Source: Akkermansiaceae bacterium (GTDB lineage Bacteria > Verrucomicrobiota > Verrucomicrobiia > Verrucomicrobiales > Akkermansiaceae). Taken from it: a stretch of 64,000 nucleotides of DNA. Below are positions 1-64,000 of this stretch, piece after piece. The position numbers and the translations under genes were made by a program. How positions within the stretch are numbered: the first letter of the stretch is position 1; each line of letters starts with the position of its first letter. The DNA lies in the NCBI GenBank assembly GCA_013041925.1, contig JABDRB010000013.1:124001-188000 (forward strand), in the 5' to 3' direction. The notes beneath the pieces are model-generated. The model did not search any database and had not been told where the DNA came from. It saw only the letters and a program-made list of their open reading frames with translations.

Positions 1-21
1 CTGACGGGCTAAGTGGTATAA

Positions 22-1548
22 CTACATCAACTGAGCCCCAGCTTCCGCCAGCGGGCTTCGTTCACCGCGTGAGAGCGCAACATGACTCGCAAAGGGCTGA
101 CCTTTAAGCCGATTCCGGGTAAAAACAAGTCCATTGCTTCGGCTATCGACGTATGGATTATCAATCTGTGCCGGGTCACCTACAAGCACGAGCTTGGAGC
201 CACGTGACATACGCGTCACTACCGTTTTGGCTTCCTGAGGTGTCAACTGCTGCGCTTCATCGAGGATGAAGAAGCGGTTCGGGATCGACCGTCCACGGAT
301 GTAACAAAGTGCCTCGATCTCAATGACGCCACGTTCGATAAGGTCATCATACGGTTTACTGACCGACTCGGCGACGCTCTCTTTTTTTTGTTTCCTCCGT
401 GGCCCTTGCTGGGTGACTGGCTGCATCAGCAGGTCAAGCGCATCATAGATCGGCTGCAGCCATGGTTTCATCTTATCATCGAGAGATCCTGGCAAGAAAC
501 CGAGCTGATCCCCCATAGAAATGACGGGCCGACTGATGGTCAGTCCGTTGTAGCGTCGGTTAAACATTTCGTGCAGTCCAGCGGCGACGGCCACCAGTGT
601 TTTTCCTGTTCCGGCCTGACCGTAACAAGTGACCAAAGAGATATCAGGGTTGAGCAGGGCATCGATAAGGCATTTCTGGCCAAGATTCAAGGGTTTGAGA
701 TGATTCCCATCGGGGATACGCAGAACCTCAGGGATCTGCAGCCTGACAAAAATACCATTGGCATCGAGACGCGCCGGCATCGTTTGTTTGTCACCCGCCT
801 TAAGTAACACATACTGGTTCAAAATGACCTCTTTGCGCCGCGGATGCTCCATTTCAAGCTCCCCTGAACTCGCAAAACGCTGAAGTTCAGCGGGGTCAAC
901 ATCCACACAATACATGTCATAACTACTCACCTCCGTGGGATCGACTTTATCATTCAGGTAGTCCTGACAATCGATCCCAACCGCGCGTGCCTTAAGTTGC
1001 ATGTTGAGGTCCTTGGTCACCAAAACAACAGGCGCGTCGTTGTGCTCCATGAGCAAAACCGTTGCGGCAAGAATCCGATGATCCACACGCTCGCGATCGG
1101 GAAACACACGCAGAAACTGACCCAGCTCCGCCGAGTTATTCTCACAAAAGTCAGGGTCATAAATCACCAGTCGGATCGTCCCACCCCCATCGGTAGGGAC
1201 ACCGGATGTCACCGCATCACCCGATGCAAACATCTCAATGAGCTTCCGGTGAACTTGACGGGCATTGGCGCCGCGCTCACTTTGCTCACCCTTAAATTTA
1301 TCAAGTTCGGCAAGCACATCCACAGGGATACAGAGGTGATTGTCTTTAAACCGATTCAAACACCCTGGATCGTGCAAAAGCACATTGGTATCAAGGACGT
1401 AGTTTTTAACGACTCCCGAAGGTGCTTGCAGGCCAAATTCCTGGATTCGAGACCTTCTCATACCACGGGCTTTACTGCCGTTAGTGGCTGCTCCAGATTG
1501 ACTTTCCGCGATCGTGTCGGCTTGTTCAGAGTGCTTGGGATGATTCAT
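22..1548 (-). CDS. PIN-PhoH family ATPase/ribonuclease
   Basis: This 508-residue protein joins an N-terminal PIN ribonuclease fold to a C-terminal PhoH P-loop ATPase, the arrangement of the PhoH2/YlaK group. The PIN start is visible as VLDTNVLLHD with the first acidic metal ligand near residue 53. The ATPase part has a Walker A GQAGTGKT near residue 310, the PhoH-typical SRPVISMGDQLGFLPG, and a Walker B-like FFILDEAQQLTPQE followed by VLVGDPAQID. Family knowledge suggests RNA unwinding and cleavage in the cytoplasm, but the physiological target is not known. The N-terminal 45 residues are polar and look disordered. The gene stands alone. The downstream men genes lie on the same strand but end 90 bases upstream of its start. 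Family assignment is secure and the in vivo role is open. Confidence 0.92.
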   Translation of the reverse strand: MNHPKHSEQADTIAESQSGAATNGSKARGMRRSRIQEFGLQAPSGVVKNYVLDTNVLLHDPGCLNRFKDNHLCIPVDVLAELDKFKGEQSERGANARQVHRKLIEMFASGDAVTSGVPTDGGGTIRLVIYDPDFCENNSAELGQFLRVFPDRERVDHRILAATVLLMEHNDAPVVLVTKDLNMQLKARAVGIDCQDYLNDKVDPTEVSSYDMYCVDVDPAELQRFASSGELEMEHPRRKEVILNQYVLLKAGDKQTMPARLDANGIFVRLQIPEVLRIPDGNHLKPLNLGQKCLIDALLNPDISLVTCYGQAGTGKTLVAVAAGLHEMFNRRYNGLTISRPVISMGDQLGFLPGSLDDKMKPWLQPIYDALDLLMQPVTQQGPRRKQKKESVAESVSKPYDDLIERGVIEIEALCYIRGRSIPNRFFILDEAQQLTPQEAKTVVTRMSRGSKLVLVGDPAQIDNPYVDSRSNGLVFTRNRLKGQPFASHVALSRGERSPLAEAGAQLM

Positions 1549-1637
1549 AAGTTAAATCGTTAACAACGGGTGAATGATCGTATCATTAATGATCAAGATA
1601 ACTTAAGTATCTCTGACATCGGACGATGAGGCAACTC

Positions 1638-2789
1638 TTATTTTCCATCGTTATCGGCCAACTTCATCATAACTTTCTCCCTCAACGAGGCGTAGAGCAC
1701 CTTGCCAAGCGCACTGCGCGGAATACGTCCTAACATGATGACTGATGTGATTCGGCAGACTGGGTGACATGACACATGGTGCCGATCTAGCAGGTCGCCC
1801 AAACCGATCTCGCGATCACAGCAGGCGATCAACCTCTGTCCATTCCGAGCATCAGGCACGGCAACCACCACGAGGTCGTGATTTGCCATAAACTGCGTCG
1901 GCGCGCAATCGATGATCGCGCGTTCCACCTCAGCGAGATTGACCAACTCACCCATGATCTTGACGCAGCGATCGACTCGCCCTTGAACCACGAGTGTATC
2001 GTGTTGTAAATCGACGCAATCACCTGTGCTGAACCATCCATCCTCTTTGGGATCCGTCATACGGCATACGCCATCGTCACAGGAAACATAGCCCGTGAGC
2101 AAAGGTTCCCCCATGATCCGCAATCGCCCATCCCTCGCCGTTTCAGCTTGCCAGCACGGGAGTATTTTTAACGATCGTGAGATCAATGACGCCGTCGCGA
2201 CCTGCGACGATGCTTCGGTCATTCCGTAAGTTTCCATCACCGGCCAAGCCAAATCGCGCGCCCTTTCGTAGACCTCCGATTCGAGTCGACCCCCACCTAT
2301 CAAAACAGCACGCAGTGACGGAGGCGCTGACAACCCCCGTCGGACAAGATCAACAAGCTGTGTCGGGACGAGCGATGACAGGGTCACCTTTTCGGCACCT
2401 AGCAACGCGTGATACGATTCGGCATTCCATTTCCCCTCGTGAGAAACCACCGCAGAGCCCGATTGATAACAGCGCGCCAAAATACCCATCCCCCCGACAT
2501 GAAAATCAGGCAGCGCGAGTAACCACCGATCGGTCGCCCCTGCACACAGATGCTGGTTCACGGCCGTGGCGGACGCAAGCAATGCGGAGCGAGAGAGGGC
2601 AACCCACTTCCCCCCACCCGTGGATCCGGAGGTAACAAAGAGCAGGTGACCGGCCAACGCATCCTGATCGACCGCCCAGCGGCTTATGGTCTCCGCCTCC
2701 ATGCGTGCGCGGTCGTCGCGCGGGTTAACCATCACGTGACACGTCTCTGATTCCCAGAATCGATCCCTTGTTAATTCAAACGTTTCCAT
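1638..2789 (-). CDS. menE: o-succinylbenzoate-CoA ligase (MenE-like AMP-binding enzyme)
   Basis: This is an adenylate-forming enzyme that should activate o-succinylbenzoate to its CoA thioester in menaquinone synthesis. The phosphate-binding loop FVTSGSTGGGK lies near residue 50, the YGMTEASSQ adenine loop near 190, and a C-terminal SALGKVLYASL carries the probable catalytic lysine. At 383 residues it is shorter than most MenE proteins (about 450-490), mainly because the region before the P-loop is short. Such compact forms occur, and no frame damage is visible. Its start lies inside the end of menC (19-base overlap), and menA lies further upstream on the same strand. The pathway assignment rests largely on that context, since the AMP-binding family alone is broad. 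Confidence 0.85.
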   Translation of the reverse strand: METFELTRDRFWESETCHVMVNPRDDRARMEAETISRWAVDQDALAGHLLFVTSGSTGGGKWVALSRSALLASATAVNQHLCAGATDRWLLALPDFHVGGMGILARCYQSGSAVVSHEGKWNAESYHALLGAEKVTLSSLVPTQLVDLVRRGLSAPPSLRAVLIGGGRLESEVYERARDLAWPVMETYGMTEASSQVATASLISRSLKILPCWQAETARDGRLRIMGEPLLTGYVSCDDGVCRMTDPKEDGWFSTGDCVDLQHDTLVVQGRVDRCVKIMGELVNLAEVERAIIDCAPTQFMANHDLVVVAVPDARNGQRLIACCDREIGLGDLLDRHHVSCHPVCRITSVIMLGRIPRSALGKVLYASLREKVMMKLADNDGK

Positions 2790-3736
2790 GGCAGTGATTT
2801 TAGCAAGTCATCAAACCCGAGCCCCGTTCCTGCGGGCGGATGGAATTCGGGCGTCGGCACCCCCAAGGCGTCAGAAAAAGCATTCGGCGCAAACAACCCA
2901 TGCGTCACCAGGCCACAGGCATCGACAAGGCCCGGGTGATCCTTTTGTGCCTTCGCCGCCTCCCACGCAGCGAAGCACTGGCCGACCGGATGATCCATGT
3001 AACTGGTTAACACAACACGCCGCCCACACTCCGCAGCCTGTTTTAAAATAGGATCAACAACATTGACCGCAGGTTTAATGATCGCGACACCAAAATCACC
3101 ACAGGCGGATTCGATGTCGCGGTCGACCGCCATCGCGATATCATACGGACCCATAGCATCAACCTCAGGCGCCGTATTGTGCAGGTAGGCGTCTTCGATA
3201 AAATCAATCCTCCCGCGCACATCCCCCCCCAAGGCGGCCAAGAATTTCTGCACCGACAGAAGATCCAAGCACCCGTTGAAGTCGAGCCGCCATCGTAGGT
3301 TGGGAAACTGGGATGCCTGCCTATGGATAAACTCAGATTCCTCCTTTAGGTCACGCCCGACCTTCACCTTGACCCGATCAAACCCGGCATCCACAGCCGA
3401 TTGAAAACAGGCATCATCCATCATCAACGTGGCATGACTGCGGGGAACCGTGAGCCCATCAAAAAGATGAACCCCCGCTCGCCTGGCTTCGCTATCATCA
3501 TGAGCGCAGGTGAGAGCACGCCGACTCAACTCGGTAAGTTGTCCGGCCGCGAGCAACCTGAGGGTTTCGTCAAGATGCACATCACCCAACTCCGACCACG
3601 GGTGAATACAGCCGTATCCGAAGTTCTCAGCCCCCACTCGGATCAATGCTCCCTCGTGGTCACGGCGAACCGACCTCGCATTTAAATAGGCCACACTGCG
3701 CAGTGTGTATCGGTGAATAGAGAGAGAATCTTGCAC
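2771..3736 (-). CDS. menC: o-succinylbenzoate synthase (enolase superfamily)
   Basis: This 321-residue enolase-superfamily enzyme should dehydrate SHCHC to o-succinylbenzoate. The barrel shows the expected order of catalytic elements. A KVKV motif near residue 122 carries the proton-abstracting lysine. The metal-ligand acids follow in LDFNG, FIEDA and AVDRD, and a second lysine appears in IIKPA. Length fits the family. It sits between menA upstream (14 bases away) and menE downstream (overlapping), which fixes the function much better than the superfamily fold alone. The other menaquinone enzymes (MenF, MenD, MenH, MenB) are not in the window. Confidence 0.88.
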   Translation of the reverse strand: MQDSLSIHRYTLRSVAYLNARSVRRDHEGALIRVGAENFGYGCIHPWSELGDVHLDETLRLLAAGQLTELSRRALTCAHDDSEARRAGVHLFDGLTVPRSHATLMMDDACFQSAVDAGFDRVKVKVGRDLKEESEFIHRQASQFPNLRWRLDFNGCLDLLSVQKFLAALGGDVRGRIDFIEDAYLHNTAPEVDAMGPYDIAMAVDRDIESACGDFGVAIIKPAVNVVDPILKQAAECGRRVVLTSYMDHPVGQCFAAWEAAKAQKDHPGLVDACGLVTHGLFAPNAFSDALGVPTPEFHPPAGTGLGFDDLLKSLPWKRLN

Positions 3737-3750
3737 GATAAAAAAGGCGC

Positions 3751-4614
3751 CTATCCACAGGTATTGAAGGTGAATGCGACGGCAAAAAGGATGAGCTGCA
3801 GGGCGGCCATGGCGAGGTATCGATTGTAAACAGGGCTAGGTAGCGTTTGGCTGACCTGACGGAGAATCACAGCCCCAAGAATCAAGGCGGGTAGAAAATA
3901 AAGCAAGCCGGCACCCAAGGGAAATAACACGACTCCACAGACATAGGCCACCGCCGTCATCACCAGCAGTAGGTTAAGCGATCGAGCTCTGCCCCACTTC
4001 ACCGCCAAGGTATTTTTCCCGTGAAGCCGGTCCTCATCGACATCGCGCAGGTTGTTAATCGAGATAAGCACCGCCGATAAGCAACCGGTGGCCAGACCCG
4101 CGACCATCGCCTCAGAAAACCAGTGACCTGTTTGCACAAAGACGGTTCCTGTCACCGCCACCCAACCAAAAAAGAGAATCACAAAAAGTTCACCCAGGCC
4201 CTTGTATGCCAAAGGCAGAGGCCCACCCGTGTATCCATACGCAAAATAAAACGAGGGCAATCCCATCACCAACATCGGCCAACCACGCGCAGCATACAAA
4301 AAATAGCCAAACACCGCCGCCACCAACAAACAGACACATGCCGTAACATAAACCGTCGCCCGCGATAATCGACCCGACGCCGTGGCTCGCACCGGCCCGA
4401 TCCGCGCCGCCGTGTCGGCTCCTTTATCCGCATCAATCGCGTCGTTAAAAAAATTCGTAGCCAATTGAATCCAGACCGCTCCCATCAATGTGTAAAATGC
4501 CAACGCCCCGTCCCACATACCGGTGAGATGGAATGCCAACGCACACCCGACCCACACAGGCACAATGGCCGCAGGCAGCGTTTTGGGTCGAGCAGCAAGA
4601 ATAAAGGACTTCAT
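3751..4614 (-). CDS. menA: 1,4-dihydroxy-2-naphthoate polyprenyltransferase
   Basis: This UbiA-superfamily integral membrane prenyltransferase attaches the isoprenoid tail to dihydroxynaphthoate. It shows the two Mg-diphosphate motifs, NDAIDADKGAD in the first half and NLRDVDEDRLHGKN in the second, within about eight to nine hydrophobic helices. I prefer the ATG at 4614 (MKSFILAARPKTL). A GTG four codons upstream is possible but less likely. It is first in a leftward run menA-menC-menE. The 98-base gap to the divergent acylphosphatase gene should hold its promoter. UbiA relatives can prenylate other aromatics, but the menC and menE neighbours make MenA the clear choice. Confidence 0.92.
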   Translation of the reverse strand: MKSFILAARPKTLPAAIVPVWVGCALAFHLTGMWDGALAFYTLMGAVWIQLATNFFNDAIDADKGADTAARIGPVRATASGRLSRATVYVTACVCLLVAAVFGYFLYAARGWPMLVMGLPSFYFAYGYTGGPLPLAYKGLGELFVILFFGWVAVTGTVFVQTGHWFSEAMVAGLATGCLSAVLISINNLRDVDEDRLHGKNTLAVKWGRARSLNLLLVMTAVAYVCGVVLFPLGAGLLYFLPALILGAVILRQVSQTLPSPVYNRYLAMAALQLILFAVAFTFNTCG

Positions 4615-4712
4615 CGGTGGCAACACTATAAAAACCCCGAATGCTCACTTTCTCCGAGAAAAAAAATCATCATTCCATCGCGATCGTCGGTCCATTACGC
4701 TAGCATCCCGAC

Positions 4713-4988
4713 ATGATTGCCAAGCAAGCCATCTTCGAAGGGCGCGTCCAAGGCGTTGGATTCCGCTACGAGGTCAAACAAATCGCCATGGGATTTGATG
4801 TCGTCGGATGGATAAAAAACATGCCCGATGGCACCGTCGAGCTCCACGCCATGGGTGAGGAGGAGGAAATGGCCGAGTTCCTCAGAGAAATCAGCGAAGA
4901 AAGCGCCATGACCCACCATATCAAGGAGATGCACTGCCGCGAAATCCCTCTCATGGATAACGTCCGAGGATTTACCATCACGGCCTAG
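4713..4988 (+). CDS. acyP: acylphosphatase
   Basis: This is a small 91-residue cytoplasmic enzyme that hydrolyses acyl phosphates. The signature loop GRVQGVGFRYEV near residues 10-21 contains the catalytic arginine, and WIKNMPDGTVE near residues 33-43 contains the catalytic asparagine. Both are intact and the length is exactly that of the family. It diverges from menA and converges with yebC, so it appears to be a single-gene unit. Nothing in the context points to a specific substrate. Confidence 0.95.
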   Translation: MIAKQAIFEGRVQGVGFRYEVKQIAMGFDVVGWIKNMPDGTVELHAMGEEEEMAEFLREISEESAMTHHIKEMHCREIPLMDNVRGFTITA

Positions 4989-5038
4989 CCCATACCACTG
5001 ATGCGGGCTCGAACGAGGATGCAACTGAGTCTGCCCCT

Positions 5039-5749
5039 TTACGCGATATTGGTAAACACCGCCTGCACATCATCGTCCTCTTCAAGTTTATCGATCAGCA
5101 CTTCGACTTCATCGATCTGAGCTTCGGTGAATTCCACAGGGTTATTCGCGATACGCTGAAGCGTGGCTTTGTATCCTTCCACCCCCATGTCCTCACACGC
5201 CTTGGCAAGTTCTCCAAAGCTGGTGAACTCCCCATAGATCACAACACGATCGTCTTGCACATCCATTTCCTCTAGACCGAAGTCGATCAAATTCAACTCC
5301 AACTCTTCGAGGTCGATCGCATCGGATGGGGTAAATTCAATCACCGCCTTGCGGGTGAACATAAAATCAAGTGAGCCGCTGTTAACCACCTGGCCACCAT
5401 TTTTGTTAAAGATCATTTTAACATTGGCCACGGTGCGCGTGTTGTTATCCGTCGCACACTCGACCCAAAGCAGGGCTCCGTGTGGACCTTTACCCTCATA
5501 GCTCACCTCATCGTAGTTGGCCGCATCACTGGCAGTGGCTCGCTTGATCGCCTTCTCGATGTTATCCTTCGGCATGTTCTGTGCCTTGGCATTGTTCACC
5601 GCCGTTTTCAGGGCGGTGTTCGAGTTGGGATCAGACCCGCCTGCCTTGGCGGCCATCGTGATGATCTTTCCCAGTTTGGGATATAATCGGGACATCTCGC
5701 CCCAACGTTTTTCTTTTCCGGCGCGGCGTGCTTCAAAGGCTCTTCCCAT
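5039..5749 (-). CDS. yebC: YebC/PmpR family protein
   Basis: This is a YebC/TACO1-type protein, a family first described as DNA-binding regulators and more recently tied to relieving ribosome stalling at proline-rich stretches. The start at 5749 gives the canonical beginning MGRAFEARRAGKEKRWGEMSRLYPKLGK. A longer frame reaches 5821 but its extra 24 residues look nothing like the family. The core motif with KAGGSDPNSN and AKAQNMPKDNIEKAIKRA is intact, followed by the acidic C-terminal domains. It lies 79 bases downstream of rapA on the same strand and may be cotranscribed with it. Confidence 0.95.
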   Translation of the reverse strand: MGRAFEARRAGKEKRWGEMSRLYPKLGKIITMAAKAGGSDPNSNTALKTAVNNAKAQNMPKDNIEKAIKRATASDAANYDEVSYEGKGPHGALLWVECATDNNTRTVANVKMIFNKNGGQVVNSGSLDFMFTRKAVIEFTPSDAIDLEELELNLIDFGLEEMDVQDDRVVIYGEFTSFGELAKACEDMGVEGYKATLQRIANNPVEFTEAQIDEVEVLIDKLEEDDDVQAVFTNIA

Positions 5750-5828
5750 GGTCGTTGATGATTGGTGGTTGGTTAAATTGTTTCGGCAGGCAGAAAATAG
5801 GCCATTTCCGCTCAGGCTCAAGCTTTCT

Positions 5829-8546
5829 CTATGGCTGACACCAAATGACCCTCACCGAGTCAAGCCTCAGCCGAGCTTTCGAGATAGCCTGATGCAGGGC
5901 GTCACGCTGATGACGTAAGGCCGCAATCTCCTCATCACTGACGTGATCGTTGATCTCACCAAGCGCCACCAACCGGTCGATTTCTTGGCCGAGATACCCG
6001 TCGGAACCCGCGACAGCCGTCGCGACAATCGATCCCATTTTGCCCGACGCGATGTCATGGGATTTTGCCAACATCATCGGCAGGATGTTACGTCGAAATG
6101 CCTCTTGATCCAGTAGCTTGTGCAGGTTGCCCGAACGAAGTTTCGCGGCGGGAACGTGTGCTCCCGCGGTGCGATCCTCCCCCGTGTGATCGACCAGCAC
6201 CCGCACTGGGGTCACCGGAAGAAACCGATCACTGTGGAGGGATGCGGGGGCGACACATTCGATCACCGCGTAGGTTTCCAGTAAAATCCCCTTCTGTGGA
6301 GAGCCTTCCCAAACGGCAAAGGATGAGTTACCCGCCTCAGAGGTCAACAGCAACTCCAGCGCCGTCCTCGCCACGGGATGATCCCAACTCATCAATGAGG
6401 TATCTTCGCGAGAGAGCGCACGGGTGCGGTCAAAGGTGATGTTCAATCCATCATCCGGCAGGGCCGGAAAAGCATCCGTGATCAGATGACCCGGAAGCAA
6501 AAGATAAGATCGATCCACAAGCTCTTCAATATGCAGCCCAAAATGATCCCACAATTTCAGTAAAAAAGCCTCGGAACCCGTATCTCCATCCATCGCCGTG
6601 ATTTCAGCGATACGTTCCTGCGCCTGCTCAGGTCGACTCGAGTTCAGCTCCAGTAACCGATCATAGCCACGCTCGAGTCGCTGCGCGACACGCTCACGAC
6701 ACACCTGCGAATCCTTGATCAAGGTGTCCAGCGAAACCTTACCCGCAGTCGGCGCCCCGCCGAGATCACGCATGATCTCCGTTGCTCCGTGCAGGCTGTG
6801 CTCAAAGGCATTCAACCCCTCGTGATACCAGCGCGCTAACACCTCACCATCGCTCCCCTGCAGATACGGCACGTGGATATGAATGGTTTCCGTCTGACCA
6901 ATCCGGTCAAGCCGACCAATCCTCTGCTCCAGCAACTCAGGATCATCAGGCAAATCAAACAACACCAGATGGTGGGCAAACTGAAAGTTTCGCCCTTCGC
7001 TACCAATTTCAGAACAGATCAAAATACGTGCGCCATCATCTTCAGAAAAATAGGCCGCCGATCGGTCACGCTGAAGCAAGGTCATCCCCTCATGAAAATG
7101 AGCACAGTTCACGTTGAGCACCGATTGCAGTCGGGTGGAAATCTCTTCAGCCAGCTCGCGTGTGCGGCAGATCAACAACACCTTGGCCTCACCCAGCTCC
7201 TTAAGCAGCTTTACCAACCAATGAATTTTCACCTCCAACCCGTCACCCTCAAGATCAATGAGGTGTGCCCGACGCTCAGGAAATCCACTGAGTGCCGCGC
7301 GGGTATTGCGGAACATGACGCGCCCCGTGCCAAAGGTGTCAAGCAGCTCACGCACGAGCGGCTCACGAGCCGATTCATCACCAGCATCCAACCCGAGACA
7401 ATGGTCGTGCACACGCTCGGACTGCCCAACAAATAAAGCTCGGTCAGCCGCGCTCAGAGTCTCGCCCGACAGAAGACGCCCGACCGCATCCGCGACCTCT
7501 TCGTAATGCGTCGCCTCCTGCTGGAATTTTTCCATCTCCACATAGCGGTCAGGATCGAGCAAGCGGAGTCGAGCAAAGTGCCCCTCCGGCCCAAGCTGAC
7601 GTGGGGTGGCCGTCAGCAATAACAAACCCAGAGATGTTGCGGCCAAGGATTCAACAAGCTGGTAGGCCGCACTCGGCGACTCTTCACTCCACTCCAGATG
7701 ATGCGCTTCATCAACAATAAGAAGATCCCAGCCAGCATCAATCGCCTGCTGACCTCGCTTGGTATCACCCGCCAAAAACCCGACACTACAAAGCACCAGC
7801 TGACTATCAAGAAACGGATTAGCGTCACGGTCACCACGCTCAATCGATTCACAGCGTTCTTCGTCAAAGAGGCTGAATAAGAGGTTAAATCGACGTAGCA
7901 ACTCGACAAACCACTGGTGCAGCAACGGCTCCGGCAAAAGAATCAACACACGATCTGCCCGACCCGTCAGATGCAGACGGTGCATAATCAAACAGGCTTC
8001 TATGGTTTTCCCCAAACCCACCTCATCCGCCAACAGAACCCTTGGAAACAGTCGCGACGCCACCTCACCAGCAATATACATCTGATGCGGAATCATATCC
8101 ACCCGCCCCCCGACAAATCCACGCACCGGCGACTGCCTCACCTCACATTGTTTTTTTAACGCCTCAACCCGCAAGTCGTAGCTGTGTAAATCATCCACAC
8201 GCCCGCCGAGCAGTCGGTCTTCGGGCCGACTAAAACTCATCGTATCAGAAAGCTCGGACTCGTTCACCCTACGATCACCACAGAGGTAAATCAGCAGGTG
8301 ATCTTCGGCCAGCACTTGATCAATCTCGAGCACATCGCCCTCGTGCGTTTCCAACTGCTCACCCGCCTTCAATGCCACCCGCCTCAGCGGCGCACTATCA
8401 AGCGCATACTGCCGCTGTTCACTGGCGGCTGGAAACATCACTTCAACACGTTTAAATTCCACCCTGAGCATAATCCCCAAGCCAAGCTCAGGCTCAGATT
8501 CACTCACCCAGCGCTGACCAGGTGCTATTTGAAAATCAGTCGTCAT
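5829..8546 (-). CDS. rapA: RNA polymerase-associated SWI2/SNF2 ATPase RapA
   Basis: This 905-residue SWI2/SNF2 ATPase recycles RNA polymerase. The N-terminal section (GQRWVSESEPELGLG) is the Tudor-like RapA domain. Helicase motifs follow: ADEVGLGKTIEA (motif I), VDEAHHL (DEAH-type motif II), LTATPRQ (III), a C-terminal SEIGSEGRNFQFAHHLVLFD (V) and QRIGRLDRIGQ (VI). The remaining 350 residues match the long RapA C-terminal region in position. Length is a little under the roughly 970 of enteric RapA. It diverges from uup across about 100 bases and lies directly upstream of yebC. General SNF2 helicases are the only alternative, and the N-terminal domain argues against them. Confidence 0.9.
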   Translation of the reverse strand: MTTDFQIAPGQRWVSESEPELGLGIMLRVEFKRVEVMFPAASEQRQYALDSAPLRRVALKAGEQLETHEGDVLEIDQVLAEDHLLIYLCGDRRVNESELSDTMSFSRPEDRLLGGRVDDLHSYDLRVEALKKQCEVRQSPVRGFVGGRVDMIPHQMYIAGEVASRLFPRVLLADEVGLGKTIEACLIMHRLHLTGRADRVLILLPEPLLHQWFVELLRRFNLLFSLFDEERCESIERGDRDANPFLDSQLVLCSVGFLAGDTKRGQQAIDAGWDLLIVDEAHHLEWSEESPSAAYQLVESLAATSLGLLLLTATPRQLGPEGHFARLRLLDPDRYVEMEKFQQEATHYEEVADAVGRLLSGETLSAADRALFVGQSERVHDHCLGLDAGDESAREPLVRELLDTFGTGRVMFRNTRAALSGFPERRAHLIDLEGDGLEVKIHWLVKLLKELGEAKVLLICRTRELAEEISTRLQSVLNVNCAHFHEGMTLLQRDRSAAYFSEDDGARILICSEIGSEGRNFQFAHHLVLFDLPDDPELLEQRIGRLDRIGQTETIHIHVPYLQGSDGEVLARWYHEGLNAFEHSLHGATEIMRDLGGAPTAGKVSLDTLIKDSQVCRERVAQRLERGYDRLLELNSSRPEQAQERIAEITAMDGDTGSEAFLLKLWDHFGLHIEELVDRSYLLLPGHLITDAFPALPDDGLNITFDRTRALSREDTSLMSWDHPVARTALELLLTSEAGNSSFAVWEGSPQKGILLETYAVIECVAPASLHSDRFLPVTPVRVLVDHTGEDRTAGAHVPAAKLRSGNLHKLLDQEAFRRNILPMMLAKSHDIASGKMGSIVATAVAGSDGYLGQEIDRLVALGEINDHVSDEEIAALRHQRDALHQAISKARLRLDSVRVIWCQP

Positions 8547-8647
8547 TTCTATGAAGCCGGGACACTACATGGGAATCACCATCCCGCAAGTGATTCGTGC
8601 CATGCAAAAAGCATGACAAGAGGCAATCCCCACGTATAGTCCCGCCC

Positions 8648-10543
8648 ATGTCCACCACCGCCCCCCATGCCATCGCCAGCGCCAGCGAGCTCTGCGTCAG
8701 CTACAGCTCTCACACCGTGCTCGACGGCTCCACCCTTGCCATCCAGCAAGGCGACCGCATCGGCCTAGTCGGCAGGAACGGGTGCGGCAAGTCGACCTTC
8801 CTTAAAATCCTCGCCAGTGAGGCAGTCGGCGATACCGGTGAGGTCACTTATAGACGTGGACTCGTCATTGGTTACCTGCCACAAAACTTTGAACTCGATG
8901 ACCAGGCAAGCGTGCACGACAACGTGCTCGCTGGGGCTCAATACACACTCGACCTCATCACCGAGTATGAAACGATCCCAGCCGATAGCCACCGCAGCGC
9001 CGAGGTGCTCGATGAAATTACCCACCTCGAGGGGTGGGACCTCGAACACCGAGCCACCAGCCTGCTCACCCACCTCCACGCACCCGATGCCGACCGCATC
9101 GTCGGCACCCTCTCAGGAGGCGAAAAACGCCGCGTCTCACTCTGCCGCGCCCTGCTCGCCCGACCCGATTTCCTGATCCTCGATGAACCGACCAACCACC
9201 TCGACACCGAGTCGATCGAGTGGTTGGAAACCTTTCTTGCTCGCTACACGGGCACCTGCCTCTTTGTCACCCACGACCGATACTTCCTCGATCGTATCGC
9301 CACCAAGATCGTGGAAATCCGCCGTGGGAAATGTGATACTTACCAAGGAAACTACACCGACTTCCTGCTCTCCCGCGCCGAACGCGACCACGCAGAAGCC
9401 CGCAACGAACATAAACGCCAACGCTTCCTCAAACGTGAACTCGATTGGGTCAGGCGCCGACCTCGGGCACGCACCACCAAGTCACGCGACCGCATGGACC
9501 GCTATTTTGAAGTTGCCGATCAGGACGCCCCCGAGGAGGAACTCGATGTCGATCTCATCATCCCAGTGCCACCCAAACTCGGAAATAAAATCATCGAGGT
9601 CGAGGACGTCGGCATGGCCTACGGTGATGACCCGTGGCTCTTTTCCAACATCAGCCTGAAAATCGAGGGTGGCCAGCGACTCGGCATCGTCGGCCGCAAC
9701 GGTATGGGAAAATCCACCCTACTCAAAATCATACTCGGCCAGCTCAAACCCACCACAGGCAGCGTCCATATTGGCATCAAAACAGAGATCAATTTCATCG
9801 ATCAAAACCGCTTACTCCTCGATGACAACAAGTCCGTTTACGAGGAGGTCGGCGAGGGGCAGGAAAACGTCCGCCTCGGCGAGGAAACCATCGGCCTGCG
9901 CGCCTACCTCCGACGGTTCCTGTTTACCGAGGAACGCATCAACACCAAAATCGAACTCCTCAGCGGCGGCGAACGCAGCCGCGTCATGCTCGCAAAAATC
10001 CTCAAAAAAGGAGGCAACGTCATCGTGCTTGATGAACCGACCAATGACCTCGACCTCAACACCCTGAGACTGCTCGAAGAAGCGCTCGCCGCATTCAAGG
10101 GGGTCGTCATCGTGGTCAGCCACGACCGCTATTTCCTCAATCGCGTCTGCACAGACATCCTCGCCTTTGAAGGTGATGGCGTCGTCGATTACCAAGTCGG
10201 AAATTACGACTACTACTTGGAAAAAAAGGCAGCCCGCGCAGCAACGAGCAGCACATACAAATCCACACCCGCCAAAACTAAGTCGCAGAAAAAAGAGCGC
10301 CCGCGTAAGTTAAAATGGGCCGAGGCCAAGGAACTCGAAACCATTGAGGACGACATCATGGCCGCCGAGAAAAAAGTCGCCCAACTCGAAGCCTCCTTCG
10401 AAGCTCCTGATTTCTATGAAAAACATGGCGACAACTGGCAGCAACTCGAAACCGAGCTAAAAGAGGCCAAAGAAAAGGTGCCCCAAATTTACGCCCGCTG
10501 GGAGGAACTCGAAGCCATCCGACTGGCCGCCGAAACTCCGTAA
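8648..10543 (+). CDS. uup: ABC-F family ATPase, Uup type
   Basis: This is a soluble ABC-F protein with two ATPase cassettes and no membrane segment, a family that acts on ribosomes. Cassette 1 has GRNGCGKST, LSGGEKRR and FLILDEPTNHLD. Cassette 2 has GRNGMGKST, LSGGERSR and VIVLDEPTNDLD. The C-terminal 100 residues form the charged coiled-coil domain typical of Uup, with DFYEKHGDNWQ and YARWEELE. The ATG at 8648 gives a normal start, and an upstream in-frame ATG at 8597 would add 17 unlike residues. All catalytic motifs are intact. The gene is a single unit convergent with the esterase downstream. Confidence 0.92.
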   Translation: MSTTAPHAIASASELCVSYSSHTVLDGSTLAIQQGDRIGLVGRNGCGKSTFLKILASEAVGDTGEVTYRRGLVIGYLPQNFELDDQASVHDNVLAGAQYTLDLITEYETIPADSHRSAEVLDEITHLEGWDLEHRATSLLTHLHAPDADRIVGTLSGGEKRRVSLCRALLARPDFLILDEPTNHLDTESIEWLETFLARYTGTCLFVTHDRYFLDRIATKIVEIRRGKCDTYQGNYTDFLLSRAERDHAEARNEHKRQRFLKRELDWVRRRPRARTTKSRDRMDRYFEVADQDAPEEELDVDLIIPVPPKLGNKIIEVEDVGMAYGDDPWLFSNISLKIEGGQRLGIVGRNGMGKSTLLKIILGQLKPTTGSVHIGIKTEINFIDQNRLLLDDNKSVYEEVGEGQENVRLGEETIGLRAYLRRFLFTEERINTKIELLSGGERSRVMLAKILKKGGNVIVLDEPTNDLDLNTLRLLEEALAAFKGVVIVVSHDRYFLNRVCTDILAFEGDGVVDYQVGNYDYYLEKKAARAATSSTYKSTPAKTKSQKKERPRKLKWAEAKELETIEDDIMAAEKKVAQLEASFEAPDFYEKHGDNWQQLETELKEAKEKVPQIYARWEELEAIRLAAETP

Positions 10544-10602
10544 TTGCCCACCCCGCGACCACAACCAGCCATAACGCTGACCGCGATGAGATCGACGCGA
10601 GC

Positions 10603-12444
10603 TTATTTTTTCTCGAGAGCCGATTTTGCCTTTTGGAGTGCACGCTCTTGATCAAGTTTCCGTAATTCGGCTCGAATTTGCCTGCCGGCGAATACTTTGA
10701 ATTCTCCATCCACATAAACCTCCTCAAGCGGCCAGTCGTCACTACGCTGAGTCGCCATCGGGACCCCTTTATTCTGTAGATTACCCATGGGACTGCGACC
10801 CCATGCATAGCGGAAATGAATAGGCTCCTGGACCATTGAACTGGTAAGCACGATCACCTTATTATTCTTCTGGTCACGTCCTCGTTTATCCTTACCCGTC
10901 ACTAAAAAGCGAGCCTCTGCGGGATGAAAATTTCGGTCTTTACCTGCGATGGCAAATCCTTCGATGGGTCCACCGTCATCTACCGCCCTGGTGGAAGTAT
11001 CCATGTGGAGCATGATGCGGCCGTTATCTTTTTTTATCTCAGCGACCATGGGTGGCTTCCAGCCCAACATTTTCTCCTGACCATATTCCGTAGCCAGGGC
11101 CCAGCGTGCTGCGCGCTCACCTGCTGGAATTTTTAGCTGTGGGTGATACCATCTACGGCGGAAGTCATAGGTGCTCGTAAAGCCAATGTTTTCATCGCCA
11201 ACTTTGTAAAAATCGAGAAATGTCTGATACTGCGCCTCACGAATAAATGGCCCCGTGTCTGCCATCATCTCCGTGTAGTTTGTCAGATTCTGTTTATTCC
11301 CAGCCGTGCACAGCGAGAGAATGCCGAATGGCATTTGGGGGTCGTTAAAAGCAGCCCTCCACGCGGTGATCATCTTTGGAAAAACATCGCGATACATTTT
11401 TGCGCCCTCCGTTCCGCCGAAGCAGTTATTATAACCTTGGTGGAAGATCGCTCCCTTGATAGCCAAGCCTTCCAGTGGTGCAATCATGCCTGCATAGTAG
11501 TTACCAGGGCGGTTTCTATCGTAAGCGGGACTAGGCCGCTGTTTCGTCGGGGCCTTCATCTTCGCCGGAATCGCTTTGCCCTCACGCTTCATTTTCGCAA
11601 CCTTGTTCTCATAGCGTTTAATCTGATTTTCAAGATCCTTAGCTCCATCCCACTCGGCAATCTTTTGATCCCAAGCTGTTAATAAGTTCTTTACGGGCGC
11701 GCTTTCGATTTTATCAATCACAGCGGCAGGTGTCCATGCCTCTACCGTAGTGCCCCCGACGGAAGCATCTACCACACCTATGGGCACTTGGCTCGTCATA
11801 TGAATACGGCGAGCAAAAACGTAGCCAATCGCAGAGAGCTCCTTTGCTATTTGAGGCGAGCAGACATCCCAATCACCTTTGCGGAAGTGGCGTCCGGACC
11901 AGTCACTCCATTCGTGCAGTCGGGAGAAGTTAGTTACAGGATCAGGCTGACTGACATTAGGTAGGGTAAGGATGCGAATATTCGAAAAATGAGCCGATGC
12001 AATCTCAAGGTTGCCGTCCTCAACCTTACTCAGAGGAAACTCCATGTTACTCTGCCCTCCCAGCACCCAGACATCTCCCACGAGGATATTTTCAAGCGTG
12101 AGAGTTTGGCTCTTCCCTTTCGCCGTTACATTGATCGGTTTTGAGCTGGCCGCCATAGCGGGGAAGGTGACTTTCCATGATCGATCTTTGCCCGCCGTCG
12201 TCGTCACTTGTTTGCCGGCGAGTGTTACGGTAACCATCTCACCAGGATCTGCCCTCCCCCAGAGATTGACCGGCTTATCACGCTGGATCACCATGTTTGA
12301 TTGAAACAGATTGTTAAAGCAAAGCCCTGCCCCAACGGCAGGAAACTCAACCACGTCCTCTCTCGGCATTTTCTGCGCAGCGATTGGGGAGAAAAGTCCC
12401 GCCGCGATGAACCCTGAACACACCACTCTTTTGATCATTTGCAT
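10603..12444 (-). CDS. secreted sialate O-acetylesterase (SASA/SGNH hydrolase)
   Basis: This 613-residue exported esterase should remove acetyl groups from sugars such as sialic acid or acetylated polysaccharides. A cleavable signal peptide occupies about residues 1-23. The nucleophile motif GGQSNMEF sits near residue 130 (Ser132), and the SASA-typical DASVGGTTVEAW follows near 230. An internal basic coiled segment around residues 255-300 is unusual but in frame. The C-terminal half looks like the family beta-sandwich. It opens the block of carbohydrate-active secreted enzymes up to 20.4 kb, and an ISAs1 element lies 75 bases upstream of its start. The true substrate is not deducible. In this context an acetylated marine glycan is plausible. 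Confidence 0.85.
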   Translation of the reverse strand: MQMIKRVVCSGFIAAGLFSPIAAQKMPREDVVEFPAVGAGLCFNNLFQSNMVIQRDKPVNLWGRADPGEMVTVTLAGKQVTTTAGKDRSWKVTFPAMAASSKPINVTAKGKSQTLTLENILVGDVWVLGGQSNMEFPLSKVEDGNLEIASAHFSNIRILTLPNVSQPDPVTNFSRLHEWSDWSGRHFRKGDWDVCSPQIAKELSAIGYVFARRIHMTSQVPIGVVDASVGGTTVEAWTPAAVIDKIESAPVKNLLTAWDQKIAEWDGAKDLENQIKRYENKVAKMKREGKAIPAKMKAPTKQRPSPAYDRNRPGNYYAGMIAPLEGLAIKGAIFHQGYNNCFGGTEGAKMYRDVFPKMITAWRAAFNDPQMPFGILSLCTAGNKQNLTNYTEMMADTGPFIREAQYQTFLDFYKVGDENIGFTSTYDFRRRWYHPQLKIPAGERAARWALATEYGQEKMLGWKPPMVAEIKKDNGRIMLHMDTSTRAVDDGGPIEGFAIAGKDRNFHPAEARFLVTGKDKRGRDQKNNKVIVLTSSMVQEPIHFRYAWGRSPMGNLQNKGVPMATQRSDDWPLEEVYVDGEFKVFAGRQIRAELRKLDQERALQKAKSALEKK

Positions 12445-12519
12445 GAATCATATACGCAGAGGCGAGCTCTTTACATTCAAGAAAACACAAAATAAATGTT
12501 TTTTTGAGAACAACAACGA

Positions 12520-13790
12520 CAGGGATCCTACACTAGGGAGAGTCGTTTTTCGAGATAGCCTTCATCGTGGGCAGCTCGAAGTTGACGTTTGGGTAGACTT
12601 TTAGCTCTCTTTCCTTCGGGGGCTACAAGTTTGAGGATGTTCAAAGCCATACGCCTCATTGTTGCCAGATTTTTGGCAGCATTCTTCCGCCCTGTCTGAT
12701 TGTGATCCTCGCGAAAAAGGGTGTCCAATACCCAGTGGCATCCGTTCTCTATATTCCAATGACTCCGGATATAGCCCTGGATAACTTCTGCATCGGTATT
12801 TGATAGACTGCTCATGTAGTAGCTTGTCTCACTCCGGGTTTTGCCATTTCCGAGATCACTCCAGCGACTCACCATGATGATACTGCCAAGACCTTTCCAA
12901 GCACCCTGGATAGTGCTCTCCATCCAGTCCAGATTGCTGCAAACCACCACTTGCCACTTCTCGGTTCTCCCATGCTGCCTACCCAAGGTTTAGTCGTAAG
13001 ACCAGTTCGTCAGATCGAGTGTTTTCTTTCCCAATTGGCGGGTGGCGAAGTCAAACTGGTCAATGATCTCCTTGTGCAGGGAGCCTTGGTTGCCTTTCAC
13101 GCAGAAGATGTAGTCGCCTCCCTTGGCCGTGATTTTTTCCGCTATGTCGCGCTGGGTTCCCATTGCGTCAATCGTGACGACAGTCCCATCGAGATTGAGC
13201 ATTTCCAATAGCTCGGGTATGGCTGTGATTTCATTGCTTTTCTCACCAACAAAACATTGCGCTAGCGTGCCCCCCCTGTCACGGGCCCAGGACCTAACAA
13301 CATGAATGTGAGGGTCTTCTTTATTCCTGCTGCCTCGTAATGCTTTTCCATCGATCGCTATTTGGTCCGCAGCGAGATCAACTCCCGCTTGCTTGAGGTG
13401 CGTTGCAATACAGTGGCTAAACTCTCCAGGATCAATGGCTTCAAATACACGGGCAAAGGTATTGTAACTAGGAACTCCGTTGGGAAGATTGATCCATTTT
13501 TTGAACCATTTGATCCTCACTTCGCAGAACTCTTGCATGAGGTCGTAGGATTTTACGCCGCAAAGAATACAGGTGAAGGCCATGAAGATGATTTCTCCAA
13601 AATGATGCAGGGTGTTTCCTCCGTTGCGGGGATCATTGATCTGTTCAAAAGATTGGAAGTTGACGGGAAAGCCTCCGGTATAATCAGTTTTGTCAGGGTT
13701 TCTGGGCATTCAGAGATATTAACACCCCATATATCGCGTACAGATTATTTTTCACGCTGTATCTGGCGACTCCCTAGTGTAGGAGCCCTG
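12520..13790 (-). mobile_element. ISAs1-family insertion sequence with imperfect terminal inverted repeats
   Basis: The ends are seen directly. The left end at 12520 reads CAGGGATCCTACACTAGGGA, and the complement of the right end at 13790 reads CAGGGCTCCTACACTAGGGA, 19 of 20 identical. The roughly 1.27-kb element holds one DDE transposase on the minus strand. ISAs1 members normally leave an 8-10-base target duplication. The flanks here (left ...CAACAACGA, right GCTTATCAT...) do not match, so the element is old, has recombined with another copy, or inserted atypically. The right end abuts a 7-bp-arm palindrome at 13792-13810. Confidence 0.9.
12528..13709 (-). pseudogene. ISAs1-family transposase interrupted by an in-frame TAA
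   Basis: The two halves lie in the same reading frame, 239 codons from 13709 and then about 153 more ending at 12528, separated by a single TAA at 12990-12992. The N-terminal part carries the DDE core (QIAIDGKALRGS, VVTIDAMGTQ, YIFCVKGNQ). The C-terminal part has YYMSSL and HWNIENGCHWVLDTLFRED with the conserved glutamate, both typical of ISAs1. After the stop the frame continues through a TTG to HGRTEK, the expected next motif, so one base substitution would restore a full-length protein of about 393 residues. Most likely it is an inactivated transposase. Readthrough is possible but unsupported. Confidence 0.88.
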
Positions 13791-13791
13791 G

Positions 13792-13810
13792 CTTATCATG
13801 GCGTGATAAG
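13792..13810. repeat. perfect 7-bp-arm palindrome at the IS right boundary
   Basis: CTTATCA and TGATAAG flank a 5-base spacer, two bases outside the insertion sequence. There is no T-run on either strand, so it is weak as a terminator. It could be a target-site feature or the end of the neighbouring sulfatase transcript. Confidence 0.4.
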
Positions 13811-14149
13811 GGGGTGACACGGCTCAAACAAGCTCCCGCGCAACAAAATCAGGACGCGGCTTGAAGCCGACAGAGAGCTCATAATTCAAAAAGAAGCCAC
13901 CAAGGCATCCCCATGCCCAAAAATCGGGAAATCCAAGCTGCAGTCGTCCCGAATAAGCCCGCAAACCTATCTGAACTCAATTTATATACCCAAAGAGCTC
14001 CGAAAAGCTGGAATCCGATTTTTTCAGAACCCTGAGCGCAAAAAAACCACCCCAATGGGACAGGCTCTATTTAGGAGGGCGCGTGAGTCACTCCGGTCTC
14101 CGATGTCCAGACCACTCGCTTCGACCTCAACCGTCGAGGCCGAGTTCGT
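13811..14149. other. 339-base stretch with no recognisable gene
   Basis: Between the insertion sequence and the sulfatase stop codon I see no tRNA, no convincing coding frame of recognisable type and no repeat. One plus-strand frame stays open into the sulfatase region, but its translation looks like an out-of-frame product. The stretch is noticeably less GC-rich than the sulfatase beside it and may be remnant DNA from the insertion history. Confidence 0.5.
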
Positions 14150-15691
14150 CTACCACGGCAGGCCGAGCCAAGAAGTTTCGCCGCCGTGGTTGGGTTGTGG
14201 CTTGCCGGGGGTGGAGCGGCCGTTTTCGACGCTCGCCCTGAGCGCGGCGGTCATCTTGGCCACGCGTTCGGGGTGCTGGCTGGCGAGGTTCTCGGTTTCG
14301 CGTTGGTCATTCTTGAGGTGGTAAAGTTCGTATTTGCCGTCGGCCTGAGTCGGCAGGATCAGTTTCCAGTCGCCATCGCGGATGGCGTATTGGCCCTTGT
14401 AGGAGTGATTGACTACGCTGGGACGATTTGGCAGTTGGGTGCTCTTGCCGGTGATCAAGGGCCATAGGCTGGTGCTGTCCACGCCCTCGCTGTCCTTGAG
14501 CTTGCGGCCGGTCATCTCGGCAAAGGTCGCCAACCAGTCATTGAGGGAGACGGTCTGATCGTTGCGGCTACCCGCTTGGATGATCTTGGGCCAGCGGACG
14601 ACGAAGGGCACCCGGTGGCCGCCCTCGTAGATGCTCGCCTTGGATGCGCGGAAGTTGTTGCGGATATTGATTCCGTGTCTCTTCAATTGCTTGAATCTCG
14701 CAGCGCTTGCGGTGCCGTTGTCGGCGGTAAAGATCACCAAGGTATTGTCGGCCTCGCCGGTGGCTTCCAGTGCGTCGAGCACGCGGCCGACCACGTCATC
14801 GGTTTCCATCACAAAGTCGACGTAGGGTGTGAGTCCGCTCTTGCCGGCGAACTCCTTGCTAGGCGAGATCGGGGTGTGGGGTGAAGTCAGCGGCAGGTAG
14901 AGAAAGAAGGGTTCCTCCTTCTTCGCGACTTCAGTGATCCAGACGCAAGCGCGGTCGCGCAGGCCGGGCAGGATCTCCTCCAGCTTCCAACCCTCGACCA
15001 TCAGACAGGGGGTGCCGAACATGTCGTCGGGCTTAGGCACGGTTGGCGCCTCCACCGCCTTGCGGCCTTCCAGCCAGGTGAAGGGGCCCATATTGGGCAA
15101 ATCCACCCCGAAGTAGAAATCGAATCCGTGGTCGCGCGGACCGCCGACGAACTCCTTGCTCCAGTCGATGGTGGCCTCGGCTGCGGCGATCTTGTCCTTG
15201 GCTTCGCGCCAGGTCTTGTCCTTGTCCTCGATGTGGCCGTTGGCGAGAGAGCCCTCCGCTGTTTTCCAGCCGATGCCCAGATGCCACTTGCCGACCATGC
15301 CGGTGTGGTAGCCTGCCTCTTTGAGTAGCTCGGGCAAGGTCAACTCCTCGTCGCGCAGCAGCGGCTGGCCGTAGGACCAGATCACCTCATTCTTGAGCCG
15401 AGTGCGCCAGCAGTAGCGGCCGGTCAAGAGCCCATAGCGGGTGGGAGTGCAGACCGCCGAGCCGGAATGGCCGTCGGTGAAGTACATGCCCTCGTCAATC
15501 AGACGGTCGATGCGCGGGGTCTTGAGTTCGCCGAGCTCATCATTGAAGGCCGAGACCGAGTCGTAGCTCATGTCGTCGGCCAGAATGAGGATGATGTTGG
15601 GGGGCTCCATGGTTTCAGGGGCGGCCCGAGCAACAGTCAGCAAGGCAGCAGTCAGGAGCAGTGTCAGGAGGGCAGATATTGTGGCTGTCAT
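14150..15691 (-). CDS. secreted sulfatase (S1 formylglycine type)
   Basis: This 513-residue exported sulfatase has a signal peptide over residues 1-23 (ALLTLLLTAALLTVARAA). The N-terminal metal ligands appear in LILADDMSYD (about residues 36-43). The formylglycine motif CTPTR (Cys81) is followed by YGLLTGRY, and GKWHLG comes later. HTPISPS and FTADNGTAS supply the remaining active-site segments, so the enzyme looks complete. The C-terminal subdomain ends in a Trp/Gly-rich tail. Codon third positions are strongly G/C-biased compared with flanking core genes, similar to the GH95 gene and the sulfatase relic, which hints at joint acquisition. It needs a formylglycine-generating enzyme encoded elsewhere. 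Substrate is unknown, and sulfated fucan or galactan is an inference from the neighbours. Confidence 0.9.
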   Translation of the reverse strand: MTATISALLTLLLTAALLTVARAAPETMEPPNIILILADDMSYDSVSAFNDELGELKTPRIDRLIDEGMYFTDGHSGSAVCTPTRYGLLTGRYCWRTRLKNEVIWSYGQPLLRDEELTLPELLKEAGYHTGMVGKWHLGIGWKTAEGSLANGHIEDKDKTWREAKDKIAAAEATIDWSKEFVGGPRDHGFDFYFGVDLPNMGPFTWLEGRKAVEAPTVPKPDDMFGTPCLMVEGWKLEEILPGLRDRACVWITEVAKKEEPFFLYLPLTSPHTPISPSKEFAGKSGLTPYVDFVMETDDVVGRVLDALEATGEADNTLVIFTADNGTASAARFKQLKRHGINIRNNFRASKASIYEGGHRVPFVVRWPKIIQAGSRNDQTVSLNDWLATFAEMTGRKLKDSEGVDSTSLWPLITGKSTQLPNRPSVVNHSYKGQYAIRDGDWKLILPTQADGKYELYHLKNDQRETENLASQHPERVAKMTAALRASVENGRSTPGKPQPNHGGETSWLGLPW

Positions 15692-15751
15692 TCAACATAC
15701 TAATTGCCAAGCTTGCCTTGGCCTTGCAAGAACAAAAAACTCCAACGCGCA

Positions 15752-15893
15752 CAGGGCGACCAAGCCAGGAAAAACACAATAGATAGTTTCAATTAAGGAT
15801 TATACGCTACATGATGTGGATTCATCATGAGTAATGCCTCGCAACACTAACAAAATCGACTACAGTGACGGACTTCCCGATGGATTTCAGGAT
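15752..15893 (+). mobile_element. 5' remnant of a second ISAs1-family element
   Basis: An ATG at 15834 begins MPRNTNKIDYSDGLPDGFQ, which matches the start of the ISAs1 transposase at 13709 (MPRNPDKTDYTGGFPVNFQ) at 11 of 19 positions and then diverges, ending at a stop at 15924-15926. Exactly 82 bases upstream, at 15752, lies CAGGG, the terminal motif of the intact element, whose own end is 81 bases from its start codon. The leader bases before the ATG also align loosely. I read this as the right-hand end of a different ISAs1 species, truncated after about 20 codons, in the orientation opposite to the intact copy. A 7-bp-arm palindrome at 15810-15829 lies inside it. Confidence 0.65.
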
Positions 15894-16008
15894 GGGGATC
15901 TATGGCCTCAGCCGGGAGATGCCTGACCAAAAGCACAAACAAGATTAGGAAGACGTTTTTCATTCGATTTCAATACACGAGCTCACCCCAAAAGACGAAC
16001 TGCTCTAA

Positions 16009-16329
16009 TGGCACGGCAAGGGGCCAGCCACCGCCATCCGCGTGGGCGACTGGAAGCTGCGCATCAATGACACCAGTGAAACGCAGAAGCCGCTCGACCC
16101 CGCGCTCACCGATGGCCCCTCCCTCCACAAGCTGAAAGAAGATCCCCTCGAGACCAACAACCTCGCCAAGCAGCATCCGGAAAAGGTCGAGGCCCTGCTC
16201 GCACAGGCTGAAGAGCTACTGAGCGATGTCTATGGCCAGCAAGTGCCGCTCGGCACCTGGCCGGGTGTGGAACTCGAAGAAGCCCCGCTGAAAGCCGCGG
16301 AGGTTTTGGGAAAGTGGCTGAGCCGGTGA
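16009..16329 (+). pseudogene. C-terminal relic of a sulfatase
   Basis: The frame reads WHGKGPATAIRVGDWKLRIN followed by LHKLKEDPLETNNLAKQHPEKVEAL. This is the standard C-terminal subdomain of S1 sulfatases, where the WKL strand and the expected D-P-x-E-x-x-N-L-A motif are both present. The frame is closed by a TAA at 16006-16008 directly upstream, and nothing sulfatase-like with a CxPxR motif precedes it, so more than three quarters of the gene is gone. It ends cleanly in TGA at 16327-16329. An ATG at 16042 could start a 95-residue peptide but there is no reason to expect function. Its high GC matches the sulfatase at 14150-15691. The lost part was probably removed when the adjacent ISAs1 remnant inserted or recombined. 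Confidence 0.8.
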
Positions 16330-16375
16330 GCGCCATGATGGCTTCAGCGTCTCTTCCGTTCGGGTAGAGCGTTTC

Positions 16376-18817
16376 TCAGCGTCGCGGGTTGCCCACGATC
16401 TCGACCTCTAGGTCTTCCCCTGCCTTCAGGAACACACTCACGGCATCCGCCCCCGCCTCCCGCACGGGCGCCTTCGTGCGGAGTTCATTGATGCCGCGAC
16501 GGCAGATGAGCCGGATCCATTGGTCCTTGCGGGAGCGCAGGGTCACCCGGACCATTCCCTTGGCATCGTCCCACTCGAGCGAAGGGATGGAGGCTTCGGT
16601 CCGGCACTGGATACCGCGGATGCGACCCTTGGGTAGTTTTGGCGACCACGCTGGCAGCAACTCAATCTCGCCGGGCCGCGAATCAACCAGAGTCTCCACA
16701 AGCACAGCGGGCAGTGCGCAAAGCATGTCGGTGTTGGGAATGTGATTGGGGTTGTGATTGGTGAGCAGTCCGTTGAGGATGTAATCGTTACGCAGCAGCG
16801 CCAGCAGATTGCCGTGAGCCAACTCGGCATGCTCGACGCGCGCCGCACAGAAGGCGCGCATCACATAACCGTGGGCGGAGTGATTGCCGGGGCGACGCTT
16901 TTCTAGAGCAACCCGCATCGCTTGATGCAAGCGCGGCGCGTTTTCACGGCGAATTTCGTGGGCTGGCCAGACCGGGTAGGCCAAGGACATGTGACGATGA
17001 TCGTAGTGATCGTCGATGTCGGCGCGCGCCCACTCCTTGAAGGCGCCTTCTTTGTTGATCAGGTAGGGCGGAAAGCGCTCGAGCATCCGCTCGAGAGAGG
17101 CGGCCTTGTCGGGCTTGATTTCAAGAATTCGGTAGGCGCTGATGAGATGGGTGATGGCCTGCTTGGCGGCCGCGATGTCGATCACCGCGTTGGCGGAGGG
17201 CCCTTGGGCTTCGTTTTCTGGCGAATAGGACGGCGCAAAGAACCAATGGCCGTCTTCATCGGCATCGGTAAGAAAATCCTCGTAGAAGGCCACCGTCTGC
17301 TCGAGGTGAGGCAGCAGGCGCTCGCGGAGGAATTGCTGATCTCCGGTGATGGTGAACTGTTCGTAGAGCGGGGACATCAGCCAGGCACAACCGGAGGTCC
17401 AGAAGTGGCCGGGCCATTTCGAAAAGTGGGTGAGGTAGGCTTCGCGCCCGGAGGTGCGGGCGTTGGTAAGATAGCCCTCGCAGCCGTAGATGTGGCGCGC
17501 ATTGACCTTCCAACTCGGAGCGATTTCCTCGATTAGGTTCCAGTAACTCTCGAGGGCCTCCGGCATGTTGCACACCGTCGCGGCGGCAATTTGGATGTTG
17601 AGGTTGGTGTCGAGGGTGAAGTCTCCCGACCATGTCGGCTTCCAACTGCCATTCCAGATTCCACAGAGGTTCGGCGGATAATGACCGCTCGAAGAAAGCA
17701 GGGCAAAGCGGCCCATATCGAACATCTTCTGCAACAGCATCGGGTCGATGGAATCGGAGGCCTTTTGGCGGGCGAGCAATTCCTCGGTGGCGTGGTGCGA
17801 GACTTCCGTCCCGGCGAGATGCAGTGACACCCGCTCCATGATTGGTCGGTGAATCAGCTCGTGACCGGCCAGCAGGTCACCGTAAACGGCAGGCAGGGCT
17901 GCGAGCGCGCGGCGGGTGGCCTCGACCCGCGAATCCGCAAAGTCATCAAGTGCCTCGACCCGGGTCAGGAGCAGCACACGCGTCGCCTGGTTGATCTCGA
18001 CCCCGTTGGCGGTGGCCACCGACCGCCCCCCCTCGACGATCACGCGGCAGACCACTTCATAGCCACGGGCGGTCTTGTCGTATTTTTTGCGCAGCACCAG
18101 CCATTCGGGCGTGGCCCGCATTTCACCGCCGGGGAGTTCAAGGGCGAGCGAGAGCGGGAAGGCGGCTCCCTCACAGTGGATTTCCTGGACCACTACATTG
18201 TCGCGCCGCGAGACGAACACGCTGCGCCTCCATGGACCCGTTCCATCCTGCCAGCGAACCACGGCCTCCCCAGTCATGAAGTCCAGGCTCCTGAGGTAGC
18301 CTTCGGCCGGGCCATTGGCCGGAGTCTCCAAGCGCATCGAGCAAGCCGGGTGGTAGCGGTCGGTGTGAACGATGCCCTCGTAGCCGTTGTCCTTGGCAAC
18401 CGTCAGCGAGTGCTCCAGCGCTTCCTGGTATTTTCCACCACGCATCAGGCGGCGAATCTCCGGCAGGGCACCGGCCATGCGCGGCGGCAGCGGACGCTCC
18501 TCAAGCCGCGGATTGAACAGCCGCTCGTGGTTGATCACAACCTGCTCCTGCCACGGTTGACCAAACACCGTGGCCCCCTGCACTCCGTTGCCGGTGGGGA
18601 TGCCATCGGCCCAGCGCTGGGCGGGCGAAATGCTGCAGTATCCCTTGGCCGGGTGCACCGCCGCCCTTTGGGCGAGTGGCATCGGCCTCACCAGCGAATC
18701 CAAATCTGATGCTGGATCAGTGGCGGAGGAAGCCAAACCTCCCGAACCCAGCAGCAAGAGCAGCAAGAGCGGCAGTATAGCCGGAATCAGGCGAGGAAGG
18801 CGAGGAGTTGAGGTCAT
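16376..18817 (-). CDS. glycoside hydrolase family 95 (alpha-L-fucosidase/galactosidase type)
   Basis: This is an exported GH95 enzyme of about 813 residues that should cleave alpha-L-fucosyl (or alpha-L-galactosyl) ends from glycans. A poly-leucine signal peptide follows the ATG at 18817. A longer frame reaches 18883 but adds 22 residues ahead of the signal. The N-terminal domain has WADGIPTGNGVQGATVFG. The barrel carries NLCGIWNGSWKP, a DTNLNIQ motif near 404 with the two asparagines that assist water activation, and PSYSPEN near 534 with the general acid glutamate. Catalytic residues therefore look intact. GC content is high, like the sulfatase relic downstream. Flanked by two sulfatases, it fits sulfated fucose-containing polysaccharide breakdown. 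A change to L-galactosidase specificity cannot be excluded. Confidence 0.9.
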   Translation of the reverse strand: MTSTPRLPRLIPAILPLLLLLLLGSGGLASSATDPASDLDSLVRPMPLAQRAAVHPAKGYCSISPAQRWADGIPTGNGVQGATVFGQPWQEQVVINHERLFNPRLEERPLPPRMAGALPEIRRLMRGGKYQEALEHSLTVAKDNGYEGIVHTDRYHPACSMRLETPANGPAEGYLRSLDFMTGEAVVRWQDGTGPWRRSVFVSRRDNVVVQEIHCEGAAFPLSLALELPGGEMRATPEWLVLRKKYDKTARGYEVVCRVIVEGGRSVATANGVEINQATRVLLLTRVEALDDFADSRVEATRRALAALPAVYGDLLAGHELIHRPIMERVSLHLAGTEVSHHATEELLARQKASDSIDPMLLQKMFDMGRFALLSSSGHYPPNLCGIWNGSWKPTWSGDFTLDTNLNIQIAAATVCNMPEALESYWNLIEEIAPSWKVNARHIYGCEGYLTNARTSGREAYLTHFSKWPGHFWTSGCAWLMSPLYEQFTITGDQQFLRERLLPHLEQTVAFYEDFLTDADEDGHWFFAPSYSPENEAQGPSANAVIDIAAAKQAITHLISAYRILEIKPDKAASLERMLERFPPYLINKEGAFKEWARADIDDHYDHRHMSLAYPVWPAHEIRRENAPRLHQAMRVALEKRRPGNHSAHGYVMRAFCAARVEHAELAHGNLLALLRNDYILNGLLTNHNPNHIPNTDMLCALPAVLVETLVDSRPGEIELLPAWSPKLPKGRIRGIQCRTEASIPSLEWDDAKGMVRVTLRSRKDQWIRLICRRGINELRTKAPVREAGADAVSVFLKAGEDLEVEIVGNPRR

Positions 18818-18945
18818 TGCGGTAGAGGGGCGATTTAGTGTCAAGGTGTCGATAACCGTAGTGTCGTGCTCCAGTCGCCACACAGCACTGGCAACAAATT
18901 AGTTGACTGAACTGAGCGGAAGGTCAACACTACAAGCAGTATTTT

Positions 18946-20403
18946 ATGAAAAATGCCATTCTCACCGTCTCGCTTTTACTTATCGCCGCGACCGCATCGG
19001 CCAAGAAGCCCAACTTCATCTTCATCCTCTCTGATGATGTCGCCCAAGGTGATCTTGGCGTCTATGGTCAGAAGTTAATCAAGACCCCGAACCTCGACCG
19101 CTTGGCCAACGAGGGCACGCGCTACACCCAAGCCTACTGCGGCACTACCGTATGCGCCCCATGCCGCACCTCTTTCTACACCGGACTGCATTCGGGGAAC
19201 AGTCCCGTGCGGGGCAATTACGCGATGATACCTGAGGGCCAATATCCCATCCCCGATGGAATTGTTACTGTCGGCGAAATCGCCAAGGCGGCTGGCTATC
19301 AAACGGCCACCTTCGGCAAATGGGGTATGGGCTTTTTCGACACCGAAGGTGCTCCCAAAAAGCAAGGCATGGATCACTTTTTTGGCTATAATTGCCAGCG
19401 CCACGCGCATTCCTATTTCCCCACCTACCTTTACAACGATTCCCAGCCCGTCACCCTACCCGGCAATAACGGCCGCGACGTCGGCGAGACTTATGCCCAG
19501 GAGATCATCCAACGCGACATGGTGCATTGGCTCAAACAGAACGGAAAGAACCCTTTCTTCATGTTTTATGCTTTCACCATCCCCCACGGTCGCTATGAGA
19601 TCGATGACTTCGGCATTTACGCCGACAAACCATGGTCCGACAAGCAGAAGGCCTATGCCGCCATGGTCACCCGCCTCGACTCGGACGTTGGAGAGTTGGT
19701 GGATACCCTCAAGGAACTCGGTGTGGCCGAGAATACCCTCATCGTCTTTGGCGGTGATAATGGCTCATCCTTCGATCCGAACAGCGACATCGGCAAACTC
19801 TTCAATCAAACCATGGACGGTAAGTTGCGGGGCTTCAAACGTGGCATGTATGAAGGTGCCCTGCGCCAGGCTTCCTTTGCCTGGTGGCCCGGCACGGTCC
19901 CAGCCGGACGCGTTACTGACGAGCCCTGGGCCTACTGGGATCTGATGCCAACCTTCCTGGACATGACTGGAACCACCACCCCCGAAGGCTACCGCACCGA
20001 TGGGCATTCGCTGCTGGATTTTCTGAAGGGCGGGCCCGCGCCGAAACGTGATTACTTCTACTGGGAAATCCATGAGGGTGGCGGTGCCAAGTGTGCCGCC
20101 CGCTGGGATGATTGGAAAGCCGTGTCCACCCACCCCGATAAACCGATCGAGATCTACAACCTCGCCAAAGACCCCGGCGAAAAGAATAACCTCGCAAACG
20201 AGCACCCGGAGTTAATCAAGCACGCAAAGGAAATCTTTGACGACGCGCATACCCCCAATCTGGATTGGCCGCTCGACCGCCGCACGGAGAAGCAAAACAA
20301 ACTCAGCCGGGAAGCATGGAAGATCAAGCGCCAACGCGACCAGTCCGGCTGGGTGCCACCAAATGCCCAAGCCCTACCGGATTATTTGGCGCGACCCCAA
20401 TGA
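18946..20403 (+). CDS. secreted sulfatase (arylsulfatase A-like, S1)
   Basis: This 485-residue sulfatase has a signal peptide over residues 1-19. [11 protein letters not shown] supplies the metal aspartates, CAPCR (Cys70) is the formylglycine site, and GKWGMG and FGGDNGSS are further active-site segments. The second cysteine inside the motif (C-A-P-C-R) is unusual but still matches CxPxR. The C-terminal subdomain has [17 protein letters not shown] and the [12 protein letters not shown] motif. It is divergently oriented from the GH95 gene across about 130 bases, so the two could share a regulated promoter region. Its base composition is less extreme than that of the 14150-15691 sulfatase, so the two need not be a recent duplication. 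Confidence 0.9.
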
Positions 20404-20593
20404 ATATCTGCTACCCTTTGCCAACAGTCAATGGGGGGCTCAAAGAGCTCCGCAGGCAGACTGCTACATGGGTGTAGGCTCCCTCGCCTACATCGAGCGA
20501 TTTTGATTCGCTCAATCATTTCCCGTAAAACCGCATAACCTCTCGACCAACGAGAATGAGAACTCGCTAGGAGGCCAGAAAAATTAAATCTTA

Positions 20594-21064
20594 TTGCCGA
20601 ATTTAGGATCTGCACTCAGTCGTGCCCCACTCCTGACATCCCGCAGGTGTCCGATAAAGCGACCAAAAAACATTTGTAACCTCCAAACCCGTGAACTTTT
20701 GAGATCATCTGCTCTCCTGACCCTGGCATTCCTCGCGATGGCTTTTCAAGCCTTCGCTACAGGCCCCGATTTTGTCACCCGGATCCAGCCCATGCTGGAA
20801 CTGAATTGTGTGCGCTGTCATAACGACGATAAAGCCAAAGGAGGCCTGCGCATGCATACCTTCGATGCCCTCATTGAGGGTGGCGATATCGAGGAGGCCG
20901 TTGTTCCCGGTGATCCTACTGCCAGCGAAATGCTCGTCCGCCTTCATCTTCGCACGATTGACGAAGGGGTAATGCCACAAAAAGGCCGAGCGCTGGAACC
21001 CGAGGAAGTCGCCACGCTCGAAGCGTGAATCAAAGCGGGCGCTCACTGGCCGGAAGGCGTGGTT
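20594..21064 (+). pseudogene. broken PSCyt1-type c-type cytochrome gene
   Basis: A hydrophobic leader (LLTLAFLAMAFQAFA) precedes a Planctomycete-type cytochrome C domain with heme motif CVRCH and then KAKGGLRM. The domain normally ends in an LEAWIKAGAxWP helix. Here the tryptophan codon is TGA (21026-21028), after which IKAGAHWPEG continues in the same frame for a few codons before the sequence loses family character. No DUF1549 or DUF1553 partner domain follows, whereas intact relatives in this window are 640-850 residues. It is a 3'-truncated pseudogene. The only in-frame starts before the leader are TTG codons. It marks the end of the accessory block. Confidence 0.75.
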
Positions 21065-21176
21065 CTCACTGAAAAAAACCGCCACCCGTCAAGCGCGTCA
21101 CCATTCCAGAACGCATCCCCGTTTCCGCTGCCAATAATGCTCGCAGGACGCGGCAACTCCTGATTACCATGTCGAT

Positions 21177-21476
21177 ATGGAAACACGCGTGCACCTCCCA
21201 GATATGGAACCACCGGCGAGCATCACCGAGGTAATGATCGCCCTCCGCAGCCAGAAACTCGAACCCAAGCATGAACAAAAAGATTGGGGCGACTGGATTA
21301 GCTTTTCGGGTCAGCAGACTGTGATCAGCATCGAGTCGATGCGTGGGCTCGCCAGCTCCGCCACCGTCGAGCACACCGAGAGCGATGGCGATGCCATCAA
21401 TCAGCAAATCCTTAGCGCCTTTGGCCAACTCGGCTGGTTAGGATCCGATGAAGAAGGAGAATTCAGGCTGGACTAA
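21177..21476 (+). CDS. small protein of unknown function
   Basis: I do not recognise this 99-residue, acidic, soluble protein (starts METRVHLPD). It has no signal peptide, membrane segment or cysteine pair. It lies 29 bases before the next small gene and could form a unit with it and the flavoprotein at 21893. The composition (balanced charged residues, no low complexity) looks like a real folded domain. No function is proposed. Confidence 0.6.
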   Translation: METRVHLPDMEPPASITEVMIALRSQKLEPKHEQKDWGDWISFSGQQTVISIESMRGLASSATVEHTESDGDAINQQILSAFGQLGWLGSDEEGEFRLD

Positions 21477-21504
21477 ACCACCATCCTCATCAACGGTTCA
21501 CGGC

Positions 21505-21900
21505 ATGCGCATCATCCCCATTAAAGACGCCGTTTTTGAAAAAATCGAAGACGCTCTGAGCGAACGCCAAGAGGAAACCCAGCTTGAGGTGCTTGCCGGC
21601 ATCGATTGCGACGACCAGGACCTCGCCAACCAGGATGAGCTTGGCGAGGAGGATCCGGTTGCCACCATCGAACTGATCGTGCAATGGCTCCCCGACACCG
21701 GCGAGGGGGTGCTCGATTGGTTTTTTGTGCGTGTTTCCGGCATGGAAACCAACCCGCCAGATGTCCAACACGGCGGCCCCCTGCTTGGGTTCAACTGCCA
21801 GGGCGCAGAACCAGACCTCGACGCCCTCATTCTAAGTGCTGTTGGCGCCCTCAACCAAGCCGTCGAATGGGCTGAATTCGAGCTCGAAGAAGATGCCTAA
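21505..21900 (+). CDS. small acidic protein of unknown function
   Basis: This is an unrecognised protein of about 131 residues, strongly acidic, with runs such as DCDDQDLANQDELGEEDP. I chose the ATG at 21505 (MRIIPIKDAVFEKIEDAL); a frame opening at 21448 would overlap the preceding gene. Its stop overlaps the start of the HI0933-type flavoprotein by 8 bases (ATG at 21893), so the two are probably translationally coupled. The middle segment resembles a single alpha/beta domain, but no family can be named. Confidence 0.65.
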   Translation: MRIIPIKDAVFEKIEDALSERQEETQLEVLAGIDCDDQDLANQDELGEEDPVATIELIVQWLPDTGEGVLDWFFVRVSGMETNPPDVQHGGPLLGFNCQGAEPDLDALILSAVGALNQAVEWAEFELEEDA

Positions 21901-23131
21901 GGATCCACCATGGGACCTCATCGTGGTCGGTGGCGGTGCCGCCGGATTTTTTGCCGCGATCACCTATGCTGAAAAAGCGGGTCCTGGATGCCGGGTGCTC
22001 ATTCTTGAAAAATCCCCGCAGGTTCTCGGCAAGGTGAAGATCTCAGGTGGGGGGCGATGCAACGTCACCCACGCATGCTTCGACCCGAAACAACTCACGC
22101 GTTATTACCCGCGCGGCCACAAGTCACTGATCGGACCATTCCACCGGTGGGGAGCGTCCGATACCGTCGATTGGTTTTGCCAGCGTGGTGTGCTGCTTAA
22201 AACCGAACCCGACGGACGCATGTTTCCGGTGACCGATGACTCCCAGACGATCATCGACTGCCTCACGCGTTCCGCCAGCAGCGCTGGCGTGATCGTGCAC
22301 ACCTCCACTGGAGTGCCATCCGTCATCGCCACGGAGACAAGCGACGCTCGGTTTCAGATCACCACAGAAAAAGGCAAACATTTGCTAGCCCGCTCACTCC
22401 TCCTTGCCACCGGCGGCACTCGCCTCGCCGCAGGCGCAAAATTAGCCCAATCGCTCGGTCACCCACTCGTGCCGAACGTCCCGTCGCTTTTTGCGTTCAA
22501 GATCACCGACCCCCGGATCAACGACTTACCTGGCATCTCACTGACCCATACACACATTTCCGTCAAGGGAACCCAACTCACATCAGACGGACCCTTGCTC
22601 ATCACCCACCACGGCCTGAGCGGACCCGCCGTCCTCAAACTCTCCGCATGGGGCGCACGTGAATTGCACAACCAGCAATACCATTTCACCCTCACCATCA
22701 ACTGGCTTCCCAAACTGGATGTAGCCACCATCCTGAGGGAAACCCGCCAAAGTTGGGGCAAGCGCCGCGTGTGCGGTCGCGCTCCCTTTGAATCATTCCC
22801 CAAACGACTCTGGGAACGACTCTGCATCGCAGCGGGCGTCGAGGACGACGGCACATGGTCGCAACTCGACAAGTCCACCACGACCCGACTGCTTACCGAG
22901 CTCATATCAGGAAATTTTCAAGTCACGGGAAAGAGCCTCAACAAAGACGAGTTTGTCACCTGCGGTGGAGTTCAACTCAGCGACGTCCAGCTCAAAACGA
23001 TGGAGAGCAAAATCCAGTCGGGTCTCTATTTTGCGGGTGAGATATTGGATATCGATGGTGTCACCGGCGGCTTCAATTTTCAGAATGCGTGGACGACTGG
23101 CTTCTTAGCGGGCACCGCGGTCAGCACCTGA
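21893..23131 (+). CDS. HI0933/YhiN-family FAD-dependent oxidoreductase
   Basis: This flavoprotein of about 412 residues is of the HI0933 type. The dinucleotide-binding GGGAAGFFAA is near the N-terminus, followed by LEKSPQVLGKVKISGGGRCNVTH, the most recognisable family segment. Further on are RMFPVTDDSQ, LLATGG, HHGLSGPAVL, TCGGVQL and the C-terminal FAGEILDIDGVTGGFNFQ. All expected blocks are present. The ATG at 21893 places the FAD loop at the normal distance from the start. The biochemical role of this family is poorly known. It probably shares a transcript with the small gene it overlaps. Confidence 0.92.
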   Translation: MPKDPPWDLIVVGGGAAGFFAAITYAEKAGPGCRVLILEKSPQVLGKVKISGGGRCNVTHACFDPKQLTRYYPRGHKSLIGPFHRWGASDTVDWFCQRGVLLKTEPDGRMFPVTDDSQTIIDCLTRSASSAGVIVHTSTGVPSVIATETSDARFQITTEKGKHLLARSLLLATGGTRLAAGAKLAQSLGHPLVPNVPSLFAFKITDPRINDLPGISLTHTHISVKGTQLTSDGPLLITHHGLSGPAVLKLSAWGARELHNQQYHFTLTINWLPKLDVATILRETRQSWGKRRVCGRAPFESFPKRLWERLCIAAGVEDDGTWSQLDKSTTTRLLTELISGNFQVTGKSLNKDEFVTCGGVQLSDVQLKTMESKIQSGLYFAGEILDIDGVTGGFNFQNAWTTGFLAGTAVST

Positions 23132-23255
23132 TTAATCGGAAATGCCTGCCTGATTTGCTATTTGCCGGAAAGGGGACGGGCGTGTATGTTTTAGTGTTGG
23201 CGGACGACCCTACGATTGAAAAAGACGCCCAAACACCCAACCCACCCCCACAACG

Positions 23256-23597
23256 ATGAAACGATCCTATCAAGCACTCACATTCTGCGCGTTAACGGCT
23301 CTCCCCTTAGGAAGCTCCGTCGCTAGTCAACCGACTGCCCCCCGAGGAGCATCCACCGAATTCAAAGCGGAAGCTCCGGCCCAAAAAACCATCAACTTAA
23401 CCATCACGGGCATGCGCTGAGGCGTTGGCTGCGTAGCCAAAGTGCGGTCCGCACTCGTAGGTGTTGAAGGTGTTTCCAATGCCGTTGTCAGTATGCCCGA
23501 CAAGGCAGTGGTCACGGCCAAAAGCAGCGTTAGCCATGATGCCCTGATCAAAGCGGTCAAAGCCGCTGGCTATGGCGCATCTGTAGCTGCCGATTAA
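23256..23597 (+). CDS. candidate selenoprotein: secreted MerP-like HMA-domain protein with TGA-encoded Sec55
   Basis: Translating through the TGA at 23418-23420 gives 113 residues. The first part is a signal peptide (SYQALTFCALTALPLGSSVA), followed by a short linker and one heavy-metal-associated domain. The metal motif reads GMR-U-GVG-C, followed by VAKVRSALVGVEGV and DALIKAVKAAGYGA, a complete HMA fold. TGA replaces the first metal-binding cysteine, and the C-x3-C spacing resembles the C-P-V-G-C variant of this family. The frame before and after is undamaged, a SECIS-like hairpin follows the TGA, and a strong terminator closes the gene. The protein would work in the periplasm, binding a thiophilic or selenophilic metal, possibly mercury or copper. 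A Cys-to-stop pseudogene is the main alternative. The gene stands alone, convergent with ftsH. Confidence 0.72.
23421..23460 (+). promoter_or_regulatory. putative bacterial SECIS element after the in-frame TGA
   Basis: AGTGCG (23441-23446) and CGCACT (23450-23455) form a perfect 6-bp stem with a GTC loop. The loop opens with G, 26 bases after the TGA, inside the 16-37 range expected for bacterial SECIS, and the apical bases read GGUC as in the E. coli fdhF element from memory. An outer CTGCG/CGTAG pairing (23429-23433 with 23456-23460) could extend it past a 5' bulge. No folding energy was computed. Confidence 0.6.
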
Positions 23598-23631
23598 ACC
23601 CGACCAAAAAGAACCCGACTCAAATGTCTAA

Positions 23632-23660
23632 GGCACGGCTGCGTCGCCGTGCCTTTTTTT
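23632..23660 (+). terminator. intrinsic terminator after the HMA gene
   Basis: GGCACGGC and GCCGTGCC make a perfect 8-bp stem around a 6-base loop, followed directly by seven T. It lies 35 bases after the TAA of the candidate selenoprotein and shows that this short gene is a real transcription unit. On the other strand there is no comparable T-run for ftsH. Confidence 0.92.
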
Positions 23661-23725
23661 AGGGTTTCCCCACATCGATGCACGACGCCGGCTTGGCTCC
23701 GTGGCAGTTGCGCTACGGACGCTGC

Positions 23726-26110
23726 CTAGGCAGGGGCGCCGACCGCTTCACCCGCCAAGGGGTCATCGTCACTGGGAGACACCTGAGTCGCCGATTTCTT
23801 GGGGATTCCCTCATCGCTCTGGTTTCCGGGAACCACATTATCCGGTGGCGTGCTGGGCGGGTTACGCATTTCACCATGTTCGAGAATATCCCTGACCTGC
23901 TCAGCATTGAGGGTTTCAAATTCAAGTAAGGCCTCAGAGAGCAACTTCAGTTCGCTGTTGTGTGTTGTCAGAAGATCCTTGGCACGCGCGTAGGCGTCAT
24001 CGATGAGTTTTTTGATCTCAAGGTCGATCTTAAGTGCGGTATCCTCTGAGTATCCTCGGGAGGAGCCGACGTCGCGAGCCACAAAGACCTCACCACGCTC
24101 CTCGCCGTATTCAACCATACCGAGGTGCTCACTCATACCCCACTCACAAACCATCTTGCGGGCGATGTTCGTGGCCATACGGATATCACCGACGGCTCCG
24201 TTCGTGACATTTCCAAAGGTGATTTCCTCTGCGACCCGTCCTCCCATCGCGACACATAACTGATCGACGAGCTCCTTCTGGCGGTAGGTAAACTTATCCT
24301 CCTCTGGCAGGAACATCGTCGATCCCAGCGATGGACCACGTGGGATGATCGTCACCTTGTGCAAGGGGTCGGTGTGCTCAAGCAGTTCATTGAGAATAGC
24401 ATGGCCCGCCTCGTGATAGGCTGTATTTTCTTTTTCCTTCTCGCTGAGAGCTAGGCTGCGACGTTCGCGCCCCCAGCGCACTTTATCGCGTGCTTCCTCC
24501 ATCTCGGCAAGCGTCACCGCAGGCAGATCGCTACGCGCAGCGAGCAATGCCGCCTCGTTGATGAGGTTCGCCAACTCGGCCCCTGAAAACCCAGGGGTGC
24601 CTCGAGCGATGACGGCAAGATCCGTCTCAGGGTCCATTTTGATTTTTTTACTATGCACCTCAAGGATTTCCTTCCGTCCATTGACATCGGGAAGCCCGAC
24701 GCTGACCTGACGGTCGAATCGCCCAGGGCGCAACAGAGCAGGGTCGAGAACGTCTGGGCGGTTTGTCGCTGCGATGATGATCACGCCCGTGCGGGTATCA
24801 AATCCGTCCATTTCGACAAGTAGAGCATTGAGCGTTTGTTCACGTTCATCGTGTCCCCCACCCATCCCGTGACCACGGTGGCGGCCGACGGCATCGATCT
24901 CGTCAATGAAGATCAGGCATGGGGAGTTTTTGGAACCCTGCTCAAACATATCACGCACACGACTGGCACCGACACCGACAAACATTTCCACAAAATCCGA
25001 TCCACTGATGGAGAAAAATGGCACATCGGCCTCGCCGGCGATCGCACGGGCAAGCAGCGTTTTACCCGTCCCTGGAGGGCCGACCATCAACAAACCTTTT
25101 GGCAGGTTACCTCCGAGTTTCTGGAATTTTTTCGGGTCGCGGAGGTATTCCACGACCTCGACCAACTCATCCTTCGCCTCCTCGATCCCAGCGACGTCTT
25201 TGAATGTCACCTTGTTACTATCCATGCTCAGCAGCTTCGCCTTACTTTTGCCAAAGCTCATCGCACCACGACCGGCCGATTTCATCTGGTGACGGAAAAG
25301 GAAAAAGATCACGAGCACGATCAACATGATCGGCAATAACTGCACCATCAAGAAGCGCATGGTCCCCGAGTCTGGCTGAAAGGGCGCCAAGTCATTGATA
25401 AACTGACGCTCCGAGTCGGTCAGCTCCATGTAGTTCACATCAAGCTCGAACGGCTCCAACTCCTCGTCCTTGGTCGCCTTCTCCGCATCCGCAAAAACGT
25501 AGCGCAACCCGACGATGCACTTATCATCTGACCCGTCACGGGAGACAATTTCAAAACGGTTCTGTTCATCGTCGGTGATGATTTCACCTCGAGCCAGCAT
25601 CCGACGCAGATCCGTCAGCGTGAGCAATTCGCCATCGCCATCGCCTGGAAGTTCAGCGACAAGCCGAAGCGCAATCGGGTGCCGCGACTGAATCGACTTC
25701 AATGCATCGTCGTGCAGGTTCGTATTGATCGGGATGCGGAATGCCTGCTGGGGGGCTTTTGTTTGATCAACGACCCACGGGTCGTTTTTGTAGAAAAACC
25801 CGGAAATCTTGGGCACCGCGGCGGATTCACCCGATTTCTTCAGCTTAAAGCGGTCGTCCGGAAACCCCTTTTCCCTTTTAGGAAGGTTCTGGTCGGCAAT
25901 AATTTTCCCTGAATCGACATAATCGCGAAACTCCGTGTATGAAAGTCGCTTGGGTTTACCAAATCCGCTCGACTGCCATGCCATAAAAAGGATACCAAGG
26001 GCGATTGTCATCAAAATGAGGACACGCCAGTTAACGCCTGGCTTGCCTGATGGGGACGGGGCTTTACCTTTCGGGGATGGTGGAGGTTCAGGTGGTGATT
26101 GATTGGACAT
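23726..26110 (-). CDS. ftsH: ATP-dependent zinc metalloprotease FtsH
   Basis: This membrane-anchored AAA+ protease degrades misfolded membrane and regulatory proteins. From the ATG at 26110 it is 794 residues; an in-frame start at 26155 is less likely. A proline-rich cytosolic leader precedes the first membrane helix ([16 protein letters not shown]). A periplasmic domain of over 200 residues, larger than in E. coli, follows, then the second helix ([20 protein letters not shown]). The AAA module has GPPGTGKT (about 340), [10 protein letters not shown] and [17 protein letters not shown]. The zinc site is HEAGH near 565. The acidic, proline-rich C-terminal tail is family-typical. All catalytic motifs are intact. 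Confidence 0.97.
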
Positions 26111-26331
26111 GAGTTTTTTCTTATTGAAAATGAGGGTCTTAGCAGCATTTCCCACGGGATGAAGAATCGTTCAACGACCGCTGACCCGTGAGACGCGGGA
26201 GAAGCTAGCTCGGGTTTAAAAAAAGAAAATGCTTAATTTCTTCCAAAATAGAGAAAGGAATCGACCCCACAAGCCGATCAATCTCTCCTGACCATGCTTG
26301 CGCTATTATTTATTACCAGTAACATGCGCGC

Positions 26332-29300
26332 GTGGCAACACCCGATGACCAGCCCTCCCGCAAGCACCGCCTTTACGGCTGGCTCGAGCGTGTCCCCGTC
26401 CTGAGGCGCTTCACCCGCGCAGCTCCAGGCGGCATGAAACACGCCGGCGGACTCGTCGACATTTTTGCATCCTTTGTTTCACTCGATCAACAGGTCGACC
26501 GCGCCGAGGCCGAGGTAGCGCTCGACCTCCTCCGCCACGCATTCCCTGAAGCCGATCACGGGTGGTTGGCGAGACGACTCCACCGGGCACTGGCCTCACC
26601 TCAGTCGCCCCAAGTGGTCGCTGGCACACTGCGTGGTCAGCTCGATGCCGACGAACGCATCTCACTTGGACTCCAACTCTACCTACTGGTCGTAGCGTCA
26701 AACTCTGCGTTTCGAAGCACTGATGCGTTTGCCCAAGTCATGCGTAGCCTCGACGCTCAGGACGTGGGCGAATCCATCCTCGAGGAGATGCGTGATACCC
26801 CCCCCCTCTCACCCCTTCCCTTTGAAAAGGTTGTATTTTCCCCTGTTGCCGGGGCCGACGTCCTCTTGCCACCCACCAGCGTAGGTTTCGCCTTTTGTGC
26901 CTACCGCGCCCAAGGGCTCGTCCTGATCCGAAACTCAGGCAAAGAACCGCTCTGGATCAGCGGCAGCTCACTGCACACAGGGCAATGCCTCCGCCTCCGC
27001 CAACACCAAAGTATCGGCCTGCCTGACTGGACACTGACCGCGGAAGACATTGCCTTTTTTCTCAACGCCTCACGCACCGGTCACCGCCAAACGATCTACC
27101 TGAACGAAAGCGGGTCTCGGCTCACAGTGGATCGGACGAAATCCCGCCAGAGCGCGGTGAGACTTGATTTTGGACTGAACGTACACGCAGAGGCTCTCAC
27201 GGAAACAACGATCAAACTCCCCTCCGGCGAGCCACTCGTTCCAGGCACACTTTACGACCTCCCCCTCCAGGACAAACTGATTCTAAAAAGCGGGGCCGAA
27301 GCCCATCTGGAATCACTGCGCAAGCAAGCGATGGAAACCGGCAGTCGCTTCAAAATGGATGCCGGCCGTCAGGAGTGCCTCGTTTCCAATGACCCCACCG
27401 CCTTAAAACGTGGCGATGTCTTACTCACCCCAGGCCTTGCTGGCAGAGCCGTGTTGCGTATTAATTACAACGCACAAACCGGCGACGGCCGCGTCACAGT
27501 GGTCAGCGCAGATCGCACGGTGATGGTTAATGACAAGGCAGTGCGTAACGACTGCCAACTTGTCGAGGGCTCACTGATCCGTCTCAGCGCCAACCAGGCA
27601 GTGCGCTGCCGGTTCAGTGAAGGACTCCTCAATGAAGAACGCGCGGTGATCCGTGAGCTGAGCGTGGAAAACCTGAACCACCGCTTTGGAGCAGACAAGG
27701 TGGTGCTCGATAACGTCGCCTTCCGGATTAAACGCGGTGAGATGCTTTGCATCATGGGCCCTAGTGGCAGCGGAAAAAGCACCCTACTCGCCGCCCTCGC
27801 TGGACACCTGAAACCGACCCGTGGACACGTGCGGCTCAATGACATCTCCCTCTATGACCACCGCTCTCGGCTGGCCCCTTTTATTGCCAGCATGCCGCAA
27901 GAGGAGGCCCTTAACCCACAGCTCAGCGTCCGCCAACACCTCGCCCACGCATCCACCGTGCGCAAACCCCACCTGTCATCAAGGGAACACGCCAAACGGG
28001 TTGACTCCATCCTCGCCGAGCTCGACCTTCAGCAACTCGCAAGACGACGAGTCGGGTCAGCCGGTGAAAAAACCCTCAGTGGCGGAGAACGTGGCCGACT
28101 CAATCTCGGCCTCGACCTCGGTAGCTCCGCAGAGATTTTTCTCTTTGACGAACCCATCTCGGGATTATCCTCGAAGGATTCCGAGCATGTTGCAGAAACA
28201 CTGCACGCACTCTCTCGCGACAACATCGTCATCGCCTCACTGCACCGACCCGGCGCGCGGGTGCTGCGACTATTCGACAAAGTCCTGATGCTCGACCAAG
28301 GGGGGCGCGTTGCCTTCTTCGGCACCCCCGCCGAGATGGGAACGTATTTCCGCCATGCCTGCAAAGAACTCAGCATCCTCCCTGCCAAACGCTTAAAAAG
28401 TCAACAAGCACAACATGCCGGAGCCGACTTTGTTTTTGATGTCTTGGAAACCCCCCTACACAAACTCGCAGGCAAGGAGAACGGCGGTGCCCGCCGGTTC
28501 CCATCGACATTCTGGCAGGAACGGTTCGAAGGAAGCCAACTGGTCGATGAAGTCGCACGGGGGGGCGTCCCAGATCACAGCCAGCTCACCGAACTGCCGA
28601 CCCATAAAAAACACATGGCGGTGCCGATACGCACTCAAAGGCAACGCGGGATCGAGTGGGCGCGATTGTTCCGGACTCACTTTCAGCGCTCCCTGATTTC
28701 TAAATTCAGGAACCGGGGCACGATCTACAGTATTTTACTCGAAGCACCCCTACTCGCATTACTCATCGGCGTCACCCTCCGCGCCTCGCCTGATGGCGCT
28801 TACTCGTTTCACAGTGGCCTTCACCTCCCCGTCTACCTGTTCCTCACCGCCACCATCGGGATGTTCCTTGGCCTCACCAACAGTGCCACAGAGATTTTAC
28901 GTGATTCCCCCGTCTTAAGAAGGGAAAGAAATTGCCGATCTGGAACCCTGCTCTATGTCGCTGCCAAATTTCTCGCCCTCGCCATTCTCGCCATTTTCCA
29001 ATGTGGCATCTACACGTGGCTAGGCCACAGTATGTTAGACATCCACGGTATGTTTTTCATTCACTGGGGGTGGATGACCGTCACCGCACTTTGTGGCACA
29101 GCCATGGCATTGGTTGTCTCGTCACTGGTCACCACCGAGCGCGCTGCGCTGAGCGCCGTCCCCTTGCTGCTGGTGCCCCAAATCTTACTCGCAGGCGCCC
29201 TCGTTTCCTTTGACGAAATGAACCGAGGCATGTTCCAAGGGGCCGACGAAGGGCGGGCCGCAGGAGCCGAACCCTTCCCTGCCCGCCTCATGCCGCTGCG

Positions 29301-29868
29301 CTATGCCTACGAAGGGATGATGGTCAGCCAGGCGACAAAAAACCCGTTCGAAAAACGACGCCGTAAAATCCAAGCCGCGATCGACCCCCTCAAGGAGCGC
29401 AATGACAGGCGACTCTCCGGCGAAGAAGACCAAGGACTCAAGCCACACGAAAGTGAACGGCTCAACATCCTCACCCAAGCACTCACCCGACTGATGGCAT
29501 CCGAGGCCACAAGTAGGATTGAGGCCGATGCACTATGCTGGAAAATCACCCAAGCCGGCCGAAGCAAGGATCTGGTCAGACTGCTCGCTATCCCCCCCTA
29601 CCCAGAGGACGAAAGCATTATCACCCAACCGTCGCGCGATTTCTTTGTGAATACACGCACCGACCTCTTAGTCGCCAAAGCGGAGATTGACCGCGTCGAC
29701 TACCGCCAGACCCATCGGCGCAGTATTTTCCTCGCCGAGTGGAAATACTGGTTGGGTCTGACCACCCAAACCACCCACGCCTGCCTCTGGGTGATCTGCG
29801 GATGTATCGCCCTCTGTTTAACCAGCACCACCCTTTTCCTCCAACTCAGGAACCAGCGGGTCAAGTAA
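26332..29868 (+). CDS. TerB-like/FHA-like/ABCG-type fusion transporter
   Basis: This is a 1178-residue fusion starting with GTG at 26332. Residues about 35-170 look like a TerB-type helical domain (VDRAEAEVALDLLRHAFPEADHGW). Residues about 180-440 are beta-rich, ending in an FHA-like section (RTVMVNDKAVRNDCQLVEGSLIRL). The ABC ATPase has Walker A GPSGSGKST (476-484), signature LSGGERG (about 582) and Walker B EIFLFDEP (about 601-608), all intact. An ABC-2/ABCG-type permease with about six helices occupies residues 790-1170. One polypeptide thus carries sensor-like domains, a motor and a channel half, and would dimerise. FHA-linked ABC exporters exist elsewhere (Rv1747 of Mycobacterium). Substrate is unknown. 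The gene is a single unit divergent from ftsH. Confidence 0.82.
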   Translation: MATPDDQPSRKHRLYGWLERVPVLRRFTRAAPGGMKHAGGLVDIFASFVSLDQQVDRAEAEVALDLLRHAFPEADHGWLARRLHRALASPQSPQVVAGTLRGQLDADERISLGLQLYLLVVASNSAFRSTDAFAQVMRSLDAQDVGESILEEMRDTPPLSPLPFEKVVFSPVAGADVLLPPTSVGFAFCAYRAQGLVLIRNSGKEPLWISGSSLHTGQCLRLRQHQSIGLPDWTLTAEDIAFFLNASRTGHRQTIYLNESGSRLTVDRTKSRQSAVRLDFGLNVHAEALTETTIKLPSGEPLVPGTLYDLPLQDKLILKSGAEAHLESLRKQAMETGSRFKMDAGRQECLVSNDPTALKRGDVLLTPGLAGRAVLRINYNAQTGDGRVTVVSADRTVMVNDKAVRNDCQLVEGSLIRLSANQAVRCRFSEGLLNEERAVIRELSVENLNHRFGADKVVLDNVAFRIKRGEMLCIMGPSGSGKSTLLAALAGHLKPTRGHVRLNDISLYDHRSRLAPFIASMPQEEALNPQLSVRQHLAHASTVRKPHLSSREHAKRVDSILAELDLQQLARRRVGSAGEKTLSGGERGRLNLGLDLGSSAEIFLFDEPISGLSSKDSEHVAETLHALSRDNIVIASLHRPGARVLRLFDKVLMLDQGGRVAFFGTPAEMGTYFRHACKELSILPAKRLKSQQAQHAGADFVFDVLETPLHKLAGKENGGARRFPSTFWQERFEGSQLVDEVARGGVPDHSQLTELPTHKKHMAVPIRTQRQRGIEWARLFRTHFQRSLISKFRNRGTIYSILLEAPLLALLIGVTLRASPDGAYSFHSGLHLPVYLFLTATIGMFLGLTNSATEILRDSPVLRRERNCRSGTLLYVAAKFLALAILAIFQCGIYTWLGHSMLDIHGMFFIHWGWMTVTALCGTAMALVVSSLVTTERAALSAVPLLLVPQILLAGALVSFDEMNRGMFQGADEGRAAGAEPFPARLMPLRYAYEGMMVSQATKNPFEKRRRKIQAAIDPLKERNDRRLSGEEDQGLKPHESERLNILTQALTRLMASEATSRIEADALCWKITQAGRSKDLVRLLAIPPYPEDESIITQPSRDFFVNTRTDLLVAKAEIDRVDYRQTHRRSIFLAEWKYWLGLTTQTTHACLWVICGCIALCLTSTTLFLQLRNQRVK

Positions 29869-29896
29869 GCCCGTCATCGCACGCTATGATCGGGCT
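29868..29896. terminator. bidirectional hairpin between convergent genes
   Basis: AGCCCG pairs with CGGGCT, continued past a bulged T by TCAT/ATGA around an 8-base loop. It starts at the stop codon of the ABC gene and lies just before the end of the convergent PEPCK-like gene. There is only a short T-rich tail on the plus strand, so termination is inferred from position. Confidence 0.55.
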
Positions 29897-29899
29897 CAT

Positions 29900-32800
29900 T
29901 TAAATCAGCGCAGGGTCTGTCCCAATTGTCCCAACTAACGACTCCCTGTATGCTTCCGTCTGGTAGAACTCGGCGAGACCATTGGCCGCGGCGTGCTTTT
30001 CTACGATTTTGAGCCGACGGCGTTCACCTTCGTAGTTAGCGAGTGTTTCAAACTCTTCCAGCGCGGCGATTTTTTTAGCCACCAGCCGTTTCTCAACTTT
30101 CACTTTGGCATCGAGACGTGCCTGATACCAATCGGAATTGAGAAGGTAGTCGCGGTCAAAAAGTTCACGAATCTCAGGATCACTGATCGATTTCCCTTCA
30201 TATGAACCCTCGACCATAATGTGCAGCAGCGCTTTGAGTGGAGGACAAGCAAGATCGATCGCGCCGTCCTTGAAGTAGTTACTCGCTATTTTCTTCTGCG
30301 TTTCCACAATATTGTCGATCCCATCAATGTAGTCATCTTGCGATTGCTCCTCGGGACGCAGCATTTCATGGGTAAAGACGGTGTCGGGAGCTGAGAACAT
30401 ACGACCCAAGTAAGTCGAAATGAAATTCTCATTTATACGATACCCCAGTCGACTCGCGTAAATGGTCCGGCCGCCACTTTCAAAGTCGTCGATCTTCTCA
30501 AGGCATCCATTATCAATCAGGAATTGGGGGTCCCTCTCGTGAACATACATCCGAGACCAAACTTCGGGAATCAGCAGTGAAATGTCGTGCTCAAAGCGGA
30601 ACTTCCGCCCGATGTGCCCAGCCGCGGTAGAATAGCCAGGATCACCGGTGAGGATGTTACTGACAAGGGCCGCATTAAGATCGTGGATAGGCAGCAGTGC
30701 ATTAAATGGGCCCTTAGTGAGAGCTCCTTCACTACCCGCTCCAGTGGTTGACGGACTCTTTCCTGTGAGAGAGGCAATAAAATCCATGAAAAGCTCCGGC
30801 AACTCCTGATAATGCAGTGGATTAAAAACGGCGAGCGAGCGGATACCCGGCTCAGCTGGATTGTTACGCCGTCCCAGAAGAATCGAATTTACCGGCATTG
30901 GCACTGGGGCATCGATGGGAAGGCGTCGGTAAAAACGAGAACCGAGCTCGGCAATATAGACGCTACGTGGGTCTTCCAAATCGGGACGATTCTGGAGGTA
31001 TCGTGGGTTCTTCGTCGGCTTACCATCAACCATACGCGGAAGGTGCGAGGAGATCACAAAATCAGGGGTATCCTCTCGCAGATACTGGTCAAACATCACC
31101 TGCATCGGCTCAGTAAACTGCTCAAAGCGGATCGCATCCTTCTTCATCATTTCTGCATCCGCCCGCGGGATCGGCTCGTAGTTGGAAAAGAATGTACCCC
31201 TTCGACTAAAATCAATTTCGGACTGCTTGTCGTAGCCGCGGATGACGGCATCGTCGGGACGTTGAAAAAGTCGGTATTCACAGTTTTTGGCAAACTTGAT
31301 CGACGGCTGATTCAGGTCTGGATGGAGGCCTTCGATTTGATCCGCTGGGACCACTGAGGTCGCTGTGATATCGTCTTCCGTTTGGATTTTTTTCGCAGGA
31401 GAAAAATCTTTACGCAGTCCGAAGGTCCGCCAAGTCCCATCTTCTTCAAAGCCGACACGGAGGTACTGAGTGGCCAGCTTCTGACGTTGGTAAATCAGCT
31501 CGTTGCCTAGGCGACCATTAATGAGATCGACACTAAAGCGACCGACCCAATCGTCACCCCAGTCAGATTTATAGAGACGTTTAATCACAAAAACAAGGTC
31601 ACGTACCGACCGAGGAATCGTGGTGAGCCATTCGTTGTAAGTATCGGTATAGGCCTTGTTGTGAGTGAAAAGACGAATGACTGAGCCCAGTGATCGCTTA
31701 ACATCAAGCAACGGCCGACTGCTTTTCCCTGGTTCGTTCGGGTTTTTGTATCGGTTTCCGTAATCGTGATAGACCAGCGCAACAGCGGCTTTGAAATCTT
31801 TTTTGAAATCCCGAACGATGACCGGCCCCGTGATCATCGCATCCGCAAGTGACTTGGAAATCTCAGATTTCCCACCTCCGGAAACCGTGCATGGTTTATG
31901 GCAAAAAGTCCCCTCGGCATTGGTGCCAATGAGCCGCCAGCGTTGGCCTTGGGACGGTTTGACCATTTCGATTTTATAGCCAGATGGAAGAATATAGGTG
32001 ATGTCAGGCTGTAAGGAAATCTGCTGATCTTTCCAGCTGATGGTTTGGTTATCGAGTTCGATGCGAACATTAGCAGGAATGTAATAGATATCGCGGTAGC
32101 GTTTATCGATCCCGTATCCTTCGGGCTGGAGATCCATGAGATCCCCATAACGTTTGACCATATTTTTAAACTGGTGATGCACGTTGCGCTTGAATTTGCT
32201 GAGAGAGAAGGCTTCACCGAGGTCGGCACTCGGGTAGGCGATGGCCCCGCCGGCATGTTCCTCTTCTGCGTTACCGAGAAGGTTAGCGGCGTAGCTAATC
32301 TGCGTTTTAACCTCTTTTTTACAGTATCCGTAGTAGTTATCAGCAATCAGAGTGACCACAACACCATTGGCATCGCGGCTGGTGATTTTAAATGCCGACC
32401 CATCGTTGTAGAGTTCGTCCTCAGACTCCCAACACATACCGTCCTGCTTCTGGCGGTCAGTGGCGTCGGAGACGTGGGGCAAGCCGAGATCCTTCTTTTT
32501 AAGGTGGGTGAGTTGGGGAGCAAGAATGACACATCCGGTGTGCCCAGTCCAATGTTCCGTATCGAGACGGGAATCATTTTCTGGAAGGTAGGGGTCGCCG
32601 CCGTTGCCAAAGATGCTCTCGACAAAGTCGAGGTTTGAAACCAAGTTTCCTGGGGCAAAAAACCGCACCTCCATACGCCGTTCCTTAGACACACCTGGGA
32701 TTTCTGGGCAGACGATTGGACGAAGCAGCAGGGAAACAAAAACTTTGGCCGGATTTTTACTGGTCCCAGTAAAGGGAAGAACCATAATATCCTCAGGTGG

Positions 32801-33349
32801 GTTGAGTGCAGCTTGAAGCAAACCCGCAAACGTTTGCAGGGGGACCGATTTTTTATCGGCAGGAACAGGGAACCCTCCTTCCGCAACATGAAAAACACCC
32901 TTGGTCGTGCGGCGGTCTGCCGCAGGATTGTTACAAACCCCCTGATGCACACGGTAAGAACTCAAGATCGAAGATTTAAATTCATCCTGATCTGGTGGCA
33001 GCGAAAGCATCCGGCCAATCCCATGACGTTCAAGGACAAGCGCGCCTGCTGGAACCAACGCGGTGGAGGTGTCGACCTCAGTTGATGAAAGTGTTTTGGC
33101 TAGATAATCGTGAATCGCCTGATCGACTGGGCAAAGATGATCGGAGAGCAAACGGGTTTTTTCCTGAAAGGAGGAAAGCAGTGAGCGTCCCAGATCCAGA
33201 AAGGGGAAGTCTTCAGCATCTCCCACAATATCGTGTCCACGAGCCGCTAACTTGAGGTTTACAAACTCACGCAGACGTTTTTCCTCCTCAGGTGAAGCAA
33301 TCGCGGGGCCGTTATCGGTGAATCCGATGGTGTCTTTCAACTGGTGCAT
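29900..33349 (-). CDS. probable PPi-dependent phosphoenolpyruvate carboxykinase
   Basis: This 1149-residue soluble protein is the size of the PPi-type PEPCKs known from Entamoeba and Propionibacterium, twice that of GTP-PEPCK. The order of weak motifs supports this. An arginine-rich DRRTTKGVFHV lies near 146. YYGYCKKEVK near 339-348 (substrate tyrosine/glycine and Mn lysine position) and EEEHAGG near 362-368 (Mn histidine position) follow. A P-loop-like CTVSGGGKSEISKS near 487-500 and a downstream aspartate in VRDFKKD complete the order, which matches K-H-P-loop-D in classical PEPCK. The enzyme would interconvert oxaloacetate and PEP using pyrophosphate. No signal peptide or membrane segment is seen. 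The assignment is by recall and motif order, not by alignment. Confidence 0.65.
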   Translation of the reverse strand: MHQLKDTIGFTDNGPAIASPEEEKRLREFVNLKLAARGHDIVGDAEDFPFLDLGRSLLSSFQEKTRLLSDHLCPVDQAIHDYLAKTLSSTEVDTSTALVPAGALVLERHGIGRMLSLPPDQDEFKSSILSSYRVHQGVCNNPAADRRTTKGVFHVAEGGFPVPADKKSVPLQTFAGLLQAALNPPEDIMVLPFTGTSKNPAKVFVSLLLRPIVCPEIPGVSKERRMEVRFFAPGNLVSNLDFVESIFGNGGDPYLPENDSRLDTEHWTGHTGCVILAPQLTHLKKKDLGLPHVSDATDRQKQDGMCWESEDELYNDGSAFKITSRDANGVVVTLIADNYYGYCKKEVKTQISYAANLLGNAEEEHAGGAIAYPSADLGEAFSLSKFKRNVHHQFKNMVKRYGDLMDLQPEGYGIDKRYRDIYYIPANVRIELDNQTISWKDQQISLQPDITYILPSGYKIEMVKPSQGQRWRLIGTNAEGTFCHKPCTVSGGGKSEISKSLADAMITGPVIVRDFKKDFKAAVALVYHDYGNRYKNPNEPGKSSRPLLDVKRSLGSVIRLFTHNKAYTDTYNEWLTTIPRSVRDLVFVIKRLYKSDWGDDWVGRFSVDLINGRLGNELIYQRQKLATQYLRVGFEEDGTWRTFGLRKDFSPAKKIQTEDDITATSVVPADQIEGLHPDLNQPSIKFAKNCEYRLFQRPDDAVIRGYDKQSEIDFSRRGTFFSNYEPIPRADAEMMKKDAIRFEQFTEPMQVMFDQYLREDTPDFVISSHLPRMVDGKPTKNPRYLQNRPDLEDPRSVYIAELGSRFYRRLPIDAPVPMPVNSILLGRRNNPAEPGIRSLAVFNPLHYQELPELFMDFIASLTGKSPSTTGAGSEGALTKGPFNALLPIHDLNAALVSNILTGDPGYSTAAGHIGRKFRFEHDISLLIPEVWSRMYVHERDPQFLIDNGCLEKIDDFESGGRTIYASRLGYRINENFISTYLGRMFSAPDTVFTHEMLRPEEQSQDDYIDGIDNIVETQKKIASNYFKDGAIDLACPPLKALLHIMVEGSYEGKSISDPEIRELFDRDYLLNSDWYQARLDAKVKVEKRLVAKKIAALEEFETLANYEGERRRLKIVEKHAAANGLAEFYQTEAYRESLVGTIGTDPALI

Positions 33350-33529
33350 ATATGCGTGTGCACATAGGTGACAACCCAGTGACTGTCGACCCTCTTAAAA
33401 TGAATTTCATGACATGACAAAAACCAACGAAGTGAGAAAACAAGACCCTCAACAGCCAGTTGTTCATTCATCATTTCGGCCGCGGCCCTTTATCGATAAA
33501 CCTAGGATCGGGGCACTAAAAAACCTCCC

Positions 33530-34978
33530 TCAGGCAAACACGCCCTTCACGGCCTTACCTTGACCATCCTTGGTTGCATAAAATGGGCGACCCTCAATTT
33601 CGTAAGCTGTCGTAGGATTCACCCCCATCGCGGTGAACATGGTGGCATGCATATCCTCGATACTTACAGGGTCTTTGGTAACGAGGCACGGGCGCTCATC
33701 AGCGGTTGCCCCATAAAGAGCTCCTTTTTTCATCCCCCCACCGAAGGTTAATACTGACGAACCACCTGTGAAGTGACGGTGCAGTCCGTAGTGTTTCATC
33801 TCCTTGATTACCGTGGTTTTAGCACGTGACTGATCCTTCGCCTTGCTTCCTGGCACCCCCTCCATGATCATATCACGGCTGAACTCACTTGCTACAATCA
33901 CCAGTGTGCGATCGAGCATGCCGCGTTCTTCCAGATCTTTGACGAGCTGGGCAATCGGCACGTCGATTTGCTGGTGCAGCTTTTGAACCGTCGTGTGCCC
34001 ATTCTCGTGCGTGTCCCAGTTTTGAAACGGCACATATTCCGTGGTCACCTCGACGAAACGCGCACCGGCCTCAACGAGCCTGCGAGCCAGCAGACAACCA
34101 CGCCCAAATCGACCCGTGTTGTATCGATCATAGCACTCTTTTTTCTCGAGCGTGAGGTCAAATGCGGCACGCTCCTTTGACCCTAGGAGCCTGTGTGCTT
34201 TATCGATTGAGCGCAGCATCGATTCCTGATGGTAATCGCTTATCCCCTCGCCTTGGGGTGAATGTTTCAACGCCTCTTGCAGAGCCTTGTAGCGTTTTGC
34301 AAAACGATCTGCACTCATCCCCTTAGGTGGTTTCACTGCCTGGGATGCTTTTTCTGGGTATGGCAGATTCATTGGACCATATTCACTCCCAAAAAAACCT
34401 CCCGTGGTGAACGCCTTCAGCTCCTCACTTTCCCCATGACCTTCAAGGCGCTGACCGATATTGATAAACGGCGGCATGACTTCGTTGCGCGCCCCTAGAA
34501 CCTTTGCCATCCATGCTCCAATATGCGGTGCGGCGACCGTCTGCGGCGGCACGTAACCCGTGTGCCAGTGATACTGGTGGCGCGAGTGGAGAATGTGGCC
34601 AAGGTCCGCCTGATAGTGTGACCGGATCAAGGTAGCCCGATCCATTACAGAAGCGATATTTTCCAAGCCTTGCGCTATTTTGATATCATCGACGGCGGTG
34701 TCGATGGCGGGAAAGGTGCTGATGATTTTTTCGACCGGAGTCCCTACGTTAAATGGCTCATAGTGCTTAGGGTCAAACGTTTCAGGCGCCGCCATACCGC
34801 CTCCCATCCAGAGCAGGATACAGGCATCAGCGGTGGCTTCGGGTTGACCCATTTTCTCACTCGCCACCAACCGGGGAGCCCCACCCAACAAGGTGGCCGC
34901 CCCTGCGGCAGTAAGCTTTTCGAGGAAATGACGGCGGGTTAGCCCTGGTCGCGATTCATCATACCATTGATTACTCAT
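33530..34978 (-). CDS. DUF1501 family secreted protein (Tat leader)
   Basis: This 482-residue DUF1501 protein is of the group abundant in Planctomycetota and Verrucomicrobiota. A twin-arginine leader (TRRHFLEKLTAAGAATLL) predicts folded export. WMGGGMAAPETFDPK near the start and the C-terminal IEDMHATMFTAMG are family landmarks. DUF1501 proteins share the sulfatase/alkaline phosphatase fold, but their reaction is unknown. The start follows one base after the stop of the upstream DUF1549/DUF1553 gene, so the two are coupled, as they are in many PVC genomes. Confidence 0.88.
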   Translation of the reverse strand: MSNQWYDESRPGLTRRHFLEKLTAAGAATLLGGAPRLVASEKMGQPEATADACILLWMGGGMAAPETFDPKHYEPFNVGTPVEKIISTFPAIDTAVDDIKIAQGLENIASVMDRATLIRSHYQADLGHILHSRHQYHWHTGYVPPQTVAAPHIGAWMAKVLGARNEVMPPFINIGQRLEGHGESEELKAFTTGGFFGSEYGPMNLPYPEKASQAVKPPKGMSADRFAKRYKALQEALKHSPQGEGISDYHQESMLRSIDKAHRLLGSKERAAFDLTLEKKECYDRYNTGRFGRGCLLARRLVEAGARFVEVTTEYVPFQNWDTHENGHTTVQKLHQQIDVPIAQLVKDLEERGMLDRTLVIVASEFSRDMIMEGVPGSKAKDQSRAKTTVIKEMKHYGLHRHFTGGSSVLTFGGGMKKGALYGATADERPCLVTKDPVSIEDMHATMFTAMGVNPTTAYEIEGRPFYATKDGQGKAVKGVFA

Positions 34979-34979
34979 A

Positions 34980-36905
34980 TCAGTTTACATAGTTAAATTC
35001 CGGAAGCATAAACACCATCCAGAGAAAATCCTCCACCCCATCTGCGGATCGATCATTCCCTGCGAGGGATCGTGCAATCGACCATTCTTTTGCACTTGGC
35101 TCCCTCGTTAACGCCACGGCATAAACGTGGCGAATCAGCTTGTCGCGGATGGCATGTTGCTTGATTAATGCTGCCGCGCCCTGCCGCAAAATCAGCGCGA
35201 GATTGTCTCCATTGGCAAGATTCATTGCCTCCAAGGTGGTGATCAATTCTGGCCGTGAAGTCACGACCTGCTCACGATTGGGACGTCCCAAGGCAGCCTG
35301 CAAAAGCCCTCTCTTGGTAAAGGATGCGCGCAAGGGTCTAGCGTCCCATTCCTGCATACCGTGCGCCAACATCACAGCATTCAACTGCCCACCCTTGGCT
35401 CCTTTTTTTCTAAATGCCTCACCGTCTGGCTCAGGCCACACACCTGTCGTGGATCGTATGGCGTCCAAGAACTGCTCGGCCGTCAACCTCCGCCTCACAG
35501 GACCTCGGAATTTTTTACCTGCTACATCCTGTTTCACTTGCTCCATCTGCATGCGGTAAACATCGGAATTTAAAATCACACGCATCACTGCCTTGAGATC
35601 GTAATCCTTCTCAACAAGGGTATTGGCTAAAAAATCCAACAACTCCTCACTCCACGGCTCGGCATTCATCGTCTCCATGGGGTGAACAATTCCACGACCG
35701 ATCAACTGCCGCCACAATCGGTTCACGATCGTTCGCTGCATCCGCCCGTTCTCGGGATGCGTCATCAATTCCGCAAGCTGGGCCAACCGTTTATCTCTCG
35801 GCAGATTGGGGTCGATCTGCCCAAGCTCTGGATAGATCCATGCCGCATCTGCGATTTCTCCAGTGGGTTTGTCGCAGCGGAACATCTCCAATGGCTCATC
35901 GGCCGTGATCGCCGCCAAACTATAAGCATCCTTGAGGGACCATTGGTTGACAAAGCTGTCATGGCACGAGGCACACTTCATGTTGATCCCTAGAAACACC
36001 TGCGAAACATTCTGGGAAAACTGGATTTCCTGAGTCTGACTAGCATTCACGCTGCCGCGCCATTTGATCCCCTTCATGAATCCCGACGATCCTTTCACGG
36101 GCGAAATCAACTCTCTGACAAAAACATCATATGGCTTATTCTCCAACAACGAGCCGTATAACCACCCCGTCACCTGCTGACGCCCACCATCAATAAAACC
36201 TGTTCCAGCGAATTCATTGCGCAGAAGATCATTCCAAAAAACCATCCAGTGCTCGGCATACGCACGGTCATTACTGAGGACACGATCAACTGCAGCCGCA
36301 CGGTCAAGCTTCCCCTGGGCCAACAGCTTCCTAGCATTTTCATGGGGCGGGAGCCCCGTCACATCCAAATAAAGCCTGCGTAAAAACACCGCATCATCGG
36401 CAAGCGGCGGCATAGCTGTCTTTTGCTTACGCATCGTTTTCCCGACAAAATAATCCACGGCCGCGGCCCCTACCACTCCTTGAGGCAGCTTTACCTTGCG
36501 AGGCTTCAATGGAGGTTCATAACGTACCTTTGCGAAAGTCACCCCCTCTTCCCATGGCAAACCGGAGGCAATCCATCGGCGAAAAACATCAATTTCTTTT
36601 TTCGCCAACGGGTGTTTTTGTTTTTTGATGGGCGGCATACGCTCATCCTCATCATCCGTCAGCAACAACTCCATGAGCAATGACTTCTCTGGTTTACCCA
36701 ACTCAAGGACATCCCCATCCAAAACCAGCGCCCGGGTATTCATTGAAAAACCGCCTTTCGATTTACCCCCACCGTGGCATTCGATACAATGCTTCTTCAT
36801 CAACGGCACCACTTCGTGGGCAAAGTCAACCTCCGCTGAATCCAACGAATTCGACGAGGCCCCGATGAGTGTCAGGTAAATCAACTTTCTCAACATGAGT
36901 GACAA
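34980..36905 (-). CDS. PSCyt1-DUF1549-DUF1553 secreted cytochrome-like protein
   Basis: This 641-residue protein opens with a signal peptide and a Planctomycete cytochrome C (PSCyt1) domain whose heme motif is CIECH, followed by GGGKSKGGFSM. DUF1549 follows (RRLYLDVTGLPP, YAEHWMVFWNDLLRNE) and contains a second heme-like motif, CASCH. DUF1553 closes the protein (NRLWRQLIGRGIV, RRRLTAEQFLDAIRS). The domain order is complete. The next gene, DUF1501, begins one base after its stop. The biochemical task of this pair is unknown. The heme motifs suggest redox or electron-accepting chemistry in the periplasm. Confidence 0.88.
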   Translation of the reverse strand: MSLMLRKLIYLTLIGASSNSLDSAEVDFAHEVVPLMKKHCIECHGGGKSKGGFSMNTRALVLDGDVLELGKPEKSLLMELLLTDDEDERMPPIKKQKHPLAKKEIDVFRRWIASGLPWEEGVTFAKVRYEPPLKPRKVKLPQGVVGAAAVDYFVGKTMRKQKTAMPPLADDAVFLRRLYLDVTGLPPHENARKLLAQGKLDRAAAVDRVLSNDRAYAEHWMVFWNDLLRNEFAGTGFIDGGRQQVTGWLYGSLLENKPYDVFVRELISPVKGSSGFMKGIKWRGSVNASQTQEIQFSQNVSQVFLGINMKCASCHDSFVNQWSLKDAYSLAAITADEPLEMFRCDKPTGEIADAAWIYPELGQIDPNLPRDKRLAQLAELMTHPENGRMQRTIVNRLWRQLIGRGIVHPMETMNAEPWSEELLDFLANTLVEKDYDLKAVMRVILNSDVYRMQMEQVKQDVAGKKFRGPVRRRLTAEQFLDAIRSTTGVWPEPDGEAFRKKGAKGGQLNAVMLAHGMQEWDARPLRASFTKRGLLQAALGRPNREQVVTSRPELITTLEAMNLANGDNLALILRQGAAALIKQHAIRDKLIRHVYAVALTREPSAKEWSIARSLAGNDRSADGVEDFLWMVFMLPEFNYVN

Positions 36906-37191
36906 ACGTCAGGTTTGTTGCCTAATTTTCAACTCTTTTTTAAATTTACCCCTTAGGGGGCATCGCGCGATCGTTTAGGAACCCTCCAGCCACATCAACG
37001 TGGAGAAATGGCTCACCGCTACAACGGTCACCCGCGCAGACTTCATCCAGACCATGAGCCTCAAAAAAACTGACAGATCACAGCCACTCAACGCGTTATT
37101 CTCTTTATTGACAACGAAGATCCTGCAAGAACATTCATGCTCATTTGAAACTAGGCCAGCAAGACCATCATCTATTCGCCCACCCATCCCT
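36906..37191. promoter_or_regulatory. divergent intergenic region with a TTGACA box
   Basis: This 286-base spacer separates two divergent genes. A perfect TTGACA lies at 37108-37113 on the plus strand, but the -10 position 17-18 bases on reads only ACATTC/CATTCA, so promoter activity is a weak guess. No other gene is seen. A frame that reads through from 37000 gives non-family residues. Confidence 0.25.
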
Positions 37192-39612
37192 ATGAAACCA
37201 TATTTCAAAACCGTGACCCTCATCTCGCTGGCCTCCGCCCATCTCATAGCGGCGCCTGCAAGCCAAATAACAAATCCCGATTTCACCCAAGGCGATCCCA
37301 TACCCGAAAGAGCGAACCAAGACTGGACCCTCGGCGCCACCGGGGCACGCGGATGGATCTATAGCCACCGCATGGAAACCACTCAGGCACGGCAGATCTA
37401 CGTCAACAACGTCGACAAGCAGTCACCCGCGGATGGGGTGCTCGAAGCGGGTGATGTCATCCTCGGCGTGGCGGACAAAGCCTTTTCATATGACCCTCGG
37501 ACCGAATTGGGTAAGGCACTGACCGCCGCCGAATCGAATGCCGGAAAGGGTGAACTCTCCCTCATCCGATGGCGCAAGGGGAAGCAAGAGAATGTCGTGG
37601 TCAAACTCCCCGTGCTCGGCAGTTACAGCCCCACAGCCCCCTACAATTGCCCTAAATCCGCCCGTATCCTTAAACAGGGATGTGAGAGTCTGGCACAAAA
37701 AATCTCCCAACCTAGATACAAAGCTAACCCAGTCACCCGCTCACTCAACGCGCTCGCACTGCTCGCAAGTGGCGACCCACAATACCTCCCACTCGTCAAA
37801 AAAGAAGCCGCGTGGGCATCCGATTACTCGGCCCAACGTATGGCCAGTTGGTACTATGGCTACGTCATCATGCTACTCTCCGAATATCACATGGCCACGG
37901 GCGATGATTCCGTGCTTCCCGGCCTGCGCCGACTTTCCCTTGAGGCGTCAAATGGCCAGAGCATCGTCGGTTCTTGGGGGCATAAGTTCGCGGGCTCTGA
38001 CGGCCGACTTCTCGGCTACGGCATGATGAATGCTCCCGGAGTGCCTCTGACCACCTCTCTGGTTCTGGCTCGAAAAGCAGGGGTGAATGCCCCCGAGGTT
38101 GATCTCGCCATTGATCGCAGCCTTAAACTGCTTCGCTTCTATACAGGCAAAGGCTCCATCCCCTACGGCGATCATGCGCCATGGATCCAAACCCATGATG
38201 ACAACGGGAAAAATGGCATGGCGGCGGTTCTCTTTAGCCTCCTCGGAGAGACCCAGCCTACGAAGTATTTTTCCAAAATGAGCCTAGCATGCCACGGTAA
38301 CGAGCGCGACACCGGCCACACCGGAAACTTCTGGAACATGACCTGGGCCATGCCAGGTGTCGTTCAGTCCGGCCCCCAAGCCACGGGTGCTTGGATGCAT
38401 GAATTTGGTGCTTGGTATTATGACCTAGCACGACGCTGGGACGGCACCTTCCCTCATCAAGGGCCACCGCAGATGAAGGGAGATAGCACAAGGAGCTGGG
38501 ACAGCACCGGAGCCTACCTGATTGCCTATGCCATGCCATTAAAAAACATCATGCTGACCGGAAAACAACCCAGCGCAGCCCCAGCCCTGAGTATCAAAGA
38601 AGCGCAGTCCATTATCATCGATGGCAGGGGCTGGACGAACAACAACCGATACCACGCCTATGATCAGTTGAGCATGCCACATCTTTTTGAACGTCTGACA
38701 AGCTGGTCACCGGTCGTGCGCGAACGCGCCGCCATCGCGATCACACGCCGCAAAGGTGAGCCATCTCCCGTTCCGGCATTGATGAAGATGCTCGATTTAC
38801 CGTCCGTTGAAGCGCGCTGCGGCGCCTGCCAAGCACTCGTGCACCTCAGGGGCAAAGCCGCCCCAGCCGTCCCAGCCCTGCGCAAGAACCTTCAACACGA
38901 AGATCTCTGGCTACGCATTCAAGCGGCGAAAGCACTTGCCAGCATCGGTGATGCCGCGATGGTCGCCCTGCCGGAACTCCTGACGAAACTAGCCGAAGGA
39001 GCCACGGAGAAAGACCCGCGTGCCATGGAACAGCGCTACCTCTCCTCCGCCTTGTTCAGCAGTCGGGGCGGTATGCTCAGCCGCTCACTCGATGGAGTTG
39101 ATCGGGACATGCTTTTCAAAGCCGTGCTAGCTGGATTGCAAAACCAAGACGGCCGCGCGCGTGGAGCCTTCAGCTCGATCTACAACCAACTCAGCTATGA
39201 CGAGCTCAAACCTATTCTACCCGCTATCTATGAAGCCGCCAAAACTCCATCCCCAAGCGGCATCATGTTCTGCGACCAAATACGCATGGCTGGCCTCGAA
39301 CTCCTCGCTAAAAATCACGTCAGCGAAGGCATCGAGTTAACCGCGCAGTACGTCAAAATCATGAAGCCGCACGCCAGTGAAAAACGCATCCACAAGGTGC
39401 TGGCATTCCTCAAACAATATGGCGCCCATGCACAAAAAACGATTCCTCTTCTGGAAGACGCGGCCAACTACTTTGAAAAAGATGAAAACAGGACCAATGG
39501 ATTCCCTGCGCGCCTAGGAAAACAGAAAGCTCAAAACGTGCGCGATGCGATTAAGGAAATCAAAGCACTGAAAACACGCCCGACGCTCAAAAGCATCAAA
39601 ACATCCAGCTAG
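37192..39612 (+). CDS. secreted PDZ/HEAT-repeat protein (DUF6288-like)
   Basis: From the ATG at 37192 this is about 806 residues with a signal peptide (TVTLISLASAHLIAA). A long frame upstream to 37000 adds 64 non-family residues. A PDZ-like domain follows at about residues 55-145 (VDKQSPADGVLEAGDVILGV). A central all-helical domain carries PYGDHAPWIQTHDDNGKNGMAAVLF and HTGNFWNMTW, which recall DUF6288 proteins of this phylum. The last 280 residues are HEAT repeats (VRERAAIAI, LRKNLQHEDLWLRIQAAKALASIGD). It lies between two DUF1501 gene pairs and runs into the second with a 22-base gap, so it is likely cotranscribed with it. Enzymatic function is not deducible. Confidence 0.75.
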   Translation: MKPYFKTVTLISLASAHLIAAPASQITNPDFTQGDPIPERANQDWTLGATGARGWIYSHRMETTQARQIYVNNVDKQSPADGVLEAGDVILGVADKAFSYDPRTELGKALTAAESNAGKGELSLIRWRKGKQENVVVKLPVLGSYSPTAPYNCPKSARILKQGCESLAQKISQPRYKANPVTRSLNALALLASGDPQYLPLVKKEAAWASDYSAQRMASWYYGYVIMLLSEYHMATGDDSVLPGLRRLSLEASNGQSIVGSWGHKFAGSDGRLLGYGMMNAPGVPLTTSLVLARKAGVNAPEVDLAIDRSLKLLRFYTGKGSIPYGDHAPWIQTHDDNGKNGMAAVLFSLLGETQPTKYFSKMSLACHGNERDTGHTGNFWNMTWAMPGVVQSGPQATGAWMHEFGAWYYDLARRWDGTFPHQGPPQMKGDSTRSWDSTGAYLIAYAMPLKNIMLTGKQPSAAPALSIKEAQSIIIDGRGWTNNNRYHAYDQLSMPHLFERLTSWSPVVRERAAIAITRRKGEPSPVPALMKMLDLPSVEARCGACQALVHLRGKAAPAVPALRKNLQHEDLWLRIQAAKALASIGDAAMVALPELLTKLAEGATEKDPRAMEQRYLSSALFSSRGGMLSRSLDGVDRDMLFKAVLAGLQNQDGRARGAFSSIYNQLSYDELKPILPAIYEAAKTPSPSGIMFCDQIRMAGLELLAKNHVSEGIELTAQYVKIMKPHASEKRIHKVLAFLKQYGAHAQKTIPLLEDAANYFEKDENRTNGFPARLGKQKAQNVRDAIKEIKALKTRPTLKSIKTSS

Positions 39613-39634
39613 CCAAACAGGACCAAGCTACCAT

Positions 39635-42178
39635 ATGTCAAAAAATCTCCAAACCTATCTCGTCTCGTCTCTTGCCCTCACTTCATCATTATTAATCGCT
39701 GACGATGAAATCCGCTACGGTCGAGACATCCGTCCGATCCTCTCGGATAAGTGCTTTTTCTGTCATGGCCCCGATCCCGAAACACGCGAGGAAGGCCTCC
39801 GCCTCGACCTCCGTGAGGATGCCATCAAAGACAAGGCGTTCGTGCCAGGACACCCTGAGAAAAGTGCCCTCATCAAGCTCATCAACGCCCATGACAAGGA
39901 CAAGGTCATGCCTCCTCCCCAAAGCCACAAAAAACTCACTCAGGAGGAAAAGCAACTCCTCCACGACTGGATCAAGGCAGGCGCTGACTACGAACCCCAC
40001 TGGGCCTACCAACCACCCAAACAAATCCAAGGCGACACCATCGACCGCTTGGTCGAGAAGCACCTGAAAAAGAAAAACCTCACACACGCCGCACCCGCAC
40101 CCGCGCACACGCTGCTCCGCCGCCTCCATTTCGATATCACCGGACTCCCGCCTAGCTCGGCCGAGGTCACCGCATTTTTAGAAGCCTACAAAAATGCCCC
40201 CCAGCAAGCCGTCAAGACCACCGCAGACAAACTTCTCGCATCCCCTCACTACGGTGAACGCATGGCGGTGAATTGGCTCGATGCCGTGCGCTACGCAGAC
40301 ACCGTCGGCTACCATGGCGACCAAAACACGGAAGTTTCGCTTTTCCGCGACTACGTCATCCATTCCTTCAACAAGGACCTCCCCTACAATCAATTCATCA
40401 TTGAACAAATCGCAGGCGACCTCATTCCCAACCCTACGATCCAGCAGCGAATCGCCTCATCCTACAACCGGCTCGGACAAATGTCTCAAGAAGGAGGCAT
40501 CCAGGATAAAGAATACATCGCCAAGTATCAGGCAGAACGCGTGCGCACCACATCCGCTGCCTTTCTTGGCTCTACCATGGCGTGCGCAGAGTGCCACGAC
40601 CATAAATTTGACCCCTTTTCCGCAAAGGACTTCTATTCATTTGCCGCCTACTTCTCAGACATCCTCGAAAAAGGAGCATGGACAGGTGACGGAAAATACC
40701 AGGAAGATATCAAACAACATCTAAAGCCTAACATCGTCGCATCGATCAACTCTCGGGAAAGATACGGCCCTTACCTTAAAATCCCCAACCACGATGTCAT
40801 TGCCCAATCCAAGCGCATCGAATCCGATATCAAGGTTCTTCAAGCAGCTCACCTCAAGGCGTTACCCACCGCAGAAAATGACTTCGCCTCCTGGCTCACC
40901 GGTAGTCGTAAAAAAAGTAAAACCAAAGCCAAACCAAAACTCCCCGCTGGTATCACCCAACTCATCAACACGCCCAACAGCGAAGCCGACCCCGCCAACC
41001 AAGCCATCCTCTTCAGCCACTTCCTTATTACAACCCAAGCAAAATCACCTCAGCAGAAAAAAATCCAAACTCTCGCAGCACAAAAACCCCAAGCATCTGA
41101 GGAATACCGCCACATCCTCACCACCCTATCCGCCAAACGTCGCACCGTCCGCCTGCTCCCGCGAGGCGACTGGACAGACGAATCCGGACCGATCGTGCAA
41201 CCCGCACCACCCGAATTCCTCAGCCACGGAAACAACATCGGCACCACCCGTCTCGACCTCGCCAAGTGGATTGCCTCGGAAGAAAACCCACTCACCGCCC
41301 GCGTTTTTGTCAACCGCGTCTGGGCCCAATTCTTCGGCAGCGGACTATCAACCAGCTCAGGCGATTTCGGTTACCAAGGCGAATACCCTAGTCACCCAGA
41401 ACTTCTCGACTGGCTCGCTGTCGAGTTTGTCAAAAACAACTGGAGCATCAAACAACTCATCCGCACCATCGTGCTGTCAAAAACTTACCAACAAACGAGC
41501 ACCCCCGGCGGAGAATCCATCCAAAAAGATCCCGACAACCGCCTGCTTGCTCGCCAGACTCAGCTTCGCCTTCCCGCAGAACTTATCCGCGACAATGCTC
41601 TCTCCATCTCCGGATTGCTGACCAAGGATATCGGAGGCCCCAGCGTCCGCCCATACCAACCAGCGGGCTACTACCGCCACTTAAATTTCCCTCGCAGAAC
41701 CTATGATGCGAGCAACGGAAAAGACCAATACCGCCGTGGCCTATACACCCATTGGCAGCGCACCTTCCTGCATCCGATGCTAAAAAACTTCGGTGCCCCC
41801 AACCGCGAGGAATGCGCCACGGATCGCGCCAAGGCAAATACGCCACTTCAGGCGCTCACCCTGCTCAATGACCCTACATTCACAGAATCCGCTCGCGTAC
41901 TTGCCGCCAAGCTCGTCAAGGAAGGCCATCAAAATATCATCCAGCGTGCCATGATGGCATGCCTCAGCCGGATGGCAACCGACGAGGAGCACAAGCTACT
42001 GGAAAAACTCTATCATGATGAACTGAAACGCTTCCAAACAAACCCAGAAGCTACCCAAAAATTTCTCTCGGTCGGCCTCGCATCCCACCCCACCGACATC
42101 CCCGCCCCAGAACTCGCCGCCGCGGCATCCGTGACACGCACTATACTCAACCTGCACGAAACCATCACGCGCTACTAG
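39635..42178 (+). CDS. PSCyt1-DUF1549-DUF1553 secreted cytochrome-like protein (large form)
   Basis: This 847-residue relative of the 34980-36905 gene has a signal peptide over residues 1-22. The PSCyt1 heme motif is CFFCH, followed by DPETREEGLRLD. DUF1549 carries RRLHFDITGLPP and a second motif CAECHDHKFDP. A spacer rich in lysine (KKSKTKAKPKL) interrupts the middle, and DUF1553 closes it (RVFVNRVWAQFFGSGL, NREECATDRAKANTPLQALTLLNDP). It is followed six bases later by a DUF1501 gene. The last 40 residues extend past DUF1553 without recognisable features. The longer spacer separates it clearly from its shorter paralogue. Confidence 0.9.
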   Translation: MSKNLQTYLVSSLALTSSLLIADDEIRYGRDIRPILSDKCFFCHGPDPETREEGLRLDLREDAIKDKAFVPGHPEKSALIKLINAHDKDKVMPPPQSHKKLTQEEKQLLHDWIKAGADYEPHWAYQPPKQIQGDTIDRLVEKHLKKKNLTHAAPAPAHTLLRRLHFDITGLPPSSAEVTAFLEAYKNAPQQAVKTTADKLLASPHYGERMAVNWLDAVRYADTVGYHGDQNTEVSLFRDYVIHSFNKDLPYNQFIIEQIAGDLIPNPTIQQRIASSYNRLGQMSQEGGIQDKEYIAKYQAERVRTTSAAFLGSTMACAECHDHKFDPFSAKDFYSFAAYFSDILEKGAWTGDGKYQEDIKQHLKPNIVASINSRERYGPYLKIPNHDVIAQSKRIESDIKVLQAAHLKALPTAENDFASWLTGSRKKSKTKAKPKLPAGITQLINTPNSEADPANQAILFSHFLITTQAKSPQQKKIQTLAAQKPQASEEYRHILTTLSAKRRTVRLLPRGDWTDESGPIVQPAPPEFLSHGNNIGTTRLDLAKWIASEENPLTARVFVNRVWAQFFGSGLSTSSGDFGYQGEYPSHPELLDWLAVEFVKNNWSIKQLIRTIVLSKTYQQTSTPGGESIQKDPDNRLLARQTQLRLPAELIRDNALSISGLLTKDIGGPSVRPYQPAGYYRHLNFPRRTYDASNGKDQYRRGLYTHWQRTFLHPMLKNFGAPNREECATDRAKANTPLQALTLLNDPTFTESARVLAAKLVKEGHQNIIQRAMMACLSRMATDEEHKLLEKLYHDELKRFQTNPEATQKFLSVGLASHPTDIPAPELAAAASVTRTILNLHETITRY

Positions 42179-42183
42179 TTGCC

Positions 42184-43569
42184 ATGAATCCTATCACACG
42201 CCGCACCTTTCTCAGTCATGGCCTCGCAGGCATCGGCTCCGTCGCCCTGTCGCGCCTTTTTGCGGCAGACAGCTCACTGGCAATCCCGCATTACAAGCCG
42301 AAAGTTAAACGAGTCATCCACCTCTGCATGGCCGGCGGCCCATCGCATCTGGAATGCTTTGACTACAAAGCTGAGCTCGAAAAACTCCACGGTCAGGCGA
42401 TGCCCGAATCCTTTACGAAAGGGCAGCAGCTTGCCCAGCTTCAGGGTAAGGCGCTCAAGTGCATGGGCCCTCAATGGAAATTTAAGAAACACGGTGAGAG
42501 CCAGATGGAAATCTCAGAGATCTTTCCACACATTGCCAAACACGCGGACGACATCGCGGTGATCCGCTCCATGCATACCGAGCAAATCAACCACGACCCC
42601 GCCCACACGTTCATGAACACCGGCTCGATCATTCCCGGCCGGCCATCAATGGGATCATGGGTGCTCTACGGCCTCGGTAGCGAAAGCCAAAATCTTCCCG
42701 GATACGTGGTGCTCACCAGCGCTGGCGGCGGTCAGGGTCAACCGATCTCTTCACGACAATGGAGCAACGGCTTCCTCCCTGGTCACCTGCAGGGCGTCGA
42801 ATTCCAATCTGCCGGTGCCCCCGTTCATTACGTCCAAAACCCTCTCGGCATCAGCCATGCATCACAAAGTGATGTCATCAATACGATCAACCGGATGAAC
42901 TCCATCCAATCTGGACGCACCGAGCACCCCGACATCGCCACCCGTATCGAGCAATACGAACTCGCCTTCCGCATGCAGACCGCCGTGCCCGAACTCATGG
43001 ACACTCAGGGCGAAACACAAAAAACGCTCGACCTTTACGGCTGCACGCCAGGCGACGGAAGCTTCGCATCCAACTGCCTACTCGCGCGCCGCCTTGCCGA
43101 ACGTGGCACTCGGTTCATTCAGCTCTACCACCGAGGCTGGGACCATCATGGAGCCGTCAAAAAAGGTACCCAAAACACGGCTCAACTCGTTGACCAAGGC
43201 ACATCTGCTCTACTCACCGATCTGAAACAGCGCGGCATGCTTGATGAAACCCTGATCATTTGGGGTGGGGAGTTCGGGAGAACCCCCATGGCTCAAGGTA
43301 GTGGTGAAAAAGCAGGCAGGGATCACCACATTAAGGCGTTCTCCATTTTCCTCGCCGGCGGCGGGATCAAAGGGGGAACCACCTATGGCGAGACGGATGA
43401 TCTCGGCTACGGCATTGCCCATAACCCCGTATCCGTCCATGACCTCCACGCCACCATGCTCCACCTCCTTGGCCTGCAGCACGATGCCCACACCTTCAAG
43501 GATCAAGGCCTCGATTTTAAACTCACTGGGGTAGAACCCTGCCAAGTGATTAAAGACATCCTATCCTAA
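42184..43569 (+). CDS. DUF1501 family secreted protein (Tat leader)
   Basis: This 461-residue DUF1501 protein has an N-terminal twin-arginine leader (TRRTFLSHGLAGIGSVALSRL). Family blocks are CMAGGPSHLECFDYK near the N-terminus, MGSWVLYGLGSESQNLPGYVVL, ASNCLLARRLAERG, IWGGEFGRTPMAQGSG and the C-terminal HDLHATMLHLLGL. It is the last gene of a rightward PDZ/HEAT-PSCyt1-DUF1501 unit. It differs considerably from the DUF1501 at 33530-34978, so the two pairs are old paralogues rather than a recent duplication. Confidence 0.9.
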   Translation: MNPITRRTFLSHGLAGIGSVALSRLFAADSSLAIPHYKPKVKRVIHLCMAGGPSHLECFDYKAELEKLHGQAMPESFTKGQQLAQLQGKALKCMGPQWKFKKHGESQMEISEIFPHIAKHADDIAVIRSMHTEQINHDPAHTFMNTGSIIPGRPSMGSWVLYGLGSESQNLPGYVVLTSAGGGQGQPISSRQWSNGFLPGHLQGVEFQSAGAPVHYVQNPLGISHASQSDVINTINRMNSIQSGRTEHPDIATRIEQYELAFRMQTAVPELMDTQGETQKTLDLYGCTPGDGSFASNCLLARRLAERGTRFIQLYHRGWDHHGAVKKGTQNTAQLVDQGTSALLTDLKQRGMLDETLIIWGGEFGRTPMAQGSGEKAGRDHHIKAFSIFLAGGGIKGGTTYGETDDLGYGIAHNPVSVHDLHATMLHLLGLQHDAHTFKDQGLDFKLTGVEPCQVIKDILS

Positions 43570-43810
43570 CACAAACCAACGACCCGTTCACCCCGCCACG
43601 ATATGTCTGGCATTTTTATTTGGATAAATCAAAGGCAGACATCGCTCACTCAACGGTCATTTTGTTTGGGCGGCTTGTTCTCCGAGGCCTGAGAAAAGGA
43701 AGTGAGCGTAACTAGGGCGATAAAATTAGGTGTCAGAGGATGGTGGATCGATGGTAATTCTTGGAATGATTGAGAGCATCGTGTTGGGGAGATGAGCGAA
43801 GTCGCAATAC

Positions 43811-46800
43811 TTACGGTTGACCTAGCAAATGGATGCTTTCAAGGATGCATCTTCGGGTCATGACTTCGGGGTAATCCTCAGCCAAGTTGACCAACTTTTG
43901 CCGGGTGGTTTTGTCCCCGATACGACCGAGTGCTATGGCGGCCTGACGTCGCACACTGGGCGCGTTATCGAGATTGGCCACGGCCTCCAGCAGCGTATCC
44001 TGTGCCTTCTTTTCCTTAAGCATCCCCAAACCCCAAGCGGCGGCGGGCCGAAAAAATGGTCGCCACCCCTTATACACGATATGCGTCGGCGGGGTGTTTA
44101 ATCCAACTTCAGTTTCGGTTGGCTCGTTGGCGAGCACGTCGAGCAGTATTTCAGCGGACGCCTGGTCCCCTATTCGACCGAGGGTTCGGATCAGGTAAAA
44201 ACAGCACCAGTTGCGTGTTTCGGAATCTTTTCCGGATCTGAATTTTTTGACATATCCCCCAATACGCAGCGCATGTTTTTGATCGTTACACACAATCGAA
44301 AGCACCTGCGCGGCTCTCGCTTGAGGTGAATACTTGCGGATATGCCCATGAGCATGGGGCGACAACCCGACCTGCGCTACCAGAACCTTGTCCGATGTTT
44401 CCCCGTCAAGGACGGTAAAACACGCTTGAATCACACTCTCCAACATGCCGCTTCGGGCGATGACGCGCGCAGAAATCGCTTCGTAGCTGTCGCGTTCATA
44501 CAGCAGCCCACGGTCCTTATCCGCGGGCAGGGACTCAACGATTTTCCCAACCCGTTCCCCAGCAGACTTACTTTCCATGCGGTCGAGTGCCTCAAGCATT
44601 CTAAAGTGCAGGATCGATGCATGACACCCCTTCAACCAGCTATGCTCAGCGACGCGGAACACGTAGTCGCTAAAGTTGTTGAGTTTGGAAAAGGCATCCA
44701 CGATGGCTTTTTCGGCCTCGGCCGTTCCGATCAACCCCAAGGCCTCGGCGGCCGTTGCGGAAATATAAATCGGTTTCTGGCCATACCCGAGTTCGTGGAA
44801 CCCACCGCCTCCCTTCTTTGTCAGGTTGTCCTGCATCAGTTTAATAAGGAGGTCGACCGCTTGGGTATCCTTGAGGTAGCCGAGTGAACGGATCGCCGTC
44901 ATCAACACACGCAGCTGGGCATCAGGGTTGTTTGCAACAAACTCGCGGATCGACTTTTTAGCGCACTCCCCCCCGACGTGGCCGAGGGTTTGAAGTGCCA
45001 TCAGCTTATTCTGGGGATCGTCCGAGGACAGCCGCCTCATCAGTTGACGTTCGATGACGTCGAAGTCTGGTGCTCTCCACGTGTCTTCAGAAGTCGATCC
45101 CGTGAGGTTCTCCAGAGCAATCCGCACCGCATTTCGCACCGTCGCATGAGGGTCATTCAAGGCACGTGACAACACAGCAACGGATTTGCGGTCACCGCAT
45201 GCTGAGAGTGACAGCGCCGCAGCACATCGGCTTCCGGGACTTTTTTCGTTTATCAAAGCATGACATAAAACGTCCGCAAATGCGCGGTTGTGAAGAATAC
45301 CCATTCGACGGATGCCAGACAGCCTGATATCTGCATTGGGATCGCGAGATGCCTGAATCAGCTCATCGGGTTTATCAGGTAGATTGATCGCGGCGGCCTG
45401 TCGAAAACGTTCCAGTTGCAAGTTCAGAACGCCGCCGTTGGCTCCATTATTTGCCCTGAACCGGTGAGGGTCACCCTGGCCGATCAGCTTGAGAGGCTTG
45501 CTCATGATGGACCTTGAAAGCATCATCGCCGTCGGCGCGCTCGAGGCTGGGGCGTGACAACCGACACAGGACCGCTGCTCGCCTGGACGCACATAGATCC
45601 ATGACATCTCATTGAGGACAGGTCGTCCCTCGGCATCAACAGCCTGCATGGCCAGTGGTCGGTCGGCGGGAACTTCAACATAAAACGAACCGTCCAAGGC
45701 AAGCGGCACGGTTCCGAGTTCGACACCTTCGGTTCCTATGTGGGCGTATATCGTCTTCGTGGGCTCCAGCGAAAACGGCTTACCCTGATAGATACGCACG
45801 GCTTTGATACGTTTGAGGTCGGCACTTCGATGCTGTGTATTGAGGACATTCTGACAATAGAGAAAACCTGTTTTATCGAATCGCCGGTCTGCCTTAGGGT
45901 CGACCATCGAGGGCCGAGGCATGGGTCGTGACCTAGCGGCGAGGTGCACGACGGAGTGCATATTATTTTCAGCGTATCCCTTGGTGAGATTCTCCGCAGA
46001 GCCGGTCGGCATCGGCAGATCAGAGGCCGCCAGTATTTCGGTGACATCCTTTTTCTCTGGATCAAAAACGAGCAAACGGGTTCGTTTGATGGAAGTGCAA
46101 AGCAGTCGACCATCGGGTAAGGGCGACATGTCGTAAGGGACAAAACCACGGATCAAAGGCTCGCCGGTTGAGGAGGTTGAGCTAACCACCCCCTTCTGGT
46201 TGATGGCGATGATCTTTCCGTCTGGGAAGGCAGCACAGCTGCCAGTGCCATATTTCCTCAACCAATTTGAATTTGATTCGGCGCCGACGTTTTTTTCGTA
46301 TTGAATCCCGCCGCGGCCAGGGCCGATGATCACCTGCCCGCCGGTTCCGTCCATCCGTGTCTGATGGAGATGAGTTTCTACTTTTGCACGTTCAAGGAAA
46401 TTATCCATCCTGATAAAGGCCAACCCAGATGCGGTGACGCGGGGTTCTCGATCGGCAGCAATGTGGTAGGTCAGAGGCAAAATGTTGTTGCCAGCCTGGT
46501 CGCAGGTAAAAAGCGAAGAGGCAAACTTGGCGTGGTATTCCTCACGATTACCGATGCGGGTGGAACTGAAAACAATCCGCCCGTCCGGCAGTTCGGCGGG
46601 GTCGTAATCGTGAAATGGGCCGTCCGTGACTTGACGTAAATTCCCCCCACCCACATCAACCGCAAAAATGTGATAATACGCCTGACCTTTGGGCGCAAAA
46701 GAGAAGTAGACCGTCTTACCATCGTAGGAGACACTCGGTGAACCGAGCACACCGCCATCAGCATCACATAACACGGTGATTTTTCCGTCTGGTTTGAAAG

Positions 46801-47647
46801 GGATCAGACTAACGAGCTGTCGACCAATCGCCGCAGGTGTCGGGGGGTCCATCTCGAAGTAGGCCCGACTGCCGTGGATGTTCTGAACGAAATTATTTTT
46901 GTCATGATGGACAAAGGGAAGATAACCGCGGACAAAGACGACGCCATCCGCAAATATTTTGTCGGTAAATGCCGATTCCTTGCCATAGACAATTGGCGGG
47001 GCAGGGGCTCCCCCGTGGCCTGGATCCGTTTTGGAGGCGTGGGAAAGATGGCGCCATGGCGCGACCCCATACCCCCCAATAACTTTGGCCCCAAGCCATC
47101 CGGAGCTAGGCGTAAAACCTGTCTGGTTCCAGCCCTTTTCTTTCTTTGCGCTGGTGAGCCAACGACCATCGGTGGACAGTTCATACGTTTTCCCATTTTC
47201 AAATACAACCCTGACTTTCACGATCAACCCGGCTGGACCATCGATGGAGTTGACCGCTTTGACCGCGATGGAATTTTGTTCAATGATCAGGTTTTTACGG
47301 ATGTCGATTTTCTGTGGTCGCATCCATGCCTCCTTACCCGCTTTACTTTGGCCCATCTGCTTGCCGTTGATAAAAAGTGTCCACTGATTATCGCAAGTGA
47401 TCAGCACCTCGCCCGAGACAGGTTTTGCACCCGCCGGAAACTCGAAGCCTTGCTGCAGATAAACGGTCTGGGCTGGAGCCATAGCGGTGGGGTTGCCATC
47501 CGAAGCCCCGAGCCAGATCCATTGTGCTCCGTCGAACCCAATAGGTTTCGCATCGCCTGCCGCCCATGAAAGCGAGAACATCATGGGCATCACTAGGATC
47601 ACGAGAACCATGCTGGCTGCATTCAAAACGCCCATTTTTTTATTCAT
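43811..47647 (-). CDS. HzsA-related secreted beta-propeller/HEAT protein with one heme c motif
   Basis: From the ATG at 47647 this is about 1278 residues. A signal peptide (VLVILVMPMMFSLSWAA) leads into a beta-sandwich domain (residues about 35-190, ITCDNQWTLFINGKQMG) like galactose-binding modules. A WD40/PD40-type propeller follows (SVSYDGKTVYFSF, YDPAELPDGRIVFSS). Next comes the segment shared with hydrazine synthase alpha subunits, ending in a single heme site CVGCH near residue 694. The C-terminal 500 residues are HEAT repeats. A frame extending to 47776 adds non-secretory residues. Many PVC genomes encode such proteins outside anammox bacteria, so hydrazine synthesis is not implied. It is a lone gene. 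Confidence 0.8.
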   Translation of the reverse strand: MNKKMGVLNAASMVLVILVMPMMFSLSWAAGDAKPIGFDGAQWIWLGASDGNPTAMAPAQTVYLQQGFEFPAGAKPVSGEVLITCDNQWTLFINGKQMGQSKAGKEAWMRPQKIDIRKNLIIEQNSIAVKAVNSIDGPAGLIVKVRVVFENGKTYELSTDGRWLTSAKKEKGWNQTGFTPSSGWLGAKVIGGYGVAPWRHLSHASKTDPGHGGAPAPPIVYGKESAFTDKIFADGVVFVRGYLPFVHHDKNNFVQNIHGSRAYFEMDPPTPAAIGRQLVSLIPFKPDGKITVLCDADGGVLGSPSVSYDGKTVYFSFAPKGQAYYHIFAVDVGGGNLRQVTDGPFHDYDPAELPDGRIVFSSTRIGNREEYHAKFASSLFTCDQAGNNILPLTYHIAADREPRVTASGLAFIRMDNFLERAKVETHLHQTRMDGTGGQVIIGPGRGGIQYEKNVGAESNSNWLRKYGTGSCAAFPDGKIIAINQKGVVSSTSSTGEPLIRGFVPYDMSPLPDGRLLCTSIKRTRLLVFDPEKKDVTEILAASDLPMPTGSAENLTKGYAENNMHSVVHLAARSRPMPRPSMVDPKADRRFDKTGFLYCQNVLNTQHRSADLKRIKAVRIYQGKPFSLEPTKTIYAHIGTEGVELGTVPLALDGSFYVEVPADRPLAMQAVDAEGRPVLNEMSWIYVRPGEQRSCVGCHAPASSAPTAMMLSRSIMSKPLKLIGQGDPHRFRANNGANGGVLNLQLERFRQAAAINLPDKPDELIQASRDPNADIRLSGIRRMGILHNRAFADVLCHALINEKSPGSRCAAALSLSACGDRKSVAVLSRALNDPHATVRNAVRIALENLTGSTSEDTWRAPDFDVIERQLMRRLSSDDPQNKLMALQTLGHVGGECAKKSIREFVANNPDAQLRVLMTAIRSLGYLKDTQAVDLLIKLMQDNLTKKGGGGFHELGYGQKPIYISATAAEALGLIGTAEAEKAIVDAFSKLNNFSDYVFRVAEHSWLKGCHASILHFRMLEALDRMESKSAGERVGKIVESLPADKDRGLLYERDSYEAISARVIARSGMLESVIQACFTVLDGETSDKVLVAQVGLSPHAHGHIRKYSPQARAAQVLSIVCNDQKHALRIGGYVKKFRSGKDSETRNWCCFYLIRTLGRIGDQASAEILLDVLANEPTETEVGLNTPPTHIVYKGWRPFFRPAAAWGLGMLKEKKAQDTLLEAVANLDNAPSVRRQAAIALGRIGDKTTRQKLVNLAEDYPEVMTRRCILESIHLLGQP

Positions 47648-48019
47648 CGCAAAGAATGAGCTGGCAATGCTCCTTGGATAATTCGCTTCTAGTTTCATCC
47701 TGAATTTTTTCTGGTGAAACGCACATGAAGATATGACGGATTCATCATGCTTAGATACCATCCTCTTCGCTGACATCTTTCAACGAAGCACTCTGCAGGC
47801 CGCCGATCCTGCACGTTTTACCCCCCCATTACTCTGCATATTATAACACCCTGCGAATCAGGTTACTAACCCAACTTAATACCCAAGAGGCGACCTCGTT
47901 GGCACCAGATAAATCAACCCATGAGATAGCAAAGCGATACCAGATTCACCCGAGTCTTGTCACGGTGTGGATGCTTGCCTTATTGGGCAACGCCAGCCAC
48001 TGACCCACCGTCGCGCGCG
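47648..48019. other. 372-base gap containing an IS3-type remnant
   Basis: No complete gene is present. The only readable signal is the short transposase-like frame annotated separately at 47881-48003. The remainder includes the upstream region of the HzsA-related gene. Confidence 0.5.
47881..48003 (+). pseudogene. fragment of an IS3-family OrfA (helix-turn-helix) transposase
   Basis: One frame reads KSTHEIAKRYQIHPSLVTVW followed by MLALLGNASH and a TGA. This has the spacing of the OrfA helix-turn-helix in IS3-family elements, where E-I-A-x-x-Y-x-x-H-P and V-x-x-W are the conserved positions and a K-K-Q-L-L-like helix follows. Upstream residues do not resemble OrfA, no OrfB follows, and no inverted repeat was found. 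It is a scar about 35 codons long. Chance similarity is possible because the match is short. Confidence 0.4.
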
Positions 48020-49387
48020 TCACTCTGACGCTTCCGCGAGATAGATCACCGCCTCTCGATAGGTTTCGATCGCGGTGCTAGAACGAATATCAAGCGCCCG
48101 ATCGAGTTGCTTTACGGCGGCTCGGTAGCGGGCCATGGTGACGTAAAGTTTGGCGAGCTCGATGCTGGCTTCATATTCAAAGCCTTCGACGCGGGCAGCT
48201 TGCTGGAGGAGCATTTCCGACTGTTGATGCTGTGTTTGACGGGCGTGGTGGCGGGCGAGGAGAATGAGGGAGGAGGCGTCAAGAGGGTCGTTCTTAATGA
48301 GCGCTTGAAGCACGGCGGCACCCCGTGACGGATTTTCACCCGAATCGATATCGATGAGGGCGACGAGACGCTGATGTTTCTGTTTGAGCTTCTCGTCTTT
48401 GACGGCGGGAAATGACTTTTCAAAGGCGAGCGAGAAGTCGCGAGCGAGTTCCCACTCGCGGATCTGGGTGGAAAATTCCAAAACATTCAACGCGGCAGGA
48501 ACCGTCGGCTTGGCCTCCATCGCCAACGCGGACATCATCACCGGACGGGCGAGTCGACGACTACCCGCGCGCAGGTGCAGGCTAGCTAACAGGAGATGGT
48601 TTCCAGCATCGAGCATTCCGAGTCGGCGCACGAGTTCGAGGTTGATGATGGCATCATCCGTCCGATCCATCGACAGCTGAATCGATGCCTGAAGAAGGTA
48701 ATAGGACGATTCGTTGGGGCGTGAGGCCAGAACCTCATCGAGAAGAGCAAGCGCTTCATCATTGCGTTGAAGGTATTGCAGGCACTGAGCAGTGCCTACT
48801 TTCCAATCGACACTTTCAGGCTGGGTGAGTTGGGCGAGCCGGTATGCCTGTAGCGAGGACGCATATTGTTCTTTATGCATCCTCCCATAGGCGAGCTGAC
48901 CGTAGGTCGACCCGTCTTGATCGCCGAGGCGGATGGCTTCCTCTAGTGAGGGCAGCGCTTGATCCCAATCATTTTCTCGGGCAAAAACAAAGCCGAGGTT
49001 TCGGTGGGCACGGCGGAAGCTGGGGAAGATTTTGAGCGCGTCTTGATAGTGCTTCGCTGCCTCCTTGAGCGCCCCGAGTTCAAACTGAATATTCCCGGCA
49101 TTATAGGCGATGGCGGCCGACGACTGAAGCATCGGGCTGGCTTTTAATTTTGCCAATGCCTGCTCGCGTTTCCCCGCAGCCATGAGCGATTGAATCGACA
49201 CTAACAACCCACGCTCCTCGGAGTTCACCGTCGGCTCGATACGTGCATTCACCCGGTAAGACCCGTTAAAGGATTTCAAAAACGACTCATCCTTCCAGTA
49301 ATCCTGTGACAAAGCAATGGGTTCGGCAGCATGCAGCCACATACTGAATACGAACAAGGGAAGACTAGTAACAAATAACGTTCTCAT
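48020..49387 (-). CDS. secreted TPR-repeat protein of the TonB gene run
   Basis: This 455-residue protein starts with a signal peptide (TLFVTSLPLFVFSMWLHAA) followed by at least eight tetratricopeptide repeats, for example AIAYNAGNIQFELGALKEAA, AHRNLGFVFARENDWDQALP and YGQLAYGRMHKEQYASSLQAY. It overlaps the end of tonB by four bases (ATGA), so it is translationally coupled. A TPR gene at this position is also known at the end of the TonB2 (ttpC-exbB2-exbD2-tonB2) operons of Vibrio, which supports a role in assembling or spanning the TonB complex. It has no catalytic motif. Confidence 0.85.
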   Translation of the reverse strand: MRTLFVTSLPLFVFSMWLHAAEPIALSQDYWKDESFLKSFNGSYRVNARIEPTVNSEERGLLVSIQSLMAAGKREQALAKLKASPMLQSSAAIAYNAGNIQFELGALKEAAKHYQDALKIFPSFRRAHRNLGFVFARENDWDQALPSLEEAIRLGDQDGSTYGQLAYGRMHKEQYASSLQAYRLAQLTQPESVDWKVGTAQCLQYLQRNDEALALLDEVLASRPNESSYYLLQASIQLSMDRTDDAIINLELVRRLGMLDAGNHLLLASLHLRAGSRRLARPVMMSALAMEAKPTVPAALNVLEFSTQIREWELARDFSLAFEKSFPAVKDEKLKQKHQRLVALIDIDSGENPSRGAAVLQALIKNDPLDASSLILLARHHARQTQHQQSEMLLQQAARVEGFEYEASIELAKLYVTMARYRAAVKQLDRALDIRSSTAIETYREAVIYLAEASE

Positions 49388-50085
49388 TTTTTAATCGTGA
49401 TCGGCCAGGTCATCACCGCCTTAACGGGTTTCCCTTGCCGGGTGGGTGGGGTAAATCGGGATCCGTTCCCAATCCGCTTCGCCAGCGGAATGAGTGCCGG
49501 GTGCGTGCTCGAGATGATGGATAAAAATTGGCTTCTCCCTGAGGGAAGAATGGCGACGCGCACGACCACGCGACCACTTCTCGCCCCCTTGATACTCCGA
49601 GGAAACGTCACGGACGGGTTACGTAGCAATCGCGGTTTTTGATCGAGCTCGCCGAGGTCATACTGCGATTTAGGTTGGGCGGGTGAGGATTTAATCCCCG
49701 GGCGCTTCGGCTTTTTGATGACAGGTTTGACGCTGGGCCGTGGTCGAGGCCGCGCGATCGTCGGTAGTGGGGCCGGTGGTTCATCAGTAAAAAATGTGTC
49801 CACTGCCAGACGGGGGTCGATTTTCATAACCATCACCGGAAGCGCCGGCTGGTTAAGCTCTTGAGTGACCGCCAGATCGGCCAGCGCAGGCGGCGGCGGT
49901 GGCGGCACATCATCGGAAATCTCCTCAGGGGCTGGCGGTGGCGGTTCGGGAAGGGAAACCGATTCGACCTCCCTGATTTTAAACTCAGGGGACTTATTGG
50001 CCAACTCCATCATGCGTGTGGCAACCAACACACCGAGCAATACGGCGGTGGTAGCAATACCGAGGATGATGGATTTGAATTTCAT
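49384..50085 (-). CDS. tonB: energy transducer TonB
   Basis: This 233-residue inner-membrane protein transmits the proton-driven conformational change to outer-membrane receptors. An N-terminal anchor (SIILGIATTAVLLGVLVA) is followed by a proline-rich stretch (LPEPPPPAPEEISDDVPPPP), a basic periplasmic linker with KPVIKKPKRP, and the C-terminal TonB domain (VTFPRSIKGARSGRVVVRVAI, GSRFTPPTRQGKPV). The order and length are those of TonB2-type proteins. It follows exbD on the same strand and overlaps the downstream TPR gene. Confidence 0.9.
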   Translation of the reverse strand: MKFKSIILGIATTAVLLGVLVATRMMELANKSPEFKIREVESVSLPEPPPPAPEEISDDVPPPPPPALADLAVTQELNQPALPVMVMKIDPRLAVDTFFTDEPPAPLPTIARPRPRPSVKPVIKKPKRPGIKSSPAQPKSQYDLGELDQKPRLLRNPSVTFPRSIKGARSGRVVVRVAILPSGRSQFLSIISSTHPALIPLAKRIGNGSRFTPPTRQGKPVKAVMTWPITIKK

Positions 50086-50149
50086 AACTTGCTCACAATA
50101 AGGGCCTGACCGAAGCCGGATCTAACAATAATAGAGCGTAAAAAACGGA

Positions 50150-50557
50150 TCATTGCGACGTGGCTAAATTAACGGTGATGGCACCAGCAAGCTTAGCGGC
50201 GTCGATGACTTTGACAATGGTGCCGTGGCTTGCCGCGGTGTCCCCCTGAATAATAACAGGCATGTCCTGATTATTTTCAAGCATGGCTGAGACAACGCTA
50301 CGCACGCCATCAACCCCAATGCTCCGACCTCCTTGAAAAACCTGACCATTGGCCGTCACCGCTATGAGGATGGAGTTTTTTTCGAGATCCTCGGCGGAGG
50401 CGGCACGAGGTTTATTCACGTCCACACCCGTCTCCTCGATAAATACGGTGGTGACGATAAAGAAAATCAGCAAGATGAAGACGACGTCGATCAACGGGGA
50501 GATATTGATCTCCGACGTGGTGGCATCGTTGCTGGTAAAATGTCTGAATCGGCGCAT
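50150..50557 (-). CDS. exbD: biopolymer transport protein ExbD
   Basis: This 135-residue single-pass protein pairs with ExbB to form the proton channel that energises TonB. The transmembrane segment [18 protein letters not shown] contains the essential aspartate at residue 24, and the periplasmic domain has the usual ITVNL ending. It begins two bases after the stop of exbB. Confidence 0.92.
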
Positions 50558-50559
50558 GG

Positions 50560-51066
50560 TCAGGTGGTCGGGATCAGAGCCACATGGAGCCTTTGTTGGA
50601 GTGTGGCATGGGTGGTCTGAGTTTGTTTACGCAAGAGGGCGAGAAGAAAAGCAGCGGGGATCGCAATGAGAAGTCCGGCCTGAGTCGTGATGAGCGCCTC
50701 TGAGATACCTACGGAAATTTTATCAATCGGCTGGGCCGCACTGCTGCTGGCCAAGCCGGAAAACGTAACAAGCATCCCAGAAACGGTCCCCAAAAGCCCC
50801 GCCAGAGGCGCCGCAGCGGCAAGCACCCCAATGAAGGGCAAACGACGCTCGACCCACGCAAGCCGATCCAACTCAAACGTGGCAAATTGGCGGACGATCT
50901 GGCGTCGATCGTCCCCAGCAAACACATGGCCGGCAAGCTCATGTTGCACCTTCTTCAGTCCGAGCCATGTCGAGGCAAGGACGCTGTATAAGCCAACACC
51001 TAAGAAGACGAGCCCCCAAAGTATAGGACCCCCTTGATGAAGAACGTGTTGGAGCTCGGTGAACAT
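50560..51066 (-). CDS. exbB: MotA/TolQ/ExbB proton-channel protein (ExbB2-like)
   Basis: This compact 168-residue ExbB has a first helix [19 protein letters not shown], then the conserved [25 protein letters not shown] and [26 protein letters not shown]. Length fits the short ExbB2 class of TonB2 systems. It lies between the TtpC-like gene and exbD, so it forms the channel core together with ExbD. Confidence 0.9.
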
Positions 51067-51102
51067 GGGATGCGATTTTTGATACCTCAGTGTGAATCGG
51101 GT

Positions 51103-52500
51103 TTATTTGTCAGAATTTCCCCCATCCGCACGATTCTTTTGAAATTTTTCACCACGCAGACCGTTCACCAAAGTAAGCCCGAGCTTCTCGGTGTTCTGCG
51201 TAATCCCTTGGCATCGACGGGAGAGCAAAGCGTGGATGATCAAGGCGGGAATCGCGACAACCAAACCAAACAGAGTGGTGACAAGGGCTTCGGATATTCC
51301 ACCCGCTAGGGGTTTGGCGTCACCCGTGCCCGAGACGGTAATAACATTGAAGGTCCGGATCATCCCCGAGACGGTCCCCAGCAAACCTAACAACGGAGCA
51401 GTAGCCGCAGTAATCGCGATAAAGGGAAGCCAACTTTGAAGTTTATTTTGCACCCCGATAAGTTGTTCATAGAGGACTTCCTCGACGACGTCCGGCCCGG
51501 CTTTGACGTAGCCAAGACAACGACCGACGACATCCGATACGGGATGGTAAACCTTGGATGCGATACTCTCTGCCTGCGCTTGATCTCCTTCACGCAGGGC
51601 GGCAAGAATGCGAGAAACCCAGTCGGGGGCCGGCGTCCGAATCCGGACAATCTGAGCCAATTTGATCATGCCTGAAATCGCTGAGAACAAGGCGATGCCT
51701 AAGATAGGCCAGATCCAGAATCCTCCCTTGCGGAAGATGTCGAGTTTATCGTTTTCCATGGTAGCTAGGGCAAGCGCCTTACCTCCGGTGACATCGATAC
51801 TGAGTATCGCCTCGCCTCCTGCCATCACGGTTTTAATTTCACCCGACTCCCCAGGCAGGATCTTGGAGTTACGTGACCCTTTTTCCCACACCACGGAGCC
51901 CGTCAGGCTTCCGTCTTCTGCGGTAAACCAAGCGGAAGGTCCCGCAAGCGCAAAGGTTCCTGATTTGACGGTCCCATCTGGCGCCACCGCCTCACCCACG
52001 AGGGTGCTCCCACCGACCAGCTTTTCCAATCGATGAATCCCCGCTTCAAGCGACCCAAGACGGGATTGCAGTCGCTCGGCAGGCGTTCCGGTCGGGCTGT
52101 GAAAGTTATCGAGCTCTTGACGATAGATCTCACATTCGCCGGGAAGAAGGAATGTCTCGAGTTTGATTCCGTAATCGCGCAGTTGACCATCGACGTAGGT
52201 GTGATCTTGTCCCGATGTGTAATGCTTTTTTTCAAGTGCTTTGAGCAGGGTGTCACGGTCTGACTTTGCCATGCGAGCGATTCGGACTTTACGGCGTTGC
52301 TCCATCAGGGATGCGCGGGTGACATCAAAGGCCTTGGCCAGATCGGGCTTTTCTGCGGCGATCGCTTCTCGCGCATGAGTCAATCGACTTTGTGCATCGA
52401 CGAGGTCCTTACGGATGGACAGCTCATCGTCGGTAGCGGCACGGGCAGCCGAGACAAAAAGAATGGCAACGAGGGCAAGTGCGGTGGGTAATTGGTTCAT
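51103..52500 (-). CDS. ttpC: TtpC-like MotA/TolQ/ExbB protein with N-terminal periplasmic extension
   Basis: This 465-residue protein has a signal peptide (LALVAILFVSAARA), a long periplasmic part with a coiled-coil (ATDDELSIRKDLVDAQSRL) and a beta-rich middle. The C-terminal ExbB-type channel domain shows [24 protein letters not shown] and GGISEALVTTLFGLVVAIPALI. This build matches TtpC, the extra component of Vibrio TonB2 systems, and its place before exbB2-exbD2-tonB2 is the same. Four bases separate it from the upstream DUF3450 gene. The name is by architecture and order, since no sequence comparison was made. Confidence 0.8.
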   Translation of the reverse strand: MNQLPTALALVAILFVSAARAATDDELSIRKDLVDAQSRLTHAREAIAAEKPDLAKAFDVTRASLMEQRRKVRIARMAKSDRDTLLKALEKKHYTSGQDHTYVDGQLRDYGIKLETFLLPGECEIYRQELDNFHSPTGTPAERLQSRLGSLEAGIHRLEKLVGGSTLVGEAVAPDGTVKSGTFALAGPSAWFTAEDGSLTGSVVWEKGSRNSKILPGESGEIKTVMAGGEAILSIDVTGGKALALATMENDKLDIFRKGGFWIWPILGIALFSAISGMIKLAQIVRIRTPAPDWVSRILAALREGDQAQAESIASKVYHPVSDVVGRCLGYVKAGPDVVEEVLYEQLIGVQNKLQSWLPFIAITAATAPLLGLLGTVSGMIRTFNVITVSGTGDAKPLAGGISEALVTTLFGLVVAIPALIIHALLSRRCQGITQNTEKLGLTLVNGLRGEKFQKNRADGGNSDK

Positions 52501-52504
52501 GGCA

Positions 52505-53296
52505 CTACTTTTTCTCTGACCCCTCCACCTTAATGGGGAGCTTGGTCAATTGGGGTTGTTTATCTTTCTGATAGACAGCGATGGTGCGGCGTATCTCATC
52601 GGCTAAATCAGGTTTCGGTTGCCACTCCCAGCCAGCTTTCCCGGGCACCCCTATACCGGCAGTTTCCCCAGCAGCGGTGGTGTAGTAGGCACGACATAGA
52701 CCAAGGTAGAGCACATCGACAGTCATCCTTTTCCCCTCGGAAACTTCACGGGTGTCTTCATCCACCGTGATGCTCCGGTTAAACCGGGCCGAGGCGGTCA
52801 GCACGGCGATGATCGACTGGAGCACATCACGTGGATTTTCCAATGCGCTTGGCGAGCGTAACCGCTGCGCGTCAGCCGAGATTTCCTCGAGTAGCGGCTG
52901 AGGAAAACGTAACATCAGCACCTTAACGCGCGGGAGAAGCCTTACCATAGCATCCCGGAGAAGCTGATGCGCCTTGCGAAACTCTGCCAGCTCCGACTCG
53001 AGTTTCTGTTTATTTTCATCGACTAGCCCGACGGATTCGCCGGCTTGGCGCATCTCCTCATCGAGTAACGTGAGCTCTTTCTGGTAGAGATCGAGCAAAT
53101 CTTGCATCCGTTTTTTTTCGACCTGCCATGCGGATTTCTCCTCGGAGAGGACACGCTCAGTCTGGACCCACTGACGGATCAACTCGCGAGACACCGCAGG
53201 GTCGATAGCGGCGTCGGATTTTTCCGCCTCATCCTGTCCACTCACCCATGGGGTGAAGGATACAACGAGCAAAAGAAGAAGTGCAGGATATTTCAT
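52505..53296 (-). CDS. DUF3450 secreted coiled-coil protein
   Basis: This 263-residue protein has a signal peptide (ALLLLLVVSFTPWVSGQ) and a long coiled coil (RVLSEEKSAWQVEKKRMQDL, LDEEMRQAGESVGLVDENKQ). A globular end with VDVLYLGLCRAYYTTAAGETAG is the signature of DUF3450. Such proteins are typically encoded beside ttpC in TonB2-type operons. Here it is the second gene of the run after the receptor. Its job is not known. A periplasmic scaffold for the TonB complex is an inference. Confidence 0.85.
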   Translation of the reverse strand: MKYPALLLLLVVSFTPWVSGQDEAEKSDAAIDPAVSRELIRQWVQTERVLSEEKSAWQVEKKRMQDLLDLYQKELTLLDEEMRQAGESVGLVDENKQKLESELAEFRKAHQLLRDAMVRLLPRVKVLMLRFPQPLLEEISADAQRLRSPSALENPRDVLQSIIAVLTASARFNRSITVDEDTREVSEGKRMTVDVLYLGLCRAYYTTAAGETAGIGVPGKAGWEWQPKPDLADEIRRTIAVYQKDKQPQLTKLPIKVEGSEKK

Positions 53297-53403
53297 AGAT
53301 GCTTGGAGTGCATGATGTGCGTTCGTTTACTTAGGCGAATTATCCGGCGTCTGCAAGTGCACAAACGCCAGCGTGTCTTCGCAATCACCTCTCGCAACGC
53401 CAC

Positions 53404-55608
53404 TTAGAACTTCACCTCAAACCCCGTATAGAGATGGCGACCTCGGGCATTCCGGGGGCCATGAGGGACGCGACTGGATATATACACCTCGTCGAAGAGG
53501 TTGTTGATCCCAGCAATTACCGTCCAGTTGTCATTGATCTGGTAGTAGCCTGAGAGGTCGACCAAGACAAACGAGTCCAGTTTTCCTTGCCGCGAACTGG
53601 TGACCGGTGCACTGAAGTTATTGCCGGTGCCATACTGGCTGCTGGTGAAGCTCGCATCGAGATTCACCCCCCACTGGTCCGTGGCCAATCCCACACCAGC
53701 GGCAAGTTTCCACTCGGGCACGTAGGGGAGTTCGTTTCCAGCGACAGCACCGTCCCAAATACCGTCCTCTCCACCACTGGCAATGGCGGTCTTAAATTCA
53801 GACTGCGTCCAGGTTGCGCTCACATACATGGGCAAACTAAAGCTAGGGCAGTCATAGGCCGCGTCGTAGGATGCGAGCAGTTCGATTCCGAGCACTTCCA
53901 CATCCCCTGCATTACGGTCCTCTCCCGTGCCCCCGCCGATACTCTCGCGGGCGATCAGGTCGCTAAAGTCGGTGTAGAATCCAGCCAAATCAATACTGAA
54001 GCCATCTCGATTGTGACGCCAACCCAGTTCATAGGACAGGGTTGTTTCTTCTTCCACATTACTCTTGAGATGAGATCGGGGACCTGGAACGGACACCCCG
54101 CGGTAGACGCCGCCGTAGATCGTATCGGTATCACACAACGCATGGGTGAACCCAACGCCCCCTGCCCAAATTCCGTAAGAACCCGATCCGGAGGTCTTGG
54201 CAAAGGGAACAGGATCTGTGCTCTTCGCCCACTCGTCATACTCGACATCAAGGTGCTCGTAGCGAACACCTGGGCGGATGGTTGTTTTTCCTATCTTAAT
54301 CGCGTCTTCAATAAACAAGGCAAGCGCATCTGTTTGTTGGCGACGGTTGCCATCATCTCCCGGAACACCATGCGGAGTCGAGAAGGAAAAATCGCCCGCC
54401 CCGTCACTGACATAATCATCACTCCACTGGAAACGCCTCACGCGATCAGTATGGTAACGCACACCACTCACAACGCTGTGATGCACAGCACCCGCATCAA
54501 AATCATACTGACCCGCAAGCTGAAGCCCGTAGCTGTAATAATCTCGGCTGTTCGCCTTCACGTTGGCCACACTCCCGAAAGTCATCCCCCTCAGGGCCAT
54601 CACCTTCGCTGGATCAAGCAATGCCGTGTCCAGGCTACCGCCATCGATCTTATTCAACTTATACCAGTTCCGGTTATATCGATTGTAGTAGGCGGTGGCC
54701 TCGATTTTCAAATCATCCGTCGGCTCAACCGTATACTTGAGGTAGGTGCGATAGTGAAACGCATCCATGTTGTCAAATTGCGCCGCAGAATAAAGATCAT
54801 GCGAACCACTCGAAGCATCAGCCTCGGTTAATCCTAAATAGGATTCCTTCGCATCAAAATCAGACGAGCCAAATTTCAATTCAAATCGCTGCTTCATCGC
54901 CGAGTCGGGTTCCCAAAACATCTTCACCATCGGCTCAATCCGTTCAAACCCCGTGTCCAGCGCATCACGCCCTTGCACCGACCGGAATCCATCACTGCGA
55001 TGGTAGTGCATCTCGAGTAAATAACCGACCAGGCCATGGGATGTCTGCACTGTGTCACCATAGTAACTGTGGCCAAACAAGGTGTTGTCACTGCCATAAG
55101 TAACTTTAGCATAGAATGCTTGCTCTTCGGGAATCTCGGTGGACAGATAATTAATTACACCTCCCGTCGTGTGCGGACCATACTTGATCTGGCTCGACCC
55201 CTTGAGCACTTCAAGCCCTGACATACGACCCGCCGAGGGCGAATAGTAGGCCGAGGGCGCAGAGTAGGCCGCCGGCGCCATCAGAACACCATCCTCCATG
55301 ATCGTCAGCTTGGCCGACCGACCGCCATCGACGCCACGAATCGAAATATTGGGGAAGTTTCCGTAGCCATTTTCCTCACGGACGTAAACACCCGGCACCT
55401 TGGCAAGGATACGGTTGATATTAGTATTACTGTGGTTGCGGATGTCCTCGGTGTCGAGGTAGGCGGCCGACCCCACAAGGTCGAGCGCACGGTCTTTGCC
55501 TCCCACCACCGTCAGAGGCGAAAGTTCACCATCATCCGTATTCGCAACAGACAGATCCGAAAGGATCAATACCGCCACGGCCAACTTCACCGTATTCTCA
55601 ATGTTCAT
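53404..55608 (-). CDS. TonB-dependent outer-membrane receptor, FecA-like
   Basis: This 734-residue (from ATG 55608) outer-membrane barrel has a signal sequence and a plug domain. IRNHSNTNINRILAKVPGVYV, ISIRGVDGGRSAKLTIMEDG and VLMAPAAYSAPSAYYSPSAGR strongly recall FecA-type plugs, as does LEVLKGSSQIKYGPHTTGGV. The C-terminus ends in a phenylalanine (TGFEVKF), as expected for barrel assembly. A TonB box is probable near LSPLTVVGG. A Fur-type palindrome lies just upstream. The receptor is the first gene of the TonB system run. An iron chelate (citrate or a siderophore) is the likely ligand. Confidence 0.88.
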   Translation of the reverse strand: MNIENTVKLAVAVLILSDLSVANTDDGELSPLTVVGGKDRALDLVGSAAYLDTEDIRNHSNTNINRILAKVPGVYVREENGYGNFPNISIRGVDGGRSAKLTIMEDGVLMAPAAYSAPSAYYSPSAGRMSGLEVLKGSSQIKYGPHTTGGVINYLSTEIPEEQAFYAKVTYGSDNTLFGHSYYGDTVQTSHGLVGYLLEMHYHRSDGFRSVQGRDALDTGFERIEPMVKMFWEPDSAMKQRFELKFGSSDFDAKESYLGLTEADASSGSHDLYSAAQFDNMDAFHYRTYLKYTVEPTDDLKIEATAYYNRYNRNWYKLNKIDGGSLDTALLDPAKVMALRGMTFGSVANVKANSRDYYSYGLQLAGQYDFDAGAVHHSVVSGVRYHTDRVRRFQWSDDYVSDGAGDFSFSTPHGVPGDDGNRRQQTDALALFIEDAIKIGKTTIRPGVRYEHLDVEYDEWAKSTDPVPFAKTSGSGSYGIWAGGVGFTHALCDTDTIYGGVYRGVSVPGPRSHLKSNVEEETTLSYELGWRHNRDGFSIDLAGFYTDFSDLIARESIGGGTGEDRNAGDVEVLGIELLASYDAAYDCPSFSLPMYVSATWTQSEFKTAIASGGEDGIWDGAVAGNELPYVPEWKLAAGVGLATDQWGVNLDASFTSSQYGTGNNFSAPVTSSRQGKLDSFVLVDLSGYYQINDNWTVIAGINNLFDEVYISSRVPHGPRNARGRHLYTGFEVKF

Positions 55609-55676
55609 ATCTATTCTACCTAGTTCATTTCTCGTCAACCACGCGAGGACGAACGGCTAACGGCATCTTTGTTATT

Positions 55677-55695
55677 GCGAATGATTCTCATTAGC
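55677..55695 (-). promoter_or_regulatory. Fur-box-like operator upstream of the receptor
   Basis: Read on the minus strand this 19-base site is GCTAATGAGAATCATTCGC, 15 of 19 identical to the Fur consensus GATAATGATAATCATTATC and an imperfect palindrome. It lies 69 bases before the receptor start, where Fur would repress the receptor and probably the whole TonB run in iron-replete cells. It may also affect the divergent lepB gene at 55768. Confidence 0.7.
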
Positions 55696-55767
55696 AAGTT
55701 TAATCCAGAGGAAATCTTATTTTTTTCCCTTGCTGGATAGTGAAGGCTGCCCCCTAGTCGTGCCGAC

Positions 55768-57039
55768 ATGTTTGCACCCAAGTGGAAAAAAGAAGCGAAG
55801 CTACTGGATAAAGCGGCCAAGAAGTTCCTGAACTACAAACGTGATTTGCTGGATGCTCGGCAAATTGCGGAAATTGATTCCCGTCGTCACGACGTCAACA
55901 AGGCCAGGAAGGCAGGTAATCAGGAACAATGTAATGAGGCCTCCAAGCAACTTCAAGCCACCTGTGAGGGTGCCCTACCCCGACAGCCTAGCCAAGGGTG
56001 GGTCGAAGAAAACTTGGAAGTGCTCTTTGTTGCAATCGTCATCGCGCTCGGGCTCCGCGCCTACGTGGTGCAGCCATTCCGCATCCCCACGGGATCGATG
56101 CAGCCGACGCTGAATGGCATCGTCGCCACCTCAGTGGAATCGGCGGACGAGTTCCCCTCGTTTGTCGTGCGCCAGCTGCAACAGGCGAGCCATGGCCGGA
56201 GCTATGTGAATTTGGTGCTGAAAGAAAACAAACGACTTCGGCAGAAAAACCCTATCATCGAATCTCAATTTCTCCACTTTTTCACGCGCACCTATATCCA
56301 CTTTGCTGATGGCAGCAAGATGACATTCCCGGGCCCCAAGGCCGCCTTAATGAACCGTAACGGCATGGGATTTGGTCGAATCTGTGGTTACCCTACCCGA
56401 GATATGAGTCAGGCAGAACAACAGCAATATCGCATCGACATGCAAAGCACCCCGCCGTCGGACATGTCCTTCGAAGGATCAGGCAAGCGACAAACCGCCA
56501 TGATCAGGCCAGAATTAGCCGCAGATACGGTCATTGCCCGTGGTTACATCGATACCGGAGACCTCATTCTCGTGGATAAAATGTCCTATCATTTCCGTCG
56601 ACCAAGCCGTGGCGAGGTTTTTGTTTTTGACACCCGTGACATCAAAAAAATCCACAGTTCAGCGGCCAGCAACGGCAGCGCAGCCGGCTCCCACTACATC
56701 AAACGACTTGCTGGCGTCCCCGGAGATAAACTCCAGATCCACGGGCTCGATCTTCACATCAATGGCGCCAAAGCCAAGGAGCCCGGAATCGCCAAAGTCA
56801 TGAGCCTCAAAAATGGCCACCATGGATACGAACCCACCTACCGGCTGGCAGGTGGCCAGACATTCAAAGCGAGGGAATCCAGCATCCCGGGCATGAACGA
56901 GTATATCGCGCTCGGCGACAACAGCTTCAACTCATCCGACTCCCGTTTCTGGGGAACCGTCAAGGAGTTCAACGTCATTGGCCCCGCCGCCTTCACCCTC
57001 TGGCCCTTTAGCAGCGGCCACTGGGGTGTCATTAAATAG
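55768..57039 (+). CDS. lepB: signal peptidase I
   Basis: This 423-residue inner-membrane protease removes signal peptides from exported proteins. A charged cytosolic leader of about 80 residues precedes a membrane segment (LEVLFVAIVIALGLRAYVV). The catalytic serine lies in IPTGSMQPTL (Ser110), and the general-base lysine in HYIKRLAGVPGDKL. Box E reads ALGDNSFNSSDSRFWG. Between Ser and Lys there is a large insertion (about residues 120-270), bigger than in E. coli LepB. The gene is followed 20 bases later by the squalene/phytoene synthase gene. Many neighbouring genes encode secreted proteins, its potential substrates. Confidence 0.95.
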   Translation: MFAPKWKKEAKLLDKAAKKFLNYKRDLLDARQIAEIDSRRHDVNKARKAGNQEQCNEASKQLQATCEGALPRQPSQGWVEENLEVLFVAIVIALGLRAYVVQPFRIPTGSMQPTLNGIVATSVESADEFPSFVVRQLQQASHGRSYVNLVLKENKRLRQKNPIIESQFLHFFTRTYIHFADGSKMTFPGPKAALMNRNGMGFGRICGYPTRDMSQAEQQQYRIDMQSTPPSDMSFEGSGKRQTAMIRPELAADTVIARGYIDTGDLILVDKMSYHFRRPSRGEVFVFDTRDIKKIHSSAASNGSAAGSHYIKRLAGVPGDKLQIHGLDLHINGAKAKEPGIAKVMSLKNGHHGYEPTYRLAGGQTFKARESSIPGMNEYIALGDNSFNSSDSRFWGTVKEFNVIGPAAFTLWPFSSGHWGVIK

Positions 57040-57059
57040 TGTATGCCCACCACTTCACC

Positions 57060-57884
57060 ATGTCCTCCTCCCAAGAAATCACCCGCAAGGCGAAATCCAA
57101 CCTCGCCTTCGCCCTCTCCTGTCTCCCCAAGGAGCGCAAGCGGGACATGGTTACCTTTTACGCCTTCTGCCGCGTCATTGACGACCTCGCCGACGACCTC
57201 GACATCCCATTAGAAAAACGGCAACAAGGGCTCAACGCGTGGAGCCATGGTATCAACCACGGGTTCGATCAACCCGATGAACTCCAGGCCGAAGTCATGG
57301 AGCTCATCGATCGATACTCAATTTCCAAGCAGCCCTTCCTCGATCTCATCTCCGGTTGCGAATCAGACCTCCAACCGCAACGGTTCAACACCTGGGAGGA
57401 TTTAAAAAATTACACCTACCGTGTCGCCAGCTGCGTGGGTGTCATCTCCACCCGCATCTTTGGCTGCACACACCCGGACTCAGAAAAATATGCGGTTGCC
57501 CTCGGTCATGCACTGCAGTTGACCAACATCCTGCGGGACGTCGATGAAGATCTCCGCAACGGTGGACGCATCTACCTCCCCATCGATGATTTCACCCGCT
57601 TCCAATACAGCGAACACGACCTTACTCAGAGGATCCACGATGAACGATTCACCGCGATGATGACCTGGCAGGCCGACCGTGCCGAAACACTCTACCAAGA
57701 GGCCCTCGACCACCTCCAAGCCGAGGACGCCAAGGCGCTGAAAGCCGCCGAGGCGATGCGCAAAATCTATCACTCCTTGTTAACCAAAATGCGGAATGAC
57801 CACTTCCATGTTTTCACTCAACGCTACTCCCTCTCGAAGGCCAAAAAAGCGGCCATTCTTCTCGCCACGCTCGCATCACGCTAA
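57060..57884 (+). CDS. squalene/phytoene synthase family protein
   Basis: This 274-residue trans-isoprenyl diphosphate synthase joins two prenyl diphosphates head-to-head. The first aspartate-rich motif is FCRVIDDLADDLD and the second LRDVDEDLRNGGRIYLP, both intact, with the basic YTYRVASCVGVI segment between. The ATG at 57060 gives a normal N-terminus (MSSSQEITRKAK); a GTG at 57039 is also possible. It resembles HpnD-type presqualene diphosphate synthases in length, but phytoene synthase cannot be told apart without alignment. No other carotenoid or hopanoid gene is in the window. Confidence 0.88.
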   Translation: MSSSQEITRKAKSNLAFALSCLPKERKRDMVTFYAFCRVIDDLADDLDIPLEKRQQGLNAWSHGINHGFDQPDELQAEVMELIDRYSISKQPFLDLISGCESDLQPQRFNTWEDLKNYTYRVASCVGVISTRIFGCTHPDSEKYAVALGHALQLTNILRDVDEDLRNGGRIYLPIDDFTRFQYSEHDLTQRIHDERFTAMMTWQADRAETLYQEALDHLQAEDAKALKAAEAMRKIYHSLLTKMRNDHFHVFTQRYSLSKAKKAAILLATLASR

Positions 57885-57972
57885 CCTCACCCCACTATCG
57901 CCTCGCGGAGGAAAATCATTTCTTGATCGCCAGAAAAGGCTCGCCTCCTATAATCAGCCGACATCAACCACC

Positions 57973-58284
57973 ATGAAAGCCCAACACATCACCCTCCTGA
58001 CCATCGCCGCTGCGGCCTTTGTTTCTTGTGCCCCCTCACCGATGGATGGCTCACAAGCAGAAGTCCCCGCACCCCAGATCGATGGATACCACAAAATCCC
58101 CATGGGAAAACGCACTCCAGACGGCAAGGCCAACAGGGTGATCAGCCCCTACCGCCCCTACAACATCATTGATGTCACTGGCTACCGCAGCGGTGATATC
58201 GTAGGGGATCCATCCACAGCTCAAGTAGATCTAGCTACGAACAAGCTCATTTTAAATACATCCAAGTTTCTGCGCATCCCATAA
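57973..58284 (+). CDS. small predicted lipoprotein
   Basis: This 103-residue protein begins with a lipoprotein signal peptide (ITLLTIAAAAFVSCAP), with the acylated cysteine after AFVS at residue 19. The mature part has a proline/glycine-rich segment with PYRPYNIIDVTGYRSGDIVGDPS, which suggests a compact beta domain. No family is recognised. It ends just before a terminator and could be the last gene after the squalene synthase or a lone gene. Confidence 0.7.
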   Translation: MKAQHITLLTIAAAAFVSCAPSPMDGSQAEVPAPQIDGYHKIPMGKRTPDGKANRVISPYRPYNIIDVTGYRSGDIVGDPSTAQVDLATNKLILNTSKFLRIP

Positions 58285-58314
58285 ATCCATACCCACCAAG
58301 CAGACGATCGCTTG

Positions 58315-58353
58315 CCCCCCTGCACAAACCCAACGCAGTGGGGGATTTTTTTT
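58315..58353 (+). terminator. intrinsic terminator between lipoprotein and efflux operon
   Basis: CCCCC-TGC pairs with GCA-GTGGGGG around an 11-base loop, with one bulged T, followed by eight T. It separates the lipoprotein gene from the RND efflux genes. Confidence 0.75.
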
Positions 58354-58416
58354 ACACAGCCCCTCGGTTGACCACCGCTCTTGAAATCAACGCCAGCCCC
58401 GCTGTCTCTCCTCCCG

Positions 58417-59862
58417 ATGATCAAACCTCAACGATGCTGGATTCACCGATTACGCCCCCCCACCGCATTCTTGGGGACGCTCGGATTGATCACCTGTTTC
58501 ACCCTTTATTTAACCTCTTGCCAACCAAGCGGAGCACGATCCACCCCCCTAAAAATCGATATCCCAAACGCGTGGAAAGCATCGACCAACAGCGCATCAA
58601 CTCGCATCAGCACCGGCTGGGTAAAAGATTTTAACGACCCCCGACTCAGCCAATTGGTCGATGAGGCCAACAACAATAACCCCGACCTGCTCGCCACCTC
58701 AGAACGGTTAAAGGCAGCGCGCACCGGAGTCGTGCGTGCACGCGCCAACAGAATCCCCTCCGTAAGCAGCTCCACCTCAGGTAGCCGTAGCCGAACCAAC
58801 CGTGATGCCGCCGGCAGCTCTCGTAGCTACACAACCAACCAGAATATCAACATCGGCGCCAGCTGGGAAATCGACCTCTGGGGGCGACTCCGCCACCTGC
58901 AATCTGCAGCACGGGCCGACTACGATGCCACCATCGCCGACCTCCGTGCCACCCGACTCTCACTAGCCGCCAACACCGCCAGCTTATGGTATCAACTCAT
59001 CAGCGCGGAAAACCAGGTTAAACTCGCCGAGAACACGCTCGCCAGCTACCGCAAGGTGGAAAAAATCATCAGCCGCAACTACAAGGCTGGCACGGCACGC
59101 GCACTCGCACTCCAGCTGTCGCGCAACAACGTTTATAGTGCCGAGCGCATCCTCCGGTCCCGCCTACGCAGACGGGATGACTCGCGGCGAAACCTCGAGA
59201 TTATTCTTGGTCGCTACCCGAGCGGAGCGATCACCTCCCCCACGTCATTACCCGGCATCCGGCAATCAGTGCCTTCCGGTATGCCCGCAGACCTCATCAA
59301 CCGCAGACCCGATCTGGTGATCGCTCGGAAACGCCTCGAAGCCACCTTCCACCGTGCCCATGCCACCCAGAAAAACCTGCTACCGTCACTCCAGCTCACC
59401 GGAAGCACCGGCATCCGGTCGTCCGACCTCGGCAACCTGCTCGACCCCGGCTTTCTCGCCTCATCCATCGCCTCATCCATCAGTCAATCGCTTTTCGACG
59501 GTGGATCCCGGCGCGAAGACGCCCGCGCCGCGGTCGCCCGCAACCAAGCCGAGATCCACGATTTCTCCACCGCCGCCCTCAAAGCCTTCCGCGAGGTCGA
59601 ATCCGCCCTGGCCTCGGAAAATTGGCTCAAACAACAGGAACACTACCTGCAAAAAGAGCTCGAACAAGCCGCCCTGGCCGAAAGACAAGCCGAACGCGAT
59701 TACGCCGAGGGGATCGAAGGCGTCGACATCCTCGACCTGCTCGAAACCCAACGCCGGGCGTCCAACGCGCGTAGTTCTCTCATTGACCTGCAAAATCAAC
59801 GCATTCAGAACCGTATTAACCTGCACCTCGCCCTCGGTGGGGATTTTGCAACTTCTCCCTGA
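58417..59862 (+). CDS. outer-membrane efflux lipoprotein (NodT/OprM family)
   Basis: This 481-residue OMF-channel protein, from the ATG at 58417, has a lipobox ending at Cys35 (LYLTSC). It shows the duplicated helical arrangement of TolC-type factors: WVKDFNDPRLSQLVDEA, NINIGASWEIDLWGRL, a central VPSGMPADLINRRPDLVIA and SISQSLFDGGSRREDARAAV. It is the first gene of a rightward run with the membrane-fusion protein and the RND pump, separated by 62 and 45 bases, so the tripartite pump is built from one transcript. A frame starting at a TTG at 58381 is less likely. Confidence 0.9.
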   Translation: MIKPQRCWIHRLRPPTAFLGTLGLITCFTLYLTSCQPSGARSTPLKIDIPNAWKASTNSASTRISTGWVKDFNDPRLSQLVDEANNNNPDLLATSERLKAARTGVVRARANRIPSVSSSTSGSRSRTNRDAAGSSRSYTTNQNINIGASWEIDLWGRLRHLQSAARADYDATIADLRATRLSLAANTASLWYQLISAENQVKLAENTLASYRKVEKIISRNYKAGTARALALQLSRNNVYSAERILRSRLRRRDDSRRNLEIILGRYPSGAITSPTSLPGIRQSVPSGMPADLINRRPDLVIARKRLEATFHRAHATQKNLLPSLQLTGSTGIRSSDLGNLLDPGFLASSIASSISQSLFDGGSRREDARAAVARNQAEIHDFSTAALKAFREVESALASENWLKQQEHYLQKELEQAALAERQAERDYAEGIEGVDILDLLETQRRASNARSSLIDLQNQRIQNRINLHLALGGDFATSP

Positions 59863-59924
59863 ATCGACTGTTGCTTCAACCTCACCTGCTGGCCCGCTCA
59901 CATCATCCCTCATTTCCCCCTAAG

Positions 59925-61178
59925 ATGCGTATCCTTCTCCATATCATGATCGCCCTCGCCATCCTCGGCCTGGGAATAGGCGGCTACTACACCATGAAGG
60001 ACCCCGAAAAACTGAAAAAAATGGGTTTCAAGGTCGACAAAAAGAAAGCCCCCGGCACCCGTCCGAAACGCAAACCCGAACCACCGATGATCCGCACCCG
60101 CGTCGTCGAACTCACCCAAAAGGACCACACCATCCTACTCAAAAGCCAGGGTGAGATCCGCACCCACAACGCAACCTCACTCACCCCCCAGATCAGTGGA
60201 CGCGTGGTCCAATACTCCGAGAATTTTGAGGATGGTGCCTACTTCAACAAAGGCGATGTCTTGCTGGAACTGGAAACCGCCGACTACCTCACCGACGTCG
60301 AGTCGGCCAAGGCTCAGCTGGCACGCGCCGAAGCATCCTTCGCCCAAGAAGAAGCCAGAGCAAAACAAGCGCTCCTCAACTGGAAGGACGCCGGATTCGA
60401 TGAAGACCCCAGCGACTTGGTCCTGCGCAAACCCCAACTCAGGCAAGCCGAAGCGAACGTTAGCTCCGCCAAGTCATCCCTGGCGCGGGCTCAACGTAAT
60501 CTCGCCCGCACCCGTGTCCGCGCACCCTACGACGGCCGAGTCAAAAAACGTAACGTCGGACTCGGCCAACAGGTCGGTGCCAGCACCTCACTCGGGGAAA
60601 TATTTTCCACCGACTTCGCCGAAGTCAGACTACCGCTGACAACACGTGACCTCACCTACTACAGCCCACCTAACAAACCCGAACCCGCCACGGAGAAAAA
60701 CAACGTCACCTTTACCTCCTTCCTCTCCGTCGCAGAGGACAAAGGGTCCACCCAATGGGCCGGAACCATCCTCCGAGCCGAAGGTGAACTCGACAAGAAT
60801 TCGCGCCAACTCTTTGTCATCGCGCGTATCGACGACCCCTTTGGCCTCAAATCCGACAAACCCGCGCTCTTCATCGGCCAACCTGTCCGCGCCATCATAC
60901 CGGCTAAAACACTCCAACAAGTCTACACGATCCCGCGTAAACACCTCAGCGAACTCAATGAAATCCTCGTCGTTCGCGAGGGACGCCTCAAGCGCGTCAC
61001 ATTCACCCCCGACTGGTCAAATTCCACATCCATGATTACCCGCGATGGTATCGAACCAGGTGATCTGTTATGCACCACTCGCCTCCCCTACGCACCCGAG
61101 GGAGCACCCGTAGAAATCATCCCCGAGGAGGAGGAACCCCTCTCCTCCCATCAAGTTCATCCGAGCGACTCCCGATAA
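59925..61178 (+). CDS. RND efflux periplasmic adaptor (membrane-fusion protein)
   Basis: This protein of about 417 residues starts at ATG 59925 (MRILLHIMIALAILGLGIGG), giving a single N-terminal membrane anchor. The beta-barrel and lipoyl parts are visible as TLLKSQGEIRTHN, PQISGRVVQYSENFEDGAYF and the matching lipoyl strand ARTRVRAPYDGRVKKRNVGLGQQV. A long alpha-hairpin (ADYLTDVESAKAQLARAEAS) lies between them. The cytosolic side is short. It links the RND pump and the outer-membrane channel. The substrate is not predictable. Confidence 0.9.
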   Translation: MRILLHIMIALAILGLGIGGYYTMKDPEKLKKMGFKVDKKKAPGTRPKRKPEPPMIRTRVVELTQKDHTILLKSQGEIRTHNATSLTPQISGRVVQYSENFEDGAYFNKGDVLLELETADYLTDVESAKAQLARAEASFAQEEARAKQALLNWKDAGFDEDPSDLVLRKPQLRQAEANVSSAKSSLARAQRNLARTRVRAPYDGRVKKRNVGLGQQVGASTSLGEIFSTDFAEVRLPLTTRDLTYYSPPNKPEPATEKNNVTFTSFLSVAEDKGSTQWAGTILRAEGELDKNSRQLFVIARIDDPFGLKSDKPALFIGQPVRAIIPAKTLQQVYTIPRKHLSELNEILVVREGRLKRVTFTPDWSNSTSMITRDGIEPGDLLCTTRLPYAPEGAPVEIIPEEEEPLSSHQVHPSDSR

Positions 61179-61223
61179 TCGCCGGCCGCCCCCCCTCCAG
61201 CCCTCTCCACCCTTTCTGATCAA

Positions 61224-64000
61224 ATGCTCCGCTGGTTTGCACGCAACGATTACGCCGCCAACTTCCTGATGGTCGCTATCTTGTTGGCGGGTGCCTATTC
61301 ACTGTGGTTCAAAGTCCCCACCGAAGTCACCCCAGCCTTCCGCATGTCCAGCATCTGGGTGACCATTCCACTGCCTGGTGGCGCCCCTAAAGAGGTCGAA
61401 CAAAAAATCGTCCTCCCCGTGGAAAATGCCCTCAAAGGCCTACCCGACATCAAAACCATCACCGCCGATGCCAGAAAGGGAAGCGCTCGCTTCTACATCG
61501 AAACCAAGGACAGCGTTGATATCGACAAACTCCGAGCGGACGTCGAATCCCGTATCGACAGCATCAGCACCTTCCCCAGAGAAATGGAACCCCCTCGGGT
61601 GCGTATCCCCGATACGGCCAGCTGGATGGAGGTGATCTCCGTGGTCGTTTCCGGTCATATGTCTGAAAAAGACCTGCAAGCCGTCGCTCGGCAAGTCCGT
61701 GATGACCTGACATCACTTCCAGGCATTTCAAAATGCGATATCATCGGCACACGCAATAGTGAGATATCCATCGAGATCAACCAACAAACGCTCAAGGATT
61801 ACGGACTCACCCTCGATTCCGTCTCCCGCGCTATCCAACAAAACTCGGTCGACCTCTCCGCGGGCGCCATCAGCTCCGATGCCGCCCGTGTCCTCCTTCG
61901 CTCGACGAATCAAGCCCTAGAACGTGAGCAGTTTGAAAATATCATCATCCAACGTGGCGATGGTGCCGAGATCAAACTCCGTGACATCGCAACGGTCAAA
62001 GACAGCTTCGATGAAAACCGTAAGATCAGCCGACTCAATGGAAAGCGTGCCATCATCATCGAGGCCAAACGGCTCGACGGCGAAAGCGCACTCAAGATCT
62101 CCGACACCGTGCACGCCTATGTGGAAGAAGCCGCCACCCGCTTCCCTCAAGGCGTCGAACTCCATACCTGGGATGACGATTCCGTGAGCTTGCGCGGCCG
62201 CATCTCCACCCTCTTCTGGAACCTCATCCAAGGCTGCATCCTCGTTTTCCTCATCCTCGGTGTCTTCCTCCGCCTCTCCCTCGCCTTCTGGGTGGTTCTC
62301 GGTATCCCCGTCAGCTTTGCTGGAGCATTCCTGCTCATGCCCACACTCGGCATCACAGCCAATATCATGAGCCTATTCGGGTTCATCATCGTCTTGGGCA
62401 TCGTCGTCGATGACGCCATCGTGACGAGTGAACACATTTTCTCCAAACTCAAAGCCGGCATGGCTCCGCTTGACGCAGCGGCCACAGGGGCCAAAGAAAT
62501 TGCCATCCCAGTCACCTTCGGCATACTCACCACCGTAGTGGCATTCGTCCCACTCGCCTTCCAGACAGGCTGGATGGGCACGCTGGCCAAACAAATCCCC
62601 TATGTCGTCATCCCCGTCCTGATCTTTTCCCTGATCGAATCAAAATTTGTCCTCCCCTCACACCTCAAACATCTCAAAATCAACCGGACGAGCCGAAATC
62701 CCATCACCCTGATCCAACAGGGTGCCACCAGGCTACTGGAGGCATTTGTCGCCAAAATCTATCAACCCATCCTTCATCTCAGCGTTCGCTTCCGCTACAT
62801 CTCACTCGCCATCTTCCTCGCCATCGGACTCGGCAGCGTCGGATTCATATCCAGTGGCGTGATGGGCTTCCAGTCGATCCCATCCGTCGACCGCTACTAC
62901 ATCTTCGCACGCCTCGCCATGTCAGACGGTTCAACCTTTGATGATACGGACGCTAAGATCAACGAGATCACCCAAGCAGCCTACAGCCTGCGGGAACAAT
63001 TTACCGATGGTGATGGCGGCCCGAGCCTGATCGGCAATGTCATGTCATCCACCGGTGGCTGGCCGAGCTGGGGACGAACCAGTAACACCTTGGGTTACGT
63101 GCTCGTGGAAATCATGCCGCCCGGAAGCCGCCATCTTCCAGGCCCCAAAAACCAAGTCATCGCAGATGCCTGGCGCAAAGCCGTCGGTGAGGTCCAGGGC
63201 GCTCAATCATTCTCAATCCGAACCGAACGATCGGGCGGCCGACGCATGAAGGAACGCGATGACGTGGAAATCGAACTGCGTGGACACGACAGTGACGCCA
63301 TGATCCCCGTTGCACACGAAATTCAAGCGGCACTCACGGCAACCGACGGCGTCAGAAACGCATCCACCAGCATCCAAAACGCGCAGAACGAATTCCAGAT
63401 CACACTCCGTCCATACGGCCGCGACCTCGGCCTCACCCAAGAAAACCTCGCACGCCAAGTCAGGCGCGCATTCTTCGGCGAACAAGCACAACGCATTCAA
63501 CGCGGCGAGGAAAGCATCCGGGTCATGGTCCGCCTCCCCAAGGAGCAACGCGAATCACTGCACACGCTCGACGAGCTCCAAATCACACTCCCCAATCAAT
63601 CAACCACGAACCTCGGCTCGGTCGCTGTGATTTCCAAAGGCTATTCCCCCCCCACCATACGCCGCCGTGATGGCGCCAGGATTTACACCATCTCGGCCGT
63701 CCCTGAGAATTCCGACACCAGCCTCTCACAGATTGGCAAGGACATCGCCCCCAAACTTGATCAAATCACTGCCGCCAACGCGGGCGTGAGCTGGAGGTTC
63801 GATGGCATGCTCGCCGAGGACGCCGAAAACAAAACGCGTCTCTGGGTCTCGGTCGCAGTACTGATGTTTACCCTCTACGCCTTATTAGCCATTCCATTCC
63901 GCTCGCTCACGCAACCCCTATTCGTATTACTCGCCATCCCCTTTGGAGCCATCGGCGCCATCATCGGTCACGTCATCATGGATATTACCCCGTCCTTCCT
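61224..64000 (+). CDS. RND efflux permease, partial (runs off window end)
   Basis: This is an AcrB/MexF-type proton-driven pump, about 925 codons present and open at the window edge. The N-terminus MLRWFARNDYAANFLMVAIL is membrane-bound, followed by a periplasmic porter section (TEVTPAFRMSSIWVTI, VPLPGG-like IPLPGGAPKEVEQ). The second large membrane block carries the proton-relay motif IVLGIVVDDAIVTSEH near residue 395. The pump is in frame with no damage and follows its adaptor after 45 bases. Only the last membrane helices are missing. Confidence 0.92.
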   Translation, partial: MLRWFARNDYAANFLMVAILLAGAYSLWFKVPTEVTPAFRMSSIWVTIPLPGGAPKEVEQKIVLPVENALKGLPDIKTITADARKGSARFYIETKDSVDIDKLRADVESRIDSISTFPREMEPPRVRIPDTASWMEVISVVVSGHMSEKDLQAVARQVRDDLTSLPGISKCDIIGTRNSEISIEINQQTLKDYGLTLDSVSRAIQQNSVDLSAGAISSDAARVLLRSTNQALEREQFENIIIQRGDGAEIKLRDIATVKDSFDENRKISRLNGKRAIIIEAKRLDGESALKISDTVHAYVEEAATRFPQGVELHTWDDDSVSLRGRISTLFWNLIQGCILVFLILGVFLRLSLAFWVVLGIPVSFAGAFLLMPTLGITANIMSLFGFIIVLGIVVDDAIVTSEHIFSKLKAGMAPLDAAATGAKEIAIPVTFGILTTVVAFVPLAFQTGWMGTLAKQIPYVVIPVLIFSLIESKFVLPSHLKHLKINRTSRNPITLIQQGATRLLEAFVAKIYQPILHLSVRFRYISLAIFLAIGLGSVGFISSGVMGFQSIPSVDRYYIFARLAMSDGSTFDDTDAKINEITQAAYSLREQFTDGDGGPSLIGNVMSSTGGWPSWGRTSNTLGYVLVEIMPPGSRHLPGPKNQVIADAWRKAVGEVQGAQSFSIRTERSGGRRMKERDDVEIELRGHDSDAMIPVAHEIQAALTATDGVRNASTSIQNAQNEFQITLRPYGRDLGLTQENLARQVRRAFFGEQAQRIQRGEESIRVMVRLPKEQRESLHTLDELQITLPNQSTTNLGSVAVISKGYSPPTIRRRDGARIYTISAVPENSDTSLSQIGKDIAPKLDQITAANAGVSWRFDGMLAEDAENKTRLWVSVAVLMFTLYALLAIPFRSLTQPLFVLLAIPFGAIGAIIGHVIMDITPSF

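Follow-up and report, generated by a model that had tools for sequence, protein, structure and literature searches.

The gene at 23256–23597 of the window (the whole 64,000-nucleotide stretch of an Akkermansiaceae genome analysed here) is predicted, with a probability of roughly 0.9, to encode a small exported selenoprotein, in which an in-frame UGA would specify selenocysteine (Sec) at the first ligand position of an HMA domain. Sequence data strongly support the selenoprotein reading, and from the same data we infer both the insertion of Sec at the UGA and the export of the product. As the first-pass annotation had described, the frame is intact on both sides of a single TGA: between the ATG and the TAA, codon 55 is the sole in-frame stop (Table 1). 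The N-terminus looks, by eye, like the signal peptide that had been proposed, and a crude motif rule finds a lipobox-like motif in the signal-peptide region at 43 of 89 related sites. A hairpin with a T tail follows the gene; earlier called a strong terminator, it is no more than suggestive, because shuffled sequence yields an expected 0.8 sites of this kind in the same scan. A promoter scan found none of the sigma-70 type.

Table 1. Features of the predicted selenoprotein gene and its flank, in window coordinates.
Feature	Position	Strand	Remarks
Predicted selenoprotein gene	23256..23597	+	113 codons (residues), ATG at 23256, Sec at codon 55, TAA stop at 23595–23597
Probable signal peptide	23256..23327	+	Judged by eye; N-terminus MKRSYQALTFCALTALPLGSSVAS
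HMA domain, residues 43–110	23382..23585	+	Ferredoxin-like, strand-helix-strand-strand-helix-strand; Pfam, AlphaFold2 model, 1osd match
UGA predicted to be read as Sec (U55), first ligand position	23418..23420	+	TGA in 30/30 codon-aligned rows; TGT in L231
Partner cysteine C59 of U-x3-C	23430..23432	+	Invariant in alignments A1 (30 rows) and A4 (53 rows), whose rows were mostly picked by a motif or pattern requiring it
SECIS-like hairpin AGTGCG-GTC-CGCACT	23441..23455	+	Apical loop 26 nt past the UGA
Terminator-like hairpin, then T run	23630..23655	+	Consensus match only

The HMA domain that had been noted beyond the TGA is recovered by both profile and structure prediction. With C put for U, the protein scores 37.1 bits against the Pfam HMA model (PF00403; cut-off 24.8) over residues 49–106. 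An AlphaFold2 model was built from alignment A4, which holds 53 sequences: about nine loci were dropped and the 89 sites then reduced by identity to 51, to which the window and L140 were added. Its mean pLDDT is 80.3 and its pTM 0.61, and pLDDT averaged by blocks is 88–97 over residues 41–110. In this model helix 1 spans residues 57–68 with C59 in its first turn, and U55 is placed in the first loop. Among PDB entries it matches oxidised MerP best (1osd; target TM-score 0.91, rmsd 1.1), with copper-ATPase domains next, and a profile search also matches MerP 1afi (E 1e-17).

The first-pass annotation had placed the TGA at the first metal-binding cysteine and had suggested asking whether homologues carry Cys in that column, a negative answer counting as refutation. 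They do: in the profile alignments printed, those to copper-ATPase HMA domains, Sec aligns with the first of the two CxxC cysteines, and a one-residue gap opens before the second. The swap is not a plain one, however, since the HMA motif CxxC (or UxxC) is absent and the protein has U-x3-C, with one residue inserted. Cys forms also occur. A close planctomycete orthologue (L231) has TGT, a reading that rests on one assembly, where L234 has TGA, the two being identical in 297 of 354 alignment columns; L231 retains the hairpin letters and its genome has selA. A more distant homologue in the phylum of the window (L071/L140, genome G375) has C-x3-C, and its genome gives no selA match. Paralogues with deviant motifs were also found and left out of the counts: L128 has UxxC, L129 has Sec without the partner Cys, L135 has CU without the second Cys and L247 has UxxxU. 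Separately, proteins that carry a pair of HMA domains and have ordinary Cys motifs (L052, in the window's own genome at C22:61173-61559; L131–L133, L136, L137 and L141) make up a Cys companion family within the same bacterial family.

Just 3′ of the UGA lies a hairpin whose geometry is that of a bacterial SECIS element. The bSECIS model as given in PMC13188914 has a loop of 3–9 nt, a stem of 4–16 bp, a G in the first two loop positions and a spacing of 16–37 nt; the hairpin in the window has a 3-nt loop (GTC), 6 bp and a spacing of 26 nt. We compared 39 distinct post-TGA segments, drawn from 45 sites (the 31 genes of the dN/dS analysis, L038 contributing two sites, and 13 sites from 12 named loci) and including L134, whose motif is UHNVC. 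In each of the 39 the loop begins 26 nt past the UGA with G as its first letter, and the stem reads [A/C/G]GTGC[A/G]-G[G/T]N-[C/T]GCACT, barring a GCGC/GCGC version in L034 and L039. Codon choice in the stem is locked, in a comparison that counts related sequences as independent: Val is GTG in 37/37 cases (19% elsewhere in the same genes), Gln is CAG in 30/30 (41%), Arg is CGG in 9/9 (29%) and Ala is GCA in 37/39 (23%), the two exceptions being altered on both sides of the stem together. Among the 25 segments used for a covariation test, covariation was 0.227, against 0.146 in shuffles, with 0 of 500 shuffles reaching it and slid structures giving at most 0.102. Standard pairs filled 95.4% of pair cells in these 25 segments, compared with 91.6% in shuffles, whereas two of the five measures taken, pairs changed on both sides (27/500 shuffles) and further pair types (263/500), did not stand out.

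The published limit for a bSECIS element is −7.5 kcal/mol or lower (as stated in PMC13188914), and the isolated 19-nt hairpin of the window reaches −7.0 kcal/mol; over the 89 sites the mean is −7.9, with a range of −10.8 to −5.6. In a 45-nt fold the hairpin, when imposed, gives −13.8, whereas the free fold adopts a different structure at −14.5, preferred by 0.7 kcal/mol. The 53-nt free fold also prefers another structure (z 0.24), and the 100-nt fold contains the hairpin (z −2.16).

A search for the Sec machinery had been proposed along with the selenoprotein reading, which a lack of selB and tRNA-Sec would have refuted; selA, selB, selD and tRNA-Sec are all present in the genome of the window (3.28 Mb, completeness 98.07). 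The tRNA-Sec scores 56.4 bits (gathering threshold 47) and ARAGORN assigns it the anticodon TCA. SelB scores 324 bits (cut-off 242) and covers model positions 2–579 of 581, SelA 504 bits (cut-off 268) and SelD 370 bits (cut-off 125). The selD gene (L066, around 1531) has an in-frame TGA of its own (CAGU), with which SelD becomes this genome's second predicted selenoprotein. Of 14 well-known control genomes, tRNA-Sec passed its cut-off in 5, SelB in 2, SelD in 2 and SelA in 1; SelA is thus the cleanest marker and was used from here on.

One-TGA orthologues were found by protein search in 41 of 195 sampled genomes of the bacterial family, after exclusion of G099 and G163, where the TGA ends a CxxC gene. 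Matches in genus g3 (L092 and L095), together with L087, were likewise rejected as Sec genes, being CxxC genes that the TGA simply terminates. We read 38 of the 41 carriers (all but G140, G144 and G173), and every one has G[M/L]xU-x3-C with the partner Cys kept, a Cys that the motif filters asked for. selA, called at E up to 1e-60, was detected in 70 of the 195 genomes: in 36 of the 41 carriers and in 34 of the 154 others (Fisher p ~1e-14, with kinship ignored and related genomes counted as independent). The five carriers with no selA match (G006, G010, G109, G126 and G161) are fragmented assemblies of 180–610 contigs, and G006 and G010 have SelB over its cut-off. The gene itself is patchy, as 4 of 14 genomes of the window's genus (G002, G008, G012 and G013) have selA and lack the gene.

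Selection on the protein extends across the UGA. In 30 aligned relatives, 29–73% identical to the window's protein, U55 and C59 are invariant, the U55 column being TGA throughout; the rows of A1 and A4 were mostly picked by a motif or pattern requiring C59. For 11 chosen pairs, dN/dS was computable for 21 of the 22 values on the two sides of the TGA; 19 of these lie at 0.06–0.37 and the remaining two at 0.47 and 0.66. As judged from these sequences, purifying selection acts on both sides of the TGA.

The gene is not confined to this bacterial family. We scanned 84,980 species genomes with the pattern TGA-N9-TGY-N8-RGTGCRGKYYGCACT, which has a single match in the window; 100 shuffles of the window gave none. 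Of the 85 stretches that matched, 83 encode this HMA protein; the other two, from Nereida (L181) and an Acidobacteria bin (L229), do not encode it. By title, 52 of the 83 belong to Verrucomicrobiota, 20 to Planctomycetota and 3 to Candidatus Poribacteria, and 8 carry no phylum; several stretches have their genome in common with another. The first-pass annotation, which took the gene as a genomic example in Verrucomicrobiota, underestimated its breadth. Because many stretches come from organisms that are also in the family search, the pattern set and the family set are not independent, and because the pattern demands the TGA, the Cys and the stem, the scan is uninformative on how often these three vary. 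selA is present in 24 of 25 tested carrier genomes of the scan (G560 being without it) and in 13 of a second set of 17 genomes; the Nereida genome with the chance match has none. Within that second set, G838 has a U-x3-C gene without the usual hairpin letters and gives no selA match.

Two Sec domains are predicted within a single frame in L163 and L177, and adjacent copies of the U-x3-C gene occur in L159, L176, L185 and L203. Matches to the pattern are incomplete in L147 and L148, which run off the stretch, and in L162, whose frame leaves the family past its middle. A tree of 82 sites plus the window groups them by phylum and is poorly resolved. A search of 387 genomes of the phylum gave matches in 64, and the 12 loci read there added no U-x3-C gene from beyond the window's family. 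In 294 planctomycete genomes there were matches in 171, many with long open frames; 20 of these loci were fetched and viewed through a motif filter that shows part of them. A candidate on viral contigs (L230) is not an HMA protein.

These data bear on two other ways of reading the UGA. If the TGA were a true stop, through mutation or sequencing error, the sequence beyond it would be a relic, and TGA is indeed a normal stop in this genome, as the gene upstream ends with one at 23129–23131. However, the same TGA recurs in the 41 family genomes and the 83 named stretches, two sets that share some organisms, the part downstream is under purifying selection and the codons of the hairpin are locked, and a pseudogene or an error is extremely improbable. 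Decoding of UGA as another amino acid, by reassignment or suppression, would equally leave the frame open, as would any code in which TGA is a residue. That alternative is very improbable too: the neighbouring gene is terminated by TGA, selA tracks the U-x3-C gene, a SECIS-like hairpin stands at the expected distance, and the close orthologue L231 has TGT in place of TGA. In the selenoprotein reading, SelB, guided by the hairpin, would bring Sec-tRNA to codon 55, and translation would therefore run on into the HMA domain.

What such a protein does has to be deduced from its fold and ligands, because its genomic context gives no function. When neighbours were clustered and read by eye across 20 regions holding the gene (the window included, and L031 lying inside L057) and the 83 named loci, no widely shared neighbour emerged, the largest cluster covering 11 of the 83 named loci; nor was any widely shared neighbour found that points to a metal. 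Within the genus of the window, the gene is preceded by one for a flavoprotein and often followed by ftsH, and neighbour names, read by eye, include a leuB-like gene. Judging from the modelled fold and the ligands, we consider binding of a soft metal a likelier role than redox chemistry, with moderate confidence. The selenolate of U55 and the thiolate of C59 would sit in the loop where HMA proteins grip soft metals, and, working beyond the cytoplasm, the protein would most likely scavenge or shuttle a soft thiophilic ion (Cu+, Hg2+, Ag+ or Cd2+) that it binds there. The protein could instead be a genuine selenoprotein that acts through a selenenyl-sulfide cycle between U55 and C59, as a periplasmic reductase or peroxidase on an HMA fold. 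We regard this as possible but rather unlikely. Its nearest structure is the oxidised form of MerP, and the paralogues L129 and L135 keep Sec where the partner Cys is gone, both of which speak for redox; the partner Cys is nevertheless present in the 38 family genomes read, though the motif filters required it. To our knowledge HMA domains include no established redox enzymes, which counts against a redox role. That the majority of characterised selenoproteins pair a redox motif with a thioredoxin-like fold favours such a role, and that Sec may serve as a metal ligand in others speaks against it (both as put in PMC13188914).

That the protein works more specifically with MerT, as a true MerP does in mercury resistance, is improbable. 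The earlier label 'MerP-like' holds for the fold, and MerP supplies the top structural match and a strong profile match. However, the protein scores 37.7 bits against the MerP equivalog model (TIGR02052), far under its cut-off of 92.55, no mer neighbours of the gene were seen among the clustered neighbours read by eye, and no neighbour is common to more than 11 of the 83 named loci. Extending the soft-metal role to the whole family is, in our estimate, about an even bet: in Verrucomicrobiota, Planctomycetota and Poribacteria, these would be exported proteins that use Sec as a dedicated soft-metal ligand (U-x3-C) on the HMA fold, for affinity rather than redox catalysis, with Sec/Cys exchange ongoing between close species.

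Several known proteins resemble the one described here. Like MerP (TIGR02052; 1osd, 1afi), it would be a single exported HMA domain of the same predicted fold, with U at the first Cys of CxxC; unlike MerP, it would have Sec for Cys and has one extra residue between the ligands. A MerP-named selenoprotein is already in print, as the first-pass annotation had indicated: the GOS survey table lists a 'Mercuric transport protein MerP' selenoprotein with 2 sequences from 1 sample and 0 Cys homologues (PMC2398784), an entry that gives no motif. The protein matched 15 NCBIfam models and falls under the cut-off in all of them. The top score is to a CopZ-type metallochaperone (NF047957, CopZ_AFE_1862; 48.0 bits, cut-off 85), from which the N-terminal export signal and Sec predicted here set it apart. 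The HMA-type UxxU metal-binding (seleno)protein NF041115 gives 41.7 bits (cut-off 95) and differs in its motif, which is UxxU by its name and in PMC13188914 and UxxxC here. NF045683, a MerT/CopZ fusion-like heavy metal transport selenoprotein named as such by NCBI, has an HMA-like tail and gives 34.6 bits (cut-off 375); our protein, a lone exported domain by prediction, covers only positions 151–231 of its 235. Finally, neither PF00403 nor cd00371 nor UxxxC occurs in the main text of the 2026 selenoprotein inventory (PMC13188914). Since NCBIfam and GOS name such proteins, the scores lie below the cut-offs, the spacing differs and the inventory's main text has no such entry, we file the protein, on its sequence, as a variant of the known HMA-type selenoproteins with a different spacing.

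Redox proteins make up most of the characterised bacterial selenoproteins, and here Sec is predicted in a fold that usually holds soft metals. As Sec has already been suggested as a metal ligand in other families (by PMC13188914), the new points are the combination of fold and spacing, the probable export and the breadth over three phyla. As it matches no NCBIfam model over the cut-off, annotation may well cut the protein short or overlook it. The TGA/TGT orthologue pair L234/L231 forms a natural Sec-to-Cys comparison. Carriers of the U-x3-C arrangement are known mostly from environmental genomes; the genome record of Rubritalea profundi SAORIC-165 contains both a U-x3-C gene and selA. One copy (L225), from a record that bears the title Akkermansia muciniphila isolate MaH-09apr19-44, is almost the same in the tree as L186 from a Lake Baikal Pedosphaera; its genome (G576) is about 7.3 Mb with selA, and the record is apparently mistitled or the bin a mixture.
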